Below are positions 1 to 64,000 of a stretch of 64,000 nt of DNA, piece by piece. Source of the stretch: Paracoccus sp. MA. GTDB taxonomy: Bacteria > Pseudomonadota > Alphaproteobacteria > Rhodobacterales > Rhodobacteraceae. The translations under genes and the position numbers were made by a program. Below the pieces are notes generated by a model. It was not told the DNA's origin and made no database searches. It was given only the letters and a program-made list of their open reading frames with translations. Positions within the stretch are counted from its first letter, which is position 1. Each line of letters begins with the position of its first letter. Location of the stretch: the NCBI RefSeq assembly GCF_020990385.1, contig NZ_CP087599.1:1-64000 (forward strand), written 5' to 3'.

Positions 1-278
1 AGGAAGCCATCGCGGTGGCCAACGACACCGAATACGGGCTCGCCGCCTCGATCTTCTCGGCCAACGGCAAGCGGGCCTTGCGCGGCGCGCGGATGCTGCG
101 GGCCGGCACGGTGACGGTGAACAGCTTCGGCGAGGGCGACGTGACCACCCCCTTCGGCGGCTACAAGCAATCGGGCTTCGGCGGGCGCGACAACAGCGTC
201 CACGCCCATGACCAGTATACCCAGCTCAAGACCATCTGGCTGGACCTGACCGACAACGCTGATACGGCGCTCGACTGA
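1..278 (+). CDS. Aldehyde dehydrogenase, C-terminal fragment (PuuC-like)
   Basis: The window opens inside this gene, so only about the last 92 codons are visible. They contain the conserved C-terminal part of NAD(P)-dependent aldehyde dehydrogenases: a run reading VANDTEYGLAASIFS, then NSFGEGDVTTPFGGYKQSG, then SGFGGRDNS near the end. The GGYKQSG(F)GG signature is typical of the aldehyde dehydrogenase superfamily. The closing part most resembles gamma-glutamyl-gamma-aminobutyraldehyde dehydrogenases (PuuC). The catalytic Cys and Glu lie upstream of the window. The next gene starts one base after the stop and encodes an FAD amine oxidase remnant, which supports a polyamine or amine oxidation operon. 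The family call is secure; the substrate is inferred from context. Confidence 0.85.
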   Translation, partial: EAIAVANDTEYGLAASIFSANGKRALRGARMLRAGTVTVNSFGEGDVTTPFGGYKQSGFGGRDNSVHAHDQYTQLKTIWLDLTDNADTALD

Positions 279-279
279 C

Positions 280-1641
280 ATGGCCCGGCATCAGGCCGTC
301 CGCACCCCGGTCTTCAACGGCCCGGCCGGGTGGAGCGTCATCCTGCCCCCGGTCGCGCCCCGCGCGCGGCTGGAAGGCAGCACGGGCTGCGACGTCGCCA
401 TCGTCGGCGGCGGCTTCGCCGGGCTCTCGGCCGCCCGGCGCCTGCACCAGATCGACCCCGGCCTGGATGTCCTGATCCTGGACGCCGCGCGGATTTCCGA
501 AGGCGGCACCGGGCGCAATTCCGGCTTCATGATCGACCTGCCGCATGAGCTGACCTCGTCGGATTATGCCGGCTCGGGCGACAGCCACGACCGGCAGCTG
601 ACGCGGCTGAACCGCCATGCCATCGATTTCGCGGCGCAGGCGGTGGCGGAATACGCCATCCCCGAGGGCTGGTTCCAGCGCAGCGGCAAGATCAATGCCG
701 CCGCCTCGGCCGCCGGGCTGGCCGCGAACGAAAGCTATGCCAGGCACCTGCGCGACCTGGGCGAGGCGCATGAGATGCTGGACGCCCGCGCCATGCGCGA
801 AATCACCGGCACCGGCTATTACAAGGGCGGGCTCTATACCCCCGGCACGGCGATGATCCAGCCGGCGGGCTATGTGCAGGGCCTTGCCGCCGGGCTGGAG
901 CGCGGCGGCGTGCGCATCCATGAAAACGCGCCGGTGCTGACCATCGAGACCGCGCCGCAGGGCTGGCGGCTGGCGACGGCGCAGGGCGAGGTCCGGGCGC
1001 AACGGGTCTACATGGCCGAATAACGGCCCATCTGGGAAAGCTTCGGCTTCAACGCGGCCGGCTGATGCACATCATGCTGAACGCCTGCATGACCGAGGAG
1101 CTGTCGCCCGAGGCGATATCCAGCGCGGCTTGGCGGCCAGGAATGCTGGGGCGCACCCCCTCGGCCCGATGGGCACCACGGTGCGACCGGATCGGGCCCG
1201 GCGCAGGGCGGCAACCGCATCGTCATCCGCAGGGCGGATATTACCGGCCGCAGTGCGCACCCAGCGCCCGCGACCTTCGACCGGCTGGTCCGGCAGATGC
1301 GGCGGGAAATTCGACGCTGGGGCCCCGCTTTCCCGATGCTGAAGGGGCTGCGCTTCGAATATTGCTGGTCGGGGCATCTGTGCCTGTCGAAGAACGGCGT
1401 TTCGGTCATGCGCGAGCTGGAGCCGGGCCTGTTCGCGGCCTGCGTGGACAACGGGCTGGGCACCACCCGCAGCACCCTGACCGGCATCGGCGCGGCCGAG
1501 ATGCTGTGCGGGCGGTCGAGCATGATCACCGAGTTCTTCACCGCCGAGGCCGAGCCGGGCCGCCTGCCGCCGCATCCTTTCGACACCATCGGCGCCAATG
1601 CCTATATGCGCTGGAAAGAGTGGCAATCGCGGCTAGAATGA
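280..1641 (+). pseudogene. FAD-dependent amine oxidoreductase (PuuB/glycine-oxidase-like), multiply frameshifted
   Basis: The first 247 codons are a normal DAO-family N-terminus: a dinucleotide-binding VAIVGGGFAGLSAARRL stretch near residues 38-54 and a GGTGRNSGFM flavin-contact segment. A stop follows at 1021-1023. The remainder of the family is recognisable but scattered over other frames: LMHIMLNACMTEELSPEA from about 1062, GPAQGGNRIVIR-like residues near 1190-1230, and from about 1330 an intact tail including LKGLRFEYCWSGHLCLS and NGLGTTRSTLTG, ending at 1641. Reassembled, this gives the roughly 430 residues expected of gamma-glutamylputrescine oxidases. Several one-base gains and losses are needed, for example extra G near 1031 and 1041 and a lost C near 1055. 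Either true decay or poor local sequence; as written it cannot make the enzyme. Confidence 0.8.
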
Positions 1642-1670
1642 TGCCCTGTCCAAGGGGAAGCATCGCCGCC

Positions 1671-2620
1671 ATGCCGCCGATCAAGCGCCGTTACCTGCCC
1701 TCGCTGGGGGCCTTTGCCACTTTCGAGGTCGCGGCCAAGCATCTGAGCTTCACCCTGGCGGCGAAGGAACTGAACGTGACCCAGGGCGCGGTCAGCCAGC
1801 AGATCCGCCTGCTGGAGCGCGCGCTGGAGGTGCCGCTGTCATCCGCAAGCACAACGCGCTGGAACTGACCCCGAAGGCGCGGGCCTGTTCCATGCCGTGA
1901 CGGCGGGGCTGGACACGATCAGCGCCGCGGTCGCGGTTCTGGCGGGGGACGAGGGGCCGCAGACCGTGACCGTCTCGGCCACCGACGGCATGTCGCTGTT
2001 CTGGCTGCAGCCGCTGATCGACAGCTTCCGCAGCCAGCATCCGGATATCGGCTTCGTGGTGCTGGCCTCGGATGCCGACGACACGCTGCGCAACTATTCC
2101 GAGGTGGACATCGCCATCCTCTGCGGCAACGAACGCTGCGAGGTCGGCGAGGAGCTGCATTTCCTGTTCCAGGAGATCGCGCAGCCGGTCTGCTCGCCCG
2201 GTTTCCTGGCCGAGCACGGCCCCTTCGACACCGCCGACGCATTCAACCGGGGTGAACCTTCTGCACCTGCACGACCGGCATTGGAGCGCGGACGCCATCG
2301 GCTGGCAGCCGCTGGGCTGGGCGGAATGGTTCCGCGCGCAGGGCGCCGAATGGGCCAAGGCGCCGTCGAGCCTGTCCACGAACAAGGTCAGCCTGCTGAT
2401 GAACCGCCGCGCCTGCGGGGCGAGGGGGTGATGCTGGGCTGGCACCATATGGTCCGCGCGCCGATCGCCGAGGGGCGGATGGTCTTCGCCCATCCCGCGC
2501 CGATCACCGCCGGGCGCGGCAATTTCCTGAACTGCAAGAAGAAATCCCTGAAGCGTCCCGGGTGTCGCGGCCTTTGTCGAGCATCTGCTGGCGGCGACGC
2601 GGGCGCAGGCGCAGGGCTGA
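1671..2620 (+). pseudogene. LysR-family transcriptional regulator, multiply frameshifted
   Basis: Starts with MPPIKRRYLPSLGAFATFE and a typical LysR winged helix-turn-helix (LSFTLAAKELNVTQGAVSQQ, residues about 24-43). The frame breaks near 1840-1865, where LEVPLS runs into a premature stop. It resumes from about 1897 in another frame with the effector-binding domain (TVTVSATDGMSLFWLQPLID, then DIGFVVLASDAD). It shifts again near 2250 (NLLHLHDRHWSADAIGW is in a third frame), near 2400 (GVMLGWHHMVRAPIAEGR) and near 2560, and ends at the TGA of 2618-2620. Order and total length fit one GcvA-type LysR of about 300 residues. It would have been the local regulator of the amine oxidase genes upstream. 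The indel density matches the preceding gene and nothing else in the window. Confidence 0.8.
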
Positions 2621-2739
2621 CGGCGGCGGTCTTCGGCGACGCCGGCCGGCCCGCAGCCCGGCTGATGCGTTCCGGCGCCTGCCGGAGATTTTCTAATGCC
2701 CCACTGCAGGAAAATCTCGTTTGCCTGCGCAGCGGCCCT

Positions 2740-2778
2740 GGGGGATAAATCCCCCCATTCCGGGCGTGGAGGACGCCC
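2740..2778 (+). promoter_or_regulatory. Two leader hairpins upstream of the betaine importer
   Basis: Two tandem inverted repeats lie 150-190 bases before the binding-protein start. The first is five G, ATAAAT loop, five C (2740-2755). The second is GGGCGT, loop GGAGG, ACGCCC (2762-2778). No gene is visible between 2621 and 2927. They could be a terminator of the upstream unit or a leader element of the importer mRNA. No riboswitch consensus was recognised. Confidence 0.3.
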
Positions 2779-2927
2779 AGGAGGAAACGGCCGACGATCC
2801 CCGGCAAACGCCGCCCGGCCCGGTAACGGAGAGATCCGGCAAGTCCCGCCGCGACAGGCTGCGCGGCGAATGACGGCCCCTGTCCGATGGCAGGGCCGGC
2901 GAACCAACCCGATCAGTGGAGGAATAG

Positions 2928-3779
2928 ATGCGCAGAATTTTCAAAGCCGTCCTTGCCGGTGCCGTGGCGCTGGGGCTTGCCTCGCCGGTGCTGGCGCAGG
3001 ACAAGGTGATCAAGATGGGCACCATGGCCTGGGAGGACCTGGCCCCGATCTCGGGCATCACCAAGAAGGTGCTGGAGGACAAGGGCTTCACCGTCGAGCT
3101 GACCGAATTCTCGGAATGGGGCATCGCCTATGCGGCGCTGGCCAAGGGCGACGTGCAGATCCTGACCTCGCAGGTCGATTACGTCGCCCATGACTACTGG
3201 AAGCGCAACCTGAACCGGCTGGAAAAGCTGTCGCCGGTCTCGCACGGGCTGTATCAGGGTATGGCAGTGCCGAAATACGTGCCCGTCGACTCGGTCGAGG
3301 AGCTGAACGAGAATGCCGACAAGTTCGGCGGCAAGATCATCGGCATCGAGCCGGGCGCCGGCCTGATGCGCGAGACGGCCGACGCGGTTTCGGCCTATGA
3401 CCTGAAGCTGCAGCTGGTCGAGGGCTCGACCGCCGGCATGACCGCGGCGCTGAAATCCGCCGTGGACCGCCAGGACTGGATCGCCGTCACCCTGTGGGAG
3501 CCGACCTGGATGGCGCTGAAGTTCGACACCAAGTTCCTGGCCGATCCGAAGGGCATCTTCGCGCCGCCGCAAACCTATTACTGGATCGCGCAGAAGGGCT
3601 TTGCCGAAGCCAATCCCGAGGCGCGCGAGGTCATCGCCAGCGTCTATGTGCCGATCGAGGAAATCGCCCAGATCAACGCCGCCGTGAACGACGGCCAGAG
3701 CATGGACGAGGCGATCGCCGGCTGGATCAGCGAGCATGGCGACCGGCTGAGCCGCTGGGAAACCATCAAGTCCTACTGA
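2928..3779 (+). CDS. Glycine betaine/proline-type ABC transporter substrate-binding protein
   Basis: 283 residues. Start ATG has a strong ribosome site (GGAGG, six to seven bases upstream). A Sec signal peptide covers about residues 1-23 (MRRIFKAVLAG...ASPVLAQ), so the protein is periplasmic. The rest matches the OpuAC/ProX fold: IKMGTMAWEDLAPISGITKK near the N-terminus, a tryptophan-rich ligand region (YVAHDYWKRNL, VTLWEPTWM, YYWIAQKGF), and a C-terminal helical segment. Aromatic box residues fit binding of quaternary amines such as glycine betaine, choline or proline betaine, but the exact ligand cannot be told from sequence. It heads a four-gene operon with an ATPase and two permeases. Confidence 0.88.
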   Translation: MRRIFKAVLAGAVALGLASPVLAQDKVIKMGTMAWEDLAPISGITKKVLEDKGFTVELTEFSEWGIAYAALAKGDVQILTSQVDYVAHDYWKRNLNRLEKLSPVSHGLYQGMAVPKYVPVDSVEELNENADKFGGKIIGIEPGAGLMRETADAVSAYDLKLQLVEGSTAGMTAALKSAVDRQDWIAVTLWEPTWMALKFDTKFLADPKGIFAPPQTYYWIAQKGFAEANPEAREVIASVYVPIEEIAQINAAVNDGQSMDEAIAGWISEHGDRLSRWETIKSY

Positions 3780-3849
3780 GCCCACCGCACGGGCGGCCCG
3801 GCCGCGGGCCGTCCGCATGGCACGAGAGAAGGCGCACAGGGAAATGGAA

Positions 3850-4923
3850 ATGACGCAAGCAGACACCAGCGACGTTCTGATCGACTGCCGGTCGGTGTGG
3901 AAGGTCTTCGGGGACCGCAATGCCGAGGCGATCCGCGCGATCACCGAACGCGGCCTGACCAAGACAGAGATCCTGCAGGAATACAACTGCGTGGTGGGCG
4001 TTTCGGACGCCACGCTGCAGGTGCGGCGCGGCGAGATCTTCTGCATCATGGGCCTGTCCGGCTCGGGCAAGTCGACGCTGATCCGGCTCTTGAACCGGCT
4101 GATCGAGCCGAGCCTGGGCCAGGTCAAGGTCAAGGGCCGCGACGTCGCTGCCATGGACGCCGCCACCCTGCGCGAGACCCGCGCCCGCCATATCGGCATG
4201 GTGTTCCAGTCCGTCGCCCTGCTGCCGCAGCGCACCGTGCTGGAGAACGCCGCCTTCGGGCTGGAGGTGCAGGGCGTGCCCCGCGACGAACGCAACCGTG
4301 CCGCCGAAGCCGCGCTGGCCAAGGTCGGCCTGTCGGACTGGACCGCGCGCTATCCGTCGGAACTGTCGGGCGGCATGCAGCAGCGCGTCGGCCTGGCGCG
4401 CGCGCTGACCTCGGACCCCGAGATCATCCTGATGGACGAGCCGTTTTCCGCGCTCGACCCGCTGATCCGCCGGCAATTGCAGGACGAGTTCCGCCAGCTG
4501 ACCAAGGATCTCGGCAAGTCCGCCGTCTTCATCACCCACGACCTCGACGAGGCGATCCGCATCGGCGACCGCATCGCCATCATGAAGGACGGCGTCATCA
4601 TCCAGACCGGCACCGCCGAGGAGATCGTGATGAACCCCGCCGACCAGTATGTCGCGGATTTCGTCGCCGGCATCTCGCGGCTGCACCTGATCACGGCGCA
4701 TTCGGTGATGATCCCGCCCGAGCAATGGCAGGGCAGTGTCGACGGCCTGCCGCGCTGCTCGCCCGAGGCCGATATCGACGCGCTGATCGGCCAGATCACC
4801 GAGACCGGCAGCGATGCCATCGCCGTCGAGGACGCCGGCAAGCTGGTCGGCATCGTCACCATCCGCAACCTGCTGCTGGGCGTGCGCGGCGATGCCGACG
4901 CCACCCCCGCCGCGGCGGCCTGA
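3850..4923 (+). CDS. Betaine-type ABC transporter ATP-binding protein with CBS domain (ProV/OpuAA-like)
   Basis: 357 residues from the ATG at 3850, chosen because AGGGA lies seven bases upstream; in-frame ATGs at 3817 and 3844 are alternatives. The N-terminal ~50 residues include the ProV-type extension in which VWKVFG is separated from the ABC core by a helical insert (RAITERGLTKTEIL). Walker A GLSGSGKST is at about 68-76, a Q-loop at VFQS, signature LSGGMQQRV at about 172-180, Walker B ILMDEP at 193-198 and the H-loop in ITHDLDEA. After the nucleotide-binding domain comes a CBS-like region ending in LVGIVTIRNLLLGV, which in OpuA-type importers senses ionic strength or nucleotides. It powers uptake through the two permeases that follow. 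Confidence 0.9.
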   Translation: MTQADTSDVLIDCRSVWKVFGDRNAEAIRAITERGLTKTEILQEYNCVVGVSDATLQVRRGEIFCIMGLSGSGKSTLIRLLNRLIEPSLGQVKVKGRDVAAMDAATLRETRARHIGMVFQSVALLPQRTVLENAAFGLEVQGVPRDERNRAAEAALAKVGLSDWTARYPSELSGGMQQRVGLARALTSDPEIILMDEPFSALDPLIRRQLQDEFRQLTKDLGKSAVFITHDLDEAIRIGDRIAIMKDGVIIQTGTAEEIVMNPADQYVADFVAGISRLHLITAHSVMIPPEQWQGSVDGLPRCSPEADIDALIGQITETGSDAIAVEDAGKLVGIVTIRNLLLGVRGDADATPAAAA

Positions 4924-4934
4924 GGGGCGGGCCG

Positions 4935-5783
4935 ATGGAGATCTCCGCCCTCATCGCCCGTTTCGACGAGATGGTCGACAACGCGCTGTTCTGGCTTGGC
5001 GATCACGCCGCCTTCCTCTTCGACTTCTTCCGCGTGGTGCTCGAGGGGCTTTACGACGGCGCGCTGTGGCTGCTGGAGCTGCCGCCCTTCTACGTCGTGG
5101 CGCTGGCCGCGGGGCTCCTCGGCTGGCGGGTCGTCGGCCGGGGCTTCGGTCTGGGCATCGCCGTGGCGCTGCTGGCCTGCGCCGCCATGGGGCTGTGGCC
5201 CGAGACGATGAGCACGCTGGCGCTGGTCATCGCCGCCAGCATCATCGCGCTGGCGGTCAGCCTGCCCTTGGGGGTGCTGGCCGGGCTGATGCAGCGGCTC
5301 GACCGGGCGCTGACCCCGGTGCTGGACCTGATCCAGACCCTGCCGCCCTATATCTACCTGCTGCCCTCCATCGCGCTTCTGGGCTACGGGCCGGCGACGG
5401 CGCTGGTCGCGACGGTGATCGTGGCGATGCCGCCGGCGATCCGCCTGACCAGCCTCGGCATCCGCCAGACGCCGCACGAATTCATCGAGCTGGGCCGCGC
5501 CACCGGCGTGACGCCGGCGCAGATGTTCTTCAAGATCCGGCTGCCCTTCGCCGTGCCCTCGATCATGGCCGGCATCAACCAGAGCCTGATGATGGCCTTC
5601 GGCATGGTGGTGATCGCCGGCATCGTCGGCTCGGGCGGGCTGGGCGAAACGATCTACGGCGCCATCCGCACGCTGGACATCGCCACCTCGATCGACGCCT
5701 CGATCGCCATCGTCATCCTGACCATGATGCTGGACCGCCTGACCCAGGGCGCCGCCCGGCCCCGCAAAGGAGCGCGGAAATGA
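4935..5783 (+). CDS. Betaine-type ABC transporter permease 1 (ProW-like)
   Basis: 282 residues; start 11 bases after the ATPase stop. Several hydrophobic membrane spans are visible: one around VVALAAGLLGW, one around GIAVALLACAAMGLW, one in TLALVIAASIIALAVSLPLG, and more toward the C-terminus. The binding-protein-dependent permease (EAA) loop is clear: EFIELGRATGVTPAQMFFK followed by IRLPFAVPSIMAG. The motif LDLIQTLPPYIYLLP matches the ProW/OpuAB family. It overlaps the next gene by ATGA, so the two permeases are probably translationally coupled. They are paralogues and could form a heterodimeric pore, unlike the usual ProW homodimer. Confidence 0.88.
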   Translation: MEISALIARFDEMVDNALFWLGDHAAFLFDFFRVVLEGLYDGALWLLELPPFYVVALAAGLLGWRVVGRGFGLGIAVALLACAAMGLWPETMSTLALVIAASIIALAVSLPLGVLAGLMQRLDRALTPVLDLIQTLPPYIYLLPSIALLGYGPATALVATVIVAMPPAIRLTSLGIRQTPHEFIELGRATGVTPAQMFFKIRLPFAVPSIMAGINQSLMMAFGMVVIAGIVGSGGLGETIYGAIRTLDIATSIDASIAIVILTMMLDRLTQGAARPRKGARK

Positions 5784-6640
5784 CCCTGCCGACCGCATTT
5801 TCCCCCGGCGCCTTCCTCGCGCCCGCCATCGACTGGCTGAACGCCAATTTCCACCCGTTCTTCGCCCTGGTTACCCGCGTGATCGAAGCGGTGCTGGGCG
5901 CCTTCGAGGGCGCGCTGCTGGCCTTGCCGCCCTGGGCGCTGATCGCGGTGGTCGCGGTGGCGGCCTTCCTGGCCATCAACCTGCGCGCCGCGATCCTGGC
6001 CGGCTGCTGCCTGGGCTTTTGCTGGCTGACCGGGCTGTGGACCGGCTCGATGCAGACCATCGCGCTGGTGGCGGTCGCGGTGGCGATCTCGGTCGCCATC
6101 GCCTTTCCGCTGGGCATCCTGGCCGCGCGCCGCCCCGCCATCGAGGCGGCGCTGCGCCCGGTGCTGGACATCATGCAGACCGTGCCGCCCTGGGTCTATC
6201 TGATCCCGGCGGTGATGATCTTCAGCCTGGGCCGGGTGCCGGCGATCATCGCCACCATCGTCTACGGCATCCCGCCGATGCTGCGGCTGACGACGCTGGC
6301 CTTTCGCGGCGTGCCCAAGGACCTGAAGGAACTGGGCGAGGCCATCGGCGCGAAGCCCGGCACCATCCTGTGGAAGATCGAGTTCCCGGCCGCGACGCCC
6401 ACGCTGCTGGTCGGGCTGAACCAGTGCATCCTGCTGTCGCTGGCCATGGTGGTGCTGGCGGGCCTGGTCGGCGCCGGCGGCCTGGGCGCCGAGGTGACGC
6501 GCGGCCTGACGCGGATGGAGATGGGCCTCGGCCTGCGCGCCGGCCTCGCCATCGTCGCGGTGGCGCTGCTCATGGACCGGCTGTCAAGGGGCGCGCTGCA
6601 GCAGGGCCGGCGCTGGCGCCGCCCCGGCGCCGCCGGCTGA
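5780..6640 (+). CDS. Betaine-type ABC transporter permease 2 (ProW-like)
   Basis: 286 residues; ATG overlaps the stop of permease 1 and a good AAAGGAG ribosome site sits inside the end of that gene. It shares the ProW core with its neighbour: LDIMQTVPPWVYLIPAVMIF, an EAA loop (DLKELGEAIGAKPGTILWK, then IEFPAATPTLLVG), and the glycine-rich VLAGLVGAGGLGAEV near the end. Identity to permease 1 is partial, so this is an old duplication, not a recent repeat. Two permease genes with one ATPase and one binding protein suggest a heterodimeric channel. Last gene of the operon; about 175 bases without a gene follow. Confidence 0.88.
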   Translation: MTLPTAFSPGAFLAPAIDWLNANFHPFFALVTRVIEAVLGAFEGALLALPPWALIAVVAVAAFLAINLRAAILAGCCLGFCWLTGLWTGSMQTIALVAVAVAISVAIAFPLGILAARRPAIEAALRPVLDIMQTVPPWVYLIPAVMIFSLGRVPAIIATIVYGIPPMLRLTTLAFRGVPKDLKELGEAIGAKPGTILWKIEFPAATPTLLVGLNQCILLSLAMVVLAGLVGAGGLGAEVTRGLTRMEMGLGLRAGLAIVAVALLMDRLSRGALQQGRRWRRPGAAG

Positions 6641-6815
6641 ACGCGCGCGTTCCGCGGCCCGCCGATCCACCGCCTTGCGGCGGGTCGGCCAAAGGCCGGT
6701 CCGCATGGCGGCCGAGCGCGGTCCCCGGCAAGCTCGGATGCGACGTGCCGCGCGGGCTTGCAACTTCCGCGCCGATGCTTTCCCCTTTGGCCGAAGCTGC
6801 AAGAGGAGAAAGCCG

Positions 6816-8375
6816 ATGAGCCCCTTCGCCCGCTGCCTTGCCGCCGGCACCGCGATCTCGCTGCTGGCCGCCGGCGCCATCGCCGAGCCCGCGCCCGGCA
6901 GCATCTTCTCGCCGGCCAATATCGCCGCGGGGCTGGTGCGCGGCGCGCTGTCCTATGGCAGGATGCTGGCCGATATCCGCTATGGCGGGCTGGAGATCGA
7001 CGCGGCGCGCGGCGGGCTTGTGCTGCGCGACCTGCAGGTCGCCGGGCTGGGCAGGCACGAGAACTGCCGCATTTCGCTGGGCCGGCTGCAGGTCTCGGGG
7101 CTCAGCCTCTGGACCGAGGAGACGTCGCGGTTGCGCTTCGACGCCTCTGACCTGCGCATCGCCAACAATTGCTTCGGCCCGAATGCGGTGATGATCGGCG
7201 TGGTGACGGGCGGCGACAGCATCCCCCTGTCCACCCTGTCGGTCGATCTGCACCAGTCGGCGGGCAGCGGCGCGCTGCTGGCCGATATCGAGGCGATCAG
7301 CCCCGGCATCGCCCGGCTCGAAAGCAGTGCAGATTTCGACTATATTTCCTTGTTTTCACCGGATTTCTTCGCGAAACTGGCGGAAAGGGGCGCGGGCGGC
7401 ACCCCTCCGGACGCTGAGGCGGCGCCCGACGACTTGCCCGCGGACGAGGCGCCGCGGATCGGTCTGCGCGGCACGCTGCGGGCGGCACATCTGTCGGCCG
7501 AGAACCTCGGGGTCTGGGAACGGCTGAAGCCGCTGCTGCCGCCCGAGGCAAGCAGCCCCGAGGCGCTGCAGGCGCTGCTGACCGCCGAGCCGGGCAGCGC
7601 CCTGCACGAGACGCAGCAGGGGCTGGTCCGTGCCTTGCGGGCCTTCCTGGCCGAGCCGGGCCGCGTCACGGCCGAGCTGCGCCCGGCCGAGCCCGTGGCC
7701 TTTGACAGCACGCTTTGGACCGGTCCCGAGGACGCGGCGGCGCTGTTCCGGCCGCGCTTTTCCAACGCGCCGCCCACGCCCCCCGTGGCGCTGATCGCCG
7801 ATCCCCAGGCGGGGCAGGACGACCGCGCGCTGGGTCTGGCGCTGGCCGAGGGGCGCGGGGTGCCGCAGAACGCCCGCCGCGCCATCACGCTGCTGACGCC
7901 GCTGCAGGAAGATGCCGAGGTGGCGCTGACGCTGGCGCGGCTGACGGCAGAGGGCGATCCGGCCGCCGCCTATGGCCATGCGCTCCGGGCCGCGGCGCAG
8001 GGGGCGGAAGGCGCGGCGGCGGCGCTGGACCGGATCGAGGCGCTGCTGGCAACGGCGGATCTGCTGGCGGCGCAGGACCCCGCCGGGACCGAGCCGCCCG
8101 GCGACGCTTTCGCCTCGGCCGTGGCGCTGCGCGATGCGGCGCTGGCGCATGAGCAGGGCGATGGCGTGCCGCGCAGCTATGCGCTGGCCTGGCGGCTTGC
8201 CGCCTCGGCCGCGGCGGCGGGCGACGGTCCGGCGCGGGCGCTGATGGCGCGGCTCGACGCACGTTTCGGCGCCGATCCGGCCTGGATCGAGGCGCGCGAC
8301 CAGGCCGCGGATCTGGCGCTGGCGGACTGGACCCGGCAGGATCTGGCGCGCCGCCTGTCCGGGGGCCGGCCATGA
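6816..8375 (+). CDS. Exported protein of unknown function with Sel1-like repeats
   Basis: 519 residues. Start chosen at 6816 because AGGAGA lies about eight bases upstream and a signal peptide begins exactly there (MSPFARCLAAGTAISLLAAGAIAEP). The first ~250 residues have no family I can name. The C-terminal half contains Sel1/TPR-like helical repeats, including ALGLALAEGRGVPQNARRA and ALAHEQGDGVPRSYALAWR, which carry the Sel1 consensus of Gly-x-Gly-V-x-x-(N/S). Such repeats mediate protein contacts in the periplasm. The stop overlaps the start of the next exported gene, so the two are probably made together. Function unknown. Confidence 0.75.
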   Translation: MSPFARCLAAGTAISLLAAGAIAEPAPGSIFSPANIAAGLVRGALSYGRMLADIRYGGLEIDAARGGLVLRDLQVAGLGRHENCRISLGRLQVSGLSLWTEETSRLRFDASDLRIANNCFGPNAVMIGVVTGGDSIPLSTLSVDLHQSAGSGALLADIEAISPGIARLESSADFDYISLFSPDFFAKLAERGAGGTPPDAEAAPDDLPADEAPRIGLRGTLRAAHLSAENLGVWERLKPLLPPEASSPEALQALLTAEPGSALHETQQGLVRALRAFLAEPGRVTAELRPAEPVAFDSTLWTGPEDAAALFRPRFSNAPPTPPVALIADPQAGQDDRALGLALAEGRGVPQNARRAITLLTPLQEDAEVALTLARLTAEGDPAAAYGHALRAAAQGAEGAAAALDRIEALLATADLLAAQDPAGTEPPGDAFASAVALRDAALAHEQGDGVPRSYALAWRLAASAAAAGDGPARALMARLDARFGADPAWIEARDQAADLALADWTRQDLARRLSGGRP

Positions 8376-9616
8376 GAGGGCTGGCCTTTCCGCTGATCCT
8401 GGCCCTGACCGCGCTGCCGGCGCAGGCCCAGCCGCAGCAGGCCCAGCCGCAACCCGTCAAGCCCTCGGCCCTGTCGCGGGACATCGCGGAAAAGGGTATC
8501 GCGCCTGTGCTGGCGCGGTTGCAGGCGCTGCCCGCGCCAACCCCCGAAGAGCGTTTCGCCATCGCCGGGCTGGAGTTCCTCGGCGCGGTCGAGTCTGCCT
8601 GGCGCTGGCGGGTGCGCCATGGGATCACCCCTTTCGGCGCCGCGCTCTTCGGCTTTTCCACCGAATTGCCGCAGACCGTCACGCCGCAGCCGATGCCGCC
8701 CGAGGCGCTGGCCGAGCAGACCGAAGCCACGCTGGCCGCCATGGCGCGCAGCCGCGCCGCGCTGGAGGGATTGGCCGGGGGCGAGGATTTCGGGCTGGCG
8801 ATCTCGCTGGGCGATCTGTGGTTCGACCTCGACGGGGACGGCCGGCGCGCGCCGGGCGAGGGGGCGGCCGAGCTGCTGGAGGGCGTCGTCTGGTCCGGCA
8901 GCTCCGCCCCGGATCCCGACACGGGCAAGCCGGTGCCGCCCGCGCTGCCGGTGATCCGCTTCGACCGCGCCGATGCCGCCTGGCTTGCGGCCTATACGCA
9001 TCTGGTCTCGGGCGGGGCCGAGCTGCTGCTGGCCTTCGACCCGACGCCCAGCCTGCAAAAGGTCTTTGCCACGCGGGCGCGGATCGACGAAAGCCGCCGC
9101 GCGGGCGGCGAAGGCGTGCTGCCGCCGATGATGGACGATGCCATCGACCCGCTGGCCATCGCCATCGACATGCTTCGCCATCAGCCCGACGCCGGGCGCA
9201 CCCGCGCCGCCCGCGCGCATTGGCGGCAGACCATCGCCGAGAACCGGCGCTTCTGGACGCTGGTCGGGCAGGAAACCGACAATGCCGGCGAATGGATTCC
9301 GAACGACCGGCAGGTCTCGGCCACCGGCATCGCCTTTCCGCCCGGCACCGGCATCGCCTGGCAGGCGGTTCTGGCCGATGGCGAGGCGCTGCTGGCGGGC
9401 GACAGGACCGTCCCGTTCTGGCGCGGGCCGCTGGGCATCGATCTGGCCGCCTGGCTGGACAACCCGGCGCCGCTGCCGGTCGACGGGGTGATCCAGGGCT
9501 GGGCGCTGGCCGACTATTTCTCGGAGGCGCCGCCGGTCAGCCCCGAGAATTTCCGGCGCTTCTCGGACATGCTGTTCGAGACCGGGCCGTTCCTGGCCAT
9601 GGTGATGCTGAACTGA
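8372..9616 (+). CDS. Exported protein of unknown function
   Basis: 414 residues, translationally coupled to the previous gene by an ATGA overlap. A signal peptide covers about residues 1-19 (MRGLAFPLILALTALPAQAQ), followed by a Gln/Pro-rich linker. There is one EF-hand-like or dockerin-like loop, DLDGDGRRAPGEG, near residues 151-163, which could bind calcium. No catalytic motif is obvious. The C-terminal part is rich in Trp and acidic residues. I do not recognise the family. The pair with the preceding Sel1-repeat protein suggests a shared envelope role. Confidence 0.75.
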   Translation: MRGLAFPLILALTALPAQAQPQQAQPQPVKPSALSRDIAEKGIAPVLARLQALPAPTPEERFAIAGLEFLGAVESAWRWRVRHGITPFGAALFGFSTELPQTVTPQPMPPEALAEQTEATLAAMARSRAALEGLAGGEDFGLAISLGDLWFDLDGDGRRAPGEGAAELLEGVVWSGSSAPDPDTGKPVPPALPVIRFDRADAAWLAAYTHLVSGGAELLLAFDPTPSLQKVFATRARIDESRRAGGEGVLPPMMDDAIDPLAIAIDMLRHQPDAGRTRAARAHWRQTIAENRRFWTLVGQETDNAGEWIPNDRQVSATGIAFPPGTGIAWQAVLADGEALLAGDRTVPFWRGPLGIDLAAWLDNPAPLPVDGVIQGWALADYFSEAPPVSPENFRRFSDMLFETGPFLAMVMLN

Positions 9617-9622
9617 AGGGGC

Positions 9623-9654
9623 CGCCGGGCCGCCATCCCCTAGCCGGCCCGGCG
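9623..9654. terminator. Bidirectional terminator hairpin between convergent genes
   Basis: A perfect 10-base inverted repeat, CGCCGGGCCG and CGGCCCGGCG, with a 12-base loop lies between the stop of the exported protein (+) and the end of the GtrA gene (-), overlapping the last codons of the latter. No T tract, as is common in such GC-rich genomes. Serves either strand. Confidence 0.5.
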
Positions 9655-10032
9655 ATAGACCCAGTGCTTGGAGACCAGGAAGATCATCGCCGAGATGATC
9701 GCCGTCACCAGGATCTGCGCCGGAAACAACGGCGCCCCCAGCCCGTCGACCAGCGCCGCCATCATGAGCGAGTTCAGCGCCATCGCGGTCAGGTGCATCG
9801 CCAGGAAGCGCAGCATGCTGCGCAGGTTCGGCGGCCCGGCCCGGAAGGTCAGCCAGCTTTGCAGCGCGTAATTGTAGACCATGCTGACCGCATAGCAGAA
9901 CGAGGTCAGCAGGATGATGCTTTCCACCTGGTCCCGGAACAGCCAGAGCAGCAGGAAGTAGAGCCCGGTCGAGGAGGCCCCGACCAGCACGAAGCGCAGG
10001 ACCTGCCGCAGATCGGTCCGGCCCCGGCTCAA
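9640..10032 (-). CDS. GtrA-family membrane protein
   Basis: 130 residues from a TTG that overlaps the stop of the upstream glycosyltransferase (ATTGA). That length is normal for GtrA proteins. Four membrane spans are visible: RFVLVGASSTGLYFLLLWLF, IILLTSFCYAVSMVYNYA, the span around HLTAMALNSLMMAALV, and ILVTAIISAMIFLVSKHWVY. The ending KHWVYRRAG is a family hallmark. GtrA proteins are thought to flip or handle undecaprenyl-linked sugars made by GtrB-type GT2 enzymes. That fits its position as the last gene of a minus-strand operon that begins with a GT2 enzyme. The start codon is inferred from operon overlap. Confidence 0.8.
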   Translation of the reverse strand: MSRGRTDLRQVLRFVLVGASSTGLYFLLLWLFRDQVESIILLTSFCYAVSMVYNYALQSWLTFRAGPPNLRSMLRFLAMHLTAMALNSLMMAALVDGLGAPLFPAQILVTAIISAMIFLVSKHWVYRRAG

Positions 10033-11621
10033 TCCGCCGCTCTCCTGAACAGCGTGCCGAATTCGCCCTGCATGGCCACCGCGTAATCGTCGCCCATATG
10101 GGACAGGAGGGTGGCCAGCACCGGCTGGCCCGCCTCGCGGGGCCGCAGTCCGGCCGGGCTCTGCTGGAAGGGCGCCCCGACGATCAGGACGAAGCGCGGC
10201 CGGTGCCGGTCGAGGCCGGTCCGGACCTCCTCCAGCCAGGCATCGTAAAGCACGAAATCCGGCGCCATCAGCTCGATCGCCGGGGTGATGAAGCGATAGG
10301 CGGGCAGGCGCTGCGCCAGATAGGGGATCTGGTAGGCGGTGCCATACAGCACCATCCGCTCCTCGGGGCCGGTCTGGCTGCGGATCATCTCGACCAGCCG
10401 GGCCTGATCGTCGGCGGGGATGTCGTAATTCCCCGTCACCGGCACGATGCCGTTGGCCCCGACATCCTTCAGCAGCCAGGCATCGCTGGCCAGCTTGGCG
10501 CCGGTGCCGGCGACCGCCAGGGCGGCCATCGCCAGCAGCGCGGCGCCGAAGGCCCTTTGCCGCAGGGGATCCGCCGCCGCGCGCCAGCGTTCGGCGGTCT
10601 GGTCCAGCGCCACCGCGCAGAGCATCACCAGCAGCGGCAGGAAGCCCGCGATGTGATAGCCGAAGCCCTTGCGCTGCGCCGCGTAGGACAGCAGGATCGC
10701 CGCCGCAAGGCCCAGCAGCAGCCAGAGCGGATAGCGCAGACCGCGATCCCGCAGCACCCACAGCAGCAGGCCGATCCCGGCGCACAGCGTCAGCCAGTGC
10801 CACCAGCGGGTGAACAGCACGACCAGGGTCTGCACCATATCCATCGGCGGCTCGGCCACATAGACCTGCGCGGTGAACAGCACCGATTGCTGATACCAGT
10901 CGTCCAGGTTCCCCATAGCCAGCGCCCAGGCCAGCACCGCAAGCACCACCAGCCCGAAACCGGCCAGGATCGCGGCCATGCGGGCCGCCGGCCCGTGGCG
11001 GCGGGGCTGGCCTAGCCAGGCGCGCGGCAATCCTTCCAGGATCAGCAGGCCCGCCAGCACCGACAGATAGGTGGGCCGGATCAGCACCGCGCAGGCGACC
11101 AGCATGCCGGCGCAGAACAGGGCGCGCCGCTCGGCCGGCGGGGGCGCGAGCATGGCGCAGCAGGCCATGACCAAAAGGCCCATCGCCACGATGTCGCGCT
11201 GGCCGGCCATCCAGCCCCCGGCCGTCACATAGATCGGCGGATAGAGCAGCAGGGCGACCGCCGGCGCCAGCCGGAAGCCCGCCCGTTTCAGGAACAGCGC
11301 CGCCGCAATGGCCGCCGCCTGCACCAGCAGGAAATCCGCCAGGTGCCAGGCCCAGGGGGCGGGACCGAACAGCCGCACCGCGGCCAGGTGCAGCAGCATG
11401 CCGCCCGGCCAGTTCATGTCGAAGCTGCCCGCATAGAACGGGTGGCCCTGCGTGGCCATCCAGGCCATGTAGTCGAACTGCGCCTGATCCGGCGAGGGCT
11501 CGATCTTCAGGTAGAGCAGGCACAGCACAGGGGCCGAGACCAGCCACAGCAGCACCAGCCCGCGCCGCAAAAGCGCCGGCCCGCCCGTCGTGGCAGCATA
11601 TGCGGGGAAAGGCACGGACAT
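10029..11621 (-). CDS. Integral membrane glycosyltransferase (polyprenyl-sugar dependent, GT-C type)
   Basis: 530 residues with about ten hydrophobic spans. Start ATG is preceded by AAAGGAG. The first extracytoplasmic loop contains PSPDQAQFDYMAWMATQG and DMNWPGGMLLH, a pattern of acidic residues after the first membrane span seen in GT-C enzymes that use lipid-linked sugars. A large soluble C-terminal domain follows the last span (from about residue 370). It probably transfers a sugar at the periplasmic face, using lipid-linked donor supplied by the GT2 and GtrA proteins of the same operon. Exact donor and acceptor are unknown; the C-terminal domain has no motif I can name. Confidence 0.7.
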   Translation of the reverse strand: MSVPFPAYAATTGGPALLRRGLVLLWLVSAPVLCLLYLKIEPSPDQAQFDYMAWMATQGHPFYAGSFDMNWPGGMLLHLAAVRLFGPAPWAWHLADFLLVQAAAIAAALFLKRAGFRLAPAVALLLYPPIYVTAGGWMAGQRDIVAMGLLVMACCAMLAPPPAERRALFCAGMLVACAVLIRPTYLSVLAGLLILEGLPRAWLGQPRRHGPAARMAAILAGFGLVVLAVLAWALAMGNLDDWYQQSVLFTAQVYVAEPPMDMVQTLVVLFTRWWHWLTLCAGIGLLLWVLRDRGLRYPLWLLLGLAAAILLSYAAQRKGFGYHIAGFLPLLVMLCAVALDQTAERWRAAADPLRQRAFGAALLAMAALAVAGTGAKLASDAWLLKDVGANGIVPVTGNYDIPADDQARLVEMIRSQTGPEERMVLYGTAYQIPYLAQRLPAYRFITPAIELMAPDFVLYDAWLEEVRTGLDRHRPRFVLIVGAPFQQSPAGLRPREAGQPVLATLLSHMGDDYAVAMQGEFGTLFRRAAD

Positions 11622-11632
11622 CGGGGCTCCTT

Positions 11633-12529
11633 TCAGGCAATGCCGCTGCGGGCCATGGTGGCGATCCGGGAAATCCCGGCGACCAGCGGGGTCGCATGCC
11701 AGTCCCGGGGCAGGGCGGAGGGCAGGAAGCTCATGTCCCGGACATTCGAGGGATGCGGGTCGAATTGCAGCAGAAGCGGCCTTTCCACCCGTTCCCGCAC
11801 CCGTTCGATGACCTCGAAGACCGAGGCGGAGCGCCCGCGGGCCAGCAGGAAGGTCCGCTCTCCGGGGGGCTCGTCGGGGGCTGCGGCCTTGCCGGCGATG
11901 TAATGGCCGATGTCGTCGGACAGGACGTAGTCGCGCAGCGTGTTCGGATTGCCGAAGATGCGCGTCGTCCGGCCGGTCAGCGCATTGGTGACCAGTGCCG
12001 TCACCAGCCCGACGCGCTTCGAGCGGGTGGCCCCGTAGACCGAGCTCGGCCGATAGACATAGCGCCGGTCCAGCCCCTCGGCCCGGGCCAGCGCCTGCTC
12101 TTGCCGCAGCTTGCCCAGGCCATAGGGGCGCAGCGGCCGGGGGCGGCTTTCGGCCGAGCAATGGGTCCGGCTTTCGAACAGCCCGCCGGCCGAGCTGATC
12201 ATGTGGAAATCGACCTGACGGCCCCGCCGCAGGGTCTCGGCCATGCCGATCACCTCGGCCAGCAGGGCGGTTTCCCGGCCCATGTCCGCCTCGGTCGAGC
12301 CGAAGCCGCTCTGGCCGCTGGTCCAGACCACCGCGATCCTGTCCCCATCCCGCAGCGCCAGCCGGATCGCCGCCGCCTGTGCCCGGCGCAGATCCGCATC
12401 GTGCCAGTCATAGGGCCGGTCGCATCCCTGCGCCCGGAATCGCAGGCGCAGGGCGCGGTCCACGGCGCTGCCGATCAATCCCAGGCCGAACAGCAGAACC
12501 GAAGCGCCCTCGACCTGCAGGATCCTCAT
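11633..12529 (-). CDS. NAD(P)-dependent epimerase/dehydratase-like protein
   Basis: 298 residues; its ATG overlaps the TGA of the GT2 gene upstream. The N-terminus has a Rossmann-type start (VLLFGLGLIGSAVDRAL). Further on come VVWTSGQSGFGST, HMISSAGGLFE and a YGLGKLRQE segment, which carries the Tyr-x3-Lys of extended short-chain dehydrogenases, then YRPSSVYGATR. These fit NDP-sugar epimerases or dehydratases. The glycine motif (GLGLIG) is a little unlike the classical GxxGxxG. It probably makes or modifies the sugar used by the surrounding glycosyltransferases. Confidence 0.75.
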   Translation of the reverse strand: MRILQVEGASVLLFGLGLIGSAVDRALRLRFRAQGCDRPYDWHDADLRRAQAAAIRLALRDGDRIAVVWTSGQSGFGSTEADMGRETALLAEVIGMAETLRRGRQVDFHMISSAGGLFESRTHCSAESRPRPLRPYGLGKLRQEQALARAEGLDRRYVYRPSSVYGATRSKRVGLVTALVTNALTGRTTRIFGNPNTLRDYVLSDDIGHYIAGKAAAPDEPPGERTFLLARGRSASVFEVIERVRERVERPLLLQFDPHPSNVRDMSFLPSALPRDWHATPLVAGISRIATMARSGIA

Positions 12530-13557
12530 GGCCGCGGGTCCCGCGCATCGTCGAACCATTGCGCCGCCGCCGCGTCGCCGGAGCGGTCGATGGTGAAGAA
12601 GGTGGGCTTGCCATGCACCTTGAGCACGAGCGAGGAAAGATATTGCAGCACGATCCCCAGCATGAAGGCGGAAAGCCCGCCGAAAAACATGATCGCCAGA
12701 AACAGCGAGGTCCAGCCCTGCACCTGAATATCCGCCGGGAAGAACAGCTTGACCGTCAGGAAATACAGCGCCGCCAGAACGGAAACGGCCATGGCCAGCA
12801 ATCCCAGCCCCGCGCCGATGCGCAGCAGTTTTATCTGGCTGGAAAAGATCATCCTCCAGGCATGGGAGAAAAGCGATTTCAGGCTATAGCCGCTGCGTCC
12901 GGTGCGGATATATCGCTCGTCCTTCATTTCGACCCGGATGGCGCGGATGCTTTGCGTGAACCAGCTCAGCGTGATGTCCAGATAGGTGTCGTGCGAGCAG
13001 ACGCTGGCCGCGGCCCGCGCCACCGGGCCGCGGATCAGCCGGAAGCTGTTGAAACTGGTCAGGCTGGGATTGTCGGTCAGCCATTGCATCAGCCGCTTGA
13101 AGCTGCGCGAGGTCAGGTCGCGGATCGCCGCGTTATGGACCGCCGAGGCGGGATTGGCATAGACGATGTCGGCATGTTCGGTCACGGCCTTGCGCAGCAT
13201 GGCGGCGATCACCTCGGGCCGGTGCTGCATGTCCTCGTCCATGGTGACCACCCAGTCGCCGGAACTGTGCAGGATGCCGACGATGGTGGCCGGATGCTGG
13301 CCGAAATTGCGCGACAGGTGCAACGGCACGATCCAGTCGTGCTGAAGGGCCAGCCGGTCGATCTTGGCGCCGGAATCGTCGATGGCCGCGTCGTCCACGA
13401 AAATCGCCTCGGCCAGCAGGAACGGCGCTTCCTGTTCCTGCCAGTCGCGGCGCAGATCGCTTAGCGCGCCGGCCAGGGATTCCAGATAATCGCTGCCGGA
13501 ATAGACCGGCACGACGACGCTGACCATAATGCCTTGCGACCAAGAGATATCCGACAT
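12526..13557 (-). CDS. Glycosyltransferase family 2 (GtrB/DPM1-like)
   Basis: About 343 residues. The GT-A core begins VSVVVPVYSGSDYLESL, has AIFVDDAAIDDSGAKI in place of the usual VDDGSxDGS, and a catalytic metal motif region TMDEDMQHRPE. Two membrane spans lie at the C-terminus (LGLLAMAVSVLAALYFL and LFLAIMFFGGLSAFMLGIVL), as in GtrB and ArnC-type enzymes that load a sugar on undecaprenyl phosphate. Start codon uncertain: ATG 13557 is used here; GTG 13563 is upstream and ATG 13527, with AAGG close before it, is also plausible. First gene of the four-gene minus operon. Confidence 0.85.
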   Translation of the reverse strand: MSDISWSQGIMVSVVVPVYSGSDYLESLAGALSDLRRDWQEQEAPFLLAEAIFVDDAAIDDSGAKIDRLALQHDWIVPLHLSRNFGQHPATIVGILHSSGDWVVTMDEDMQHRPEVIAAMLRKAVTEHADIVYANPASAVHNAAIRDLTSRSFKRLMQWLTDNPSLTSFNSFRLIRGPVARAAASVCSHDTYLDITLSWFTQSIRAIRVEMKDERYIRTGRSGYSLKSLFSHAWRMIFSSQIKLLRIGAGLGLLAMAVSVLAALYFLTVKLFFPADIQVQGWTSLFLAIMFFGGLSAFMLGIVLQYLSSLVLKVHGKPTFFTIDRSGDAAAAQWFDDARDPRP

Positions 13558-13989
13558 GTCCACATCGCCCAGAGTTTAGCAGCCTCATCACAGCAGATAT
13601 TCAAAAACTGACCAGATAACCCGCTGAGATATTGGCCTTCTCAAAGGTTATTGTGTGGCAAAAATTGCAAGTTCCCCTGCGCGCCGGCGATGCCGGGGCG
13701 ACCGGTGCCGATATGCCTTTCCGATTCCTCGATACAATTCGACAAGATAGGGCAAAGCCTGCCCGCATCTCCGCATAAAGACAAGCAATTTCTGGCTTGT
13801 ATTTCCTGCCTGTTTCGACAACTTTTGCGGGTTTTTCCCGCCGTTTTCCTTCGGGTCCGCCGCATTGACGAAGGCTTGCCGGAACGGCTACAGAATAGCC
13901 CGTGGCCGCGCCGTTTCCGGCAGGCCAAAAGCAAGCGCAAATCGCCGTGAAGGCCAGGGCGCCCGACGGGCTGGACAGGAAAGGAAACC
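13558..13989. other. Intergenic region between divergent genes
   Basis: About 430 bases without a convincing gene, noticeably richer in A+T than its surroundings. It must hold promoters for the GT2 operon (minus) and the PQQ-type dehydrogenase (plus). A small inverted repeat GCGGG-TTTTT-CCCGC is at 13827-13841. No promoter hexamers stand out clearly. Confidence 0.4.
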
Positions 13990-15201
13990 ATGCTGACCCC
14001 GCTTCGTCCCCTTGCCGCCGCCGCGCTGCTGGCGCTTGCGGCCGGCCTGCCCGCGCGGGCGGATTTCAACGATACGCCGCCGAATACCCCGGACCAGAGC
14101 CCGGCCTTCGACGGCCAGACCCGCGCCCCGGTCATCGCCGGGGCGCTGCGGCTGAGCCGGACCACGCTGGTCGAGGATCTGCGCCATCCCTGGGGCATGG
14201 CGCTGCTGCCCGATGGCGCGCTGCTGCTGACGGAACGGGCAGGGGCCCTGCGGCTTTATCGCGACGGGCAGCTGTCGCCGCCGATCCAGGGCCTGCCCGA
14301 GGTCGATGCCCAGATCCAGGGCGGCCTGCTGGACGTGGCCGTCGCCGCCGATTTCGCCAGCACGCGGCAGGTCTGGCTCAGCTTCTCGGAACCGCGCGGC
14401 GAGCGGCAGAGCGCCACGGCGGTCGCGACCGGCAGGCTGTCGCAGGACGGCAGCAGGCTGGAAGACGTGCGGGTGATCTTTCGCCAAGAGCCCGCGGTGG
14501 AATCGCCGCTGCATTTCGGCTCGCGCCTGGTCTTCGGCGCCGACGGCTATCTGTTCGTGACCACCGGCGAGCGCGCCATCCCGCCCGAGGAGCCGGTGGC
14601 GCAGGACCTGCAGAACCATCTGGGCAAGGTCCTGCGGCTGGACCCGGCGACCGGCGAGCCGGCACCGGGCAATCCCTTCTCGGCGCCCGAGGCCCAGCCC
14701 GAGATCTGGAGCTACGGCCACCGCAACATCCAGGCCGCGGCGCTGGACCCGCAGGGCCGGCTGTGGACGGTCGAGCACGGGCCGATGGGCGGGGACGAGC
14801 TGAACCGCCCCGAAGCCGGGCGCAATTACGGCTGGCCCGTCATCAGCTATGGGCTGACCTATGACGGCGGGCCCATCGGCGCCGGCCTGACCGCGCAGGA
14901 CGGAATGGAGCAGCCGGTCTATTACTGGGACCCGGTGATCGCCCCCAGCGGCATGGTGTTCTATGATGGGCCGATGTTCCCCGAATGGCAGGGCGACGCG
15001 CTGATCGGCGGCTTGCGGGCCGAGGCGGTGGTGCGGCTGAAGATCGAGGGCGACCGCGTCACCGGAGAGCAGCGGCTGGCCGCGGGCCTGGGCCGCATCC
15101 GCGACATCGAGGTCGCCCCCGACGGCGCCCTGCTGGTGCTGATCGACGACGATCCGGGGGCGCTGATCCACCTTGCGCGGCGCGGGGCGCTGCCGGACTA
15201 G
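13990..15201 (+). CDS. PQQ-dependent sugar dehydrogenase (soluble aldose sugar dehydrogenase family)
   Basis: 403 residues, ribosome site AGGAAAGGAAACC directly before ATG. A signal peptide covers about residues 1-24 (LAAAALLALAAGLPARAD), so it acts in the periplasm. The six-bladed beta-propeller pattern of the GSDH family is clear: LRHPWGMALLPDGALLLTER, QGGLLDVAVAADF, HFGSRLVFGADGYLFVTTGE, NHLGKVLRLDP, IWSYGHRNIQAAALDPQG, LWTVEHGPMGGDELN and NYGWPVISYG. These regions bind PQQ and calcium and supply the catalytic His. It oxidises aldose sugars and passes electrons to the respiratory chain. No PQQ synthesis genes are in the window. The neighbour downstream is convergent. Confidence 0.85.
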   Translation: MLTPLRPLAAAALLALAAGLPARADFNDTPPNTPDQSPAFDGQTRAPVIAGALRLSRTTLVEDLRHPWGMALLPDGALLLTERAGALRLYRDGQLSPPIQGLPEVDAQIQGGLLDVAVAADFASTRQVWLSFSEPRGERQSATAVATGRLSQDGSRLEDVRVIFRQEPAVESPLHFGSRLVFGADGYLFVTTGERAIPPEEPVAQDLQNHLGKVLRLDPATGEPAPGNPFSAPEAQPEIWSYGHRNIQAAALDPQGRLWTVEHGPMGGDELNRPEAGRNYGWPVISYGLTYDGGPIGAGLTAQDGMEQPVYYWDPVIAPSGMVFYDGPMFPEWQGDALIGGLRAEAVVRLKIEGDRVTGEQRLAAGLGRIRDIEVAPDGALLVLIDDDPGALIHLARRGALPD

Positions 15202-15214
15202 CCAGGGCGCCGCG

Positions 15215-17236
15215 TCAGTCCCGCTTGCCTGCCGGCCCGTCGGTCGGGCCCCGGCGCAGCAATTCGGCCAGGGCCGGGGCCAGCTCCAGCGCGCCGCGCC
15301 GGGACAGGTGATTGTCGTCCCAATAGGCGGGCAGGCCGTCCCGGGTGGTGATCCGGCACATCGCGCCCTCGCAGAACAGCTGTTCCAGCGGCAAGAGCGC
15401 GATGTCCTTTCGCGCGGCATAGGGGGCGAAGATCGCCCGGGTCGAGTGCTGAAAGGCCTGGTATTCCTCGCGGCTGGTGCGCAGGTCCAGCTTTCTGTGG
15501 GTGCGGGCGGTCATCACCGTGGCGATCGAGACGTGATAGCCCACGTCCGGCACCTGGTTCACCACCACGATTTCCAGCCCCCGGCGCCGGAATTCCGCGA
15601 TGGTGCGGTCAAGCGCCCGGCGAAAGGCGCGCGGGTTCTCGGGAAGGCTGGGCCCCGGGCTTTCGGGATCGACGATCAGGCTCTGGCGGGCGGTGGGCGC
15701 ATGCTTGAAGCGCATGCCCTGCGCATAGACCGACCAGCGGCTGACCAGATAGACCGTGCGGATGTCCGGCCGCTCGTCCAGCAGCGACAGCACGTGATCC
15801 CCCAGCGGGTAGCACAGCCGGGGAAAGGGCTCGCTGGTCCGGGTCAGGCCAAGCAGGGAAACGCAGCCGGGAATGCCGACGAACAGCCCCCGCCTGTCCA
15901 GCGACCTCATCGCCTCGTGCAGCCCCGGCAGCAGCGAAAACCCGTGCGAATCGCCCCAGACCAGAAAGCTTTCCGGCCCGTCCGGCGCGCCGACCGGGCA
16001 ATGCGCGATTTCGCGCCAGTTCCTGAAGCCGTCGCAGGGCAGGCTGCCGTCCTTCACCTCCTCGACCAGCAGCATCCGCTCCTCGGCGGTGAAGCGGCCC
16101 GGCAGGCCCCGGCCCTGGACGATCAGGCCGGAGAGGGCGCAGACCGCCAGGATGCAGCCCGCCCCGGCCCAGAGCGCCGGGTGACGCAGCCGTCCGGGCC
16201 CGCGGCGGGGGCGGCGGAACGGCTGCTCGACATATTTCCAGGACAGGACGGACAGGGCGACCGACGCCGCCACCGCCAGCGTCCTTTGCAGGGGTGTCGG
16301 CGGATCGATGGTCCAGAACCGCAACAGCACCATCACCGGCCAGTGCCACAGGTAAAGGGAATACGAGATCAGCCCCAGGCCGCGCATCGGCGGGGTGGAC
16401 AGCAGCCGGGTCGCCGCCCCGCCGCCCCGCCCACCCGCCAGGATCAGCGCCGCCGCGCCCAGCACCGGCAGCGCCGCCGCCCAGCCGGGAAAGGCCGTGT
16501 CGGCGGTGATGCCGATCCCCGCCGCCAGGATCAGGCCCAGCCCGGCGGCGCCCAGCAGCGGCGCGATCCAGTCCCGCCCCGCCGGCAGGGCGCGCGGCGC
16601 GTGCATCGCCAGCAGGCTGCCGGCCAGCAGTTCCCAGGCGCGGGTGGGGGCGAGGTAGAAGGCCATGGTCGGCCGCAGCCCGGTCAGCACCACGCAGGCC
16701 GCAAAGCTGAGCAGCGCCGCCAGCCACAGCGCCGGTTTCACGCCGCGCGGATACCAGCGCAGCAGCGCGATGAGGGCCAGGGGGAAGACGATGTAGAACT
16801 GCTCCTCGACCGCCAGCGACCAGGTATGCAGCAGCGGCTGGGTTTCCGCGTCCGGCGCGAAATAGTTCGAGGTCATGCCCAGATGGAAATTCGCCACGAA
16901 GAGCATGGTGGCCATCATGCTCTTGCCATAGGCGGCCAGCTGTTCGGGGGTGAGGATCTGGAACCCGGCGAGCGTGGTCGCGGCAAGGACGACGACCAGC
17001 GCCGGAAAGATCCGCCTGATCCGCCGCTCGTAGAAGCGGGCCAGGGAATAGCTGCCGTCGCGCGCCTCGCGCAGCAGGATCGAGGTGATCAGATAGCCCG
17101 AGATGACGAAGAAGACGTCGACGCCGACGAAGCCCCCGTCAAGCCCGGGAACCCCGGCGTGGAACAGGACCACAAGGCCGACGGCGACAGCGCGCAATCC
17201 ATCGATATCGGGGCGGTAAAGGGAACTGGGAACCAT
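15215..17236 (-). CDS. Acyltransferase 3 family protein with C-terminal SGNH domain (OafA-like)
   Basis: 673 residues from ATG 17236, chosen because YRPDIDGLRAVAVGLVVLFH, the family's N-terminal signature, begins eight residues in; ATG 17305 and TTG 17317 would add a charged leader. The N-terminal ~370 residues are a multi-span membrane acyltransferase with FFVISGYLIT, RRIRRIFPAL, HTWSLAVEEQFY and YSLYLWHWP. The C-terminal part is a periplasmic SGNH hydrolase-like domain with WGDSHGFSLLPGL (block I Ser) and YWDDNHLSRRGA (Asp-x-x-His). Such enzymes O-acetylate surface polysaccharide or lipopolysaccharide. It may act on the glycan made by the glycosyltransferase operon nearby, which is inference. 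Confidence 0.87.
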   Translation of the reverse strand: MVPSSLYRPDIDGLRAVAVGLVVLFHAGVPGLDGGFVGVDVFFVISGYLITSILLREARDGSYSLARFYERRIRRIFPALVVVLAATTLAGFQILTPEQLAAYGKSMMATMLFVANFHLGMTSNYFAPDAETQPLLHTWSLAVEEQFYIVFPLALIALLRWYPRGVKPALWLAALLSFAACVVLTGLRPTMAFYLAPTRAWELLAGSLLAMHAPRALPAGRDWIAPLLGAAGLGLILAAGIGITADTAFPGWAAALPVLGAAALILAGGRGGGAATRLLSTPPMRGLGLISYSLYLWHWPVMVLLRFWTIDPPTPLQRTLAVAASVALSVLSWKYVEQPFRRPRRGPGRLRHPALWAGAGCILAVCALSGLIVQGRGLPGRFTAEERMLLVEEVKDGSLPCDGFRNWREIAHCPVGAPDGPESFLVWGDSHGFSLLPGLHEAMRSLDRRGLFVGIPGCVSLLGLTRTSEPFPRLCYPLGDHVLSLLDERPDIRTVYLVSRWSVYAQGMRFKHAPTARQSLIVDPESPGPSLPENPRAFRRALDRTIAEFRRRGLEIVVVNQVPDVGYHVSIATVMTARTHRKLDLRTSREEYQAFQHSTRAIFAPYAARKDIALLPLEQLFCEGAMCRITTRDGLPAYWDDNHLSRRGALELAPALAELLRRGPTDGPAGKRD

Positions 17237-17570
17237 GCTTTGACTTGCTGACGGGTCTGTTTCGCGCCGGCGCGGCCGGTCGGAAAAATTTACGCACAGG
17301 ACCATTCGCAGGGTCAACGTATCTTTGCGGCAGGTTTCCGGCCGTAGCCGGGCAGGGAAAAGGGCACGGCGGGCGCCTCCGCAGGAAGGACCCGCCCGGC
17401 ATCCCGGCCGCGGACCGGCGCCGCGACGCCCGCCCGGAGGCGGGGACCAGAAGAGGGGGAACCGCCCGTTCCCCTCTTGGACGCCGAATGGCCGGGACCG
17501 CTACCGTCCGGCGCGTGGCGCGCGCCCCGAGGCGATCTTTCACATGACGGCCGGCCGCCGCCGCATCCCG
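17237..17570. other. Gene-free GC-rich stretch
   Basis: About 330 bases between the 5' end of the acyltransferase gene and the 3' end of the next minus-strand gene. Open frames here lack family features. It should contain the acyltransferase promoter. Nothing else was recognised. Confidence 0.4.
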
Positions 17571-20018
17571 TTATCCCGCGACCCGAAGCGAGCGGGGGTC
17601 GTAAAGCGGCTTCAGGCTCGCCTCGGCCTCGACCAGCCGGCCCGCCACCTCGATCCGCCAGGCCGAGGCCAGCAGGTCCTCGGCCGTCTCCTCCGGCCGG
17701 CAAGGCGCATAGCCCAGCCCGATGGCGCCGCCCAGCGTGTGGCCATAGGCGCCCGAAGTCAGCTGCCCGACGATGCGCCCGTCGCGCAGGATCGGCTCGT
17801 TATGGAACAAGAGCGGCTCGGGGTCGCGCAGGCGGAACTGCAGCAGCCGGCGTGTCAGGCCCTGCTCGCGCTTGCGCAGCACCGCCTCGCGGCCGATGAA
17901 ATCGCCCTTGCCGGTCCTGACCGCGAAGCCCAGCCCGGCCTCCAGCACGTGATCCTCGTCGGTGATGTCATGGCCGAAATGCCGATAGGCCTTTTCGATG
18001 CGGCAGCTGTCCATCGCGTGCAGGCCGCAAAGCCGCAGGCCCAGATCCTCGCCCGCCTCGGCCAGGACCTCGAAGACATGCGCGGCCTGGTCAGAGCTGA
18101 CGTAAAGCTCCCAGCCCAGTTCGCCCACGTAAGAGATGCGATGCGCGCGGGCCAGGCCCAGGCCGATCTCGATCTCGCGCGCCGTGCCGAAGGGATGCGC
18201 CGCCTCCGAGAAATCGTCGGGCGAGACGCGGGACAGAAGCGCGCGCGAGCGCGGCCCCATGACCGGGATCACCGCCTCGGCGGCGCTCATGTCGGTGATG
18301 GTGACGAAGGCGTCGCCCAGATGCCGGCGCAGCCAGGCCAGGTCGCGCTGCAGCGTCGCGCCGGGCACCACCAGCAGGAAGGCGGTCTCGGACAGCCGCG
18401 TCGCCGTCAGGTCGGACTCGACGCCGCCGCGCGCGTTCAGCATCTGCGTATAGACGATGCGTCCCGGCGCCACGTCCATGTCGTTGCCGCAGAGCCGCTG
18501 CAGGAAGGCCAGCGCATCCCGCCCCTCGACCCGGATCTTGCCGAAGCTCGACATGTCCAGCAGCCCGACGCCCTCGCGCAGCGCCCGGTGTTCCCCGGCG
18601 CTGTTTGCGAACCAGTTCTGCCGGCCCCAGGAATAGCGGTATTCGCGCGGCTCGCCGGGACCGGCGAACCAGTTGGCGCGCTCCCAGCCCGCGACCTCGC
18701 CGAAGACCGCACCGCGCGCCTTCAGGTGCTCGTGCAGGGGCGAACGGCGCAGCCCGCGCGCCGTCGCCATCTGGCGGTAAGGGTAATGATCGGCATAAAG
18801 CAGCCCCAGCGTTTCCGTCACGCGCTCGCGCAGATAGCGGCGGTTGCGCTGGAAGGGCTGGGCGCGGCGGATATCCACCTCCCACAGGTCGAAAGGCGGC
18901 TCGCCCTTGTCCATCCAGGCCGCCAGTACCATGCCCGCCCCGCCGGACGAGACGATGCCGATGGAATTGTAGCCCGCCGCCAGCCAGTAGCCGGCCAGCT
19001 CGGGCGCCTCGCCCAGGTAATAGCGGTCGTCGGGGGTGAAGCTTTCCGGACCGTTGAAGAAGGTATGGATGCCGGTCTCGGCCAGGATCGGCATGCGGGC
19101 GATGGCCTTTTCCAGGATCGGCTCGAAATGGTCCACGTCCTCGGGCAGCTGGTCGAAGCAGAAATCCTCGCGGATGCCGGCCATGCCCCAGGGCTTGGCG
19201 ACCGGTTCGAAGGCACCGAGCAGGATCTTGCCGGCATCCTCCTTGTAATAGGCGCATTCGTCGGGGACGCGCAGCACCGGAAGCTGCGACAGGCCCGGCA
19301 CCGCCTCGGTGACGATGTAGAAATGCTCGCAGGCATGCAACGGCAGGGTGACGCCGTTCTGCGCCGCAAGGTCGCGGCCCCATATGCCGCCGCAATTGAC
19401 CACATGGGCGGCGGCGATATGGCCGCGCTCGTCGCCCGCCTGCCAGTCCACGCCGGTGACGCGGCCGCGGTCGGCACTGACGCGGATGACCTTGACGCCT
19501 TCGTGGATGCGGGCCCCGCGCATCCGCGCGCCCTTGGCCAGCGCCAACGCGATATTGGCCGGATCGGCCTGCCCGTCGCCCGGCAGATGCACGCCAGACA
19601 CCACATCCGAAATCTCAAGATTGGGATACAGCCCCTTGATATCTCTGGGGGAAAGCTCGCTCACCTCGATGCCGAAGGCGCGCGCCATCGAGGCTTGCCG
19701 CAAGAGTTCCTCGCGCCGGGCCTCGGTCAGCGCCACCGTCATCGAACCGCGCTGCGAAAAGCCGGTGGCCAGCCCGGTCTCGGCCTCCAGCCGGGTGTAG
19801 AGGTCGGTCGAATATTTCGCCAGCCGGGTCATGTTCTGGCTGGCGCGCAACTGCCCGACCAGCCCCGCCGCATGCCATGTCGTGCCGCAGGTCAGCTGCC
19901 TGCGTTCCAGCAGCACGATGTCGGTCCAGCCCCGCTCGGCCAGGTGATAGGCGACCGAGCAGCCCGAGATGCCGCCGCCGATGATGACGACGCGGGCGGA
20001 GCGGGGAAGGTCGGGCAT
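17571..20018 (-). CDS. Dimethylglycine/sarcosine dehydrogenase-like flavoprotein with GcvT domain
   Basis: 815 residues. Domain order: FAD-binding DAO domain at about 1-365 (VVIIGGGISGCSVAYHLAER), a short FAO_M linker domain, then a GcvT aminomethyltransferase-like folate domain from about 430 with its C-terminal barrel. The LTCGTTWHAAGL segment places His49 where dimethylglycine dehydrogenase attaches FAD covalently. The GcvT part shows GKIRVEGRDALAFLQRL, SYVGELGWELYV and DSCRIEKAYRHFGHDI. Family enzymes oxidatively demethylate N-methyl amino acids and pass the one-carbon unit to tetrahydrofolate. The gene is divergent from an XRE-cupin regulator that probably controls it. Substrate not determined; betaine breakdown products fit the other genes here. 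Confidence 0.85.
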   Translation of the reverse strand: MPDLPRSARVVIIGGGISGCSVAYHLAERGWTDIVLLERRQLTCGTTWHAAGLVGQLRASQNMTRLAKYSTDLYTRLEAETGLATGFSQRGSMTVALTEARREELLRQASMARAFGIEVSELSPRDIKGLYPNLEISDVVSGVHLPGDGQADPANIALALAKGARMRGARIHEGVKVIRVSADRGRVTGVDWQAGDERGHIAAAHVVNCGGIWGRDLAAQNGVTLPLHACEHFYIVTEAVPGLSQLPVLRVPDECAYYKEDAGKILLGAFEPVAKPWGMAGIREDFCFDQLPEDVDHFEPILEKAIARMPILAETGIHTFFNGPESFTPDDRYYLGEAPELAGYWLAAGYNSIGIVSSGGAGMVLAAWMDKGEPPFDLWEVDIRRAQPFQRNRRYLRERVTETLGLLYADHYPYRQMATARGLRRSPLHEHLKARGAVFGEVAGWERANWFAGPGEPREYRYSWGRQNWFANSAGEHRALREGVGLLDMSSFGKIRVEGRDALAFLQRLCGNDMDVAPGRIVYTQMLNARGGVESDLTATRLSETAFLLVVPGATLQRDLAWLRRHLGDAFVTITDMSAAEAVIPVMGPRSRALLSRVSPDDFSEAAHPFGTAREIEIGLGLARAHRISYVGELGWELYVSSDQAAHVFEVLAEAGEDLGLRLCGLHAMDSCRIEKAYRHFGHDITDEDHVLEAGLGFAVRTGKGDFIGREAVLRKREQGLTRRLLQFRLRDPEPLLFHNEPILRDGRIVGQLTSGAYGHTLGGAIGLGYAPCRPEETAEDLLASAWRIEVAGRLVEAEASLKPLYDPRSLRVAG

Positions 20019-20068
20019 GGGCGCATTCCTGGCTGGAGAATCCTGCCCGCCACCCTGTCACGTTTGAA

Positions 20069-20078
20069 TGAAATTTCA
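20069..20078. promoter_or_regulatory. Palindromic candidate operator for the XRE-cupin regulator
   Basis: TGAAATTTCA is a perfect 10-base palindrome in an AT-rich patch of the 145-base divergent spacer between the dehydrogenase and the XRE-cupin gene. A similar half, CATTGTTTTTCATTATG, follows within 15 bases. It is the best candidate binding site of the divergent regulator. Not matched to a published consensus. Confidence 0.4.
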
Positions 20079-20163
20079 AGCATTGTTTTTCATTATGGTG
20101 ATGCGGTGGGGTGTCATCATCATTTCTCTGGCCAAGGCGATGCCGTTCCTCTAGCACGGGGCC

Positions 20164-20715
20164 ATGGACAGGATCGGTCAGGACATCAGGGCGCTGCGCA
20201 AGGCGCGCGGCATGACCATCGCGGAATGCGCCGGGCGGCTGGACCGCTCGGTCGGCTGGCTCAGCCAGGTCGAGCGCGGCGTGACCGCGCCCTCGGTCCA
20301 GGACCTGGGCCGGATCGCGCTGCTTTTCGACTTGAACATTAGCTTCTTCTTCCGCTCGGCCGCCCGCCAGCCCGAGGAGCAGGGGCTGATCGTGCGCGCC
20401 GCCGACCGCAGCCGCATTGGCTCGGCCGATACCGGGCTTTCCGAAGAGCTGCTCTCGCCCGGGCTGACCGGGGGCTTCGAGATGATCCGCTCGGTCTTCG
20501 CGCCCGGTTCGAAAAGCGAAGGCATCCGCCCCGCGCGCGAGAAAGAGGACGGCGGCGTGGTGATCTCGGGACGGCTGGTGCTGCAGATCGGTGGGCGGCG
20601 CTTTGCGCTTGGCCCCGGCGACAGCTTCCAGTTCAGGGGCGCGGCCTATGCCTGGGAAAATCCCGGCGACGAGCCCGCCGAGGTGATCTGGATCGTCTCG
20701 CCGCCGATCTACTGA
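20164..20715 (+). CDS. XRE-family transcriptional regulator with cupin domain
   Basis: 183 residues. N-terminal helix-turn-helix of the XRE type at about 5-60 (IRALRKARGMTIAECAGRLD, VGWLSQVERGVTAPSVQDL). C-terminal cupin of about 70 residues with GGVVISGRLVLQIGGRRF, LGPGDSFQFRG and a closing PAEVIWIVSPP. This two-domain layout is that of PuuR-like regulators, where the cupin senses a small amine-pathway metabolite. It is divergent from the dimethylglycine/sarcosine-type dehydrogenase, its probable target. A hairpin directly follows the stop. Confidence 0.88.
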   Translation: MDRIGQDIRALRKARGMTIAECAGRLDRSVGWLSQVERGVTAPSVQDLGRIALLFDLNISFFFRSAARQPEEQGLIVRAADRSRIGSADTGLSEELLSPGLTGGFEMIRSVFAPGSKSEGIRPAREKEDGGVVISGRLVLQIGGRRFALGPGDSFQFRGAAYAWENPGDEPAEVIWIVSPPIY

Positions 20716-20722
20716 CCGGCCA

Positions 20723-20742
20723 TTCGGCGATCCGTCGCCGAA
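20723..20742 (+). terminator. Hairpin after the XRE-cupin gene
   Basis: TTCGGCGA, loop TCCG, TCGCCGAA: a perfect eight-base stem starting eight bases after the stop codon. No T run follows, so it is a candidate terminator or an RNA-stabilising hairpin. Confidence 0.4.
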
Positions 20743-20863
20743 GCCGCGGACCCTCGCGGCCATGTGTCCGGTCCCGGACTTGTGAGGCTGCGGGCGGGCC
20801 GCTAACCGGGAACGATACCGCCCCTGCGGCATTATGAGGGCATTGCCGATGAAGGAGAAAGCC

Positions 20864-22492
20864 ATGCGCCACCTGTCGCTTCTTCTGGCCGCGCTGGTCG
20901 CGGCGGGACCGGCCCTGGCCGAAAATCGCGGCGTGGTGATCGCCAATGCCCGCTACCGGCACGCGCCGGAACTGGCCGATGCCGATGCCGGCGCCGCCTC
21001 GGACGCGATGAAGGCGGCGGGGTTCCGCACCGTGGCCGGCGCCGACCTGACGGTCAAGGACGTGCGGCAGGCGTTGGCCGATCTGCTGCGGCCCGACGAC
21101 GACCCGGGGGCGCGGATCGTGCTGCTGAACGGCCATTTCCTGCATGGCGGCAGCGACAGCTGGTATATGGGCACCGATGCCGAGAAGCCCGATCTGGTCG
21201 GCGCCGGCGGGCAGGGCGTGCCGCTGTCCATGGTGCTGGACCTGATGAAGCAGGCGCGGCCGGGGGCGGTGCTGCTGCTCGGCCTGGACGAAAAGGGCAT
21301 GGAACATGCCGCCGGGCTGGAAAACGGCATCGGCCCGCTGACCCCCCCGGAAGGGGTGACGGTGCTGTCGGGTCCGCCCGCCGCGACCAGCGCGGCTGCG
21401 GCGGCGCTGCTGCAGCCCGGCACTTCGGTCGCGGATCTGCTGCGCGCCGACGACCGGCTGGTCATGGCCGAGGGCGGCGATGCGGAGCTGGTGCTGGTGG
21501 CCGCCGAAGCCGGTGCCGGGACCGCCGAGGCCCCGGCCGATCCGCTGGAGGCCGACCGCGATCTGTGGGCCAAGGCGGCGGCCGAGGACACGGCGTCGGC
21601 CTATCGCGGCTATCTCGACCGCTATCCTAGCGGGATCTATTCGGCGGCCGCCAAGGCGCGGCTGGATGCGCTGGGGACGGCGCAGGCCGACCGCGACCTC
21701 TGGGCCGAGGCGGCGGCGGCCAATACCGCTGCGGCCTATGAGGACTATCTGGCGCGCTATCCCCGGGGGGAATTCGCCGAGGCGGCGCAGAACCGGCTGA
21801 CCGAGCTGCGGCCGGCGCCTGTCCCCGCGCCCGCTCCGGTCCAGCCGCGCGAGCCCGAGATCCAGCAGCCGCGCCAGGCGGCGCCCGCGCGCCAGCCGTC
21901 GCAGGCCGAACTGGCCGAAAGCCGGCTGAACCTGTCGCGCGCCGACCGGGTGACGATCCAGCGCCGGCTGAACACGCTGGGCTATTCGACCGGCGGGGCG
22001 GACGGGGTCTTCGGCTCGCGCACCCGTTCGGCCATCCGCGGCTGGCAGCAGCGCAACGGCTATGCGGTGACGGGCTACCTGACCTCGGCGCAGCTGGGCA
22101 CGCTGCGGAGCCAGGCCAATGCGGCGGCGCCCAGCCGCGAGCAGCAGGACCGCGCCTATTGGCAGCAGACCGGCGCCAAGGGCGGGGTGCGCAACCTGCG
22201 CGCCTATCTGGACCGCTATCCGAACGGCATCTATGCCCAGAACGCGCGGCAGCGCCTGGCCGCGGCCGCGGCGAGGGGCGACGACGCGCCGCGCGGCGAC
22301 CGCGAGGACCGCGCCTGGGCCCGGGCGCGGCAGCTCGATACCGTGCAGGGCTATACGCAATATCTGCAGAACTGGCCGCGCGGCGAACATGCCGAGCAGG
22401 CCCGCCAGCGCCGCAACCGCCTGATCAACCAGGGCCAGCTGGGCAATGGCGTGATCGGGCTGGACACGATCCTCCGCGAGCTGGTGAAATAG
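20864..22492 (+). CDS. Exported caspase-like (catalytically dead) protein with four repeats and a peptidoglycan-binding domain
   Basis: 542 residues from ATG 20864 (AAGGAG six bases upstream; ATG 20834 and 20849 are weaker). Signal peptide about 1-19 ending ALA. Residues 20-215 look like a C14 caspase-type domain: NRGVVIANARYRHAPEL, IVLLNGHFLHGG around His91, and hydrophobic LLLGLDEKG where active enzymes have D-x-C-R. There is no cysteine anywhere in the protein, so peptidase activity of that type is excluded. Four ~40-residue repeats follow at about 231-270, 276-315, 428-467 and 482-521, each with Y-x2-YL-x-RYP-x-G or a variant. A PG_binding_1 domain (TIQRRLNTLGYSTGGADGVF) is at about 357-415. 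Probably an envelope scaffold. Confidence 0.75.
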   Translation: MRHLSLLLAALVAAGPALAENRGVVIANARYRHAPELADADAGAASDAMKAAGFRTVAGADLTVKDVRQALADLLRPDDDPGARIVLLNGHFLHGGSDSWYMGTDAEKPDLVGAGGQGVPLSMVLDLMKQARPGAVLLLGLDEKGMEHAAGLENGIGPLTPPEGVTVLSGPPAATSAAAAALLQPGTSVADLLRADDRLVMAEGGDAELVLVAAEAGAGTAEAPADPLEADRDLWAKAAAEDTASAYRGYLDRYPSGIYSAAAKARLDALGTAQADRDLWAEAAAANTAAAYEDYLARYPRGEFAEAAQNRLTELRPAPVPAPAPVQPREPEIQQPRQAAPARQPSQAELAESRLNLSRADRVTIQRRLNTLGYSTGGADGVFGSRTRSAIRGWQQRNGYAVTGYLTSAQLGTLRSQANAAAPSREQQDRAYWQQTGAKGGVRNLRAYLDRYPNGIYAQNARQRLAAAAARGDDAPRGDREDRAWARARQLDTVQGYTQYLQNWPRGEHAEQARQRRNRLINQGQLGNGVIGLDTILRELVK

Positions 22493-22507
22493 CTCGCTGC
22501 TTCTTTG

Positions 22508-22535
22508 CCCGCCGGGAAGCGCATGACCCGGCGGG
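22508..22535 (+). terminator. Hairpin after the caspase-like gene
   Basis: CCCGCCGGG and CCCGGCGGG form a perfect nine-base stem with a ten-base loop, starting 16 bases after the stop. A short TTCTTTG follows about ten bases further on. Candidate terminator. Confidence 0.45.
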
Positions 22536-22637
22536 ACCGCCCGGGTTCTTTGCGCCGGGCACGATTTTCGTCCCGGTCCGGGGAACCGCAGCGGCGGGCA
22601 GAGGTTGCGTGGCGAAACAGTTCCTTGCGGAAACCGG

Positions 22638-24101
22638 ATGGTGATGAGTCCCGAGACCCTGCTGCAACCCGGGCGGAACTGCTGGCGCATCGCGCCGGCA
22701 GAGCGTTTCGCCTTTATCGTCGATGCCGCCGACTATTTCCTGACCGCCCGCCGGGCCATGCTCAAGGCGCGGCGCTCGATCATGCTGATCGGCTGGGATT
22801 TCGACGCAAGGATCGAGATGGGACAAGCCGGGGACGGCGGCCCCGCGCGGCTGGGCGACTTCATCCTCTGGCTGGCTGATCGCAGCCCGGCGCTGGAAAT
22901 CCGCCTGCTGCGCTGGGATACCGGCGCCGTCAAGGCGATGTTCCGCGGCAATACGCTCTGGACGATCCTGCGCTGGAAGGCGCATCCGCGCATCACCCTG
23001 CGGCTGGACGGCGCCCATCCGCCGGCCGGCTCGCATCACCAGAAGATCGTGGTGATCGACGATTGCCTGGCCTTTTGCGGCGGCATCGACATGACCGTCG
23101 AACGCTGGGACCGGCGCGAGCACCTGGATGACGACCCGCGCCGCATCGGGCCGGGCGGCCGCCCGCACGACCCCTGGCACGACGCCACCAGCGCCTTCGA
23201 CGGAGAGGCGGCGCGCGCGATGGGGGATCTGGCCCGCGCGCGCTGGCGGGCCGCGACCGGCGAGACGCTGCCGGCCTGCGAGGATTGCCACGATTGCTGG
23301 CCGGAAGGATTGCGGCCGACCTTCACCGACATCCGCCTGGGCATCGCCCGCAGCATCCCGGCGATGGACGGGGTCGAGCCGGTGCACGAGATCGAGGCCG
23401 CCTATCTGGACCTGATCGCCGGGGCCGAGCGGATGATCTATGCCGAAAGCCAGTATTTCGCCTCGCGCCGGATCGCCCATGCCATCGCCCGCCGGCTGGC
23501 CGGCGAGAACCCGCCCGAGATCGTCATCGTCAACCCCCATACCGCCAACGGCTGGCTGGAGCCGCTGGCGATGGACACCGCCCGGGCGCGGCTGGTCGAG
23601 GCCCTGCGCCGGATCGACTGCCGGGGCCGCCTGCGCATCTATCATCCGCAGACCCGGGGCGGGGCGGGGATCTATGTCCATGCCAAGGTCATGGTGGTGG
23701 ACGACCGGGTGCTGCGGGTCGGCTCGTCGAATTTCAACAACCGCTCGATGCGGCTGGATACCGAATGCGACGTGATCCTGTCGGCCGACGAGCCGGGCAA
23801 TGCCCATGCCGCTTCCCGGATCGCGGCGCTGCGCGACGACCTGCTGGCCGAGCATCTGGGTGTGACCGCGGAGCAGGTGGCGGCGAAGCTTGCCGAGACC
23901 GGCTCGCTGATCGCCACGGTCGAGGCGCTGCGCGGGCCGGGCCGCAGCCTGGTTCCCTATCGCGTCCCCGAACTGACCGGCATCGAGGAATGGCTGGCCG
24001 AGAACGAGATCCTCGACCCGAACGGCCCCGAGGAGATCTTCGAGAGCACCGCGAAACGCGGGCTGTTCAAGGGCTGGGGCCGGCTGCGCCGCCGGGCATA
24101 G
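22638..24101 (+). CDS. Phospholipase D family protein (cardiolipin-synthase-like)
   Basis: 487 residues from ATG 22638; ATG 22644 is two codons later. Two HKD motifs are present: HHQKIVVIDD around residue 138 and HAKVMVVDD around 350, each followed by the downstream Gly-Gly/Ser and Asn-type residues (FCGGIDMT, VGSSNFNNRSM). They form one active site for phosphodiester transfer or hydrolysis. There is no N-terminal membrane span, unlike classical ClsA, so it is more like soluble ClsB/ClsC or PLD-like lipases. A Cys-rich piece (CEDCHDC) lies between the two halves. Convergent with the repair operon downstream. Confidence 0.85.
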   Translation: MVMSPETLLQPGRNCWRIAPAERFAFIVDAADYFLTARRAMLKARRSIMLIGWDFDARIEMGQAGDGGPARLGDFILWLADRSPALEIRLLRWDTGAVKAMFRGNTLWTILRWKAHPRITLRLDGAHPPAGSHHQKIVVIDDCLAFCGGIDMTVERWDRREHLDDDPRRIGPGGRPHDPWHDATSAFDGEAARAMGDLARARWRAATGETLPACEDCHDCWPEGLRPTFTDIRLGIARSIPAMDGVEPVHEIEAAYLDLIAGAERMIYAESQYFASRRIAHAIARRLAGENPPEIVIVNPHTANGWLEPLAMDTARARLVEALRRIDCRGRLRIYHPQTRGGAGIYVHAKVMVVDDRVLRVGSSNFNNRSMRLDTECDVILSADEPGNAHAASRIAALRDDLLAEHLGVTAEQVAAKLAETGSLIATVEALRGPGRSLVPYRVPELTGIEEWLAENEILDPNGPEEIFESTAKRGLFKGWGRLRRRA

Positions 24102-24140
24102 CGGCGGTGCCGGTCGGGCGGGGCGGTCCCGGACCCTATG

Positions 24141-25607
24141 TCAGGCGGCTCCGGCCGCGCCGCTGATCCGGAAGGCGCCGGCCAGGTCGGCGGCCAGCTG
24201 CCGCCGGGCCTGCGCCTGCCGGGCGGGATCGGGCAGGCGCAGGATATGGGCGGGATGCCAGGTGACCAGCACCGGCCCGCCATGCAGGCCCGTCTCGACC
24301 CCGCCCCGCCGGGCGGCGAGCGCGCCGTCCCGTTTCGTCAGCGCATAGGCCGCCGAGGCGCCGAGGGCCAGCACCGCGCCGGGGCGGATCAGGCCCAGCT
24401 CCTGACCCAGCCACCAGCGGCAAAGCCGGATCTCCTGCCGGTCGGGATTGCGGTGCAGCCGCCGCTTGCCGCGCGGCGCGAACTTGAAATGCTTCACCGC
24501 ATTGGTCAGCCAGACCTGCGCCGGGTCCACCCCGGCCTCGGCCATGACCGCGCGCAAGAGCTGGCCCGCAGGCCCGACGAAGGGGCGGCCCTCCAGATCC
24601 TCGCGGTCACCGGGCTGCTCGCCCACGATCATCAGCCGGGCATCGGGCGCGCCCTCGCCCCAGACAGTCTGCGTCGCCGCCTCGCACAGCCCGCAGCGGC
24701 GGCATTGCCGCGCGCCGGCGCGGGCCTCGTCCAGCGTTTCGGGCAGCATTTCGGGCAGCATTTCGGGCTGGTCGGGCAGCCGGGGCAGGCCGGCGCGGTA
24801 GCGGGCGGAAACGGCGGCGGCGCCGGGTCGGGGCAAGGTGGCCCCGGCCTGACGCATCCGCTCGACCCGCGCGCCGGCATCCTTCAGCATGGCGGGGATC
24901 AGCCGGGTCTCGGGCAGGTTCTTCCAGTATTTCCTGGGCATATGCGACCGCATCGCGTCCTGCTTGACCCGCGCCGGGTTGAAGATATTCGCGAAATAGG
25001 TCGCCCAAAGCGCCTCGGCGCCATCCTCGGGCAGGTCGGGCCTGGTGCCGCCGGGGCCGAAGCCGAGCCGTCCGTCGCGGAAACGGGCGGTCAGGCGCGG
25101 TGTGGCGATCATCCAGTCCATGTCGGCGAAACGCTCGGCAAAGAAGCGGCTGCCGGGCTCCAGCGTGTTGTGCCCGGGTTCGAACCATGCGGCGAAGCGG
25201 CGGCGCGGACCCTCGGCCGGGATCTCGCGGAAACGCAGGAAGGCATGCATCTTGTGGATGTCGCGCTCGACCGATTTCGCCATCAGAGCCAGCCGCCGGC
25301 CCAGGGGATCGGCCTGCGACAGCGGATCGCCCTGCCGGCGGTCGATGCGCCACAGCGCCTGATAGAGCAGCCCGAAGCGCGCCGGCGCGGAATGCCAGAT
25401 CACCGACCGGGCCAGCGCCATGAAGGCCGGCGGCACCCGGGCGCGATGGCTGCCCGGGGCCGGGGGCAGGGGACCGGCCGCGAAAAGCCCGGCGGCTGCC
25501 TCCCAGTCGATGGCTTCGGGCGGGATGCGATGCGAGATCGCGACGCGCGCGGCGTCGTGCCAGGCCTCGAAGGTGCCGCATTCGGGCAGGGGGGCGGCGT
25601 AGTTCAC
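24141..25607 (-). CDS. UdgX-type uracil-DNA glycosylase fused to DUF4130-like domain
   Basis: 488 residues from a GTG that overlaps the TGA of the radical SAM gene. Residues 1-270 form the DUF4130-type domain found with these enzymes (DIHKMHAFLRFREI, HNTLEPGSRFF, MPRKYWKNLPET). The C-terminal part is a family 4-like uracil-DNA glycosylase: Cys302, Cys305, Cys308 and Cys396 as likely iron-sulfur ligands, motif GEQPGDREDLEGRPFVGPAG at 329-348, TNAVKHFKF, and HPAH at 451-454. The insert KRRLH at 381-385 matches the KRR(I/L)H loop of UdgX, whose His links covalently to the abasic sugar after uracil removal. With the SOS box upstream of the operon, a role in damage repair is strongly suggested. 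Confidence 0.88.
   Translation of the reverse strand: MNYAAPLPECGTFEAWHDAARVAISHRIPPEAIDWEAAAGLFAAGPLPPAPGSHRARVPPAFMALARSVIWHSAPARFGLLYQALWRIDRRQGDPLSQADPLGRRLALMAKSVERDIHKMHAFLRFREIPAEGPRRRFAAWFEPGHNTLEPGSRFFAERFADMDWMIATPRLTARFRDGRLGFGPGGTRPDLPEDGAEALWATYFANIFNPARVKQDAMRSHMPRKYWKNLPETRLIPAMLKDAGARVERMRQAGATLPRPGAAAVSARYRAGLPRLPDQPEMLPEMLPETLDEARAGARQCRRCGLCEAATQTVWGEGAPDARLMIVGEQPGDREDLEGRPFVGPAGQLLRAVMAEAGVDPAQVWLTNAVKHFKFAPRGKRRLHRNPDRQEIRLCRWWLGQELGLIRPGAVLALGASAAYALTKRDGALAARRGGVETGLHGGPVLVTWHPAHILRLPDPARQAQARRQLAADLAGAFRISGAAGAA
24738..24768 (-). repeat. Short in-frame 12-base tandem repeat
   Basis: Two full and one partial copies of a 12-base unit give the residues MLPEMLPE inside the UdgX fusion, in the linker between its two domains. 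Being in frame, it only changes linker length. Confidence 0.6.
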
Positions 25608-26803
25608 AGCAGGCGCAGCTGCTTGGCCGGCGGGGCGAAGCGGGCGCGCAGGCCGGCGCTGTCGGTCAGCTTGCCGGGCGACCAGCCGGGCAGGGTGATG
25701 AAGGGCTGCGCCTTCTTCATCGCCGCGCCCATGCGGGCCAGGTCCTCGTATCGCAGCGCGCGGTTTGCGCGCGCGGCGATGATCCGCTCGACGGTGCGGC
25801 TGCCGAAGCCCGGAACCCGCAGCAGCATGTCCCGGCTGGCGCGGTTCACCTCCAGCGGGAACAGCCCGCGATGGCGCAGCGCCCAGGCGAGCTTCGGGTC
25901 TAGGTCCAGATCCAGATGGCCGGCCGTCGCGCCCGCCGCGATCTCTTCGGCGGTGAAGCCGTAGAAGCGCAGAAGCCAGTCCGCCTGATAAAGCCGATGC
26001 TCGCGCAGAAGCGGCGGCCGGACCAGCGGCAGCGCCGCCGAGGCGTCGGGGATCGGCGAGAAGGCCGAGTAATAGACCCGCCGCAGCCCGTAGCCCGCAT
26101 AAAGCCGGCTGGCGCTGTTCAGGATCGTCACGTCGTCCGCGCCGTCCGCGCCGACGATCATCTGCGTGCTCTGCCCGGCCGGGGCAAAGGCCGGGGCCGG
26201 GCGGCCGCTGTGGCTTTTCTCCTGCGCGGCCTCGCTTTCCAGCCGCACCTGCGCCATGGCGTTGCGGATGGTTTCGGGGCGCTTCTCGGGGGCGAGCTTG
26301 CGCAGGCTGACATCCTGCGGCAGTTCGACATTGATCGACAGCCGGTCGGCCCAGAGCCCGGCCTCGCGGATCAGGTCGGGCGCGGCGTCGGGAATGGTCT
26401 TCAGGTGGATATAGCCGCGAAAGCCGTGCCCCTCGCGCAGGGTCCGGGCGATGCGCACCATCTCGGCCATGGTCTGGTCGGGCGAGCGGATGATCCCCGA
26501 GGAGAGAAACAGCCCCTCGATATGGTTGCGCCGATAGAATTCCAGCGTCAGCGTGACGACCTCTTCGACGGAAAAGCGCGCCCGCTCGACATTCGACGAC
26601 ACGCGGTTGACGCAATAGGCGCAGTCGAAGATGCAGAAATTGGTCATCAGGATCTTCAGCAGCGAGATGCAGCGCCCGTCCGGCGTATAGGCGTGGCAGA
26701 TTCCCGAAGACCCGTCCCGGCCGCCGCCCGACGCGCAGGAGGCGTCGTATTTCGCCGCATCCGCAAGGATGGCGAGCTTGTCCTGAAGAGTCGTCCTTGC
26801 CAT
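25604..26803 (-). CDS. Radical SAM protein, putative DNA modification/repair
   Basis: 399 residues. The radical SAM cluster motif is C57-x3-C61-x2-C64 (NFCIFDCAYC). A Cys-rich N-terminal part precedes it (CASGGGRDGSSGICHAY). Strands of the partial TIM barrel follow (EGLFLSSGI, YIHLKTIP, LSINVELP, QMIVGADGADD). The C-terminus carries a helix-hairpin-helix DNA-binding element, LLRVPGFGSRTVERIIAAR. This matches the family annotated as putative DNA modification/repair radical SAM proteins, which is usually encoded next to the DUF4130/UdgX fusion, exactly as here. The chemical reaction is not established. First gene of a two-gene operon with an SOS box 16 bases before its start. Confidence 0.87.
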   Translation of the reverse strand: MARTTLQDKLAILADAAKYDASCASGGGRDGSSGICHAYTPDGRCISLLKILMTNFCIFDCAYCVNRVSSNVERARFSVEEVVTLTLEFYRRNHIEGLFLSSGIIRSPDQTMAEMVRIARTLREGHGFRGYIHLKTIPDAAPDLIREAGLWADRLSINVELPQDVSLRKLAPEKRPETIRNAMAQVRLESEAAQEKSHSGRPAPAFAPAGQSTQMIVGADGADDVTILNSASRLYAGYGLRRVYYSAFSPIPDASAALPLVRPPLLREHRLYQADWLLRFYGFTAEEIAAGATAGHLDLDLDPKLAWALRHRGLFPLEVNRASRDMLLRVPGFGSRTVERIIAARANRALRYEDLARMGAAMKKAQPFITLPGWSPGKLTDSAGLRARFAPPAKQLRLL

Positions 26804-26818
26804 GCGGGCAAGTTAGAT

Positions 26819-26833
26819 GTTCACGGAATGTTC
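26819..26833 (-). promoter_or_regulatory. SOS (LexA) box of the radical SAM/UdgX operon
   Basis: GTTC ACGGAAT GTTC is a perfect copy of the alphaproteobacterial LexA direct repeat GTTC-N7-GTTC (GAAC-N7-GAAC on the coding strand). It lies 16-30 bases upstream of the ATG of the radical SAM gene and would overlap its promoter. LexA repression and induction by DNA damage are therefore expected for both repair genes. Confidence 0.8.
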
Positions 26834-26867
26834 GTCAATTCGCCAAGCCGCCCCCGTCGCCCCGGCC

Positions 26868-27626
26868 TCAGCGCAGCACTCTGCGCAGCCCCTCCTGCAC
26901 CTTCAGGAGCGCGGGCAGGTAAAGCGCCGCCAGCTCACCGGCCGAGGATTGCACCGCCGCCACCCCGGTGTTCAGGGCCGCCACCACCCGGCCATGCGCG
27001 TTGCAAAGCGGCACGGCAAGCGAGCGCAGGCCCAGCTCGACCTCCTGGTCGATCACCGCATGGCCCTCGGCGCGGGCCTGCCGGATGCGCGCCATGATCT
27101 CCTCCGGCGCCGTCAGGCTGTGCGGGGTGCGCGGCGTCAGGTCGGACCGCTCGACGATGGCGCGCGCCTCGGGCTCGGGCAGGGCGGCCAGCAGCACCCG
27201 GCCCATCGAGGTGCAATGCGCCGGCAGCCGCGAACCCGGCATCAGCCCGATGGACATCACCCGCCTTTGCGCCGCCCGCGCCAGATAGACGATCTCGGTC
27301 CCGTCGAGGATCGAGACCGAGGTGGATTGCCCGATCTGCTCGGACAGCTGGTCCAGCCAGGGCTGCACCAGCTGCGCCAGCGGCAGCGCCGCCAGCGCCC
27401 CCATGCCCAGCCGCAGGATGCGCGGCGTCAGGGTGAAGAACTTGCCGTCGTAATCGGCATAGCCCAGCTCGTGCAGGGTCAGCAGGCAGCGCCGCGCCGT
27501 CGCCCGGTCCAGCCCCGTCGCCTCGGCCACCTCGGCGATGGAAAGCCGCGGGCGTTCCGCCCGGAACGCCTCGATCACGCCAAGCCCCTTGGCCAGCGAG
27601 GCGATAAAATCGGTCTTGTTCACCAT
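26868..27626 (-). CDS. IclR-family transcriptional regulator (PcaR/PobR-like)
   Basis: 252 residues from ATG 27626; GTG 27632 is an alternative. N-terminal winged helix (ASLAKGLGVIEAFRAERP, LSIAEVAEATGLDRATARRC) and a C-terminal IclR effector domain (VQPWLDQLSEQIGQSTSVSI, CTSMGRVLLAALP, GLRSLAVPLCNAHGRVVAA). The spacing and the FFTLTPRILRLG stretch resemble the PcaR/PcaU branch that responds to beta-ketoadipate or protocatechuate. The gene is divergent from pcaIJF, the expected target, with a 108-base shared spacer. An activator role is known for PcaR in other proteobacteria and inferred here. Confidence 0.87.
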   Translation of the reverse strand: MVNKTDFIASLAKGLGVIEAFRAERPRLSIAEVAEATGLDRATARRCLLTLHELGYADYDGKFFTLTPRILRLGMGALAALPLAQLVQPWLDQLSEQIGQSTSVSILDGTEIVYLARAAQRRVMSIGLMPGSRLPAHCTSMGRVLLAALPEPEARAIVERSDLTPRTPHSLTAPEEIMARIRQARAEGHAVIDQEVELGLRSLAVPLCNAHGRVVAALNTGVAAVQSSAGELAALYLPALLKVQEGLRRVLR

Positions 27627-27635
27627 GCGCACAGC

Positions 27636-27662
27636 ATTTTACGCAGTTTGAACAAATGTCAA
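27636..27662 (-). promoter_or_regulatory. Candidate promoter of the IclR gene in the pca divergent spacer
   Basis: On the minus strand TTGACA (27657-27662) is followed after 15 bases by TAAAAT (27636-27641). Spacing is slightly short and the expected start of transcription nearly coincides with the start codon, so the mRNA would have almost no leader. The sequence between, with GTTCAAAC, is a candidate regulator site. Confidence 0.35.
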
Positions 27663-27734
27663 CATCCGCACGAAATCTCTGGCATCACGACGGCCATGCG
27701 CGCATGACATCCCCGGAACCCGCAGGAGGAGTTC

Positions 27735-28484
27735 ATGGACAAACGCATCCCCAACTTGGCCGAGGCGGTCGCCGGCATCCCGGACGGCGCGACGGTGATG
27801 ATCGGCGGCTTCGGCGGCTCGGGCGCGCCGATCGAGCTGATCCACGCGCTGATCGACCGCTATCTGGCCACCGGCAGCCCCGGAAACCTGACCGTCATCA
27901 ACAACAACGCCGGCAACGGCCATGTCGGCATCGCCGCGATGATCGAGCAGGGGATGGTCCGCAAGATGGTCTGTTCCTTCCCGCGCTCGGCCGATCCGCG
28001 GGTCTTCACCGAGAGATATCTGGCCGGAAAGATCGAGCTTGATCTGGTCCCGCAGGGCACGCTGGCCGAGCGTATCCGCGCCGGCGGGGCGGGCATCCCG
28101 GCCTTCTACACGCCCACGAGCTTCGGCACCGATCTGGCGCGGGGCAAGCCGGTCGCCGAGTTCGACGGGCGGTCCTATGTGCAGGAACGCTGGCTCAAGG
28201 CCGATTTCGCGCTGATCAAGGCCGAGCTGGGCGATCATTACGGCAACCTGACCTATCGTATGGCGGCGCGGAACTTCTCGCCCCTGATGGCGATGGCGGC
28301 GGCGCGCACCGTCGCGCAGGTGACGCGGGCGGTCGCGCCGGGCGGCATCGACCCGGAAGCCGTCGTGACGCCGGGCATCTTCGTCTCCGGCATCGTCGAG
28401 GTCGCGAACCCGGCGCAGGAAGAGGCGCTGAACCGTGCCGAGGCGGCCCATCCCCCCGCCCGTTCCCAGGAGGTGCAGGCATGA
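27735..28484 (+). CDS. pcaI: 3-oxoadipate CoA-transferase subunit A
   Basis: 249 residues, ribosome site AGGAGGAG before ATG. Class I CoA-transferase alpha subunit: AVAGIPDGATVMIGGFGGSGAPIELI at the N-terminus carries the glycine-rich CoA-binding pattern GGFGGSG, followed by LTVINNNAGNGHVG and a DFALIKAELGD segment. It transfers CoA from succinyl-CoA to 3-oxoadipate, the next-to-last step of the beta-ketoadipate pathway, as a heteromer with the next gene product (ATGA-type overlap). The C-terminal extension after the core makes it a little longer than usual. Order pcaI-pcaJ-pcaF with a divergent IclR regulator supports the specific assignment over acetoacetate CoA-transferase. Confidence 0.88.
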   Translation: MDKRIPNLAEAVAGIPDGATVMIGGFGGSGAPIELIHALIDRYLATGSPGNLTVINNNAGNGHVGIAAMIEQGMVRKMVCSFPRSADPRVFTERYLAGKIELDLVPQGTLAERIRAGGAGIPAFYTPTSFGTDLARGKPVAEFDGRSYVQERWLKADFALIKAELGDHYGNLTYRMAARNFSPLMAMAAARTVAQVTRAVAPGGIDPEAVVTPGIFVSGIVEVANPAQEEALNRAEAAHPPARSQEVQA

Positions 28485-29152
28485 CCACGAAGCTTTCCAA
28501 CGCCCAGATCGCCTGGCGCGCGGCGCAGGACATCGCCGACGGCGCCTATGTGAACCTGGGCATCGGCTTTCCCGAGATGGTGGCCAAGTTCCAGCCCCCC
28601 GGCCGTCAGGCGGTGTTCCATACCGAGAACGGCGTGCTGGGCTTTGGCGAGGCCCCGCCGGCGGGCGAGGAGGACTGGGACCTGATCAATGCCGGCAAGA
28701 AGGCGATCACGCTGAAGCCGGGCGCGGCCTTCTTCCACCATGCCGACAGCTTTGCCATGGTGCGCGGCGGGCATCTGGACGTGGCGATCCTCGGCGCCTA
28801 TCAGGTGGCGCAGAATGGCGATCTTGCGAACTGGTCCACCGGGCCGAAAGGCGTGCCGGCAGTGGGCGGCGCCATGGATCTGGTGCATGGCGCCAAGCGC
28901 GTCGCCGTCATCACCGATCACGTCACCAAGGACGGCAAGCCGAAGCTTCTGGAGGCCTGCACCCTGCCGCTGACCGGCGTGGGCTGCGTGACCCGGGTCT
29001 ATACCTCGCTCGCCGTGGTGGACATCGAAGGCGGCCGTTTCGTGCTGCGCGAGAAGCTGGCCACGATTTCCCTTGACGACCTGCAAGCCGTGACCGGCGC
29101 GCGGCTGCATCTGGACGGTGCGGTCGGCGATCTGGTCGTGCCGGAGCTGTGA
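28481..29152 (+). CDS. pcaJ: 3-oxoadipate CoA-transferase subunit B
   Basis: 223 residues. The catalytic glutamate region is present as FHTENGVLGFGEAPP (E in ENG), preceded by the GAYVNLGIGFPEMVA strand. Other family parts are HADSFAMVRGGHLDVAILGAYQ and GVGCVTRVYTSLAVVDI. It forms the active heteromer with PcaI. Its first codon overlaps the stop of pcaI and its stop is one base before the thiolase start, so all three genes are one operon. Confidence 0.9.
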   Translation: MTTKLSNAQIAWRAAQDIADGAYVNLGIGFPEMVAKFQPPGRQAVFHTENGVLGFGEAPPAGEEDWDLINAGKKAITLKPGAAFFHHADSFAMVRGGHLDVAILGAYQVAQNGDLANWSTGPKGVPAVGGAMDLVHGAKRVAVITDHVTKDGKPKLLEACTLPLTGVGCVTRVYTSLAVVDIEGGRFVLREKLATISLDDLQAVTGARLHLDGAVGDLVVPEL

Positions 29153-29153
29153 C

Positions 29154-30353
<1,200 letters not shown>

Positions 30354-30519
30354 GCGCGCTCCCTCCGAAACCGTCGGATGCCGCGAAAGCCCAAGGGTCC
30401 CGTGGCGCGCCGATGCGGGCTGCATGGAACCCGCGCCCTGCCGTGACGTTGGCCCCCCGAGCCCGCGGCGGGCGGCCCCAGCCTTCCCGCCGCCCCCACC
30501 TCGGAAGAAGGCAGGAAAG

Positions 30520-32565
<2,046 letters not shown>

Positions 32566-32576
32566 CCTTGCCGGTG

Positions 32577-32610
32577 CCCGCCCCCTCTACCAGAAGGGCG
32601 AGGGGGCGGG
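32577..32610 (+). terminator. GC-rich terminator hairpin after katE
   Basis: CCCGCCCCCTC and GAGGGGGCGGG form a perfect 11-base stem with a 12-base loop, starting 11 bases after the katE stop. No T run follows. The rest of the space up to the convergent BCCT gene is GC-rich and gene-free. Confidence 0.5.
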
Positions 32611-32721
32611 GGCGACCCGCCACCGCCCGCCGCCGGAACAGGTGCGGCCGGGGCAGGGGGTGGTCACGCCGGGCCGGGGCTCCGGCACCCGCGCCTTGGC
32701 GGGGGCAGGCGCCGGGGCCGG

Positions 32722-34281
32722 TCAGGGATGGTCCTTGATGCCGCCGGTATGGGGGTCGATTTCCTCGAAATGGCCATGGACCTCGATATCGTCCAGCAGC
32801 CCCTTCCACAGCGAGGCGCAAAGCCCCACCATCACCACCAGGAACGGCGCCGCCGCGATGATCGAGGCGGTCTGCAGCCCGTTCAGCCCGCCCATCACCA
32901 AAAGCACCGAGGCCGAGGCGCCCGCCAGCAGGCCCCAGAGCACCACCACGCCCGCACGCGGATGCGTCGTGCCGTAGGAGGACAGCATCCCCATCACCAC
33001 CGAGGCCGCATCCGCCCCCGAGACGAAGAAGATCGCCACCAGGAACATCGCCACGGTCGAGGTCAGCCCCGCCAGCGGATATTGTTCGAGCAGCGCGAAC
33101 AGCGACACCGCCTCGCCCTGCCGCGCGACGGCCTCGACCAGCCCGCCGGCGCCGGCAAGCTCGGAAAACAGCGCGCTGCCGCCCATGACCGAGAACCAGA
33201 TGAAGGTCACGGCGCTGGGGATCATCAGCACGCCCACGACGAATTCCCGGATGGTGCGCCCGCGCGAGATGCGGGCGATGAACACGCCGACGAAAGGCGC
33301 CCAGGAAATCCACCAGGCCCAGTAGAAGATCGTCCAGCTGGCCAGCCATTTGCTGTCGCTGAAGGCCGAGGTGCGGAAGGACATCGACACCAGGTCGCCG
33401 AAGTAATAGCCCATCGCCTCGATCAGCGTGTCGAGGATGAAGACGGTCGGGCCCAGCAGCGCCAGGAACAGCAGCAGCAGCACGGCGACGACCATGTTGA
33501 TGTTGCTGAGGAACTGGATGCCCCGGCCCACGCCCGACACTGCCGACAGGATGAACAGCACCGAGAGCGCGGAGATGATGGTCAGCGCGATGGTCGCCGA
33601 TTCCCCGGTCTGCCACAGGTAGTTCAGGCCGCTGTTGATCTGCTGCGCACCCAGTCCCAGCGAGGTCGCGGTGCCGAACAGCGTGGCGATGATCGCCAGC
33701 ACGTCGATGGTGCGCCCGATGGGTCCGTGAACGCGGTCGCCCAAGAGCGGGTGGAAGGCGCTTGAGACCAGCATCGGCAGGTCGCGGCGATAGCTGAAAT
33801 AGGCCATCGCCAGCCCGGCCATGGCATAGATCGCCCAGGGATGCAGCGCCCAGTGGAAATAGGCGTATTGCATCGCCAGCAGCGCCGCGTCGCGCGACCC
33901 GGGCTCGGCCAGGCCGTGCGGCGGGGTGCCGTAATGGCTGATCGGTTCGGCCACGCCCCAGAACATCAGCCCGATCCCCATGCCGACGCTGAACATCATG
34001 CAGATCCAGGACCGGGTCGAGAATTCCGGGCTTTCGTCGTCATGGCCCAGCTTGATCCTGCCGAAGCGGCTGAAGGCCAGAAACAGGGCGAATGCCAGGA
34101 AGAACGCCGTCGAGATGACGAAGCTCCATCCGAAGACCCGGATGATCCAGTTCAGCGCGGCGGTGGCGCGGGCGGCCAGGCTGTCCGGCGCCAGGACGCC
34201 CCACATCACGAAGCCCCCCGCAATGGCGATGGCGGGCCAGAAGACGCCGGGGTTGATGCCCCTTTCGGGCCTTGTCTGCAT
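32722..34281 (-). CDS. BCCT-family betaine/choline/carnitine transporter
   Basis: 519 residues with about twelve membrane spans. Family signatures: GMGIGLMFWGVAEPISHY (the Trp/Glu-Pro segment of span 3), GLGAQQINSGLNYLW, and the aromatic segment FYWAWWISWAPFVGVFIARISRGRTIREF, which lines the trimethylammonium site in BetP-type carriers. There is no long charged N- or C-terminal extension, so osmotic activation as in BetP is less likely and a nutritional role is plausible. Ligand unresolved: glycine betaine, choline, carnitine or proline betaine. It stands alone, convergent with katE. Confidence 0.9.
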   Translation of the reverse strand: MQTRPERGINPGVFWPAIAIAGGFVMWGVLAPDSLAARATAALNWIIRVFGWSFVISTAFFLAFALFLAFSRFGRIKLGHDDESPEFSTRSWICMMFSVGMGIGLMFWGVAEPISHYGTPPHGLAEPGSRDAALLAMQYAYFHWALHPWAIYAMAGLAMAYFSYRRDLPMLVSSAFHPLLGDRVHGPIGRTIDVLAIIATLFGTATSLGLGAQQINSGLNYLWQTGESATIALTIISALSVLFILSAVSGVGRGIQFLSNINMVVAVLLLLFLALLGPTVFILDTLIEAMGYYFGDLVSMSFRTSAFSDSKWLASWTIFYWAWWISWAPFVGVFIARISRGRTIREFVVGVLMIPSAVTFIWFSVMGGSALFSELAGAGGLVEAVARQGEAVSLFALLEQYPLAGLTSTVAMFLVAIFFVSGADAASVVMGMLSSYGTTHPRAGVVVLWGLLAGASASVLLVMGGLNGLQTASIIAAAPFLVVMVGLCASLWKGLLDDIEVHGHFEEIDPHTGGIKDHP

Positions 34282-34893
34282 ATGCGATCTCCTCCGCAGT
34301 CTCCTCCAGGACGCGCCGGGGCTGCGGCCGTTTCGGCCGCTGTCCCGGGGCGATGGGCCCGCGCGTCACGGGCCGCAGGGCGATGCCCGCGGCCGCCGGC
34401 CGGATGCGGCCCCATGCTTGCCGGTCGCCGGCGCCCGCGCATCGGCATCCCGCACGGCTTGCCGGCCGGGGCGCGTGCCTTCGGACCCGAGGATGGGACA
34501 TCCGCCCCCGGGCAAAGCGCACTCAACCGACATGTTGCGCGGCAAAAGCGTCCTCGGGCCGCGTGGCTGCGCGCCGCCCCCCGGCCAGCCTTGCGCCGGG
34601 CAGGCGAGGCGGGGGTCGCCGCCCCTCCGGTCGGATCGCCCCTGTCGCGGCCCATGCCTGCCAGCCGCGAATCATGGCGCGTGCCGGAGCAGGACTGGGG
34701 GCCGCTTCCTTGCCCCCGGCTACAACTTCGGATTGATCCCCGCGCCGGTTCGATGCGCGTCCGGGGGTTTGCCGGCCGCCGGAATTGCGGCATTGGCCCG
34801 CATCCCGCCGCCCCGGCAACAACTTCATACAAAAATCCGCGTGCGCCGGGCCGAATGTGAGGCATCCTGTTTTCAGGACGGACAGGACGCGAC
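34282..34893. other. Gene-free stretch of about 600 bases
   Basis: Between the BCCT start and the small ORFs near 35 kb. Open frames here have random, Arg/Pro/Ala-rich translations and no family features. Expected to contain the BCCT promoter. An AT-richer patch (ACAACTTCATACAAAAATCC) near 34820 could hold a promoter for the small genes downstream. Nothing else seen. Confidence 0.4.
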
Positions 34894-35023
34894 CATGACC
34901 AGCACGACCCTTGCCGCGGACGGGCGGCACAGAACGCCCTGCGCGCCGCGGGCCGGGGCGGCCGATCCCGGCACCGGCCGGCCGGCCGCGGCGGCGGCAT
35001 GTCGGGAGGGGCGGCCCGGATGA
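34894..35023 (+). CDS. Possible small leader ORF coupled to the small membrane protein
   Basis: A 42-codon frame whose TGA overlaps the ATG of the following small membrane gene (ATGA). Its translation is rich in Ala, Gly and Pro with no motif, and the ribosome site is weak. Kept only because of the exact stop/start overlap; it may be a regulatory leader or chance. Confidence 0.25.
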
Positions 35024-35226
35024 CGCTGGATCACGATCGCGACTGGCTGACGAGGCTGCTGGGCGGGCTGATCTGGTTCGTCATGTCGCTGGCGCTCGGC
35101 ATCGAGATCGGCGCGCTGGTCGGCTGGGTCTTCGGCCAGGCCGAGCGGGGCGCCTGCATCGGCGCGGTGCTGCACGGCCTGTTCTGGCTATGGGTGCTCT
35201 GGGACGGCGCGAGCGCCCGCAAATGA
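35020..35226 (+). CDS. Small membrane protein of unknown function
   Basis: 68 residues from ATG 35020 with GGGAGG ten bases upstream; ATG 34999 would add seven residues. Two hydrophobic helices are predicted by eye: LLGGLIWFVMSLALGIEIGAL and GAVLHGLFWLWVLW, separated by a short polar turn (FGQAERGAC). Charged N-terminus DHDRDW. I do not know the family. Length, membrane character and ribosome site make it a credible gene. Confidence 0.5.
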   Translation: MTLDHDRDWLTRLLGGLIWFVMSLALGIEIGALVGWVFGQAERGACIGAVLHGLFWLWVLWDGASARK

Positions 35227-35404
35227 AGCCGGGCACCCGCAGCACGGCCGGCCGGCTATGCCGGCAGCCGCGCGGCGGTTCACCGGCTTCACCGGCCGGC
35301 TGGGCCTGATCGGTGCTGCCCGGCCGCCCGACCCGGCCGGCGGCGCGGCGGTCATCCCGGATAAGCCGCGGCGGGAAACCCGGAACGGCCGCCCGCGCCA
35401 GGCG

Positions 35405-36616
35405 CTAGGCCGCGGCCTTCATCGCGGCGCGCAAGTCGAAGCCATGCGCCTCGAGCTGCGCGAGGGGGCAGCCGATCATCCGGCGCGCGGCCATGTGGAT
35501 GCCTGCTGCGTTCACCGTCTCGACCGCCGCCAGATGGCCGCCGCGAAACAGCAGCACCACGGGCGCGGCCTCGGGCTGCGGCAGGACGACGGTGCGGTCG
35601 GCACCCGTCAGCAGGCCGGCGATCTGCAGCTTGGCCTTGCCCTGGTCGGACCAGAACCACGGGACCGCCGCATAGGGGGCGCTGGCCCCGCCGACCAGCC
35701 GGCGCGCGATGTGGCGGGCATGGTCGACCGCCGCCTGCACCGATTCCAGCCGCAGAGGCCGGCCCAGCGGTCCGGGAAAGGCCGCGACGTCGCCCAGGGC
35801 CGAGATCGCCGGATCCGCGGTCGCCAGCGTGGCATCGACAAGGATGCCATTGGCGCAGGCCAGCCCCGCCGCCTCGGCCAGTTCGCTGTTGGGCCGCACG
35901 CCGGTCGCCATCAGCACCAGATCGCCGGAAACCTCGCGCCCGTCGGCCAGCACGACACCCGAGGCCCGGCCGTCCGCGCCCGCCAGCACGCCGGCAACGG
36001 GCGCGTCCAGCAGAACCTGGCTGCCCATCTCGCGGTGCAGCGTCAGGAACCAGTCCGCCATCTCGGGCGAAAGCGCGCGCGACATCAGCCGCGGCGCCGC
36101 CTCGACCACGGTGACAGCCACGCCGGCGGCGCGGGCCATGGCGGCGAATTCCAGCCCGATGAAGCCGCCGCCCACCACCACGGCGTGACGGGTCGCGGCC
36201 AGACGGCGGCGGATGCGTTCGGCATCGGCCAGACTGCGCAGCTCGACCACGCCCGGCGCATCGAGGCCCGGGATCGGCGGCGGGGCGTTCCGTGCCCCGG
36301 TGGCGATGACCAGATGGTCGTAGGGGTGGCGCGCGCCGTCCCCGGTCACCACCTCGCGCGCCGCGCGGTCGATCGCCGTCGCGCGGACCCCGTCCCGCAG
36401 CACGATGGCCGAGCGTTCGTAGAAGCTCGCCGGTTTCAGCAGCAGCGCCGCGGCATTGCCGTTCGCCATATAGGCCTTGGAAAGCGGCGGGCGCTGATAG
36501 GGCAGGCCGGGTTCCTCGCCCAGCATCAGGATTTCGCCCTGGAACCCCTCCTGGCGCAGGCTGGCGGCCATCTGCTGGCCGCCCTGTCCGGTGCCGATGA
36601 TGACGATGCGCTGCAT
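35405..36616 (-). CDS. NAD(P)H:ferredoxin reductase (putidaredoxin-reductase-like)
   Basis: 403 residues. Two Rossmann domains: FAD at the N-terminus (RIVIIGTGQGGQQMAASLR) and NAD near residue 145 (VVVGGGFIGLEFAAMA). LPYQRPPLSKAYM and the second FAD motif ALGDVAAFPG complete the pattern of the putidaredoxin/rubredoxin reductase family. It passes electrons from NADH to the [2Fe-2S] ferredoxin encoded immediately upstream, which in turn feeds the two P450s of the same operon, as PuR and Pux serve CYP199 enzymes in Rhodopseudomonas. Last gene of the ten-gene operon. Confidence 0.9.
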   Translation of the reverse strand: MQRIVIIGTGQGGQQMAASLRQEGFQGEILMLGEEPGLPYQRPPLSKAYMANGNAAALLLKPASFYERSAIVLRDGVRATAIDRAAREVVTGDGARHPYDHLVIATGARNAPPPIPGLDAPGVVELRSLADAERIRRRLAATRHAVVVGGGFIGLEFAAMARAAGVAVTVVEAAPRLMSRALSPEMADWFLTLHREMGSQVLLDAPVAGVLAGADGRASGVVLADGREVSGDLVLMATGVRPNSELAEAAGLACANGILVDATLATADPAISALGDVAAFPGPLGRPLRLESVQAAVDHARHIARRLVGGASAPYAAVPWFWSDQGKAKLQIAGLLTGADRTVVLPQPEAAPVVLLFRGGHLAAVETVNAAGIHMAARRMIGCPLAQLEAHGFDLRAAMKAAA

Positions 36617-36625
36617 GGCCTCTCC

Positions 36626-36946
36626 TTAAAGCTGCGATTCCGGCAGGTGGATGACGACGCCGTCCAACTCGGCCCGCATGCGGATCTGGCAGGACAGCCG
36701 GCTGCTCGCCCTGACCTCGGAGGCGGCGCAATCGAGCAGGTCGCTCTCGCCGTCCTGCTGCCCGCCGACGGCCTCGGTCCAGCCGTCGTCGACATAGCAA
36801 TGGCAGGTCGCGCACATCATCGAGCCGCCGCATTCGCCGATGATGCCGTCCACGTCGTTCTGCACGGCGGCCTGCATGACGCTGTCGCCTTCGGCGGCAT
36901 CGACCCGGGTTTCGCTGCCGTCCGCGGCGATAAAGGTGATCTTCAT
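36626..36946 (-). CDS. [2Fe-2S] ferredoxin (putidaredoxin-like)
   Basis: 106 residues, ribosome site AAGGAG before ATG. The cluster ligands are Cys39, Cys45, Cys48 and Cys86 in the C-x5-C-x2-C-x37-C spacing of the adrenodoxin/putidaredoxin class (GECGGSMMCATCHC ... LSCQIRM). The C-terminus ends VVIHLPESQL, as in putidaredoxin-type partners. It carries single electrons from the reductase next door to the P450s. Confidence 0.93.
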   Translation of the reverse strand: MKITFIAADGSETRVDAAEGDSVMQAAVQNDVDGIIGECGGSMMCATCHCYVDDGWTEAVGGQQDGESDLLDCAASEVRASSRLSCQIRMRAELDGVVIHLPESQL

Positions 36947-36974
36947 GGTGATTTCTCCTTGCGATTTGCGGGGG

Positions 36975-38159
36975 TCAGGCCAGCGCCACGGGCAGGTTGA
37001 TCGGCCCGCGGAAGCCGAAGCCCCGCCACATGACGATTTCGGGATCGGGCAGCGCCATGTTCGGGAAACGCTCGAACAGCGCCTCGAGCATGATCGCGCC
37101 CACGGTGCGCCGCGCGACATGGGCGCCGCCGCAATGATGCGGCCCCGAGCCGAAGGCTTGGTGCGGATTCCTGGCGCGGAACGCGTCGAAACGCTCGGGG
37201 TGGTCGAAAAGCTCCTCGTCGTGATTGGCCGAGGCCTGGATCGTCATCACCGTGTCGCCCCTGGGGATGTGGAAGCCGCGGATCTCGACATCCTCCAGCA
37301 CCAGCCGGGACGAGGCCTGGATCGGCGCGACCCAGCGCACCCCTTCTTCGAAGGCAGCGCCCCATTTGCCGGTGCGCCGCACCTCCTCCAGCTGTCCCGG
37401 CTCGGTCAGCAGCCCGTAGACGATGGTCGAGAGCGCGTCGCGCGGCTCGTTGATGCCGCCGCCGATGGCGATCTTGATATTGGCGACGATCTGGCTCATC
37501 GGGATCGGGTTTTCGGCGTTCACCATCACCGACAGCGCCGAGCGGTCGGGTTCGGCGCGCACCCGCTCGACCGCCCTGGCCAGCAGCGCGTCCATTTCCA
37601 GATTGGCATGGTCCGAGATCATGAAGGGCTCGGGCAGCCAGCCGAAATTGCCCGCCCCGTCGATCAGCGCCTGCGACCAGAAGATCATCTGCTCGTCCGT
37701 GGCCTCGGGAATGCCCAGGATATGGGCCAGGATGCGGGCGGCGATGGGGGCCGACAGCGCCTTGTGCAGATCGACCACCTCGCCGCGCGGCAGCCGGTCG
37801 AGATAGTCGTCGGCCAGCTTGCGGTAAAGCGGCGCCCAGACCTCCTGGATGGTCTTGGGCATCAGCGCGGGGGCCATGGCCATGCGCTCGGCCATGTGCT
37901 CGGGCCCGTCCTTGCGCATCAGCGTATGCGCCTGGAAGGCGCGTTTCATCGGCGTGTTCGGATCGTCCGAGGAAAAGATCGCGGGCGTGTCCTTGACGAA
38001 CTTGCAGTCGGCCGCCTTGGTCAGGAACGTGCGGCCTACGGATTTCACCCGCAGCACCGGCGCTTCGGCGCGCAGGCGCTTGTAGATCGGATAGGGCGCG
38101 AGGGTGAGCTGGTCGATGGTGATGGTCTCGTCCAGCGGCGCGATGGGCAGGTCAAGCAT
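36975..38159 (-). CDS. Cytochrome P450 with atypical I-helix
   Basis: 394 residues. Haem-binding loop FGSGPHHCGGAHVAR places the thiolate ligand at Cys343; ExxR is Glu272-Arg275. The oxygen-activation part of the I-helix reads AIGGGINEPRD (233-241) instead of the usual A-G-x-(D/E)-T, so the conserved threonine is missing and Asn/Glu/Pro stand there. Class I bacterial P450, soluble, served by the ferredoxin and reductase downstream. It lies between a CYP199-like gene and the ferredoxin with gaps of 9 and 28 bases. Substrate unknown. Confidence 0.88.
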   Translation of the reverse strand: MLDLPIAPLDETITIDQLTLAPYPIYKRLRAEAPVLRVKSVGRTFLTKAADCKFVKDTPAIFSSDDPNTPMKRAFQAHTLMRKDGPEHMAERMAMAPALMPKTIQEVWAPLYRKLADDYLDRLPRGEVVDLHKALSAPIAARILAHILGIPEATDEQMIFWSQALIDGAGNFGWLPEPFMISDHANLEMDALLARAVERVRAEPDRSALSVMVNAENPIPMSQIVANIKIAIGGGINEPRDALSTIVYGLLTEPGQLEEVRRTGKWGAAFEEGVRWVAPIQASSRLVLEDVEIRGFHIPRGDTVMTIQASANHDEELFDHPERFDAFRARNPHQAFGSGPHHCGGAHVARRTVGAIMLEALFERFPNMALPDPEIVMWRGFGFRGPINLPVALA

Positions 38160-38168
38160 GGCAACCTC

Positions 38169-39359
38169 TCAGCGGATGCGCAGCGGCAGGCGTGCCAGCC
38201 CGCGCAGCGTGTTGTTGTAGGACCGGACCGGGGGTCCGGCGATCTCGATGGCGTCGGCGTGGCGGGCCAGGGCCTCCAGCACCACCTCGCCCTCCAGCCG
38301 GGCGACAAGCTGGCCCACGCACATGTGGATGCCCGAGCCGAAGCCGACATGGCCCGAGGTCTTGCGGGCGATGTCGTATTGGTCGGGCCGGTCCCAGCGG
38401 CGCGGGTCGCGATTGGCCGAGGCCAGGAACATCAGCACCTTTGATCCTTCGGGGATGGTGGCGCCGCCCAGCTCGACCGCGCGGGTGGTGGTGCGGAAGA
38501 AGGTCTGCACCGGGCTTTCGAAGCGCACCGCCTCCTCGAAGGCGTTGCGCGCCCGCTTCGGATCGGCGCGCAGGGCCTGGAACTGGTCGGGAAAGCGCGC
38601 AAGGCAGTAAAGCGCCGCGCCGATGCCGTTCACCGTGGTGTCGATCCCGGCCGTCAGCAGCGAGCGGACAAGCAACACCGCCTCGTCCGGCGTCACCTCG
38701 CCGCTGTCGGCGGCGGCATGGATGCGGGCGCCCAGTCCGTCGGGCGACAGGTTTTCGCGCCGGCACTGTTCGGTCACCCAGGCGACATGGGGGGCGGCGC
38801 GCGCCATCGCCTCGCGGCGCAGCGCGTTGTCCGGGCCGAAGGCGTTGAAGGCAAGCCCGGCATAGGGCAGCAGATGTTCGCGCCCTTCGCGGGCAAGACC
38901 GATGCGGTCGGGAAAGACCGATAGCGGGAAGGCCTCGGCCAGATCGCCGATGCCGTCGATCTCGCGCCCCGCGAGGCCGGCGACCAGCGCGTCGGCGGCC
39001 TCGGCGAAGCCGTCGCGCAGCTCGCGCATGGTCAGCGGCGACAACACCCGGGCCAGCACCTTGCGGGCGCGGTCATGTTCGGGCGGGTCGGTTTCCAGCA
39101 CCAGGCTGGGCGGGCGCCAGGGCGTTTCGCGGCTGAAATCCTGCAGCCCGACCCCGCGGGAAGAGCAGAAGGTGGCCCAGTCGTTCAGGACCCGATGCAC
39201 TTCGGCATAGCGGGCGATGCCATGGACGCCATAGCGTTCCAGCCAGACCACGGGCCCGGCCTCGCGCAGCTTCTCGTGCTCGGGATAGGGGTCGTCGAAG
39301 AAATCGATGCCGAACGGATCGAGCCCGGAACGGGGCAGGACCGGCGTGTCGAGGCTCAT
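38169..39359 (-). CDS. Cytochrome P450, CYP199A-like (para-substituted benzoate O-demethylase type)
   Basis: 396 residues. Haem loop GFGSGIHMCVGQLVAR with Cys347; ExxR Glu276-Arg279; canonical I-helix AGIDTTVNGIG (237-247). The segments NAFEEAVRFESPVQTFFRT, LMFLASANRDPRRWD and RKTSGHVGFG are those I know from CYP199A enzymes of Rhodopseudomonas palustris, which demethylate or oxidise para-substituted benzoates such as 4-methoxybenzoate. With a dedicated ferredoxin, reductase and ABC importer in the operon, O-demethylation of an imported aromatic acid is the best reading. Its ATG overlaps the stop of the LivF-like gene. Family assignment is from memory of the sequence, not from a search. Confidence 0.85.
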   Translation of the reverse strand: MSLDTPVLPRSGLDPFGIDFFDDPYPEHEKLREAGPVVWLERYGVHGIARYAEVHRVLNDWATFCSSRGVGLQDFSRETPWRPPSLVLETDPPEHDRARKVLARVLSPLTMRELRDGFAEAADALVAGLAGREIDGIGDLAEAFPLSVFPDRIGLAREGREHLLPYAGLAFNAFGPDNALRREAMARAAPHVAWVTEQCRRENLSPDGLGARIHAAADSGEVTPDEAVLLVRSLLTAGIDTTVNGIGAALYCLARFPDQFQALRADPKRARNAFEEAVRFESPVQTFFRTTTRAVELGGATIPEGSKVLMFLASANRDPRRWDRPDQYDIARKTSGHVGFGSGIHMCVGQLVARLEGEVVLEALARHADAIEIAGPPVRSYNNTLRGLARLPLRIR

Positions 39360-40075
39360 GCTGCGGCTCCTTTCGCGATGACGCCCAGATGGCTTTCCAG
39401 AGGCGTCGGGTCGGCCAGCAGCGCGGCGCTGGCGGCCTGGTGGACGATTTCCCCGCGGTCGAGGATCACTGCGCGATCGGTGACCTTCAGGATCTTGCGG
39501 GCGTGCTGTTCGACGATGATCGTGGCCACGCCCTCGTCGCGGATGATGCGGCGGATCGAGGCCAGCAGCTGCTCGACGATGATCGGGGCCAGCCCCTCGG
39601 TCGGCTCGTCCAGCAGCAGCACGCGGGGATTCAGCATCAGCGCCCGGCCGACTGCCAGCATCTGCTGCTCGCCGCCCGAAAGCTGGTTGCCCATGTTCGC
39701 GCGCCGCTCTTGCAGCCGGGGAAACATCTCGTAGATGCGGGCGAGGTTCCATTTGCCGGGCCGCGCCGTGGCGGTCAGGTTCTCCTCGACCGTCAGCGAG
39801 CGGAAGATGTTGCGCTCTTGCGGGACCCAGCCGATGCCGGCCTGGGCGCGCGCCTCGGGCGACAGCGCCGAGATGTCGCGCCCGGCCAGGACCACCCGGC
39901 CGCCGAAGCGGCGGGTGACGCCGATGATGCTGTCCAGAAGCGTGGTCTTGCCCACGCCGTTGCGGCCCAGCACGGCCAGCGCCTCGCCCTCGGCCAGCCG
40001 CAGGTCCAGCGCCGGGATCACCACGGCCTCGCCATGGCCGGCGCGCAGCTTCTCGATGGTCAGGATGTCAGGCAT
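39356..40075 (-). CDS. Branched-chain-type ABC transporter ATPase (LivF-like)
   Basis: 239 residues. Walker A GRNGVGKTT near 37-45, signature LSGGEQQMLAVGRAL, Walker B VLLLDEPTEGL and the short LivF pattern QERNIFRSLTVEENL. LivF-type subunits pair with a LivG-type ATPase, here the upstream gene, with an eight-base overlap. In soil bacteria such HAAT importers often carry aromatic acids rather than amino acids; the P450 genes downstream support that here. Confidence 0.9.
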   Translation of the reverse strand: MPDILTIEKLRAGHGEAVVIPALDLRLAEGEALAVLGRNGVGKTTLLDSIIGVTRRFGGRVVLAGRDISALSPEARAQAGIGWVPQERNIFRSLTVEENLTATARPGKWNLARIYEMFPRLQERRANMGNQLSGGEQQMLAVGRALMLNPRVLLLDEPTEGLAPIIVEQLLASIRRIIRDEGVATIIVEQHARKILKVTDRAVILDRGEIVHQAASAALLADPTPLESHLGVIAKGAAA

Positions 40076-40820
40076 GCTCCTCGCTCCCCAGATAGACTTC
40101 CTGGACGCGGCGATCCGCCATGATCTCGGCCACGCTGCCCTCGGCGAACAGCGCGCCGTTCACCAGAACGGTGATCCGGTCGGCGAAGGCAAAGACCAGG
40201 TCCATGTCGTGCTCGATCAGCAGGATCGACACGTCGCGCGGCAATTCGCCCAGCGTTTCCAGCAGCTCGGCGCGCTCGGCTTCGGGGACGCCCGCCGCCG
40301 GCTCGTCCAGCAGCAGCACGCGCGGGTTGGAGGCCAGCGCCAGGGCGATCTCCAGCAGGCGCTGCTTGCCATAGGGCAAAAGCCGCGTCGGCTGGTCCAT
40401 CACCTCGGTCAGGCGGAAGCGTTCGACCAGCTCGGCGATCTCGTTCAGGATGTCGCTGCGGGTGCCGACGCGCCGCCAGAAATCGCTGCCGCCACCCATG
40501 CGCTCGGACACCGCGAGGCCGATGGATTCCACCGGCGTCATGGCGCCGAAAAGCTGGTTGATCTGGAAGGTGCGGCCCATGCCCAGCCGGGCCCGCTCGA
40601 TCTGGCCCTTGCGGGTGACGTCCTGCCCGTCAAGCAGGATCTGCCCGCCATTCGCCGGCAGCACCCCGGTCAGCAGGTTGACGAAGGTGGTCTTGCCGGC
40701 GCCGTTCGGCCCGATCAGCGCATGGCGCGCGCCGTGCCGCAACGTCAGCGAGACCTTGTCGGTGGCCGTCAGCCCGCCGAAGCGTTTCTCCAGCGCGATG
40801 GTCTGCAAGGCGGCGCTCAT
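40068..40820 (-). CDS. Branched-chain-type ABC transporter ATPase (LivG-like)
   Basis: 250 residues from ATG 40820, which overlaps the stop of the LivM-like gene. Walker A GPNGAGKTT, the LivG hallmark GMGRTFQINQLFGAMTPVE after the Q-loop, signature region LLPYGKQRLLEIALAL in place of LSGGQ (normal for LivG) and Walker B VLLLDEPAAGV. H-loop LLIEHDMDLVF. Works with the LivF-like partner. Confidence 0.9.
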   Translation of the reverse strand: MSAALQTIALEKRFGGLTATDKVSLTLRHGARHALIGPNGAGKTTFVNLLTGVLPANGGQILLDGQDVTRKGQIERARLGMGRTFQINQLFGAMTPVESIGLAVSERMGGGSDFWRRVGTRSDILNEIAELVERFRLTEVMDQPTRLLPYGKQRLLEIALALASNPRVLLLDEPAAGVPEAERAELLETLGELPRDVSILLIEHDMDLVFAFADRITVLVNGALFAEGSVAEIMADRRVQEVYLGSEEHA

Positions 40821-41851
40821 ACCCGGCCCTCCTTGCGGATGCGGCGCAGGATGGCGCGGGGCAGGGCGTCGATGCGGTCGCGGCCGATCAGCACGATGAC
40901 CAGCAGGACCAGCCCCATCCAGAACATCCAGTATTGCGGGGTGAGGGCCGAGAACCAATCCTGCAGCAGCTTGAAGGCGATGGCGCCGATCAGCCCGCCG
41001 TAAAGATAGCCGACCCCGCCCAGCACCAGCACCAGCAGCACGTCGGCCGAGCGGTGGAAGGCCAGCACGTCCAGCGACACGAACATGGTCGTCTGCGTCA
41101 GCAGCGCCCCGGCGATGCCGGCGATCACCGCCGAGAAGGCATAGATCGCCAGGAGGCGCGGCCCGACCGGGATGCCCATGCTGCGGGCGCGCAACGCATT
41201 GTCGCGGATCGCCCGCAGCGACAGCCCATAGGGCGAGGTCACCACGCGCCGGGCGATCAGGAACAGCACGAAGGTGACGATCAGGCAATAGGCGTAGGCG
41301 GTGGTGCCGAACAGGTCGAATTCGAAGCGCCCGAGCAGCGGGTCGATCATCACCCCCTGCAGCCCGTCGGCGCCGCCGGTCAGCCAGGCGGCGCGGTTCG
41401 CGGCCTCGTAAAGCAGCATGGCGACGCCCAGCGTCACCATCAGCCGCGTCAGGTCCGAGGCGCGCAGCAGCAGCAGGGGCCCGGTCAGCAGCCCCAGCAG
41501 CCCGGCGGCCAGCGCGGCCAGGGCAAGCCCTCCCAGCGGCGCTCCGGTCAGGTGGATCGAGGTCAGCCCGGCGACATAGGCGCCCAGCCCGAAGAAGGCG
41601 CCGTGCCCCAGCGAGACCACGCCCGCATAGCCGATGATCAGGTCCAGCGAGAGCGCGAAGAGCCCCAGGATGGCGATCTCGGACAGAAGCAGGTGGCGGT
41701 CGGGCAGCAGGAAGAAGCTGGCGGCGGCGGCGAGCCAGAACAGGATCTCGGCCGGCTTGCAGCGGCTGCGGCGCAGCAGGTCGCGGGCGGCGCGCCGCTC
41801 GATTCCGGCCGGCTCGGCACGGAGCGGGGTGGCGAAGGTGGTGTCGGTCAT
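40817..41851 (-). CDS. Branched-chain-type ABC transporter permease (LivM-like)
   Basis: 344 residues with eight or more membrane spans. LivM features: LSLDLIIGYAGVVSLGHGAFFGLGAYVAG after the first spans, and the cytoplasmic coupling loop SPYGLSLRAIRDNALRARSMGI. A hydrophilic N-terminal extension of about 35 residues precedes the first span. Forms the pore with the LivH-like protein encoded upstream. Confidence 0.9.
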   Translation of the reverse strand: MTDTTFATPLRAEPAGIERRAARDLLRRSRCKPAEILFWLAAAASFFLLPDRHLLLSEIAILGLFALSLDLIIGYAGVVSLGHGAFFGLGAYVAGLTSIHLTGAPLGGLALAALAAGLLGLLTGPLLLLRASDLTRLMVTLGVAMLLYEAANRAAWLTGGADGLQGVMIDPLLGRFEFDLFGTTAYAYCLIVTFVLFLIARRVVTSPYGLSLRAIRDNALRARSMGIPVGPRLLAIYAFSAVIAGIAGALLTQTTMFVSLDVLAFHRSADVLLVLVLGGVGYLYGGLIGAIAFKLLQDWFSALTPQYWMFWMGLVLLVIVLIGRDRIDALPRAILRRIRKEGRV

Positions 41852-41863
41852 CGGGGTCGTCCT

Positions 41864-42718
41864 TTAGCGGGCCGGGGCGATCAGGCCCTGCGGGCGCAGG
41901 ATCAGAAGCACGATCATCAGCAGGTAGATCAGGAAGGCGCCAAGCTCGGGGATGTAGTATTTCCCGGCCACATCGGCGGTGCCGATGATCAGCGCGGCGA
42001 GGAAGGGGCCGGTCAGGCTGGCGGTGCCGCCGATGGTGACCACGATCAGCACATAGACCATGATCTTCAGCGGGAAGGTCGGGTCCAGCCCCATGATCTC
42101 GATCCCCAGCGCGCCGCCAAGCCCGGCAAGGCCCGATCCCACGGCGAAGGTCGCGGCGAAGATGCCGCCGACATTGATGCCAAGCCCGCGCGCGGCGCGC
42201 TGGTCGTCCACCGCCGCGCGCAGCCTGGCGCCGAAGCGGGTGCGGGCAAGCACCAGTTGCAGCGCCACGACCAGCACGGCGCAGAGGACGATCAGGAAGG
42301 CGCGGTAGCGGCCGACGCCGATGCCGGCGATCTCGAACCGGCCCTGCAACCATCCGGGCAGGGTGATGAGCATCTGGCTGGAGCCCAGAAGCCAGTCCGC
42401 CGCCGTCATCGCCATGAACACCAGCGCGATCGAGAACAGCACCTGGTCCAGATGGCTGCGCCGGTAGAGCCGGGCATAGAGCGTGCGCTCGGCCACCGCC
42501 CCGATCAGCGCCGGCACCAGGAAGGCCAGGGGCAGCGTCAGCAGGAACGGCACACCCAGCCGGTTCATGGCAAGCGCGGTGACATAGCCGCCGATCATGG
42601 CGAAGGCGCCATGGGCAAGGTTCACGAAATTCATCAGCCCCAGCGTGACGGCCAGTCCCGAGGCCATGACGAAGAGCAGCATTCCGTAGGCGATCCCGTC
42701 TATCAGGATGGTTGACAT
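41864..42718 (-). CDS. Branched-chain-type ABC transporter permease (LivH-like)
   Basis: 284 residues from ATG 42718 (AAGGAA upstream); six codons further upstream an in-frame ATG exists but lacks a good ribosome site. LivH features: GLMNFVNLAHGAFAMIGGY near residue 27 and the coupling loop FGARLRAAVDDQRAARGLGI. Eight membrane spans by eye. Partner of the LivM-like permease. An 84-base gap separates it from the binding-protein gene. Confidence 0.9.
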   Translation of the reverse strand: MSTILIDGIAYGMLLFVMASGLAVTLGLMNFVNLAHGAFAMIGGYVTALAMNRLGVPFLLTLPLAFLVPALIGAVAERTLYARLYRRSHLDQVLFSIALVFMAMTAADWLLGSSQMLITLPGWLQGRFEIAGIGVGRYRAFLIVLCAVLVVALQLVLARTRFGARLRAAVDDQRAARGLGINVGGIFAATFAVGSGLAGLGGALGIEIMGLDPTFPLKIMVYVLIVVTIGGTASLTGPFLAALIIGTADVAGKYYIPELGAFLIYLLMIVLLILRPQGLIAPAR

Positions 42719-42802
42719 GGCGCGTTTCCTTGGCATGCGGATCCCCGGGCCGCGCCGAGGGCCGGCGCGGCGGAAACGGGTCCGCGAAAGGGGAGGTCTG
42801 CG

Positions 42803-43972
42803 TCAGGGCGCGGCTTTGGCCGGGTCCTTCACCGCCTCGAAGGTCTCGAACTCGACGTTCCAGAGCTGGCCGTCCCGGCGCTCGACGCGGCGCAGATAGA
42901 CGTTCTGGACGATGTCGCGGGTCTCGGGGTCGATGCTGACCGGGCCGCGCGGGCTTTCCCAGGACAGGCCCTTCATCGCTTCGATCATGGCGTCGCCGGA
43001 ACCCTCGCCGCCGGTCTTTTCCAGCGCCGCATAGATCGCGTGCATGCCGTCATAGCCGCCGACCGCCATGAAATTCGGCCGCATGCCGTTATTGGCCTTC
43101 TGGAACGCCTCGACAAAGGCACTGTTCGCCGGGCTGTCATGCGCGGCCGAATAGTGAAAGCCGGTTATCGCGACCAGGGCCGGATCGCCCATCCCGTCCA
43201 GGATGTCGTCGTCGGTGATGCCGCCATCGGCCAGCAGCCGGATGCCGGACTTGTCCAGCCCGCGCTCGACGAACTGCTTCATGAACTGCGCGCCCACGCC
43301 CGAAGGCGCGAAGGCGAAGATCGCGTCGGGCTTGCTTTCGGCGACCTTCTGCAGGAAGGGCGAGAAATCCGGGTTCTGCAGCGGCACGCGCAGGTTCTCG
43401 ACCGTGCCGCCGGCGGCGGTGAAGACCTCGGTGAAGGTCTTTTCGGCATCGATGCCCGGGCCATAGTCCGAGACCACGGTGACGACGCGTTTCATCCCCT
43501 CCGTGGCGGCCCATTCCGCGATCTTCGAGGTGACTTGCGGCGTGGTGTAGCTGGTGCGCACCACATAGGGCGAGGTTTCGGTGATCGACGAGGTCGCCGC
43601 CGCCATCACCACGGTCGGCACCTTGGCGCGGGTGGACAGCGGCGCGGTCGCCATGGCCAGCGGCGTCAGGCCGAACCCGGCCAGCGCGCCGACCTTGTCG
43701 CGCACGATCAGCTCTTGCGCGAGCCGCTTGGTGGTGTCCGCGACCGAGGCATCGTCCTTGACGATCAGCTCGATCCTGCGGCCCGCGACCTCGTCGCCAT
43801 GCTCGGCGATATACAGCTTTGCCGCCGCCTCGATCTGCCGCCCGGTCGAGGCGAAGGGCCCGGTCATGGGCAGGATCAGCCCCACCTTGAACGGCTCGGC
43901 CTGGGCCGGCAGACCGGCAAGCGCGGTCGAGGCCGCCAGGACAGCGCCCAGCAGCAGGCTTCGTCTTTGCAT
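42803..43972 (-). CDS. ABC transporter substrate-binding protein, branched-chain/aromatic type
   Basis: 389 residues, with a signal peptide at about 1-25 (LLLGAVLAASTALAGLPAQAE) and GGGAGG before the ATG. Periplasmic type I binding fold (Peripla_BP_6): FKVGLILPMTGPFASTGRQI, ELIVKDDASVADTTKRLAQE, VVMAAATSSITETSPYVVRT and FMAVGGYDGMHAIYAAL. The same fold binds leucine, benzoate, coumarate or other aromatic acids. In this operon an aromatic acid oxidised by the P450s is the likely ligand. It is the most abundant component expected and follows the regulator gene after 62 bases, where a small hairpin (CGGCAG / CTGCCG) could separate expression levels. Confidence 0.9.
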   Translation of the reverse strand: MQRRSLLLGAVLAASTALAGLPAQAEPFKVGLILPMTGPFASTGRQIEAAAKLYIAEHGDEVAGRRIELIVKDDASVADTTKRLAQELIVRDKVGALAGFGLTPLAMATAPLSTRAKVPTVVMAAATSSITETSPYVVRTSYTTPQVTSKIAEWAATEGMKRVVTVVSDYGPGIDAEKTFTEVFTAAGGTVENLRVPLQNPDFSPFLQKVAESKPDAIFAFAPSGVGAQFMKQFVERGLDKSGIRLLADGGITDDDILDGMGDPALVAITGFHYSAAHDSPANSAFVEAFQKANNGMRPNFMAVGGYDGMHAIYAALEKTGGEGSGDAMIEAMKGLSWESPRGPVSIDPETRDIVQNVYLRRVERRDGQLWNVEFETFEAVKDPAKAAP

Positions 43973-44034
43973 ATGGTTTTCCTCCCTTTCTGGCTTGCGG
44001 CAGTTCCTCTGCTGCCGTTGACTCGTTTGGCGGG

Positions 44035-44799
44035 TCAGCCTGTCGCCTCGTCCGGCTGACGGATCAGCGCGGCGCCCCGGATCTGGTCCAGCGTGCCGCT
44101 GGTCGCCATGGCGCGGGACAGGTTGTGCTGCGACAGGCGGGCATGCTCGCGCATAATCGCCTCGGCGCGCGCGCCCTGGCGCTGGCGGATCGCCTCGACC
44201 ACGATGCGGTGGTGGTCCTGGCCGATCAGCAGATGCTGCCTTGCCGCGCGGTCGCTTTCATACATCCCGACCAGCGCGCTGGCCGAGGCGAAGGGCCGGC
44301 CGTTGGCGCGCGCCGCCTCCTGGATCAGCAGGCTGCTTTCAGTGGCGTTGACCAGCCCCTGATGAAATTCGGCGTTCAGCCGCTCATAGATCGGCAGGTT
44401 GGTGCGGGCGAAGTCCTCCTTGGCCAGCAGGGCGGCGATGCGGTCCGAGATGCCGGCGATGCGGTCGATGGCGTCGGCAGCGGTGCCGCGCTCGGCCAGC
44501 AGTCGCACGCAGAAGCCCTCGATCATGCCGCGCAGCTCGATCGCCTCCGAGATCTCGCTGGGCAGGAACTGGCGCACCATGTAGCCGCCCGCGGCGATCG
44601 GGCTGAGCAGGCCTTCGTCGGTCAGGCGCTGCAGCGCGGCGCGGATGGGCGTGCGCGACATCGACAGCATCTCGGCCAGCTGGGTCTCGGTATAGCGCTG
44701 ATCGGGCTCCAGCCGGCCGCCGATGATCATGTCGCGCAGCGTCATGGCGGCGCGCACCGTCTGCGTGGTGCCGGTCCTGAGCGGTTCTCTGCTGTTCAT
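44035..44799 (-). CDS. GntR-family transcriptional regulator (FCD type), first gene of the ABC/P450 operon
   Basis: 254 residues from ATG 44799, with GGGAG nine bases upstream; an earlier in-frame ATG at 44841 lies inside the promoter. N-terminal winged helix (TLRDMIIGGRLEPDQRYTET, LAEMLSMSRTPIRAALQRL) and an FCD effector domain (ISEAIELRGMIEGFCVRLL, NAEFHQGLVNATESSLL, DHHRIVVEAIRQRQGARAEA). It probably senses the imported aromatic acid. Three GTATAC palindromes lie upstream, the nearest over its own -10 element, so it should repress itself and the whole operon. Confidence 0.9.
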   Translation of the reverse strand: MNSREPLRTGTTQTVRAAMTLRDMIIGGRLEPDQRYTETQLAEMLSMSRTPIRAALQRLTDEGLLSPIAAGGYMVRQFLPSEISEAIELRGMIEGFCVRLLAERGTAADAIDRIAGISDRIAALLAKEDFARTNLPIYERLNAEFHQGLVNATESSLLIQEAARANGRPFASASALVGMYESDRAARQHLLIGQDHHRIVVEAIRQRQGARAEAIMREHARLSQHNLSRAMATSGTLDQIRGAALIRQPDEATG

Positions 44800-44820
44800 T
44801 GCGCGTTCTCCCTGCATGTT

Positions 44821-44848
44821 TGTATACATCAAAAACTGCATCCGGCAA
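44821..44848 (-). promoter_or_regulatory. Candidate promoter of the GntR/ABC/P450 operon
   Basis: On the minus strand TTGCCG (44843-44848), 16 bases, then TATACA (44821-44826). The -10 lies within the first TGTATACA operator. Predicted transcription start is about 15 bases before the ATG at 44799, leaving a short leader that holds the ribosome site. Confidence 0.5.
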
Positions 44849-44854
44849 ATATTC

Positions 44855-44884
44855 TTGGCATATATGCCACTAAAGTCGTATTAT
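44855..44884 (+). promoter_or_regulatory. Candidate plus-strand promoter facing away from the GntR gene
   Basis: TTGGCA (44855-44860), 18 bases, TATTAT (44879-44884). The second and third GTATAC operators sit just downstream. It points to a stretch without a normal gene, so it may be a relic. Confidence 0.35.
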
Positions 44885-44935
44885 TTTGCTTAAAAGCGAT
44901 AATGATGTATACATATCAACATGCGGAGGGACGCG

Positions 44936-45013
44936 ATGTATACATCGATGCGCTCCGGAACCTCTCCTGCCATGCCGTTCCGCAGCCGGACTGCGCGCTT
45001 CCCGCGCGCATGA
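44936..45013 (+). CDS. 25-codon ORF or truncated gene start behind a strong ribosome site
   Basis: GGAGG at 44925-44929 is followed after six bases by ATG and 25 codons ending in TGA. The start codon lies inside the third GTATAC palindrome. The peptide (MYTSMRSGTSPAMPFRSR...) has no known motif. Either a leader peptide or the remaining 5' end of a lost divergent gene. Confidence 0.3.
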   Translation: MYTSMRSGTSPAMPFRSRTARFPRA

Positions 45014-45385
45014 TTCCCGATGCGGCAGCGCATGGATGGGCACATGGGCAGGCGGGCATTTCTAATCGGCAAGCGGCTTTGACTGTTCGCACCGGCTCGG
45101 CAGGCGAAGCGGCGGCAAGGGTGGCTGCATCATGGCGAGTCGAGGCGCGAACGGGTCAGCACTCAAGATCCGCGCGCTGGTCGTTTCTGCGGGGAAACGG
45201 CGCAGCAGCAGACGCGGCATCCAGTGCAAACGATCCGCGACAGGTTGCGCGGTGCGGATGAAAATTAGGTTACATAAGTCGGATTATCCTGATCTGATCC
45301 TCTTCACGCATGTGCATCAGGCAAGACACGCGCCAAGCCGGCCCGGCGCGCAAGGGGATTGCCGGCAATCATGCCAGGACCAGAA
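45014..45385. other. Stretch without a recognisable gene
   Basis: About 370 bases downstream of the orphan plus-strand promoter. Open frames have no family features. An AT-rich island (GGTTACATAAGTCGGATTAT) lies near 45268-45290. The space could be the remains of a deleted divergent gene. No insertion sequence ends identified. Confidence 0.35.
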
Positions 45386-46120
45386 CTACGGAAGGCTCAG
45401 TTTCGCCATCCGGCCGCCATCGACGGTGTAGACCTGGCCGGTGCAGAAGCCCGCCTCTTCAGCAGCCAGGAAGGCGACCAGCGCGGCGACCTCTTCCGGC
45501 TTTCCGGTGCGCGCCACCGGATGAATTCGGCCGATGTCGCGACGGAAAGCTGCCGGGTCGGGCATGCTCTCGATGAAATCCACGTTCAGCTCCGTGTCGA
45601 TCCAGCCGGGCGCCACGGCATTGCAGCGGATGCCCTCGGCCCCGTGATCCACTGCCACCGCCCGCGTCAGCCCGTGCAGCCCCGCCTTCGAGGCGCAATA
45701 GGCGGCATGCGACGGGTTCGATCCCAGCCCCTCGATCGAGCCGACATTCACGATGCTGCCCCGCGTCTGGCGCAGATGCGGCAGCGCGGCCTGGATCATC
45801 AGGAAGGGCGCGGTCAGGTTGACCATCAGGTTGCGCTGCCAATCCTCGAGGCTCATCGCCTCGATCAAGGATTCCTGCATCATCCCGGCATTGTTGACCA
45901 GGACGTCCAGCCGACCGGCGCGCGCGATCAACTCGGCCAGAACCTGCGCCGGGCTTGCCGGATCGGTGAAATCGGCCGGAAGGCTTTCGAATTCGGCGTC
46001 CTGCCTGCGCTGCGCGGTAAGGACGCGGGCCCCCTCGTCCCTCAGCCGGCGGGCGATGGCCTGGCCGATGCCCGACCGTCCGCCGGTGACCAGCGCCACC
46101 TTGTCCTTGAACCGCATCAT
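45386..46120 (-). CDS. Short-chain dehydrogenase/reductase
   Basis: 244 residues from ATG 46120, which overlaps the stop of the frameshifted SDR gene before it. Classical SDR motifs: VALVTGGRSGIGQAIARRL (cofactor), LDVLVNNAGMM, VNVGSIEGLGS with the catalytic Ser, and YCASKAGLHGL with the Y-x3-K pair. C-terminal GGRMAKLSLP. Probably a cytosolic NAD(P)-dependent alcohol or polyol dehydrogenase. It is the last gene after TetR, HpbD and another SDR, so a step in hydroxyproline-betaine or sugar-acid use is possible; substrate unknown. Confidence 0.87.
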   Translation of the reverse strand: MMRFKDKVALVTGGRSGIGQAIARRLRDEGARVLTAQRRQDAEFESLPADFTDPASPAQVLAELIARAGRLDVLVNNAGMMQESLIEAMSLEDWQRNLMVNLTAPFLMIQAALPHLRQTRGSIVNVGSIEGLGSNPSHAAYCASKAGLHGLTRAVAVDHGAEGIRCNAVAPGWIDTELNVDFIESMPDPAAFRRDIGRIHPVARTGKPEEVAALVAFLAAEEAGFCTGQVYTVDGGRMAKLSLP

Positions 46121-46850
46121 GCCACCGGTTTCCCGCCGTTGATTTCGATCAGGGCGCCGCAGATGTAGCGCGCCGCATCCGAGGCCAGGAACAGCACCAC
46201 ATCCGCGATATCCTCGGGCTCGGCGATGCGGCCAAGGGGGACGGTCTTGCCCAGTTCGGCAACCGCCCGGTCGGGATCGAAACCGCGCCTGGCGAAGCCG
46301 CTGCGCAGCATCGGCGTGTTCACCTCGTTGGGGCAGACGGCGTTGATGCGATACCCTGATGAGCATGGTCCATGCCCATGCATTGGGTGAGCGATGCGAT
46401 GGCCGCCTTGGTCATGCAGTAAAGCGCATGGTTCGGCCCCGGCGCCTTGCCGCCCCAGCAGGACGAGGTGTTGACGATGACGCCACCGCCCTGCCCGGCC
46501 ATCAGCGGGATCGCGGCGCGGCAGATGCGGAAGGGCGCCTCGACATTGACGCCCATGGACAGGACCCAGTCCGCATCCGTGGTTTCGGTCACCGGACCGC
46601 GGGTAATCACGCCCGCGTTGTTCACGACGATGTCCAGCCGGCCAAGGGCGTCATGGGCCGCCTGCGCCAGCCCGTCGGCATAATCCTCGTCCAGCAGGTC
46701 GCCGGGCAGCCGTAGCTCTGCCTCGATCCCCGAGACGTCACGGTCGGCGACCGCAACCCGGGCGCCCTGCGCGCGCAGGCCGGCCACGATCGCGGCGCCG
46801 ATCCCGCCAGCCGCCCCGGTAACCAGGGCGGTTTTTCCTGAGAAGCTCAT
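46117..46850 (-). pseudogene. Short-chain dehydrogenase/reductase with single frameshift
   Basis: Starts as a normal SDR (TALVTGAAGGIGAAIVAGLR, LDIVVNNAGVI, VNTSSCWGGKAPG, YCMTKAAIASL) up to QCMGMDHAHQGI. There the frame is lost and a stop follows. The continuation INAVCPNEVNTPMLRSGF ... YICGALIEINGGKPVA is in the next frame. Restoring one missing base near 46350 (ATCGCATC for expected ATCCGCATC) rejoins a full SDR of about 244 residues. All SDR active-site residues are intact on both sides, so the loss is recent, or a sequencing error. Confidence 0.8.
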
Positions 46851-46865
46851 CTCGTTCCTCGTGCT

Positions 46866-47969
46866 TCAGAAACTGGCGATAGGCGCGCCCAGACGCGCCG
46901 CATCGGGCGTAACGCCCAGCCCCGGCCCGGCTGGCCGCTTGATATGGCCGCCCTCGATGCGAATGCCGTGCTCGGGATCGAAATTGCCGTCGATATAGGA
47001 GGCGGCGACCCAGGCGCCCTCGCAAAGATCGGGGCGCATGGTCGCGGCGACCTGGGTGCAGGCGGCCGCGATCACATCGCCGCCCCAGGCGTCGTCGCAG
47101 GTATGCGGCAGGTTGCGGGCCTCGCAGATATCGCGGAAGGCGCGCATGTTGTGCAGCCCGCCGATGCGCGTGACCTTCATGCCGAAGCCGTCGACCAGCC
47201 CCGTGCCTGCCGCGGTGATGACCGTGTTCAGGTCGAGGCTGTTTTCGTCCATATAGATGCCATGCGCCACCTGCGGCCGGATCTTGCGCAGATCCTCGAT
47301 CGTGTTGCAGGGCTGTTCCATGATGAAGGGAATCTCGGGACATTCGCGGCTGACGCGCAGCGCGTCGCGGGTGGTCCAGCCGCGATTGGCATCGACCGCC
47401 ATGCGCATGCCGCTGCCGCGGATGACCTCCCAGACCTTGCGGATGGTTTCGATGTCGATCTCGACCGGGCGCCCGCCGACCTTGACCTGGATGCGGGGAT
47501 AGCCCTCGTCGCGCACCTCGGCGGCGATGCGGGCGGTCTCGTCCGGGTCGCCGACGATGGTCGAGTAATAGCTGGGCACCCGATCCGTGACCGCGCCGCC
47601 CAGCAGGTCGGCGACGCTGATGCCGAGCTTCCTGCCGATCAGGTCATGGGCCGCGATGTCGATTGCGGCCTTCGCGTAGTTGTGCCCGTTCAGAAGGCTG
47701 TTCATCTTGCGCTGCAGCGCAAGCGGCCAGAGGTCCGCCCCGATCAGGCCCGGCGCCATCGCCGTCAGCGCGGCGCGGGCACCCTGGGTATGGGCCTCGG
47801 CATAGGTCGGGCCGACCGGGCAGGTCTCGCCCCAGCCTTCGGTTCCGTCCTCGGCCACCAGGCGAACCAGGGTCGTGTCCAGCGACCAGACCTTGGCGTT
47901 CGCCATCGTATAGGGGCCGTTTTTGACCGGCAGATCATGCTGGTAGATATGGATCTCACGCAGGCGCAT
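46866..47969 (-). CDS. hpbD: 4-hydroxyproline betaine 2-epimerase (enolase superfamily, MLE subgroup)
   Basis: 367 residues from ATG 47969; a TTG at 47993 would add eight. With this start the catalytic lysines fall at Lys163 (RIQVKVGG) and Lys265 ([11 protein letters not shown]), the positions known for HpbD, and metal ligands at Asp193 (VDANRGW), Glu218 (IMEQP) and Asp241 (YMDEN). Other shared segments are [26 protein letters not shown] and [12 protein letters not shown]. HpbD, studied in Pelagibaca and Paracoccus, interconverts trans-4-hydroxy-L-proline betaine and its cis-D epimer and also acts on proline betaine. The Rieske demethylase genes 3-5 kb away supply the expected next step. cis-3-Hydroxyproline dehydratase is a less similar alternative. 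Confidence 0.82.
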
Positions 47970-47982
47970 TTCTTGTTTTGCC

Positions 47983-48565
47983 TCATCCTTCAAGGGCAGG
48001 GTCGTCTTTTGCCGGGAGGAGACCTTCCGAAGCCAACAGCGCGCGCGCGGCGCGAATGGCGGTCGCGGTGGCCTTGGCGGGGCCGCGCAATCGAGCGGTC
48101 TCGGTCAGTCCTTCGTGCAGCAGGAACAGCGATTGGGCCAGTTCCCCGGTATCTCGATCCGGTGCGACATGGTGCAGTCGCTCGCGGAATGCATTTTCCA
48201 AGCGGGATTTATGGGAAAGGACCGTCTTGCGAATCGCAGGGCTTTCCGGATAGGCGGCCAGCGCATTCATGAACAGACAGCCGGTATTCGCAACCTCCTC
48301 AAGCCAGTCGCCCAATCGCTTCAGGGGATAAAGCACGTGATCGATGCCATTTCGCCGGCCCCCCGGAAATCCAGTCGAAATAAGCGGCATCGCGATATTC
48401 CAGAGCCCCCACGACCATTTCCTCACGGCTGGGAAAATACTTGTAAAGCGTTCTGAGCGACACATCCGCGCCCTCGCGCAATGCCTCCACCCCCTGGGTT
48501 GCGAAACCCATTTCGGCGAATTGCCGATCAAGATTCCTCGCGATTCTCAGTTTCGTGCTCCTCAT
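47983..48565 (-). pseudogene. TetR-family regulator with frameshift
   Basis: The N-terminal helix-turn-helix is intact (FATQGVEALREGADVSLRTL, YKYFPSREEMVVGALEYRD). After DWISGGPA the frame fails; the ligand-binding part ([35 protein letters not shown]) continues in another frame to 47983. The break coincides with a run of six C at 48359-48364, where one base gained or lost would restore a TetR protein of normal length, about 190 residues. It precedes hpbD by 13 bases in the same orientation and would have been its local regulator. Confidence 0.75.
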
Positions 48566-48696
48566 GAAGCGAAGGTAGAGCGATCATTCTACCTCGACAT
48601 CGCAAAAAGCGACGTTCTTCATGGGAACAGCGACATCTTCCGGGCTGGCCGCAAACTTGTGGCTGGCGGCTGTGTAAGGGTCCAGTGCTCGGCCCC

Positions 48697-49650
48697 CTAC
48701 CCCAGCTTCCCTCGTTGCATCATGGGCGTTACTCCGAAAGCGGTCCGGTAGACGCGTGAGAAGTTGCCAGGGTTGTCGAAACCGCACGACAAGGCGATAT
48801 CGGTGACCGACATTTCGGTCTGGAGAAGGAGATGCCTGGCCTTCTCCAGGCGCATTTCCATAAAATATTTCTTTGGCGCCGTATTCAGATATTTTCCGAA
48901 CAGCCGTTCCAGCTGCCGCGTCGAAATTCCGATCTTGCGAGCGATCGCCGACGGAGGGATCGGATCATCCAGACGTTCGCGCATGATCTCGATAGCGCGA
49001 ACAAGATGAGAATTTCGCATTCCGCTTCGGGATTGCAACGAGACCTTCTGGGCGGAAGATGAGCCGCGAACCGCATTATAGACCATCTGGTCGGAAACCG
49101 CGACGGAAAGGTCGTAGCCATGTTCCTGTTCTATCAGGTTCAACATCAGGTCCGCGGTGGCCGTTCCGCCGGACGCGGTGATATATTTCTCGTCGGCGAC
49201 GAAGACGTTCCGCACCAGGTTGACCTCCGGAAACTCCTCCATGAAACTGTCGTGGTATTCCCAATGAATGGCGGCCTGCTTGCCGTTCAGCAATCCGGCT
49301 TTTGCCAGAACATAGGCACCGGAACACAGGGCTCCGATTTTCGTTCTTCCGCCTCGATCCAGGGTGCGAAGGCTGGCGATCAGGTTACGGAAATCCTTGT
49401 GCCGCATGTTGATGCCCGAAAGGACGAATACCCGGTCGCACGGGGGAATGCTTTCGAACCTGTGCTGAACGACAATTGCGGTGCCGTCCGAGCTGATGGC
49501 GGTTTCCCCGTCCAGGGAAGCATAGGACCAGCGATACAGTTCCTTGCCGCTGATCAGATTGGCGATCCGGAGGGGATCGACGGCGCATGCAAAGGCAAGA
49601 TGCGTATAGTCCTCGACAAGCGCGAAGACAAAATGTTGCGGTTTTGACAT
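48697..49650 (-). CDS. GlxA-family AraC-type transcriptional regulator (GbdR-like)
   Basis: 317 residues. N-terminal DJ-1/PfpI-like (GATase1) domain at about 1-190 (FVFALVEDYTHLAFACAVDP, GALCSGAYVLAKAGLL, TASGGTATADLMLNLI) and a C-terminal AraC helix-turn-helix pair (IARKIGISTRQLERLFGKYL, SVTDIALSCGFDNPGNFSRV, YRTAFGVTP). This layout is that of GbdR and CdhR, activators of betaine and carnitine breakdown. It lies between the hpbD cluster and the Rieske demethylase genes and is the best candidate activator for both. Local G+C is visibly lower than around it. Confidence 0.88.
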   Translation of the reverse strand: MSKPQHFVFALVEDYTHLAFACAVDPLRIANLISGKELYRWSYASLDGETAISSDGTAIVVQHRFESIPPCDRVFVLSGINMRHKDFRNLIASLRTLDRGGRTKIGALCSGAYVLAKAGLLNGKQAAIHWEYHDSFMEEFPEVNLVRNVFVADEKYITASGGTATADLMLNLIEQEHGYDLSVAVSDQMVYNAVRGSSSAQKVSLQSRSGMRNSHLVRAIEIMRERLDDPIPPSAIARKIGISTRQLERLFGKYLNTAPKKYFMEMRLEKARHLLLQTEMSVTDIALSCGFDNPGNFSRVYRTAFGVTPMMQRGKLG

Positions 49651-49792
49651 CTTCTATGCGCATCTCCAAGAAAGGGCCCGCGGCCCTGCCGGCGCAATTC
49701 CTGCTGCGAGACCTTGTTTATATTCCGGGCTTCGATCCAGCGCCGGCGGTCTCATGTGATCCTCCGCCAAGAGGAAAAAGCACAGATTTCCA

Positions 49793-49802
49793 TTGTAGAC
49801 AA
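49793..49802 (+). promoter_or_regulatory. FadR-type operator upstream of the second GntR gene
   Basis: TTGTAGACAA fits the FadR-branch GntR pattern T-N-GT-N2-AC-N-A exactly. It is 82 bases before the GTG start of the GntR gene and also in the spacer of the divergent GlxA gene. Candidate autoregulatory site. Confidence 0.4.
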
Positions 49803-49883
49803 CATGCCTTTCTTCTCGCTACAGTGCTTGAGAAGCCTTGGCTTGCCCTGAATACGGGTCGTGCTCAGGGTGGGAGGCACGCA

Positions 49884-50606
49884 GTGAGCGAAGGACAGAC
49901 CAGCAAGAAGGTGAAATGCCTGGAGGATCTGCGCCGGCGCATCCTGACCCAGGAGCTGGAGCCCGGTGCCTATCTGGATGAGGTGCAGCTCTCTGAAAGA
50001 TACGAGATTTCTCGCCCGCCCCTGAGGGAGGTCCTGAACCAGCTGGCCGGAGAGGAATATGTGGTCCTGCACAAGAATCGCGGGGCGCAGGTGGCCCCCA
50101 TGTCTCACAAGACGCTGCGGAATTTCTTCGTGGCAGCGCCGATGATCTACGCGGCGGTGAGCCGGCTTGCCGCGGAATATGCCAGGCCTGCCCAGATCAT
50201 GCGGCTGAAGGATACGCAGCTTCTGTTCCGTGCGGCGATTCGCAATCGCGATGTGGCCGGGCGCGCGCTGATGAACCAGCGGTTTCATGCGATCATCGGC
50301 GAGATGGCCGACAATGAATATCTCATGCCCAGCCTGCGGCGGCTGCTGATCGATCACACGCGCATCGCGATGACCTTCTACAGTCCGCGCGCCGAAGCTC
50401 TGGCCGAGCAGCGCCGGGTCGCTGCCGACCAGCATGACCAATTCATCGCACTCATCGAGCGTGGCGATGCCGATGCCGCCGCAGAGCTTGCCGTTGCGCA
50501 TTGGGAGCTGTCCCGGGCCGAGATCGAAAGCTTCGTCACCCCTTCCGGCATGCGGATCCCGCTCGGTCGCGTCCCCGCCGTCCTGAATGGGGATGAAGCC
50601 ACATGA
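49884..50606 (+). CDS. GntR-family transcriptional regulator (FCD type)
   Basis: 240 residues from GTG 49884, chosen because GGGAGG lies seven bases upstream. Winged helix: LEDLRRRILTQELEPGAYLD, QLSERYEISRPPLREVLNQL. C-terminal FCD-type helical domain: FVAAPMIYAAVSRLAAEYAR, NQRFHAIIGEMADNEYLMPS, DQHDQFIALIERGDADAAAE. Divergent from the GlxA-type regulator and facing the Rieske operon, so it may report on betaine-derived metabolites. A ten-base FadR-type palindrome is in its promoter region. Confidence 0.87.
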   Translation: MSEGQTSKKVKCLEDLRRRILTQELEPGAYLDEVQLSERYEISRPPLREVLNQLAGEEYVVLHKNRGAQVAPMSHKTLRNFFVAAPMIYAAVSRLAAEYARPAQIMRLKDTQLLFRAAIRNRDVAGRALMNQRFHAIIGEMADNEYLMPSLRRLLIDHTRIAMTFYSPRAEALAEQRRVAADQHDQFIALIERGDADAAAELAVAHWELSRAEIESFVTPSGMRIPLGRVPAVLNGDEAT

Positions 50607-50752
50607 CATTCGGGGGCGGGGCGCCGATGCAGATGTTTCCCCGTGCGGTCATGCGGCAATGGGACGACGGCCTTTTCGGCACCAAGGGCCGACCGACCCG
50701 GCTGCCGCCGCAGGCGGTCCAGCAGATCGGCGCGAATACCGCCATGCGCTGA
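50603..50752 (+). CDS. Possible small ORF coupled to the GntR gene
   Basis: A 49-codon frame whose ATG overlaps the GntR stop (ATGA). The translation (MTFGGGAPMQMFPRAVMRQW ...) has balanced composition, unlike neighbouring shadows, but no motif I recognise. It could be a small protein or the truncated start of a lost gene. About 160 gene-free bases follow. Confidence 0.3.
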   Translation: MTFGGGAPMQMFPRAVMRQWDDGLFGTKGRPTRLPPQAVQQIGANTAMR

Positions 50753-50913
50753 AGGGCGTTCCGGGCTGCCGCCGCTGCCGTTAAGGCGATGCCGGAGTCT
50801 GCCATCGATCAGGAGCCGGCTGCCGGCAGGCCGAAGCCTGCGAAAACCGGGGCGCGATCCTGGATGCGGGACCGGCTTCCGGTCCCGCCGGGATTGGTCC
50901 GCCGAAACCGACG

Positions 50914-51999
50914 TCAGACCTCGACCTCGACATGGCCGATCGGCTTCGAGCAGCAGGCCAGGATATAGCCTTCCTCGATATCGTCGTCCGAGATGCCGCC
51001 GCTATGCACCATATGCACCTGACCCGAGAGCTTGCGGATCTTGCAGGTGCCGCAAACGCCGAAGGTGCAGCCCGAGGGAATGTTCAGGCCAGACCGCTTG
51101 GCCACGGCCAGAACGGTGTCGGTTTCGGTGCAGAGGGCGTCCACGCTGGAGGCCGCGAAGGTGATCTTGGCCGCGGCGTGGTCGTCCGGGACCACATCGT
51201 CATGTTCTTCGATATCCTCGACGGTCTCGATGGGCTTGGCGAAGCTTTCCTGATGATAGTGCTCCATGTCGTAGCCAAGCGCGATGAGCATTTCGCGCAC
51301 GGCATCCATGAAGGGCTCGGGCCCGCAGCAGTAAACCTCGCGCTCCATGTAGTCGCCGGCGATCAGGCCCAGCATGATCTGGTTCAGCCGGCCGCGGAAG
51401 CCGGTCCAGACCTGATACGGATCGTCCTCCTCGACGATGAAATAGAGCTTGATGGATGGCACCCGCGCGGCCATGTGCTCGAATTGCTTGCGCGCGATGA
51501 TCTCGGAGGGCCGCCGGGCGCAGTTCACCAGGGTCACGTCGATATCGGTCGCCCGGTCGAACAGATAGGTGGTCATCGCCAGCGAGGGCGTGATCCCCGA
51601 ACCCGCCGAGATGAACAGATATTTCTTCTTTTCGTTCCTCGGCATGGTGAAAACGCCCAGCGGACCCGTCGCCTTGATCCGCATCCCCGGGCGCAGGTGG
51701 TCCAGCATCCAGCGCGTGCCGATGCTGCCCGCCTGCGCCTTGACCGTCACCGAGATCGACAAGGGCCGCGAGGGCGAGGAGGAGATGGTGTAGGTCCGCC
51801 AGACCGTCTCGCCGGGCACGGGCAGTTCCAGGGTCAGGAACTGGCCCGGCTCGAACTTGAACAGCGCGCCGCTGGGGGAGACGAAGCTGATGGTCGCGAC
51901 ATCGGGCGCCTCGGGCACCACCGAGCAGCAAACCAGCTCCTCGGTGTCGCGCCAGATGTCATTGCTGTCGGAAACGACCAGGTTGCTGTGAACCGTCAT
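50914..51999 (-). CDS. Rieske oxygenase reductase, FNR type with [2Fe-2S] domain (GbcB-like)
   Basis: 361 residues. Ferredoxin-NAD reductase fold: flavin motif RTYTIS at 68-73, nucleotide motif GSGITP at 133-138, CCGPEPF at 224-230. The C-terminal plant-type [2Fe-2S] domain has Cys311, Cys316, Cys319 and Cys349 (C-x4-C-x2-C-x29-C). It takes electrons from NAD(P)H and gives them to the Rieske oxygenase encoded three bases upstream in the same operon. GbcB and HpbC1-type reductases have this layout. Confidence 0.9.
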   Translation of the reverse strand: MTVHSNLVVSDSNDIWRDTEELVCCSVVPEAPDVATISFVSPSGALFKFEPGQFLTLELPVPGETVWRTYTISSSPSRPLSISVTVKAQAGSIGTRWMLDHLRPGMRIKATGPLGVFTMPRNEKKKYLFISAGSGITPSLAMTTYLFDRATDIDVTLVNCARRPSEIIARKQFEHMAARVPSIKLYFIVEEDDPYQVWTGFRGRLNQIMLGLIAGDYMEREVYCCGPEPFMDAVREMLIALGYDMEHYHQESFAKPIETVEDIEEHDDVVPDDHAAAKITFAASSVDALCTETDTVLAVAKRSGLNIPSGCTFGVCGTCKIRKLSGQVHMVHSGGISDDDIEEGYILACCSKPIGHVEVEV

Positions 52000-52002
52000 T
52001 CC

Positions 52003-53601
<1,599 letters not shown>

Positions 53602-54318
53602 CTAAACGTCCTCGGGGCGCAGGGTCAGCGTGACGCGGTCGCCGGCGAAGCAGGTGGTGCCGTATTCGACCGGCACGCCCGCACCGTCCACGTTCACCGA
53701 GACCGAGCGCAGCACCGGCGCCCCTTCGGGCAGTTCCAGCGTCAGCGCCATCACCGCCGGCGCCAGCTCGGCCGTCAGCCGGGTCGAGGCGCGGGTATAG
53801 TCCTTCAGCCCGCATTCCGCCAGCGCCGCGGTGACCGAGGGGATCTCGACCACATGCCGCAACAGGTCGGGAAAGCGCCCGGCATCGAAGACCGAGCGGA
53901 ACACCGCCACAGGCTGACCATCGACCAGCGACACGCCCTCGACCACATGCACCGGGCTGCCGGCGGCAAGGCGCAGCGCCTCGGCCTCCTCGACATTGGC
54001 GGCGCGCGTCTCGGTCAGCGTCAGCCGGCGCGAGGGCGTGCGGCCCGAGGCGACGATGTTGCGATGAAACCGCACCCGGCGGCCCAGCGGATAATCGGTC
54101 GGCCGCGCCGCGACAAAGACCCCCGCACCGCGGCGCGAGCGCAGCGTCCCCGCCTCGGCCAGCGCGGCCAGTGCGTGGCGTACCGTATGGCGATTCACCC
54201 CGAAACGCGCCGCCAGCACCGCCTCGGAGGGCAGCTTGTCGCCGGGGTGGTAATGCCCGCCGGCGATCTCGGCCGCCAGCGTGTCGGCGATGGATTTCCA
54301 GATCGCGCTGCGCGCCAT
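53602..54318 (-). CDS. phnF: Phosphonate metabolism GntR-family regulator PhnF
   Basis: 238 residues. HutC-branch GntR: winged helix AIWKSIADTLAAEIAGGHYH, LAARFGVNRHTVRHALAAL, and a UTRA domain of the chorismate-lyase fold (RRLTLTETRAANVEEAEALR, PVHVVEGVSLVDGQPVAVF, EYGTTCFAGDRVTLTL). Divergent from phnGHIJKLN with a 119-base spacer that holds an inverted repeat, the likely operator. It probably represses the C-P lyase operon until phosphonate or an intermediate binds. Confidence 0.9.
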   Translation of the reverse strand: MARSAIWKSIADTLAAEIAGGHYHPGDKLPSEAVLAARFGVNRHTVRHALAALAEAGTLRSRRGAGVFVAARPTDYPLGRRVRFHRNIVASGRTPSRRLTLTETRAANVEEAEALRLAAGSPVHVVEGVSLVDGQPVAVFRSVFDAGRFPDLLRHVVEIPSVTAALAECGLKDYTRASTRLTAELAPAVMALTLELPEGAPVLRSVSVNVDGAGVPVEYGTTCFAGDRVTLTLRPEDV

Positions 54319-54384
54319 GCACCCCCCCTGTCACCGAAAATTCACAAGACTGCCCTTGAGCCGAATCGACGGGCGGGCTATCAC

Positions 54385-54412
54385 TTGTCTAGTTGTATAG
54401 GAATCTAGACAA
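54385..54412. promoter_or_regulatory. Inverted repeat, candidate PhnF operator
   Basis: TTGTCTAG, 12 bases, CTAGACAA: perfect eight-base arms in the phnF-phnG divergent spacer. The GTCTAG/CTAGAC halves resemble HutC-branch sites. A TTGTATAG in the spacer is a further near-copy. It ends 25 bases before the phnG start. Confidence 0.6.
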
Positions 54413-54437
54413 ACCCGCAAGCTTGTCGAGGCCCGGA

Positions 54438-54890
54438 ATGTCCCACTCTCCCCCTCCCGAAACCGCTGCGCGCCGCGACTGGATCTCGGCGCTGGCCAAG
54501 GCGCCGCCGGGGCGGCTGGCGGCGCTGCTGCCCGACCTGCCCGCGCATGAGCTGCTGCGCGCGCCCGAGATCGGCACCGTGATGGTGCAGGGCCGTATCG
54601 GTGGCACAGGCGCGCCCTTCAACTTGGGCGAGATGACCGTGACCCGCTGCTCGGTCCGGCTGCCGGGCGGTGCGGTGGGCCATGCCTGCGTGCAGGGCCG
54701 CGACAAGGCCCATGCCGCCCGCGCCGCCATCGCCGATGCGCTGATGCAGACCGAGGCCGCGCCGCGGATCGAGGCGAAGGTGCTGACCCCCCTTCGGGCC
54801 GAGGCCGCCGAAGCGCGCGCCAGCCGTGCCGCCAAGGCCGCCGCGACCCGGGTCGAATTCTTCACCATGCTGCGCGGAGAGGACGCATGA
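54438..54890 (+). CDS. phnG: C-P lyase core complex subunit PhnG
   Basis: 150 residues, start placed at ATG 54438 (GGCCCGGA before it); an earlier TTG/ATG-like frame runs through the operator. PhnG features: WISALAKAPPGRLAALL, MVQGRIGGTGAPFNLGEMTV and TRCSVRLPGGAVGHACVQGR. PhnG, H, I and J form the core complex that builds and cleaves ribose 1-methylphosphonate triphosphate. First gene of phnGHIJKLN; overlaps phnH by ATGA. Confidence 0.93.
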   Translation: MSHSPPPETAARRDWISALAKAPPGRLAALLPDLPAHELLRAPEIGTVMVQGRIGGTGAPFNLGEMTVTRCSVRLPGGAVGHACVQGRDKAHAARAAIADALMQTEAAPRIEAKVLTPLRAEAAEARASRAAKAAATRVEFFTMLRGEDA

Positions 54891-55453
54891 ACGCCATCCT
54901 GACCGGGGGTTTCGCCGACCCTTCCACGCAATCCGCCCATGCCTTTCGCGCGCTGCTGGAGGCCATGGCCCGGCCCGGCCGCATCTTCGCCGTCGCCGGC
55001 GCGCAGCCGCCCGCGCCGATCTCGGTCGCGGCGGGGGTGGCGCTGCTGACGCTGACCGACGCCACCACGCCGCTGCATCTGGCCGGCGCCGCGGATTGCG
55101 AGGCGCTGCGCGGCTGGATCGGCTTTCACACCGGCGCGCCGCTGGTTGCGGCCGAACAGGCGCAATTCGCGCTTGGCCGCTGGGATGCGCTGCAACCCGT
55201 CAGCCGCTTCCGCATCGGCGAGCCCTCCTATCCCGACCGCTCGGCCACGCTGATCGTCGAACTGGACCGGCTGGAGCCCGAGGGCGCCCGCCTGACCGGC
55301 CCCGGCATCGAGGCCGAGGCGCGGCTTTCGCTGCCCGAGACCGCCGCCTTTCGCGCCAACCGGGCGCTGTTCCCGCTGGGCTTCGATTGCGTCCTGACCT
55401 GCGGCGACCGGCTGGCCGCCCTGCCCCGCAGCACCCATGTGGAGGACGCCTGA
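54887..55453 (+). CDS. phnH: C-P lyase core complex subunit PhnH
   Basis: 188 residues. Typical opening LTGGFADPSTQSAHAFRALL followed by EAMARPGRIFAV, and the PLP-transferase-like fold remnants FHTGAPLV and FRIGEPSYPDRSATLIVE. Ends with FPLGFDCVLTCGDRLAALPR. Structural partner of PhnG, I and J. The stop overlaps the phnI start. Confidence 0.93.
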   Translation: MNAILTGGFADPSTQSAHAFRALLEAMARPGRIFAVAGAQPPAPISVAAGVALLTLTDATTPLHLAGAADCEALRGWIGFHTGAPLVAAEQAQFALGRWDALQPVSRFRIGEPSYPDRSATLIVELDRLEPEGARLTGPGIEAEARLSLPETAAFRANRALFPLGFDCVLTCGDRLAALPRSTHVEDA

Positions 55454-56535
55454 TGTATGTCGCCGTCAAAGGGGGCGAGCGCGCCATCGACGCCGCCCAT
55501 GCCTGGCTGGCCGAGGAACGCCGCGGCGATCCCGCGGTCCCCGAGCTGACCGTGGCCCAGATCCGCGAGCAGATGGCGCTGGCGGTGAACCGGGTGATGG
55601 CCGAGGGCTCGCTCTATGATCCCGACCTTGCCGCGCTGGCGATCAAGCAGGCGCGCGGCGACCTGATCGAGGCGGTGTTCCTGATCCGCGCCTATCGCAC
55701 CACCTTGCCGCGCTTCGGCGTCTCGCGCCCGGTCGATACGGCGGCGATGGCGGTCGATCGCCGCGTCTCGGCCACCTTCAAGGATCTGCCGGGCGGGCAG
55801 GTGCTGGGGCCGACCTTCGACTATACCCACCGCCTGCTGGATTTCGCGCTGGCCGCCGAAGGCACGCCGCCGCCCGCCCCGATGGCGCCTGCCTCGGACG
55901 AGCCGGTGCCGCATGTCACCGGCCTGCTGGACCGCGACGGGCTGATCGAGCAGCAGCCGGCCGAGGACACGCCCGCCCCCGACCTGACGCGCCAGCCGCT
56001 GGAACTGCCGGCCTCGCGCGCGCTGCGCCTGCAGGCGCTGGCGCGGGCGGACGAGGGCTTCACCCTGTCGCTGGCCTATTCCACGCAGCGCGGCTATGGC
56101 CGCACCCATGCCTTCGTGGGCGAATTGCGCATCGGCCGCGTCGCGGTCGAGGTCGAACTGCCCGAGCTGGGCTTCGCCGTCGAGATCGGCGAGGTCGAGC
56201 TGACCGAATGCGACACGGTGAACCAGTTCAAGGGCTCGAAGACCGAGCCGCCGCAATTCACCCGCGGCTATGGGCTGGTCATGGGCCAGTCGGAACGCAA
56301 GGCGATCTCGATGAGCCTGGTCGACCGCGCCCTGCGCTGGCAGGAGCTGGGCGAGGATTTCACCGGCGCCCCCGCACAGGATGAGGAGTTCGTGCTAAGC
56401 CATTGCGACAACATCCAATCGACGGGTTTCCTCGAACATATCAAGCTGCCGCATTACGTCGATTTCCAGGCGGAACTGGAACTGGTCCGGCGCATGCGGC
56501 GCGAGGCCGTGCAGATGCAGGAGGCGGCGGAATGA
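55453..56535 (+). CDS. phnI: C-P lyase core complex subunit PhnI (nucleosidase)
   Basis: 360 residues, start MYVAVKGGERAIDAAHAWLA, the family hallmark. Conserved ITLSLAYSTQRGYGRTHAF-like region near 200-220 (here FTLSLAYSTQRGYGRTHAF) and TECDTVNQFKGSKTEPPQFT. PhnI removes adenine from ATP and joins the ribose triphosphate to phosphonate, helped by PhnG, H and L. Coupled to phnH and to phnJ by overlaps. Confidence 0.94.
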   Translation: MYVAVKGGERAIDAAHAWLAEERRGDPAVPELTVAQIREQMALAVNRVMAEGSLYDPDLAALAIKQARGDLIEAVFLIRAYRTTLPRFGVSRPVDTAAMAVDRRVSATFKDLPGGQVLGPTFDYTHRLLDFALAAEGTPPPAPMAPASDEPVPHVTGLLDRDGLIEQQPAEDTPAPDLTRQPLELPASRALRLQALARADEGFTLSLAYSTQRGYGRTHAFVGELRIGRVAVEVELPELGFAVEIGEVELTECDTVNQFKGSKTEPPQFTRGYGLVMGQSERKAISMSLVDRALRWQELGEDFTGAPAQDEEFVLSHCDNIQSTGFLEHIKLPHYVDFQAELELVRRMRREAVQMQEAAE

Positions 56536-57404
56536 CCGACCAAGCCTATAACTTCGCCTATCTGGACGAACAGACCAAGCGGATGATCCGCCGCGCGCTG
56601 CTGAAGGCGCTGGCGATCCCCGGCTATCAGGTGCCCTTCGCCAGCCGCGAGATGCCCATGCCCTATGGCTGGGGCACCGGCGGCGTTCAGGTGACGGCGG
56701 CCTGCCTGACCCCGGACGACCGGCTGAAGGTCATCGACCAGGGCGCGGACGACACCACCAATGCCGTGTCGATCCGCCGCTTCTTCCAGCGCACGGCGGG
56801 GGTCGAGACCACCGAGCGCACCGCGGAGGCCACGGTGATCCAGACCCGCCACCGCATCCCCGAGCAGCCGCTGAGCGAAGGCCAGATCCTGGTCTATCAG
56901 GTGCCGATCCCCGAGCCCTTGCGCTTTCTGGAGCCGCGAGAGACCGAGACCCGCAAGATGCACGAGCTTGAGGAATACGGGCTGATGCATGTCAAGCTTT
57001 ACGAGGACATCGCCCGGCATGGCGAGATCGCGACCGCCTATGCCTATCCGGTCAGGGTCGAGGGGCGCTATGTCATGGACCCCTCGCCGATCCCGAAATT
57101 CGACAATCCGAAACTGGCCGGCAACCCGGCGATCCAGCTTTTCGGCGCCGGGCGCGAGGCACGCATCTATGCCGTGCCGCCATATTCGGATGTGGTCAGC
57201 CTGGATTTCGAGGACCATCCCTTCATCGCCTCGAAGGCCGATCACGCATGCGACCTCTGCGGCTCGGCCGGCAGCTATCTGGACGAGGTGATCACCGACG
57301 ACCGCGGCACGCGCATGTTCGTCTGTTCCGATACCGATTTCTGCGCCTCGCGCCAGGCGCAGGGGCATCGCGGCCGCCTGTCGCCGCAAGGAGCCACGCC
57401 ATGA
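56532..57404 (+). CDS. phnJ: Carbon-phosphorus lyase PhnJ (radical SAM)
   Basis: 290 residues. The iron-sulfur and catalytic cysteines are Cys240, Cys243, Cys265 and Cys271 in the unusual C-x2-C-x21-C-x5-C spacing unique to PhnJ (CDLCGSAG ... FVCSDTDFC). Further signatures: YNFAYLDEQTKRMIRRALLK at the N-terminus and FLEPRETETRKMHELEEYG. It breaks the C-P bond of ribose 1-methylphosphonate 5-phosphate, releasing the hydrocarbon. Confidence 0.95.
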   Translation: MTDQAYNFAYLDEQTKRMIRRALLKALAIPGYQVPFASREMPMPYGWGTGGVQVTAACLTPDDRLKVIDQGADDTTNAVSIRRFFQRTAGVETTERTAEATVIQTRHRIPEQPLSEGQILVYQVPIPEPLRFLEPRETETRKMHELEEYGLMHVKLYEDIARHGEIATAYAYPVRVEGRYVMDPSPIPKFDNPKLAGNPAIQLFGAGREARIYAVPPYSDVVSLDFEDHPFIASKADHACDLCGSAGSYLDEVITDDRGTRMFVCSDTDFCASRQAQGHRGRLSPQGATP

Positions 57405-58183
57405 CCCTGATGCAGAACGCCATCACCGCCGCGCCGCTGCTGTCGGTGCAGGGCTTGACGAAACGCTACGGCGCGCGGATCGGCTGCATGGGCGTCGGCT
57501 TCGACCTTTATCCCGGCGAGGTGCTGGGCATCGTCGGCGAAAGCGGCTCGGGGAAATCCACGCTGCTGTCCTGCCTCGCCGGCCACCAGCGCCCGGACGA
57601 GGGGCGGATCCTGTTCGACGGCGCCGACGTGCTGGCCTTTTCCGAGGCCGAGCGGCGCCGGCTGCTGCGCGGCGACTGGGCCTATGTCCACCAGAACCCG
57701 CGCGACGGGCTGCGCATGGGCGTCTCGGCCGGCGGCAATGTCGGCGAGCGGCTGATGGCCGTGGGCGCACGCAACTATGCCGCCATCCGCGAGACCGCCA
57801 CCGACTGGCTGGGCCGGGTCGAGATCGCGGCGGACCGGATCGACGACCGCCCCTCGGCCTTTTCGGGCGGCATGCAGCAGCGGCTGCAGATCGCGCGCAA
57901 CCTGGTGACGGGGCCGCGGCTGGTGTTCATGGACGAACCGACCGGCGGGCTCGACGTCAGCGTGCAGGCGCGGCTTCTGGACCTGCTGCGCGGGCTGGTG
58001 CGTGACCTTGGCCTGTCTGTGGTGATCGTGACCCATGACCTTGCCGTGGTGCGGCTGCTCGCCGACCGGCTGATGGTGATGAAATCGGGCCGGGTGGTGG
58101 AATGCGGGCTGACCGATCAGGTGCTGGACGATCCGCAGCATGCCTATACCCAGCTTCTCGTGTCCTCTGTCCTTCAGGTGTAA
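57401..58183 (+). CDS. phnK: C-P lyase ABC-type ATPase PhnK
   Basis: 260 residues from ATG 57401, which overlaps the phnJ stop (CAAGGAG upstream). ABC fold with Walker A GESGSGKST, Q-loop VHQNPRDGLRM, signature FSGGMQQRLQIARNL and Walker B LVFMDEPTGGLD. The VHQNPRDGLRM stretch distinguishes PhnK from oligopeptide ATPases. It docks on the PhnGHIJ core and is not a transporter subunit. Confidence 0.93.
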   Translation: MTLMQNAITAAPLLSVQGLTKRYGARIGCMGVGFDLYPGEVLGIVGESGSGKSTLLSCLAGHQRPDEGRILFDGADVLAFSEAERRRLLRGDWAYVHQNPRDGLRMGVSAGGNVGERLMAVGARNYAAIRETATDWLGRVEIAADRIDDRPSAFSGGMQQRLQIARNLVTGPRLVFMDEPTGGLDVSVQARLLDLLRGLVRDLGLSVVIVTHDLAVVRLLADRLMVMKSGRVVECGLTDQVLDDPQHAYTQLLVSSVLQV

Positions 58184-58186
58184 CCC

Positions 58187-58870
58187 ATGATCGAGATCCG
58201 GAACCTTTCGAAAAGCTTTACCCTGCACAATCAGGGCGGCGTGGCGATCCCGGTGATGGCGGGGGCGCATCTGCGCGTGGCCGGCGGCGAATGCGTCGGG
58301 CTGGTCGGTCGGTCCGGCGCCGGCAAATCGACGCTGATGCGCATGGTCTATGGCAATTACCTGGCCGGCGGCGGCTCGATCCGCATCGGCGGGGTCGATG
58401 TGGTCACGGCCGAGCCGCGGCAGATCCTGGCCTTGCGCCGCGCGGTGCTGGGCCATGTCAGCCAGTTCCTGCGCGTCGTGCCGCGCGTGCCGACGCTGGA
58501 GGTGGTGGCCGAACCGCTGCTGCGGCTGGGCACCCCTGCCCCCGAGGCCCGCGCCCGCGCCGCCGAACTGCTGGCCCGGCTGAACATCCCGGAACGGCTC
58601 TGGCGGCTGTCGCCCACCACCTTCTCGGGCGGCGAGCAGCAGCGGGTCAACATCGCCCGCGGCTTCGCCCATGACTATCCGGCGCTGCTGCTGGACGAGC
58701 CGACCGCCAGCCTCGACGCGCAGAACCGCGAGGTGGTGCTGCGCCTGATCGAGGAGGCCAAGGCCCGCGGCGCGGCGATCCTCGGCATCTTCCACGACGA
58801 GGGGGCGCGGGACCGGGTCTGCGACCGGCTGGTCGACGTGACCGGCTTCACGCCGGGGCTGGCGGCATGA
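58187..58870 (+). CDS. phnL: C-P lyase ABC-type ATPase PhnL
   Basis: 227 residues. ABC fold: Walker [10 protein letters not shown], the PhnL-typical [20 protein letters not shown], signature [15 protein letters not shown] and Walker [13 protein letters not shown]. The C-terminus ([19 protein letters not shown]) is family-specific. It assists the core complex together with PhnK. Confidence 0.93.
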
Positions 58871-59400
58871 GCCGGCGGCTGGTCGCCGTGGTCGGCCCCT
58901 CGGGCGCGGGCAAGGACACGCTGATGGCGCTGGCCTGCGCCGCGCGGCCCGACATCCGCGCCGCCCGCCGCGTCGTCACCCGCCCGGCCGAGGCCGGCGG
59001 CGAGGATTTCGAGCCCGTCACCGAGGCCGAATTCGCCGCGCGCGAGCGGGCCGGCGCCTTCGCCCTGCATTGGCGCGCGCATGGGCTGGGCTATGGCATC
59101 CCGGCCGACGCGCTGGCGGGCGAAGGCACGCTGCTCATCAATGCCAGCCGCGCCGTGCTGGCCGAGGCGCAGGCGCGGTTCCCGGACCTGACGGTGCTGC
59201 TGGTGACGGCGCCGCCCGAGGTGCTGGCGCGGCGGCTGGCCGGGCGGGGGCGCGAAAGCGGCGCCGATCAGGCGGCGCGGCTGGCTCGGGCGGGCTTTCC
59301 GCTGCCGCCCGGTCTCGCGCCGCGCGTGGTGATGAACGACGGCACGCCCGATCAGGGGCTTGCGCGCTTCCTCGCCGCGCTTCAGCCGGAAAGGGTATAG
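58867..59400 (+). CDS. phnN: Ribose 1,5-bisphosphokinase PhnN
   Basis: 177 residues. P-loop GPSGAGKDT at the N-terminus and guanylate-kinase-like features: [35 protein letters not shown] and [15 protein letters not shown]. It phosphorylates ribose 1,5-bisphosphate to PRPP, closing the phosphonate route. The 3' end overlaps the convergent DUF1045 gene by 19 bases. Confidence 0.92.
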
Positions 59401-60053
59401 CGATGCAGCAGGTGAAAACGCCCGTCCCCCGCCTCGCCGAACAGGCACAGGTCCGAGACCTTGAAGGGCCGGGGCAGGACCGGGGCGAAATGCGCCTCCA
59501 GGATCCGCGCCGCCTCGGCGGCCAGCGGTTCCTCCAGCCGGTCGGTCAGGGTCAGGTGGAAGCGGAATTCCTCCATCACATAGGGATAGCCCCAGAGCTC
59601 CAGCAGCTCGCGCTGCCGCGGCGTCAGCTGCTCGGGGCGGCGGCGGGCGATCTCGGCCTCGGTCAGGGGCGCGCGAAAGCCGTCCAGCGCCGCCACCACC
59701 GTCGCGGCCAGGGTTTGCAGCGGCGCCGCGTCGCCTTCGGGCACCAAGGCCAGAAAGCCGCCCAGGCTCGCCAGCCGCAGCCCGGGCAGGACGACGGGCG
59801 AAAGCCGCGCCGCCAGAGCCTCGACCGCCCGGTGCAATGCTTCGGCATCCCGGCCCTCGGCCAGCCGGAAGGGCGGCTTCAGCGTGCCGTGAAAGCCGTA
59901 TCGGCGCGGGTCGCGGGTGATCTCCTCGGCCGGCAGGCCCAGTTCCGGCGGGGTCAGCGGCTGGCCCGTGGCGGCATTCCAGCCCAGCCATGCATCGGCG
60001 CGGCGGGCGAATTCCCCCTCGGGCGGGGCGTAATAGACGGCGTAACGCTTCAT
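59382..60053 (-). CDS. DUF1045 family protein, phosphonate-cluster 2H-phosphodiesterase-like
   Basis: 223 residues from ATG 60053; ATG 60062 would add three. DUF1045 proteins have the 2H fold of RNA ligase/cyclic phosphodiesterase type and occur in phn clusters. Seen here: KRYAVYYAPPEGEFARRADA, YGFHGTLKPPF with the first H-x-T-(L) motif, and FRFHLTLTDRL with the second. Two H-x-T motifs point to a cyclic phosphate phosphodiesterase, which would suit the ribose cyclic phosphate made by C-P lyase (the PhnP step); no PhnP gene is visible, so this is an attractive but unproven role. Lies on the opposite strand between phnN and phnM. Confidence 0.85.
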   Translation of the reverse strand: MKRYAVYYAPPEGEFARRADAWLGWNAATGQPLTPPELGLPAEEITRDPRRYGFHGTLKPPFRLAEGRDAEALHRAVEALAARLSPVVLPGLRLASLGGFLALVPEGDAAPLQTLAATVVAALDGFRAPLTEAEIARRRPEQLTPRQRELLELWGYPYVMEEFRFHLTLTDRLEEPLAAEAARILEAHFAPVLPRPFKVSDLCLFGEAGDGRFHLLHRYTLSG

Positions 60054-60084
60054 GATTTCCATGCGCAGGCTCTTATCGCTGGCA

Positions 60085-60102
60085 TGTCACAGGCTTGTGA
60101 CA
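60085..60102. promoter_or_regulatory. Perfect palindrome between DUF1045 and phnM
   Basis: TGTCACA, GGCT, TGTGACA: seven-base arms in the 104-base divergent spacer. It probably controls one or both genes. It is not a CRP site (halves are inverted relative to TGTGA-N6-TCACA) and differs from the phnF-phnG repeat. PhoB is a possible binder but the usual direct repeat is not obvious. Confidence 0.45.
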
Positions 60103-60157
60103 CGGCGCTGGCATTCAGCCCGCCCATGGAGCCAGACGCAAGACAGGACAGCACGAA

Positions 60158-61300
60158 ATGACCGAGACGATCCTTGCCAATGCCACGCTTATCCTGCCCG
60201 ACGAGGTGATCCGCGGCGCGCTGCGCATGGCCGATGGCCGCATCGCCGCCATCGATCCGGGCCGGAGGGTGCCGACGGGCGCGCTGGATTGCGAGGGCGA
60301 TCTGGTGCTGCCGGGCCTGATCGAACTGCATACCGACAATCTGGAGCGGCACATCCAGCCCCGCCCCCGGGTGCATTGGCCGCATCAGGCGGCGATCCTG
60401 GCCCATGACGGCGAACTGGCCAGCGTGGGCATCACCACCGTCTTCGACGCGCTGCGCGTCGGCTCGGTCGTGTCGGACGGCAAGGCGAACTATGGCGAAT
60501 ATGCCCGGGCGCTGGCCGACGAGATCCTGGATCTGCGGGACAGGGGCGCGCTGAAGATCAGCCATTTCCTGCACCTGCGGGCCGAGGTCTGTTCCGAAAC
60601 CCTGGTGGCCGAGATGGCGAAATTCGGCCCCCGGGACCGCATCGGCATCGTCAGCCTGATGGACCACACGCCCGGAGAGCGGCAGTTCCGCGACCTCTCG
60701 AAGCTCAAGGACTATGTCTGCGGCAAGCACGGCCTGTCGGACGAGGGCTTTGCCGACCATGTCGCCAGCCAGCGCGCCCTGCGCGACCGGCTGGGCGCGC
60801 TGCACGAGGCGACCGCGGTGGCCGAGGCGCGGCGCTATGGCGCGGTGCTGGCCAGCCATGACGACACCACGGCGGCGCAGGTCGCGGTTTCGGCCGGGCA
60901 CGGCGCGCATTTCGCCGAATTCCCGACCACGGCCGAGGCGGCGCGCGCCTGCCGCGACCACGGCATCCTGGTGATGATGGGGGCGCCGAACCTGATCCGC
61001 GGCGGCAGCCATTCCGGCAATGTCGCGGCGGCGGATCTGGCCGAGGCGGGGCTTCTGGACATCCTGTCCTCGGATTACGTGCCCTCGTCGCTGCTGTCGG
61101 CGGCGCTGCTTCTGGGCGATCTGTGGGGCGACATGGCGCGCGGCATCGCCACCGTGACCCAGGCCCCGGCCGAGGCGACGGGGCTCGGGGATCGCGGCCG
61201 GCTTGCGGCCGGGGCGCGCGCCGACGTGATCCGCGTCGCCCGCATCGGCGAGGCGGGGGCGCTGCGCGGCGCCTGGGTGCAGGGCAAGCGCGTGGCCTGA
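60158..61300 (+). CDS. phnM: Ribose 1-methylphosphonate 5-triphosphate diphosphatase PhnM
   Basis: 380 residues. Amidohydrolase fold with the PhnM-specific metal segment LIELHTDNLERHIQPRPRV. Others: KISHFLHLRAEVCSE, ISLMDHTPGERQF-like (here VSLMDHTPGERQF), LASHDDTT, MGAPNLIRGGSHSGNV and SDYVPSSLL. It removes pyrophosphate from the triphosphate intermediate before PhnJ acts. Separated from the phnG-N operon by the inverted DUF1045 gene, so it has its own promoter. Confidence 0.94.
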   Translation: MTETILANATLILPDEVIRGALRMADGRIAAIDPGRRVPTGALDCEGDLVLPGLIELHTDNLERHIQPRPRVHWPHQAAILAHDGELASVGITTVFDALRVGSVVSDGKANYGEYARALADEILDLRDRGALKISHFLHLRAEVCSETLVAEMAKFGPRDRIGIVSLMDHTPGERQFRDLSKLKDYVCGKHGLSDEGFADHVASQRALRDRLGALHEATAVAEARRYGAVLASHDDTTAAQVAVSAGHGAHFAEFPTTAEAARACRDHGILVMMGAPNLIRGGSHSGNVAAADLAEAGLLDILSSDYVPSSLLSAALLLGDLWGDMARGIATVTQAPAEATGLGDRGRLAAGARADVIRVARIGEAGALRGAWVQGKRVA

Positions 61301-61342
61301 CCGGGCGGACTGGCAGCGGCCGTGGATTTTCTTGCGGGGGGA

Positions 61343-61369
61343 TGTCACATTTCCGGGCGCTGCCTCGTC
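61343..61369 (+). promoter_or_regulatory. ECF41-type promoter
   Basis: TGTCACA, exactly 16 bases, CGTC: this is the promoter consensus known for group ECF41 sigma factors (TGTCACA-N16-CGTC). It lies 30 bases before the ATG of the AhpD-like gene, which is cotranscribed with an ECF41 sigma gene, so the sigma factor should drive its own operon. Confidence 0.85.
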
Positions 61370-61398
61370 AAGCCGGTGCAACAGAACGGAGCAACCCC

Positions 61399-61872
61399 AT
61401 GACACCCCGCATGACCGATCATTTCGACCGCGCCAAGACCGGCTATCGCGCGCTGACAGGCTTCGAGGCCGCGCTGCAGGCCGGCCCGCTGGAGCCGAAA
61501 CTGCTGCATCTGGTCAAGCTGCGCGCCTCGCAGATCAATGGCTGCGCCTTCTGCATCCAGATGCACACGGCCGAGGCGTTGCAGGACGGCGAGACCCATA
61601 TGCGCCTGCACATGGTCGCCGGCTGGCGCGACAGCCCGCTGTTTTCCGACCGCGAGCGCGCGGCGCTGGCTTGGACCGAGGCGCTGACGCTGATCGCCCA
61701 GACCGGGGCGCCGGACGCGGATTGGCAGGCGGTCGAGGCGGCCTTTTCCCCGGACGAGCGCGCCTGGCTGACGCTGGCCATCGGCGCGATCAACCTGTGG
61801 AACCGCGTGCAGGTCGGCTTGCGCGCCCGGCATGCGATGGGCCTGCCGGCGGAACGGGCCGATGCGGCCTGA
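61399..61872 (+). CDS. Carboxymuconolactone decarboxylase/AhpD-like protein
   Basis: 157 residues. The AhpD-type redox motif is Cys49-x2-Cys52 followed by His56 (GCAFCIQMHTAEA). KLLHLVKLRASQIN precedes it, as in the CMD family. Such proteins are the usual partners and main targets of ECF41 sigma factors, and probably reduce peroxides or similar oxidants. The stop overlaps the sigma gene start. Start ATG is preceded by GGAG. Confidence 0.9.
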   Translation: MTPRMTDHFDRAKTGYRALTGFEAALQAGPLEPKLLHLVKLRASQINGCAFCIQMHTAEALQDGETHMRLHMVAGWRDSPLFSDRERAALAWTEALTLIAQTGAPDADWQAVEAAFSPDERAWLTLAIGAINLWNRVQVGLRARHAMGLPAERADAA

Positions 61873-62743
61873 CCGCGCCACGCAAACCTTTCAGGCGCAG
61901 CGGCCCCGGCTGCTGCGCCTGGCCTATCGCATGCTCGGCAGCCATGCCGAGGCCGAGGACATCCTGCAAGAGGCCTGGCTGCGCTGGGACCGCAGCGACC
62001 GGACGGCGATCGCCGAGCCGGCGGCATGGCTGACGCGGGTGGTCTCGCGCCTGTGCCTCGACCAGATGAAATCCGCCCGCGCCCGGCGCGAGTCCTATCC
62101 CGGCACCTGGCTGCCCGAGCCGCTGATCGAACCCCAGGACGACAGCCTGCGCGCCGACAACCTGACGCTGACCCTGATGATGGCGCTGGAGCGGCTGACG
62201 CCGCTGGAACGCGCCGCCTTCCTGCTGCACGACGTCTTTGGCGAAAGGCTGGACGAGGTCGCGGAAACCATCGGCCGCAGCCCGGCCGCGACCCGGCAGC
62301 TGGCCGCACGGGCCCGCGCGCATGTGCGCGTCGACCGGCCCCGCCATGCCGTTCCGAAAGAGACCGGCGAGGCGCTGGCCCGCGCCTTCTTCGAGGCCTG
62401 CCGGCAAGGCGATCCGGCGGTGCTGGGCCGGATCCTTGCCCGCGACGTGCGGATCTATTCCGACGGCGGCGGCAAGGTGGTGGCCTTCCTCAACGTGATC
62501 GCGGGGGCCGAGCGCGTCGCCCGGCTCTATGCCGGGCTGGCGCGCAAGCCAGGCCCCCCGCCCGAGTTCCTGGGCGCCGTCACCATCGACGGCCTGCCCG
62601 GCTTTCTCAGCCGCGTCGGCGGCCATCTGCAAACCACCGCCCTGCAGATCGAGGAAGGCCGCGTCGCCGCCATCTTCATCACCCGCAACCCCGACAAGCT
62701 GGCGGGGCTGCGGCCGGCCGCTCAGAACGGGCTGTCGGGATAG
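61862..62743 (+). CDS. ECF41-family RNA polymerase sigma factor with SnoaL-like C-terminal domain
   Basis: 293 residues from ATG 61862, inside the end of the AhpD-like gene. Sigma region 2 (LLRLAYRMLGSHAEAEDILQ, then EAWLRW) and region 4 (RLTPLERAAFLLHDVFGERL, DEVAETIGRSPAATRQLAAR). The ECF41 linker motif WLPEP is at 83-87. A C-terminal NTF2/SnoaL-like extension contains the two ECF41 signatures DGGGK at 201-205 and NPDKL at 276-280, which tune activity without an anti-sigma factor. Its 3' end overlaps the convergent binding-protein gene by 22 bases. Confidence 0.92.
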   Translation: MRPDRATQTFQAQRPRLLRLAYRMLGSHAEAEDILQEAWLRWDRSDRTAIAEPAAWLTRVVSRLCLDQMKSARARRESYPGTWLPEPLIEPQDDSLRADNLTLTLMMALERLTPLERAAFLLHDVFGERLDEVAETIGRSPAATRQLAARARAHVRVDRPRHAVPKETGEALARAFFEACRQGDPAVLGRILARDVRIYSDGGGKVVAFLNVIAGAERVARLYAGLARKPGPPPEFLGAVTIDGLPGFLSRVGGHLQTTALQIEEGRVAAIFITRNPDKLAGLRPAAQNGLSG

Positions 62744-63681
62744 TAGAACTGCTCGGCGTTCTCGGGGGTGATGAGCTGGCTGCTGATGATGAAGCGCCCG
62801 GTCATCGGCGCATTCGACACGAAGTTCAGCGCCGTCATCTCGATGGCCGAGGAGATCAGCGCCGGCGGATAGGTCACGTTCACCGGCAGCTGCTTGTCGC
62901 CCTCCATGATGCGCTTGACGATTTCCTTCATGCCGGCGCCGCCGATCACCCACATCTCGTCCTGCCGGTTCGCGGCCGAGATCGCTTCGAGCACGCCGAT
63001 GGCCATGTCGTCGTCGGCCGCCCAGACCGCGTCGATCTGCGGATATTTCGCCAGATAGTCCTGCATCACCGCAAAGGCGTCGTCGCGGTTCCAGTTGCCG
63101 TGCTGCATGTCGAGGATCTCGACCTCGGACCCCTCCAGCGCCGCCCGGAACGCATCGACGCGCTCGTTGTCCAGCGTGGTCGGGATGCCGCGCAGCACCA
63201 CGACCTTGGCGCCGGGCTCAAGGTTCTCCTTGAAATATTCCCCCGCGACGCGGCCGAAAGCGGTGTTGTCGCCGGCGACGTAAAGATCCTCGATCCCCTC
63301 CTGGCTCAGCCCGCGATCCACCACGGTCACGAACTTGCCCGCATCCTTGACCGCCTTGACCGGGGCGGTCAGCGGCTCGGATTCGAAGGGCAGCACCACC
63401 AGCGCGTCGATGTTGCGCGTGGCCATCATGTCCTCGATGTCGTTGACCTGCTTGGCCGGGTCGCCGGCGGTGGAGAGCACGAATTCAAGGTTGGGATAGG
63501 CGGCGCCCAGCCGCTTGATCGTGTCCTGCGCGTGCCAGTTCAGCCCGCCCATGAACCCATGCGTGGCGGACGGGATCGACACGCCGATGATCTTCTTCTC
63601 GGCCTCCTGCGCGACGGCGGGGGCGGCGATCCCCATCGCCGCCATCAGGGCCGCGGCTTTCATCAGGCTTCTGCGTTTCAT
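62722..63681 (-). CDS. Ribose-type ABC transporter substrate-binding protein
   Basis: 319 residues. Signal peptide about 1-25 (LMKAAALMAAMGIAAPAVAQ). Periplasmic type I sugar-binding fold (Peripla_BP_4): KIIGVSIPSATHGFMGGLNW, LVVLPFESEPLTAPVKAVKD, TVVDRGLS, DAVWAADDDMAIGVLEAI and VIGGAGMKEIVK. Family members bind ribose, xylose, autoinducer-2 or other small sugars and polyols. The permease gene follows upstream in the same direction of the minus strand, separated by about 18 bases in the order permease then binding protein. Ligand unknown. Confidence 0.9.
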   Translation of the reverse strand: MKRRSLMKAAALMAAMGIAAPAVAQEAEKKIIGVSIPSATHGFMGGLNWHAQDTIKRLGAAYPNLEFVLSTAGDPAKQVNDIEDMMATRNIDALVVLPFESEPLTAPVKAVKDAGKFVTVVDRGLSQEGIEDLYVAGDNTAFGRVAGEYFKENLEPGAKVVVLRGIPTTLDNERVDAFRAALEGSEVEILDMQHGNWNRDDAFAVMQDYLAKYPQIDAVWAADDDMAIGVLEAISAANRQDEMWVIGGAGMKEIVKRIMEGDKQLPVNVTYPPALISSAIEMTALNFVSNAPMTGRFIISSQLITPENAEQFYYPDSPF

Positions 63682-63699
63682 CTTTGGCTTCCTCCCCAG

Positions 63700-64000
63700 T
63701 CACCGCTCCTCGGCGGTGCGTTTTTCCCGCTGCAAGACGACAGCAAGAACGATGATGACCCCCTGGATCGCCCCGTTCAGATAGGGGCTGACCAGATCGG
63801 CCAGATTCAGGATGTTGTCGATCAGCGACAGGATCAGCACGCCGACCACCGTGCCCCAGACCCGGCCGCGCCCGCCCTTCAGCGCGGTGCCGCCGATGAT
63901 GACGGCGGCGATGGCCTCAAGCTCCCACAGGACCCCGGTCGAGCCCGAGGCCGAGCCGAGCCGCGGCACGTAAAGCACCACCGCCAGCCCGACCAGCACG
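63700..64000 (-). CDS. Ribose-type ABC transporter permease, C-terminal part
   Basis: Only the last 100 codons are inside the window; the 5' part is cut off. Visible: a membrane span [13 protein letters not shown], the RbsC-family segment [27 protein letters not shown] (cited in parts: [12 protein letters not shown] and LKGGRG), then [15 protein letters not shown] and [18 protein letters not shown]. The second-last cytoplasmic segment [10 protein letters not shown] is the permease signature of sugar importers of the RbsC/XylH type. Operon with the binding protein. Confidence 0.88.

Follow-up and report, generated by a model that had tools for sequence, protein, structure and literature searches.

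A predicted LexA-controlled radical SAM/DUF4130-UdgX operon in Paracoccus sp. MA and the candidate clamp-docking tail of its radical SAM protein

Among the described systems, the closest to the locus considered here is the two-gene operon COG1573-COG4277, which belongs to the SOS networks of Bacteroidetes and for which LexA control has been predicted (consulted sections of PMC8565304). According to the same sections, SOS regulation of COG1573-COG4277 was also reported in Verrucomicrobia and Alphaproteobacteria (Erill 2016; Caulobacter SOS regulon paper, 2008). The LexA link, which an earlier reading made from the sequence alone had presented as open, was thus already published for the operon family, so it is not new for the family and the Paracoccus locus is an added member of it. 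The two protein families and the predicted or reported LexA control are the same in all three groups; our locus represents an additional Paracoccus copy, in which a DUF4130 domain is fused before UdgX. A clamp-binding tail or a trio of extra cysteines, as described below, is not mentioned for COG1573-COG4277 in the consulted sections of PMC8565304.

A second system with predicted LexA control is CAC3343-CAC3344 of Clostridium acetobutylicum (PMC3828012, in the part consulted). It likewise combines a radical SAM protein of the same name with a protein of unknown function, but it belongs to another phylum, has another LexA motif and is described there without mention of UdgX. Moreover, DUF4130 has been predicted to be a mutagenesis-related enzyme linked to radical SAM photolyases and uracil glycosylases (PMC3765255, consulted excerpt), and a radical SAM protein of the same name increases on desiccation in Acinetobacter Tol 5 (PMC13130816, consulted excerpt). 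The consulted parts of two UdgX papers (PMC10359453, PMC10776899) mention neither radical SAM proteins nor an operon, SOS regulation or DUF4130.

Here we analysed the window, i.e. a stretch of 64,000 nucleotides of Paracoccus sp. MA. In our reading the operon found in it probably encodes a radical repair enzyme that is induced via LexA, docks to the clamp and carries two clusters, with DUF4130 as its partner and often UdgX as a trap for uracil and AP sites. We are evenly divided on the wider extension, according to which TIGR03916 proteins form a broad SOS class with two Fe-S clusters, docked to DnaN by a Q-L-x-L-F tail, that repair or modify lesions at the fork together with DUF4130 and with UdgX as add-on.

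The operon and its predicted SOS box

Two overlapping genes on the minus strand make up the operon, with the following elements in and before it:

26833..26838, minus strand: possible -35 element TTGACG, read in the sense of the genes and judged by the familiar consensus
26819..26833, minus strand in operon sense (GAACATTCCGTGAAC): predicted SOS (LexA) box, perfect GTTC-N7-GTTC on the plus strand
26810..26815, minus strand: weak possible -10 element TAACTT, agreeing with the familiar consensus in 3 of 6 bases
25604..26803, minus strand: radical SAM gene, 399 aa, TIGR03916 (rSAM_link_UDG; COG4277 by literature)
24141..25607, minus strand: DUF4130-UdgX fusion gene, 488 aa, whose GTG start overlaps the stop of the radical SAM gene

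The pattern scan of the window found GTTCACGGAATGTTC at 26819-26833 of the plus strand, exactly where the sequence-only reading had placed a perfect SOS box in front of a radical SAM/UdgX operon. The distance of 16 bases given there is right if counted to the first base of the box, whereas the bases lying between box and radical SAM ATG number 15. The radical SAM reading frame (25604-26803) starts with ATG and ends with TGA, and the GTG start of the UdgX fusion at 25607 overlaps this stop as GTGA, just as it had been read before. Generally, RecA filaments formed on DNA damage stimulate the self-cleavage of LexA, which frees the promoter. If the box is a LexA operator, damage would derepress a two-gene SOS operon, and the overlapping stop and start may couple the production of both proteins.

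The two possible promoter elements lie 17 bases apart around the box; in this arrangement the spacer would be taken up by the box, and LexA could cover the promoter. TTGACG also precedes the box at the loci of P. denitrificans, Ketogulonicigenium and Ensifer. A promoter spacing common to the family was considered and rejected: at the thresholds applied, 71 of the 134 same-orientation loci yielded no promoter and the remaining loci had it at several offsets, and because of this scatter a common spacing is not claimed. No Rfam match was found between 24000 and 28000.

In total the window contains three perfect box matches compared to 0.59 expected, a number reached in 2 of 100 shuffles. The other two, of which one (44794-44808) overlies the 5' end of an open reading frame and one (49456-49470) lies inside another, are probably chance matches. 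Genome-wide, the box has 104 perfect matches, approximately 1.8 times the 58 of the reversed control pattern, hence a single box is weak evidence by itself and the comparison of orthologues decides.

The radical SAM protein, its tail and its partners

The radical SAM protein reaches 553.1 bits against TIGR03916 (cut-off 343.5, NCBIfam) and also matches Pfam PF04055. The helix-hairpin-helix ascribed to it by the sequence-only reading is present as a weak match, since Pfam HHH_5 scores 21.9 bits and stays below its gathering score of 27. Four short elements of the two proteins are relevant for the following:

26669..26737, minus strand: candidate site of a second Fe-S cluster with the codons of C23, C36, H37 and C45, each residue conserved in 251/251 aligned homologues
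26612..26635, minus strand: codons of C57-x3-C61-x2-C64, radical SAM cluster motif, 251/251 aligned homologues
25607..25621, minus strand: codons of QLRLL, candidate beta-clamp-binding motif from sequence comparison (family consensus Q-L-x-L-F)
24453..24467, minus strand: codons of KRRLH (residues 381-385), R-loop with the His of UdgX that forms the covalent bond (loop role as in the consulted part of PMC10359453)

For the conservation counts, 7 of 178 proteins were left out because of their length (L047, L048, L120, L124, L130, L186, L188). The invariance of the three extra cysteines C23, C36 and C45 and of H37 makes them candidates for ligands of a second Fe-S cluster and suggests that such a cluster exists. 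The structure model of the protein contains no clusters, and its residues 25-36 are of low confidence. The enzyme would accordingly be equipped with its SAM-binding cluster and a second one on C23/C36/C45, perhaps with H37, and may use the 5'-deoxyadenosyl radical on a damaged nucleotide.

The C-terminal end of the protein is the other conserved feature. Among the 251 aligned rows, Gln is found in 251 at the first tail position, followed by Leu in 220 (Met in 21), then, after the free third position, Leu in 243 and finally Phe in 189 (Leu 39, Ile 17, Trp 6). The tail is preceded by a variable, proline-rich linker, in which the commonest residue of each of the last five positions occurs in only 97 to 138 of the 251 rows. 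Strict Q-L-x-L-F ends 156 of 171 tails and 71 of 80 in the set of best 80 matches; it is missed in 15/171 and 9/80, respectively, one of the nine due to a bad start pick. The most common form of the family is QLSLF, and the window copy carries the variant QLRLL with Leu for Phe. Q-L-x-L-F, often located at the C-terminus, is the consensus for binding to the beta clamp, and QLSLF served as full consensus in binding tests (both in the consulted part of PMC4549789). Hence, the tail looks like a clamp-docking signal, by which the radical SAM protein may dock to the beta sliding clamp. Clamp docking would let it act where replicative and translesion polymerases meet lesions, i.e. radical SAM chemistry would sit at replication forks. 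The idea is simple to test via the last five residues, and together with the cysteines the tail makes the question of the radical SAM function testable. No publication joining a TIGR03916-type radical SAM protein with the beta clamp was found in our searches, which left most subscription journals outside, and neither the clamp tail nor the extra cysteines were found in print by them.

The tail could also be explained differently: the operon would still be LexA-controlled, but the tail would serve to dock DUF4130 or to close the radical SAM barrel instead of binding the enzyme to the clamp. In favour of this reading, the obligate pair of radical SAM protein and DUF4130 (see below) may require a contact. 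Nevertheless, we consider it unlikely, because Q-L-x-L-F with its free third position, placed at the extreme end after a variable linker, corresponds to the published clamp motif and is kept from Pseudomonadota to Bacteroidota.

In the fold search, HydE, lipoyl synthase and biotin synthase ranked on top among the 50 matches listed, and spore photoproduct lyase was absent among these 50. Compared to lipoyl synthase, HydE and biotin synthase, the identity is 8-19% over spans within residues 4-280 among the matches listed, which hardly extend into the C-terminal part, where the weak HHH match lies. These folds bear on the assumption that the radical SAM protein reverses pyrimidine dimers like spore photoproduct lyase, with an unrelated substrate for UdgX, but a list of 50 matches does not decide for or against it. 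The extra cysteine trio, which to our knowledge is not a lyase feature, speaks against it. In favour of it, DUF4130 has been linked to SplB-like radical SAM photolyases (PMC3765255, consulted excerpt), and SplB (COG1533) and COG4277 both appear as SOS genes in the consulted sections of PMC8565304, where the two are, however, kept as separate families. On balance we regard a lyase-like activity as quite unlikely and prefer the clamp-docked enzyme with two clusters described above.

The second protein of the operon scores 175.8 bits against TIGR03915 (cut-off 112.25) and 274.1 bits against TIGR03914 (cut-off 189.95; both NCBIfam), and its DUF4130 part reaches 119.5 bits against PF13566 (cut-off 27). 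No solved relative of DUF4130 was found by sequence up to E 0.1, since all 30 stretches listed fall into the UDG part, and a viral fold search with the fusion protein gave mainly UDG-type matches. The UDG domain matches M. smegmatis UdgX (6ail and others) with E 2e-67 and shares with it GEQPG, the Gln-type motif A, and the KRRLH R-loop; the window protein differs in its fusion to DUF4130 and its operon with a radical SAM gene. The KRRLH loop had been recognized by the sequence-only reading, and its His is retained in 113 of 114 long fused proteins. Of these 114, 93 have GEQPG as motif A and 19 have GEAPG, as is usual in family 4.

TIGR03916 was found in 70 of 349 Pseudomonadota genomes, and all 70 contain TIGR03915, which occurs without TIGR03916 in three further genomes of the 349. 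UdgX (TIGR03914) exceeds its cut-off in 68 of the 349 genomes, and 54 of these 68 also contain TIGR03916. With 16 of 70 radical SAM genomes lacking a UdgX match over the cut-off, UdgX cannot be essential, and UdgX as obligatory partner was rejected. The complete pairing with DUF4130 (70/70) and the presence of UdgX in 54/70 rather define radical SAM protein and DUF4130 as core and UdgX as accessory. Of the two-protein radical SAM/UdgX system claimed before, the pairing in the operon remains valid, while the obligate pair is radical SAM protein and DUF4130, with UdgX being optional. It seems reasonable to study the system in this way. DUF4130 would act as fixed partner together with the radical SAM protein on the lesion, and the fused UdgX of most alphaproteobacteria may excise uracil, hold the abasic site covalently and shield it while the core acts.

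The reverse relation, in which the radical SAM protein serves UdgX by releasing or processing the covalent UdgX-DNA cross-link, could be supposed from the fact that UdgX is fused or adjacent in most alphaproteobacteria (129/158 rows). This appears very unlikely given the mentioned 16/70 radical SAM genomes without UdgX and, conversely, 14 of 68 UdgX genomes without a radical SAM gene, each referring to matches over the cut-off.

The predicted operator in Alphaproteobacteria and other clades

The sequence-only reading had proposed direct LexA control and a search for the box in front of orthologous operons. Of 157 alphaproteobacterial loci carrying a radical SAM homologue, many of them from close relatives and therefore not independent events, 155 have a perfect box within -150..+40 of the start; seven decoy patterns gave 0, 0, 0, 1, 1, 2 and 4 matches at the same 157 loci. 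No perfect box was found at L032 and at the fragment L048. Included in the 157 loci are the window copy, a second copy on C2 of the same genome, L060 and some copies that are broken or truncated. L189, a duplicate of the C2 copy (L006), was removed from the count, and 11 partial radical SAM matches below the cut-off and without a tblastn match (L049-L059) stand outside the box counts. The radical SAM copies of L048, L186 and L188 are fragmentary or broken, and L186 and L188 retain the perfect box. The single homologue from viral contigs (L060) is 61% identical and has a perfect box, which says little about phages.

In the genus Paracoccus the family is present in 41 of 61 genomes, with a perfect box in all 30 loci first fetched. 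The box was also present at the five named loci checked, i.e. those of P. denitrificans PD1222, Ketogulonicigenium vulgare, Ensifer, Leisingera and Phaeobacter. In the host genome, boxes of the same type are located at lexA (C2:841048-841740, box C2:841774-841788) and recA (C2:690338, box C2:690216-690230). The SOS box of P. denitrificans has reportedly been determined by experiment, to judge from a title cited in PMC1839093. The comparison and the host recA and lexA boxes strongly support direct LexA control, and we consider it very likely for the window operon, with LexA binding and damage induction as the predicted consequences.

In the other Pseudomonadota the operator changes. The alpha box was found at 0 of 21 loci (22 genomes over the cut-off, G633 left out), and perfect CTGT-N8-ACAG, the E. 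coli-type LexA consensus, at 14 of 21 (decoys 0/21) and with one mismatch at four further loci; at three of the 21 (L061, L115, L127) no box was found. The scan of genome contigs covered the best 80 loci, of which 70 were counted as Bacteroidota, the Algicola locus L260 being doubtful among them, and ten were set aside as not Bacteroidota (L193-L197, L212, L252, L253, L267, L271). Among these 70, CTAA-N5-TTAG occurs at 22 loci (0 to 2 for the decoys), and GGA-N5-TCC is present at least twice at 17 (0 for the decoys). Together this gives 39/70 loci, and neither motif was found at 31/70. Both are LexA motifs of Bacteroidetes (PMC8565304, consulted sections). A mere chance match of the box, for which the only 1.8-fold genome-wide excess of the 104 matches could be quoted, has a negligible probability in view of 155/157 loci against 0-4 for the decoys and of proper LexA motifs substituting for the alpha box in other clades. 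LexA control across clades with differing LexA motifs would mark the radical SAM/DUF4130 pair as a component of the damage response that has been conserved.

The Chryseobacterium-Epilithonimonas-Cloacibacterium group (L198-L211, among the best 80 matches) has none of the tested LexA motifs at 14/14 loci. These loci retain Q-L-x-L-F, and by eye their upstream stretches have TTGATAACTT-like and TTTTGGAA-like pieces in common. The Psychrobacter/Moraxella-type radical SAM proteins (L061, L193-L197) show 66-68% identity to the Chryseobacterium type and approximately 50% to the other aligned Pseudomonadota; these identities, together with L061 being without the tested boxes, suggest a transfer between phyla. 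Two GGA-N5-TCC sites, the Bacteroidetes motif, were also observed at L267, from a MAG labelled Saccharospirillaceae, either by a misbinned contig or by transfer.

Further copies and neighbourhood of the operon

A second radical SAM/DUF4130-UdgX operon lies at C2:273441-276094 of the same genome, with the radical SAM gene at C2:274910-276052 and its own perfect box GTTCTTGTTATGTTC at C2:276080-276094. In the FastTree tree, the radical SAM copies of the window and of C2 are not sisters, and the window copy stands beside the C2 copy as an extra one with a placement of its own. Its position suggests a horizontal origin, and the weak supports near it (0.69, 0.60, 0.56) keep this at the level of a suggestion. 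Apart from the two operons, a further UdgX-domain gene (292 bits) lies at C1:578613-579200, with no listed perfect box within 9 kb.

The DNA adjoining the window operon is matched by P. pantotrophus plasmids at 94.3%. Plasmid pPAN2 of P. pantotrophus has the neighbouring pca genes in common with the window, and the operon is absent from the 19 kb displayed. On the UdgX side of the window operon there is a PLD-like gene (22605-24101, Pfam PLDc_2), and a PLD-like gene is also found on the UdgX side in plasmid 1 of P. denitrificans (L190), with one other gene between. An IclR-type regulator lies on the opposite side of the operon, both in the window and in P. denitrificans plasmid 1.
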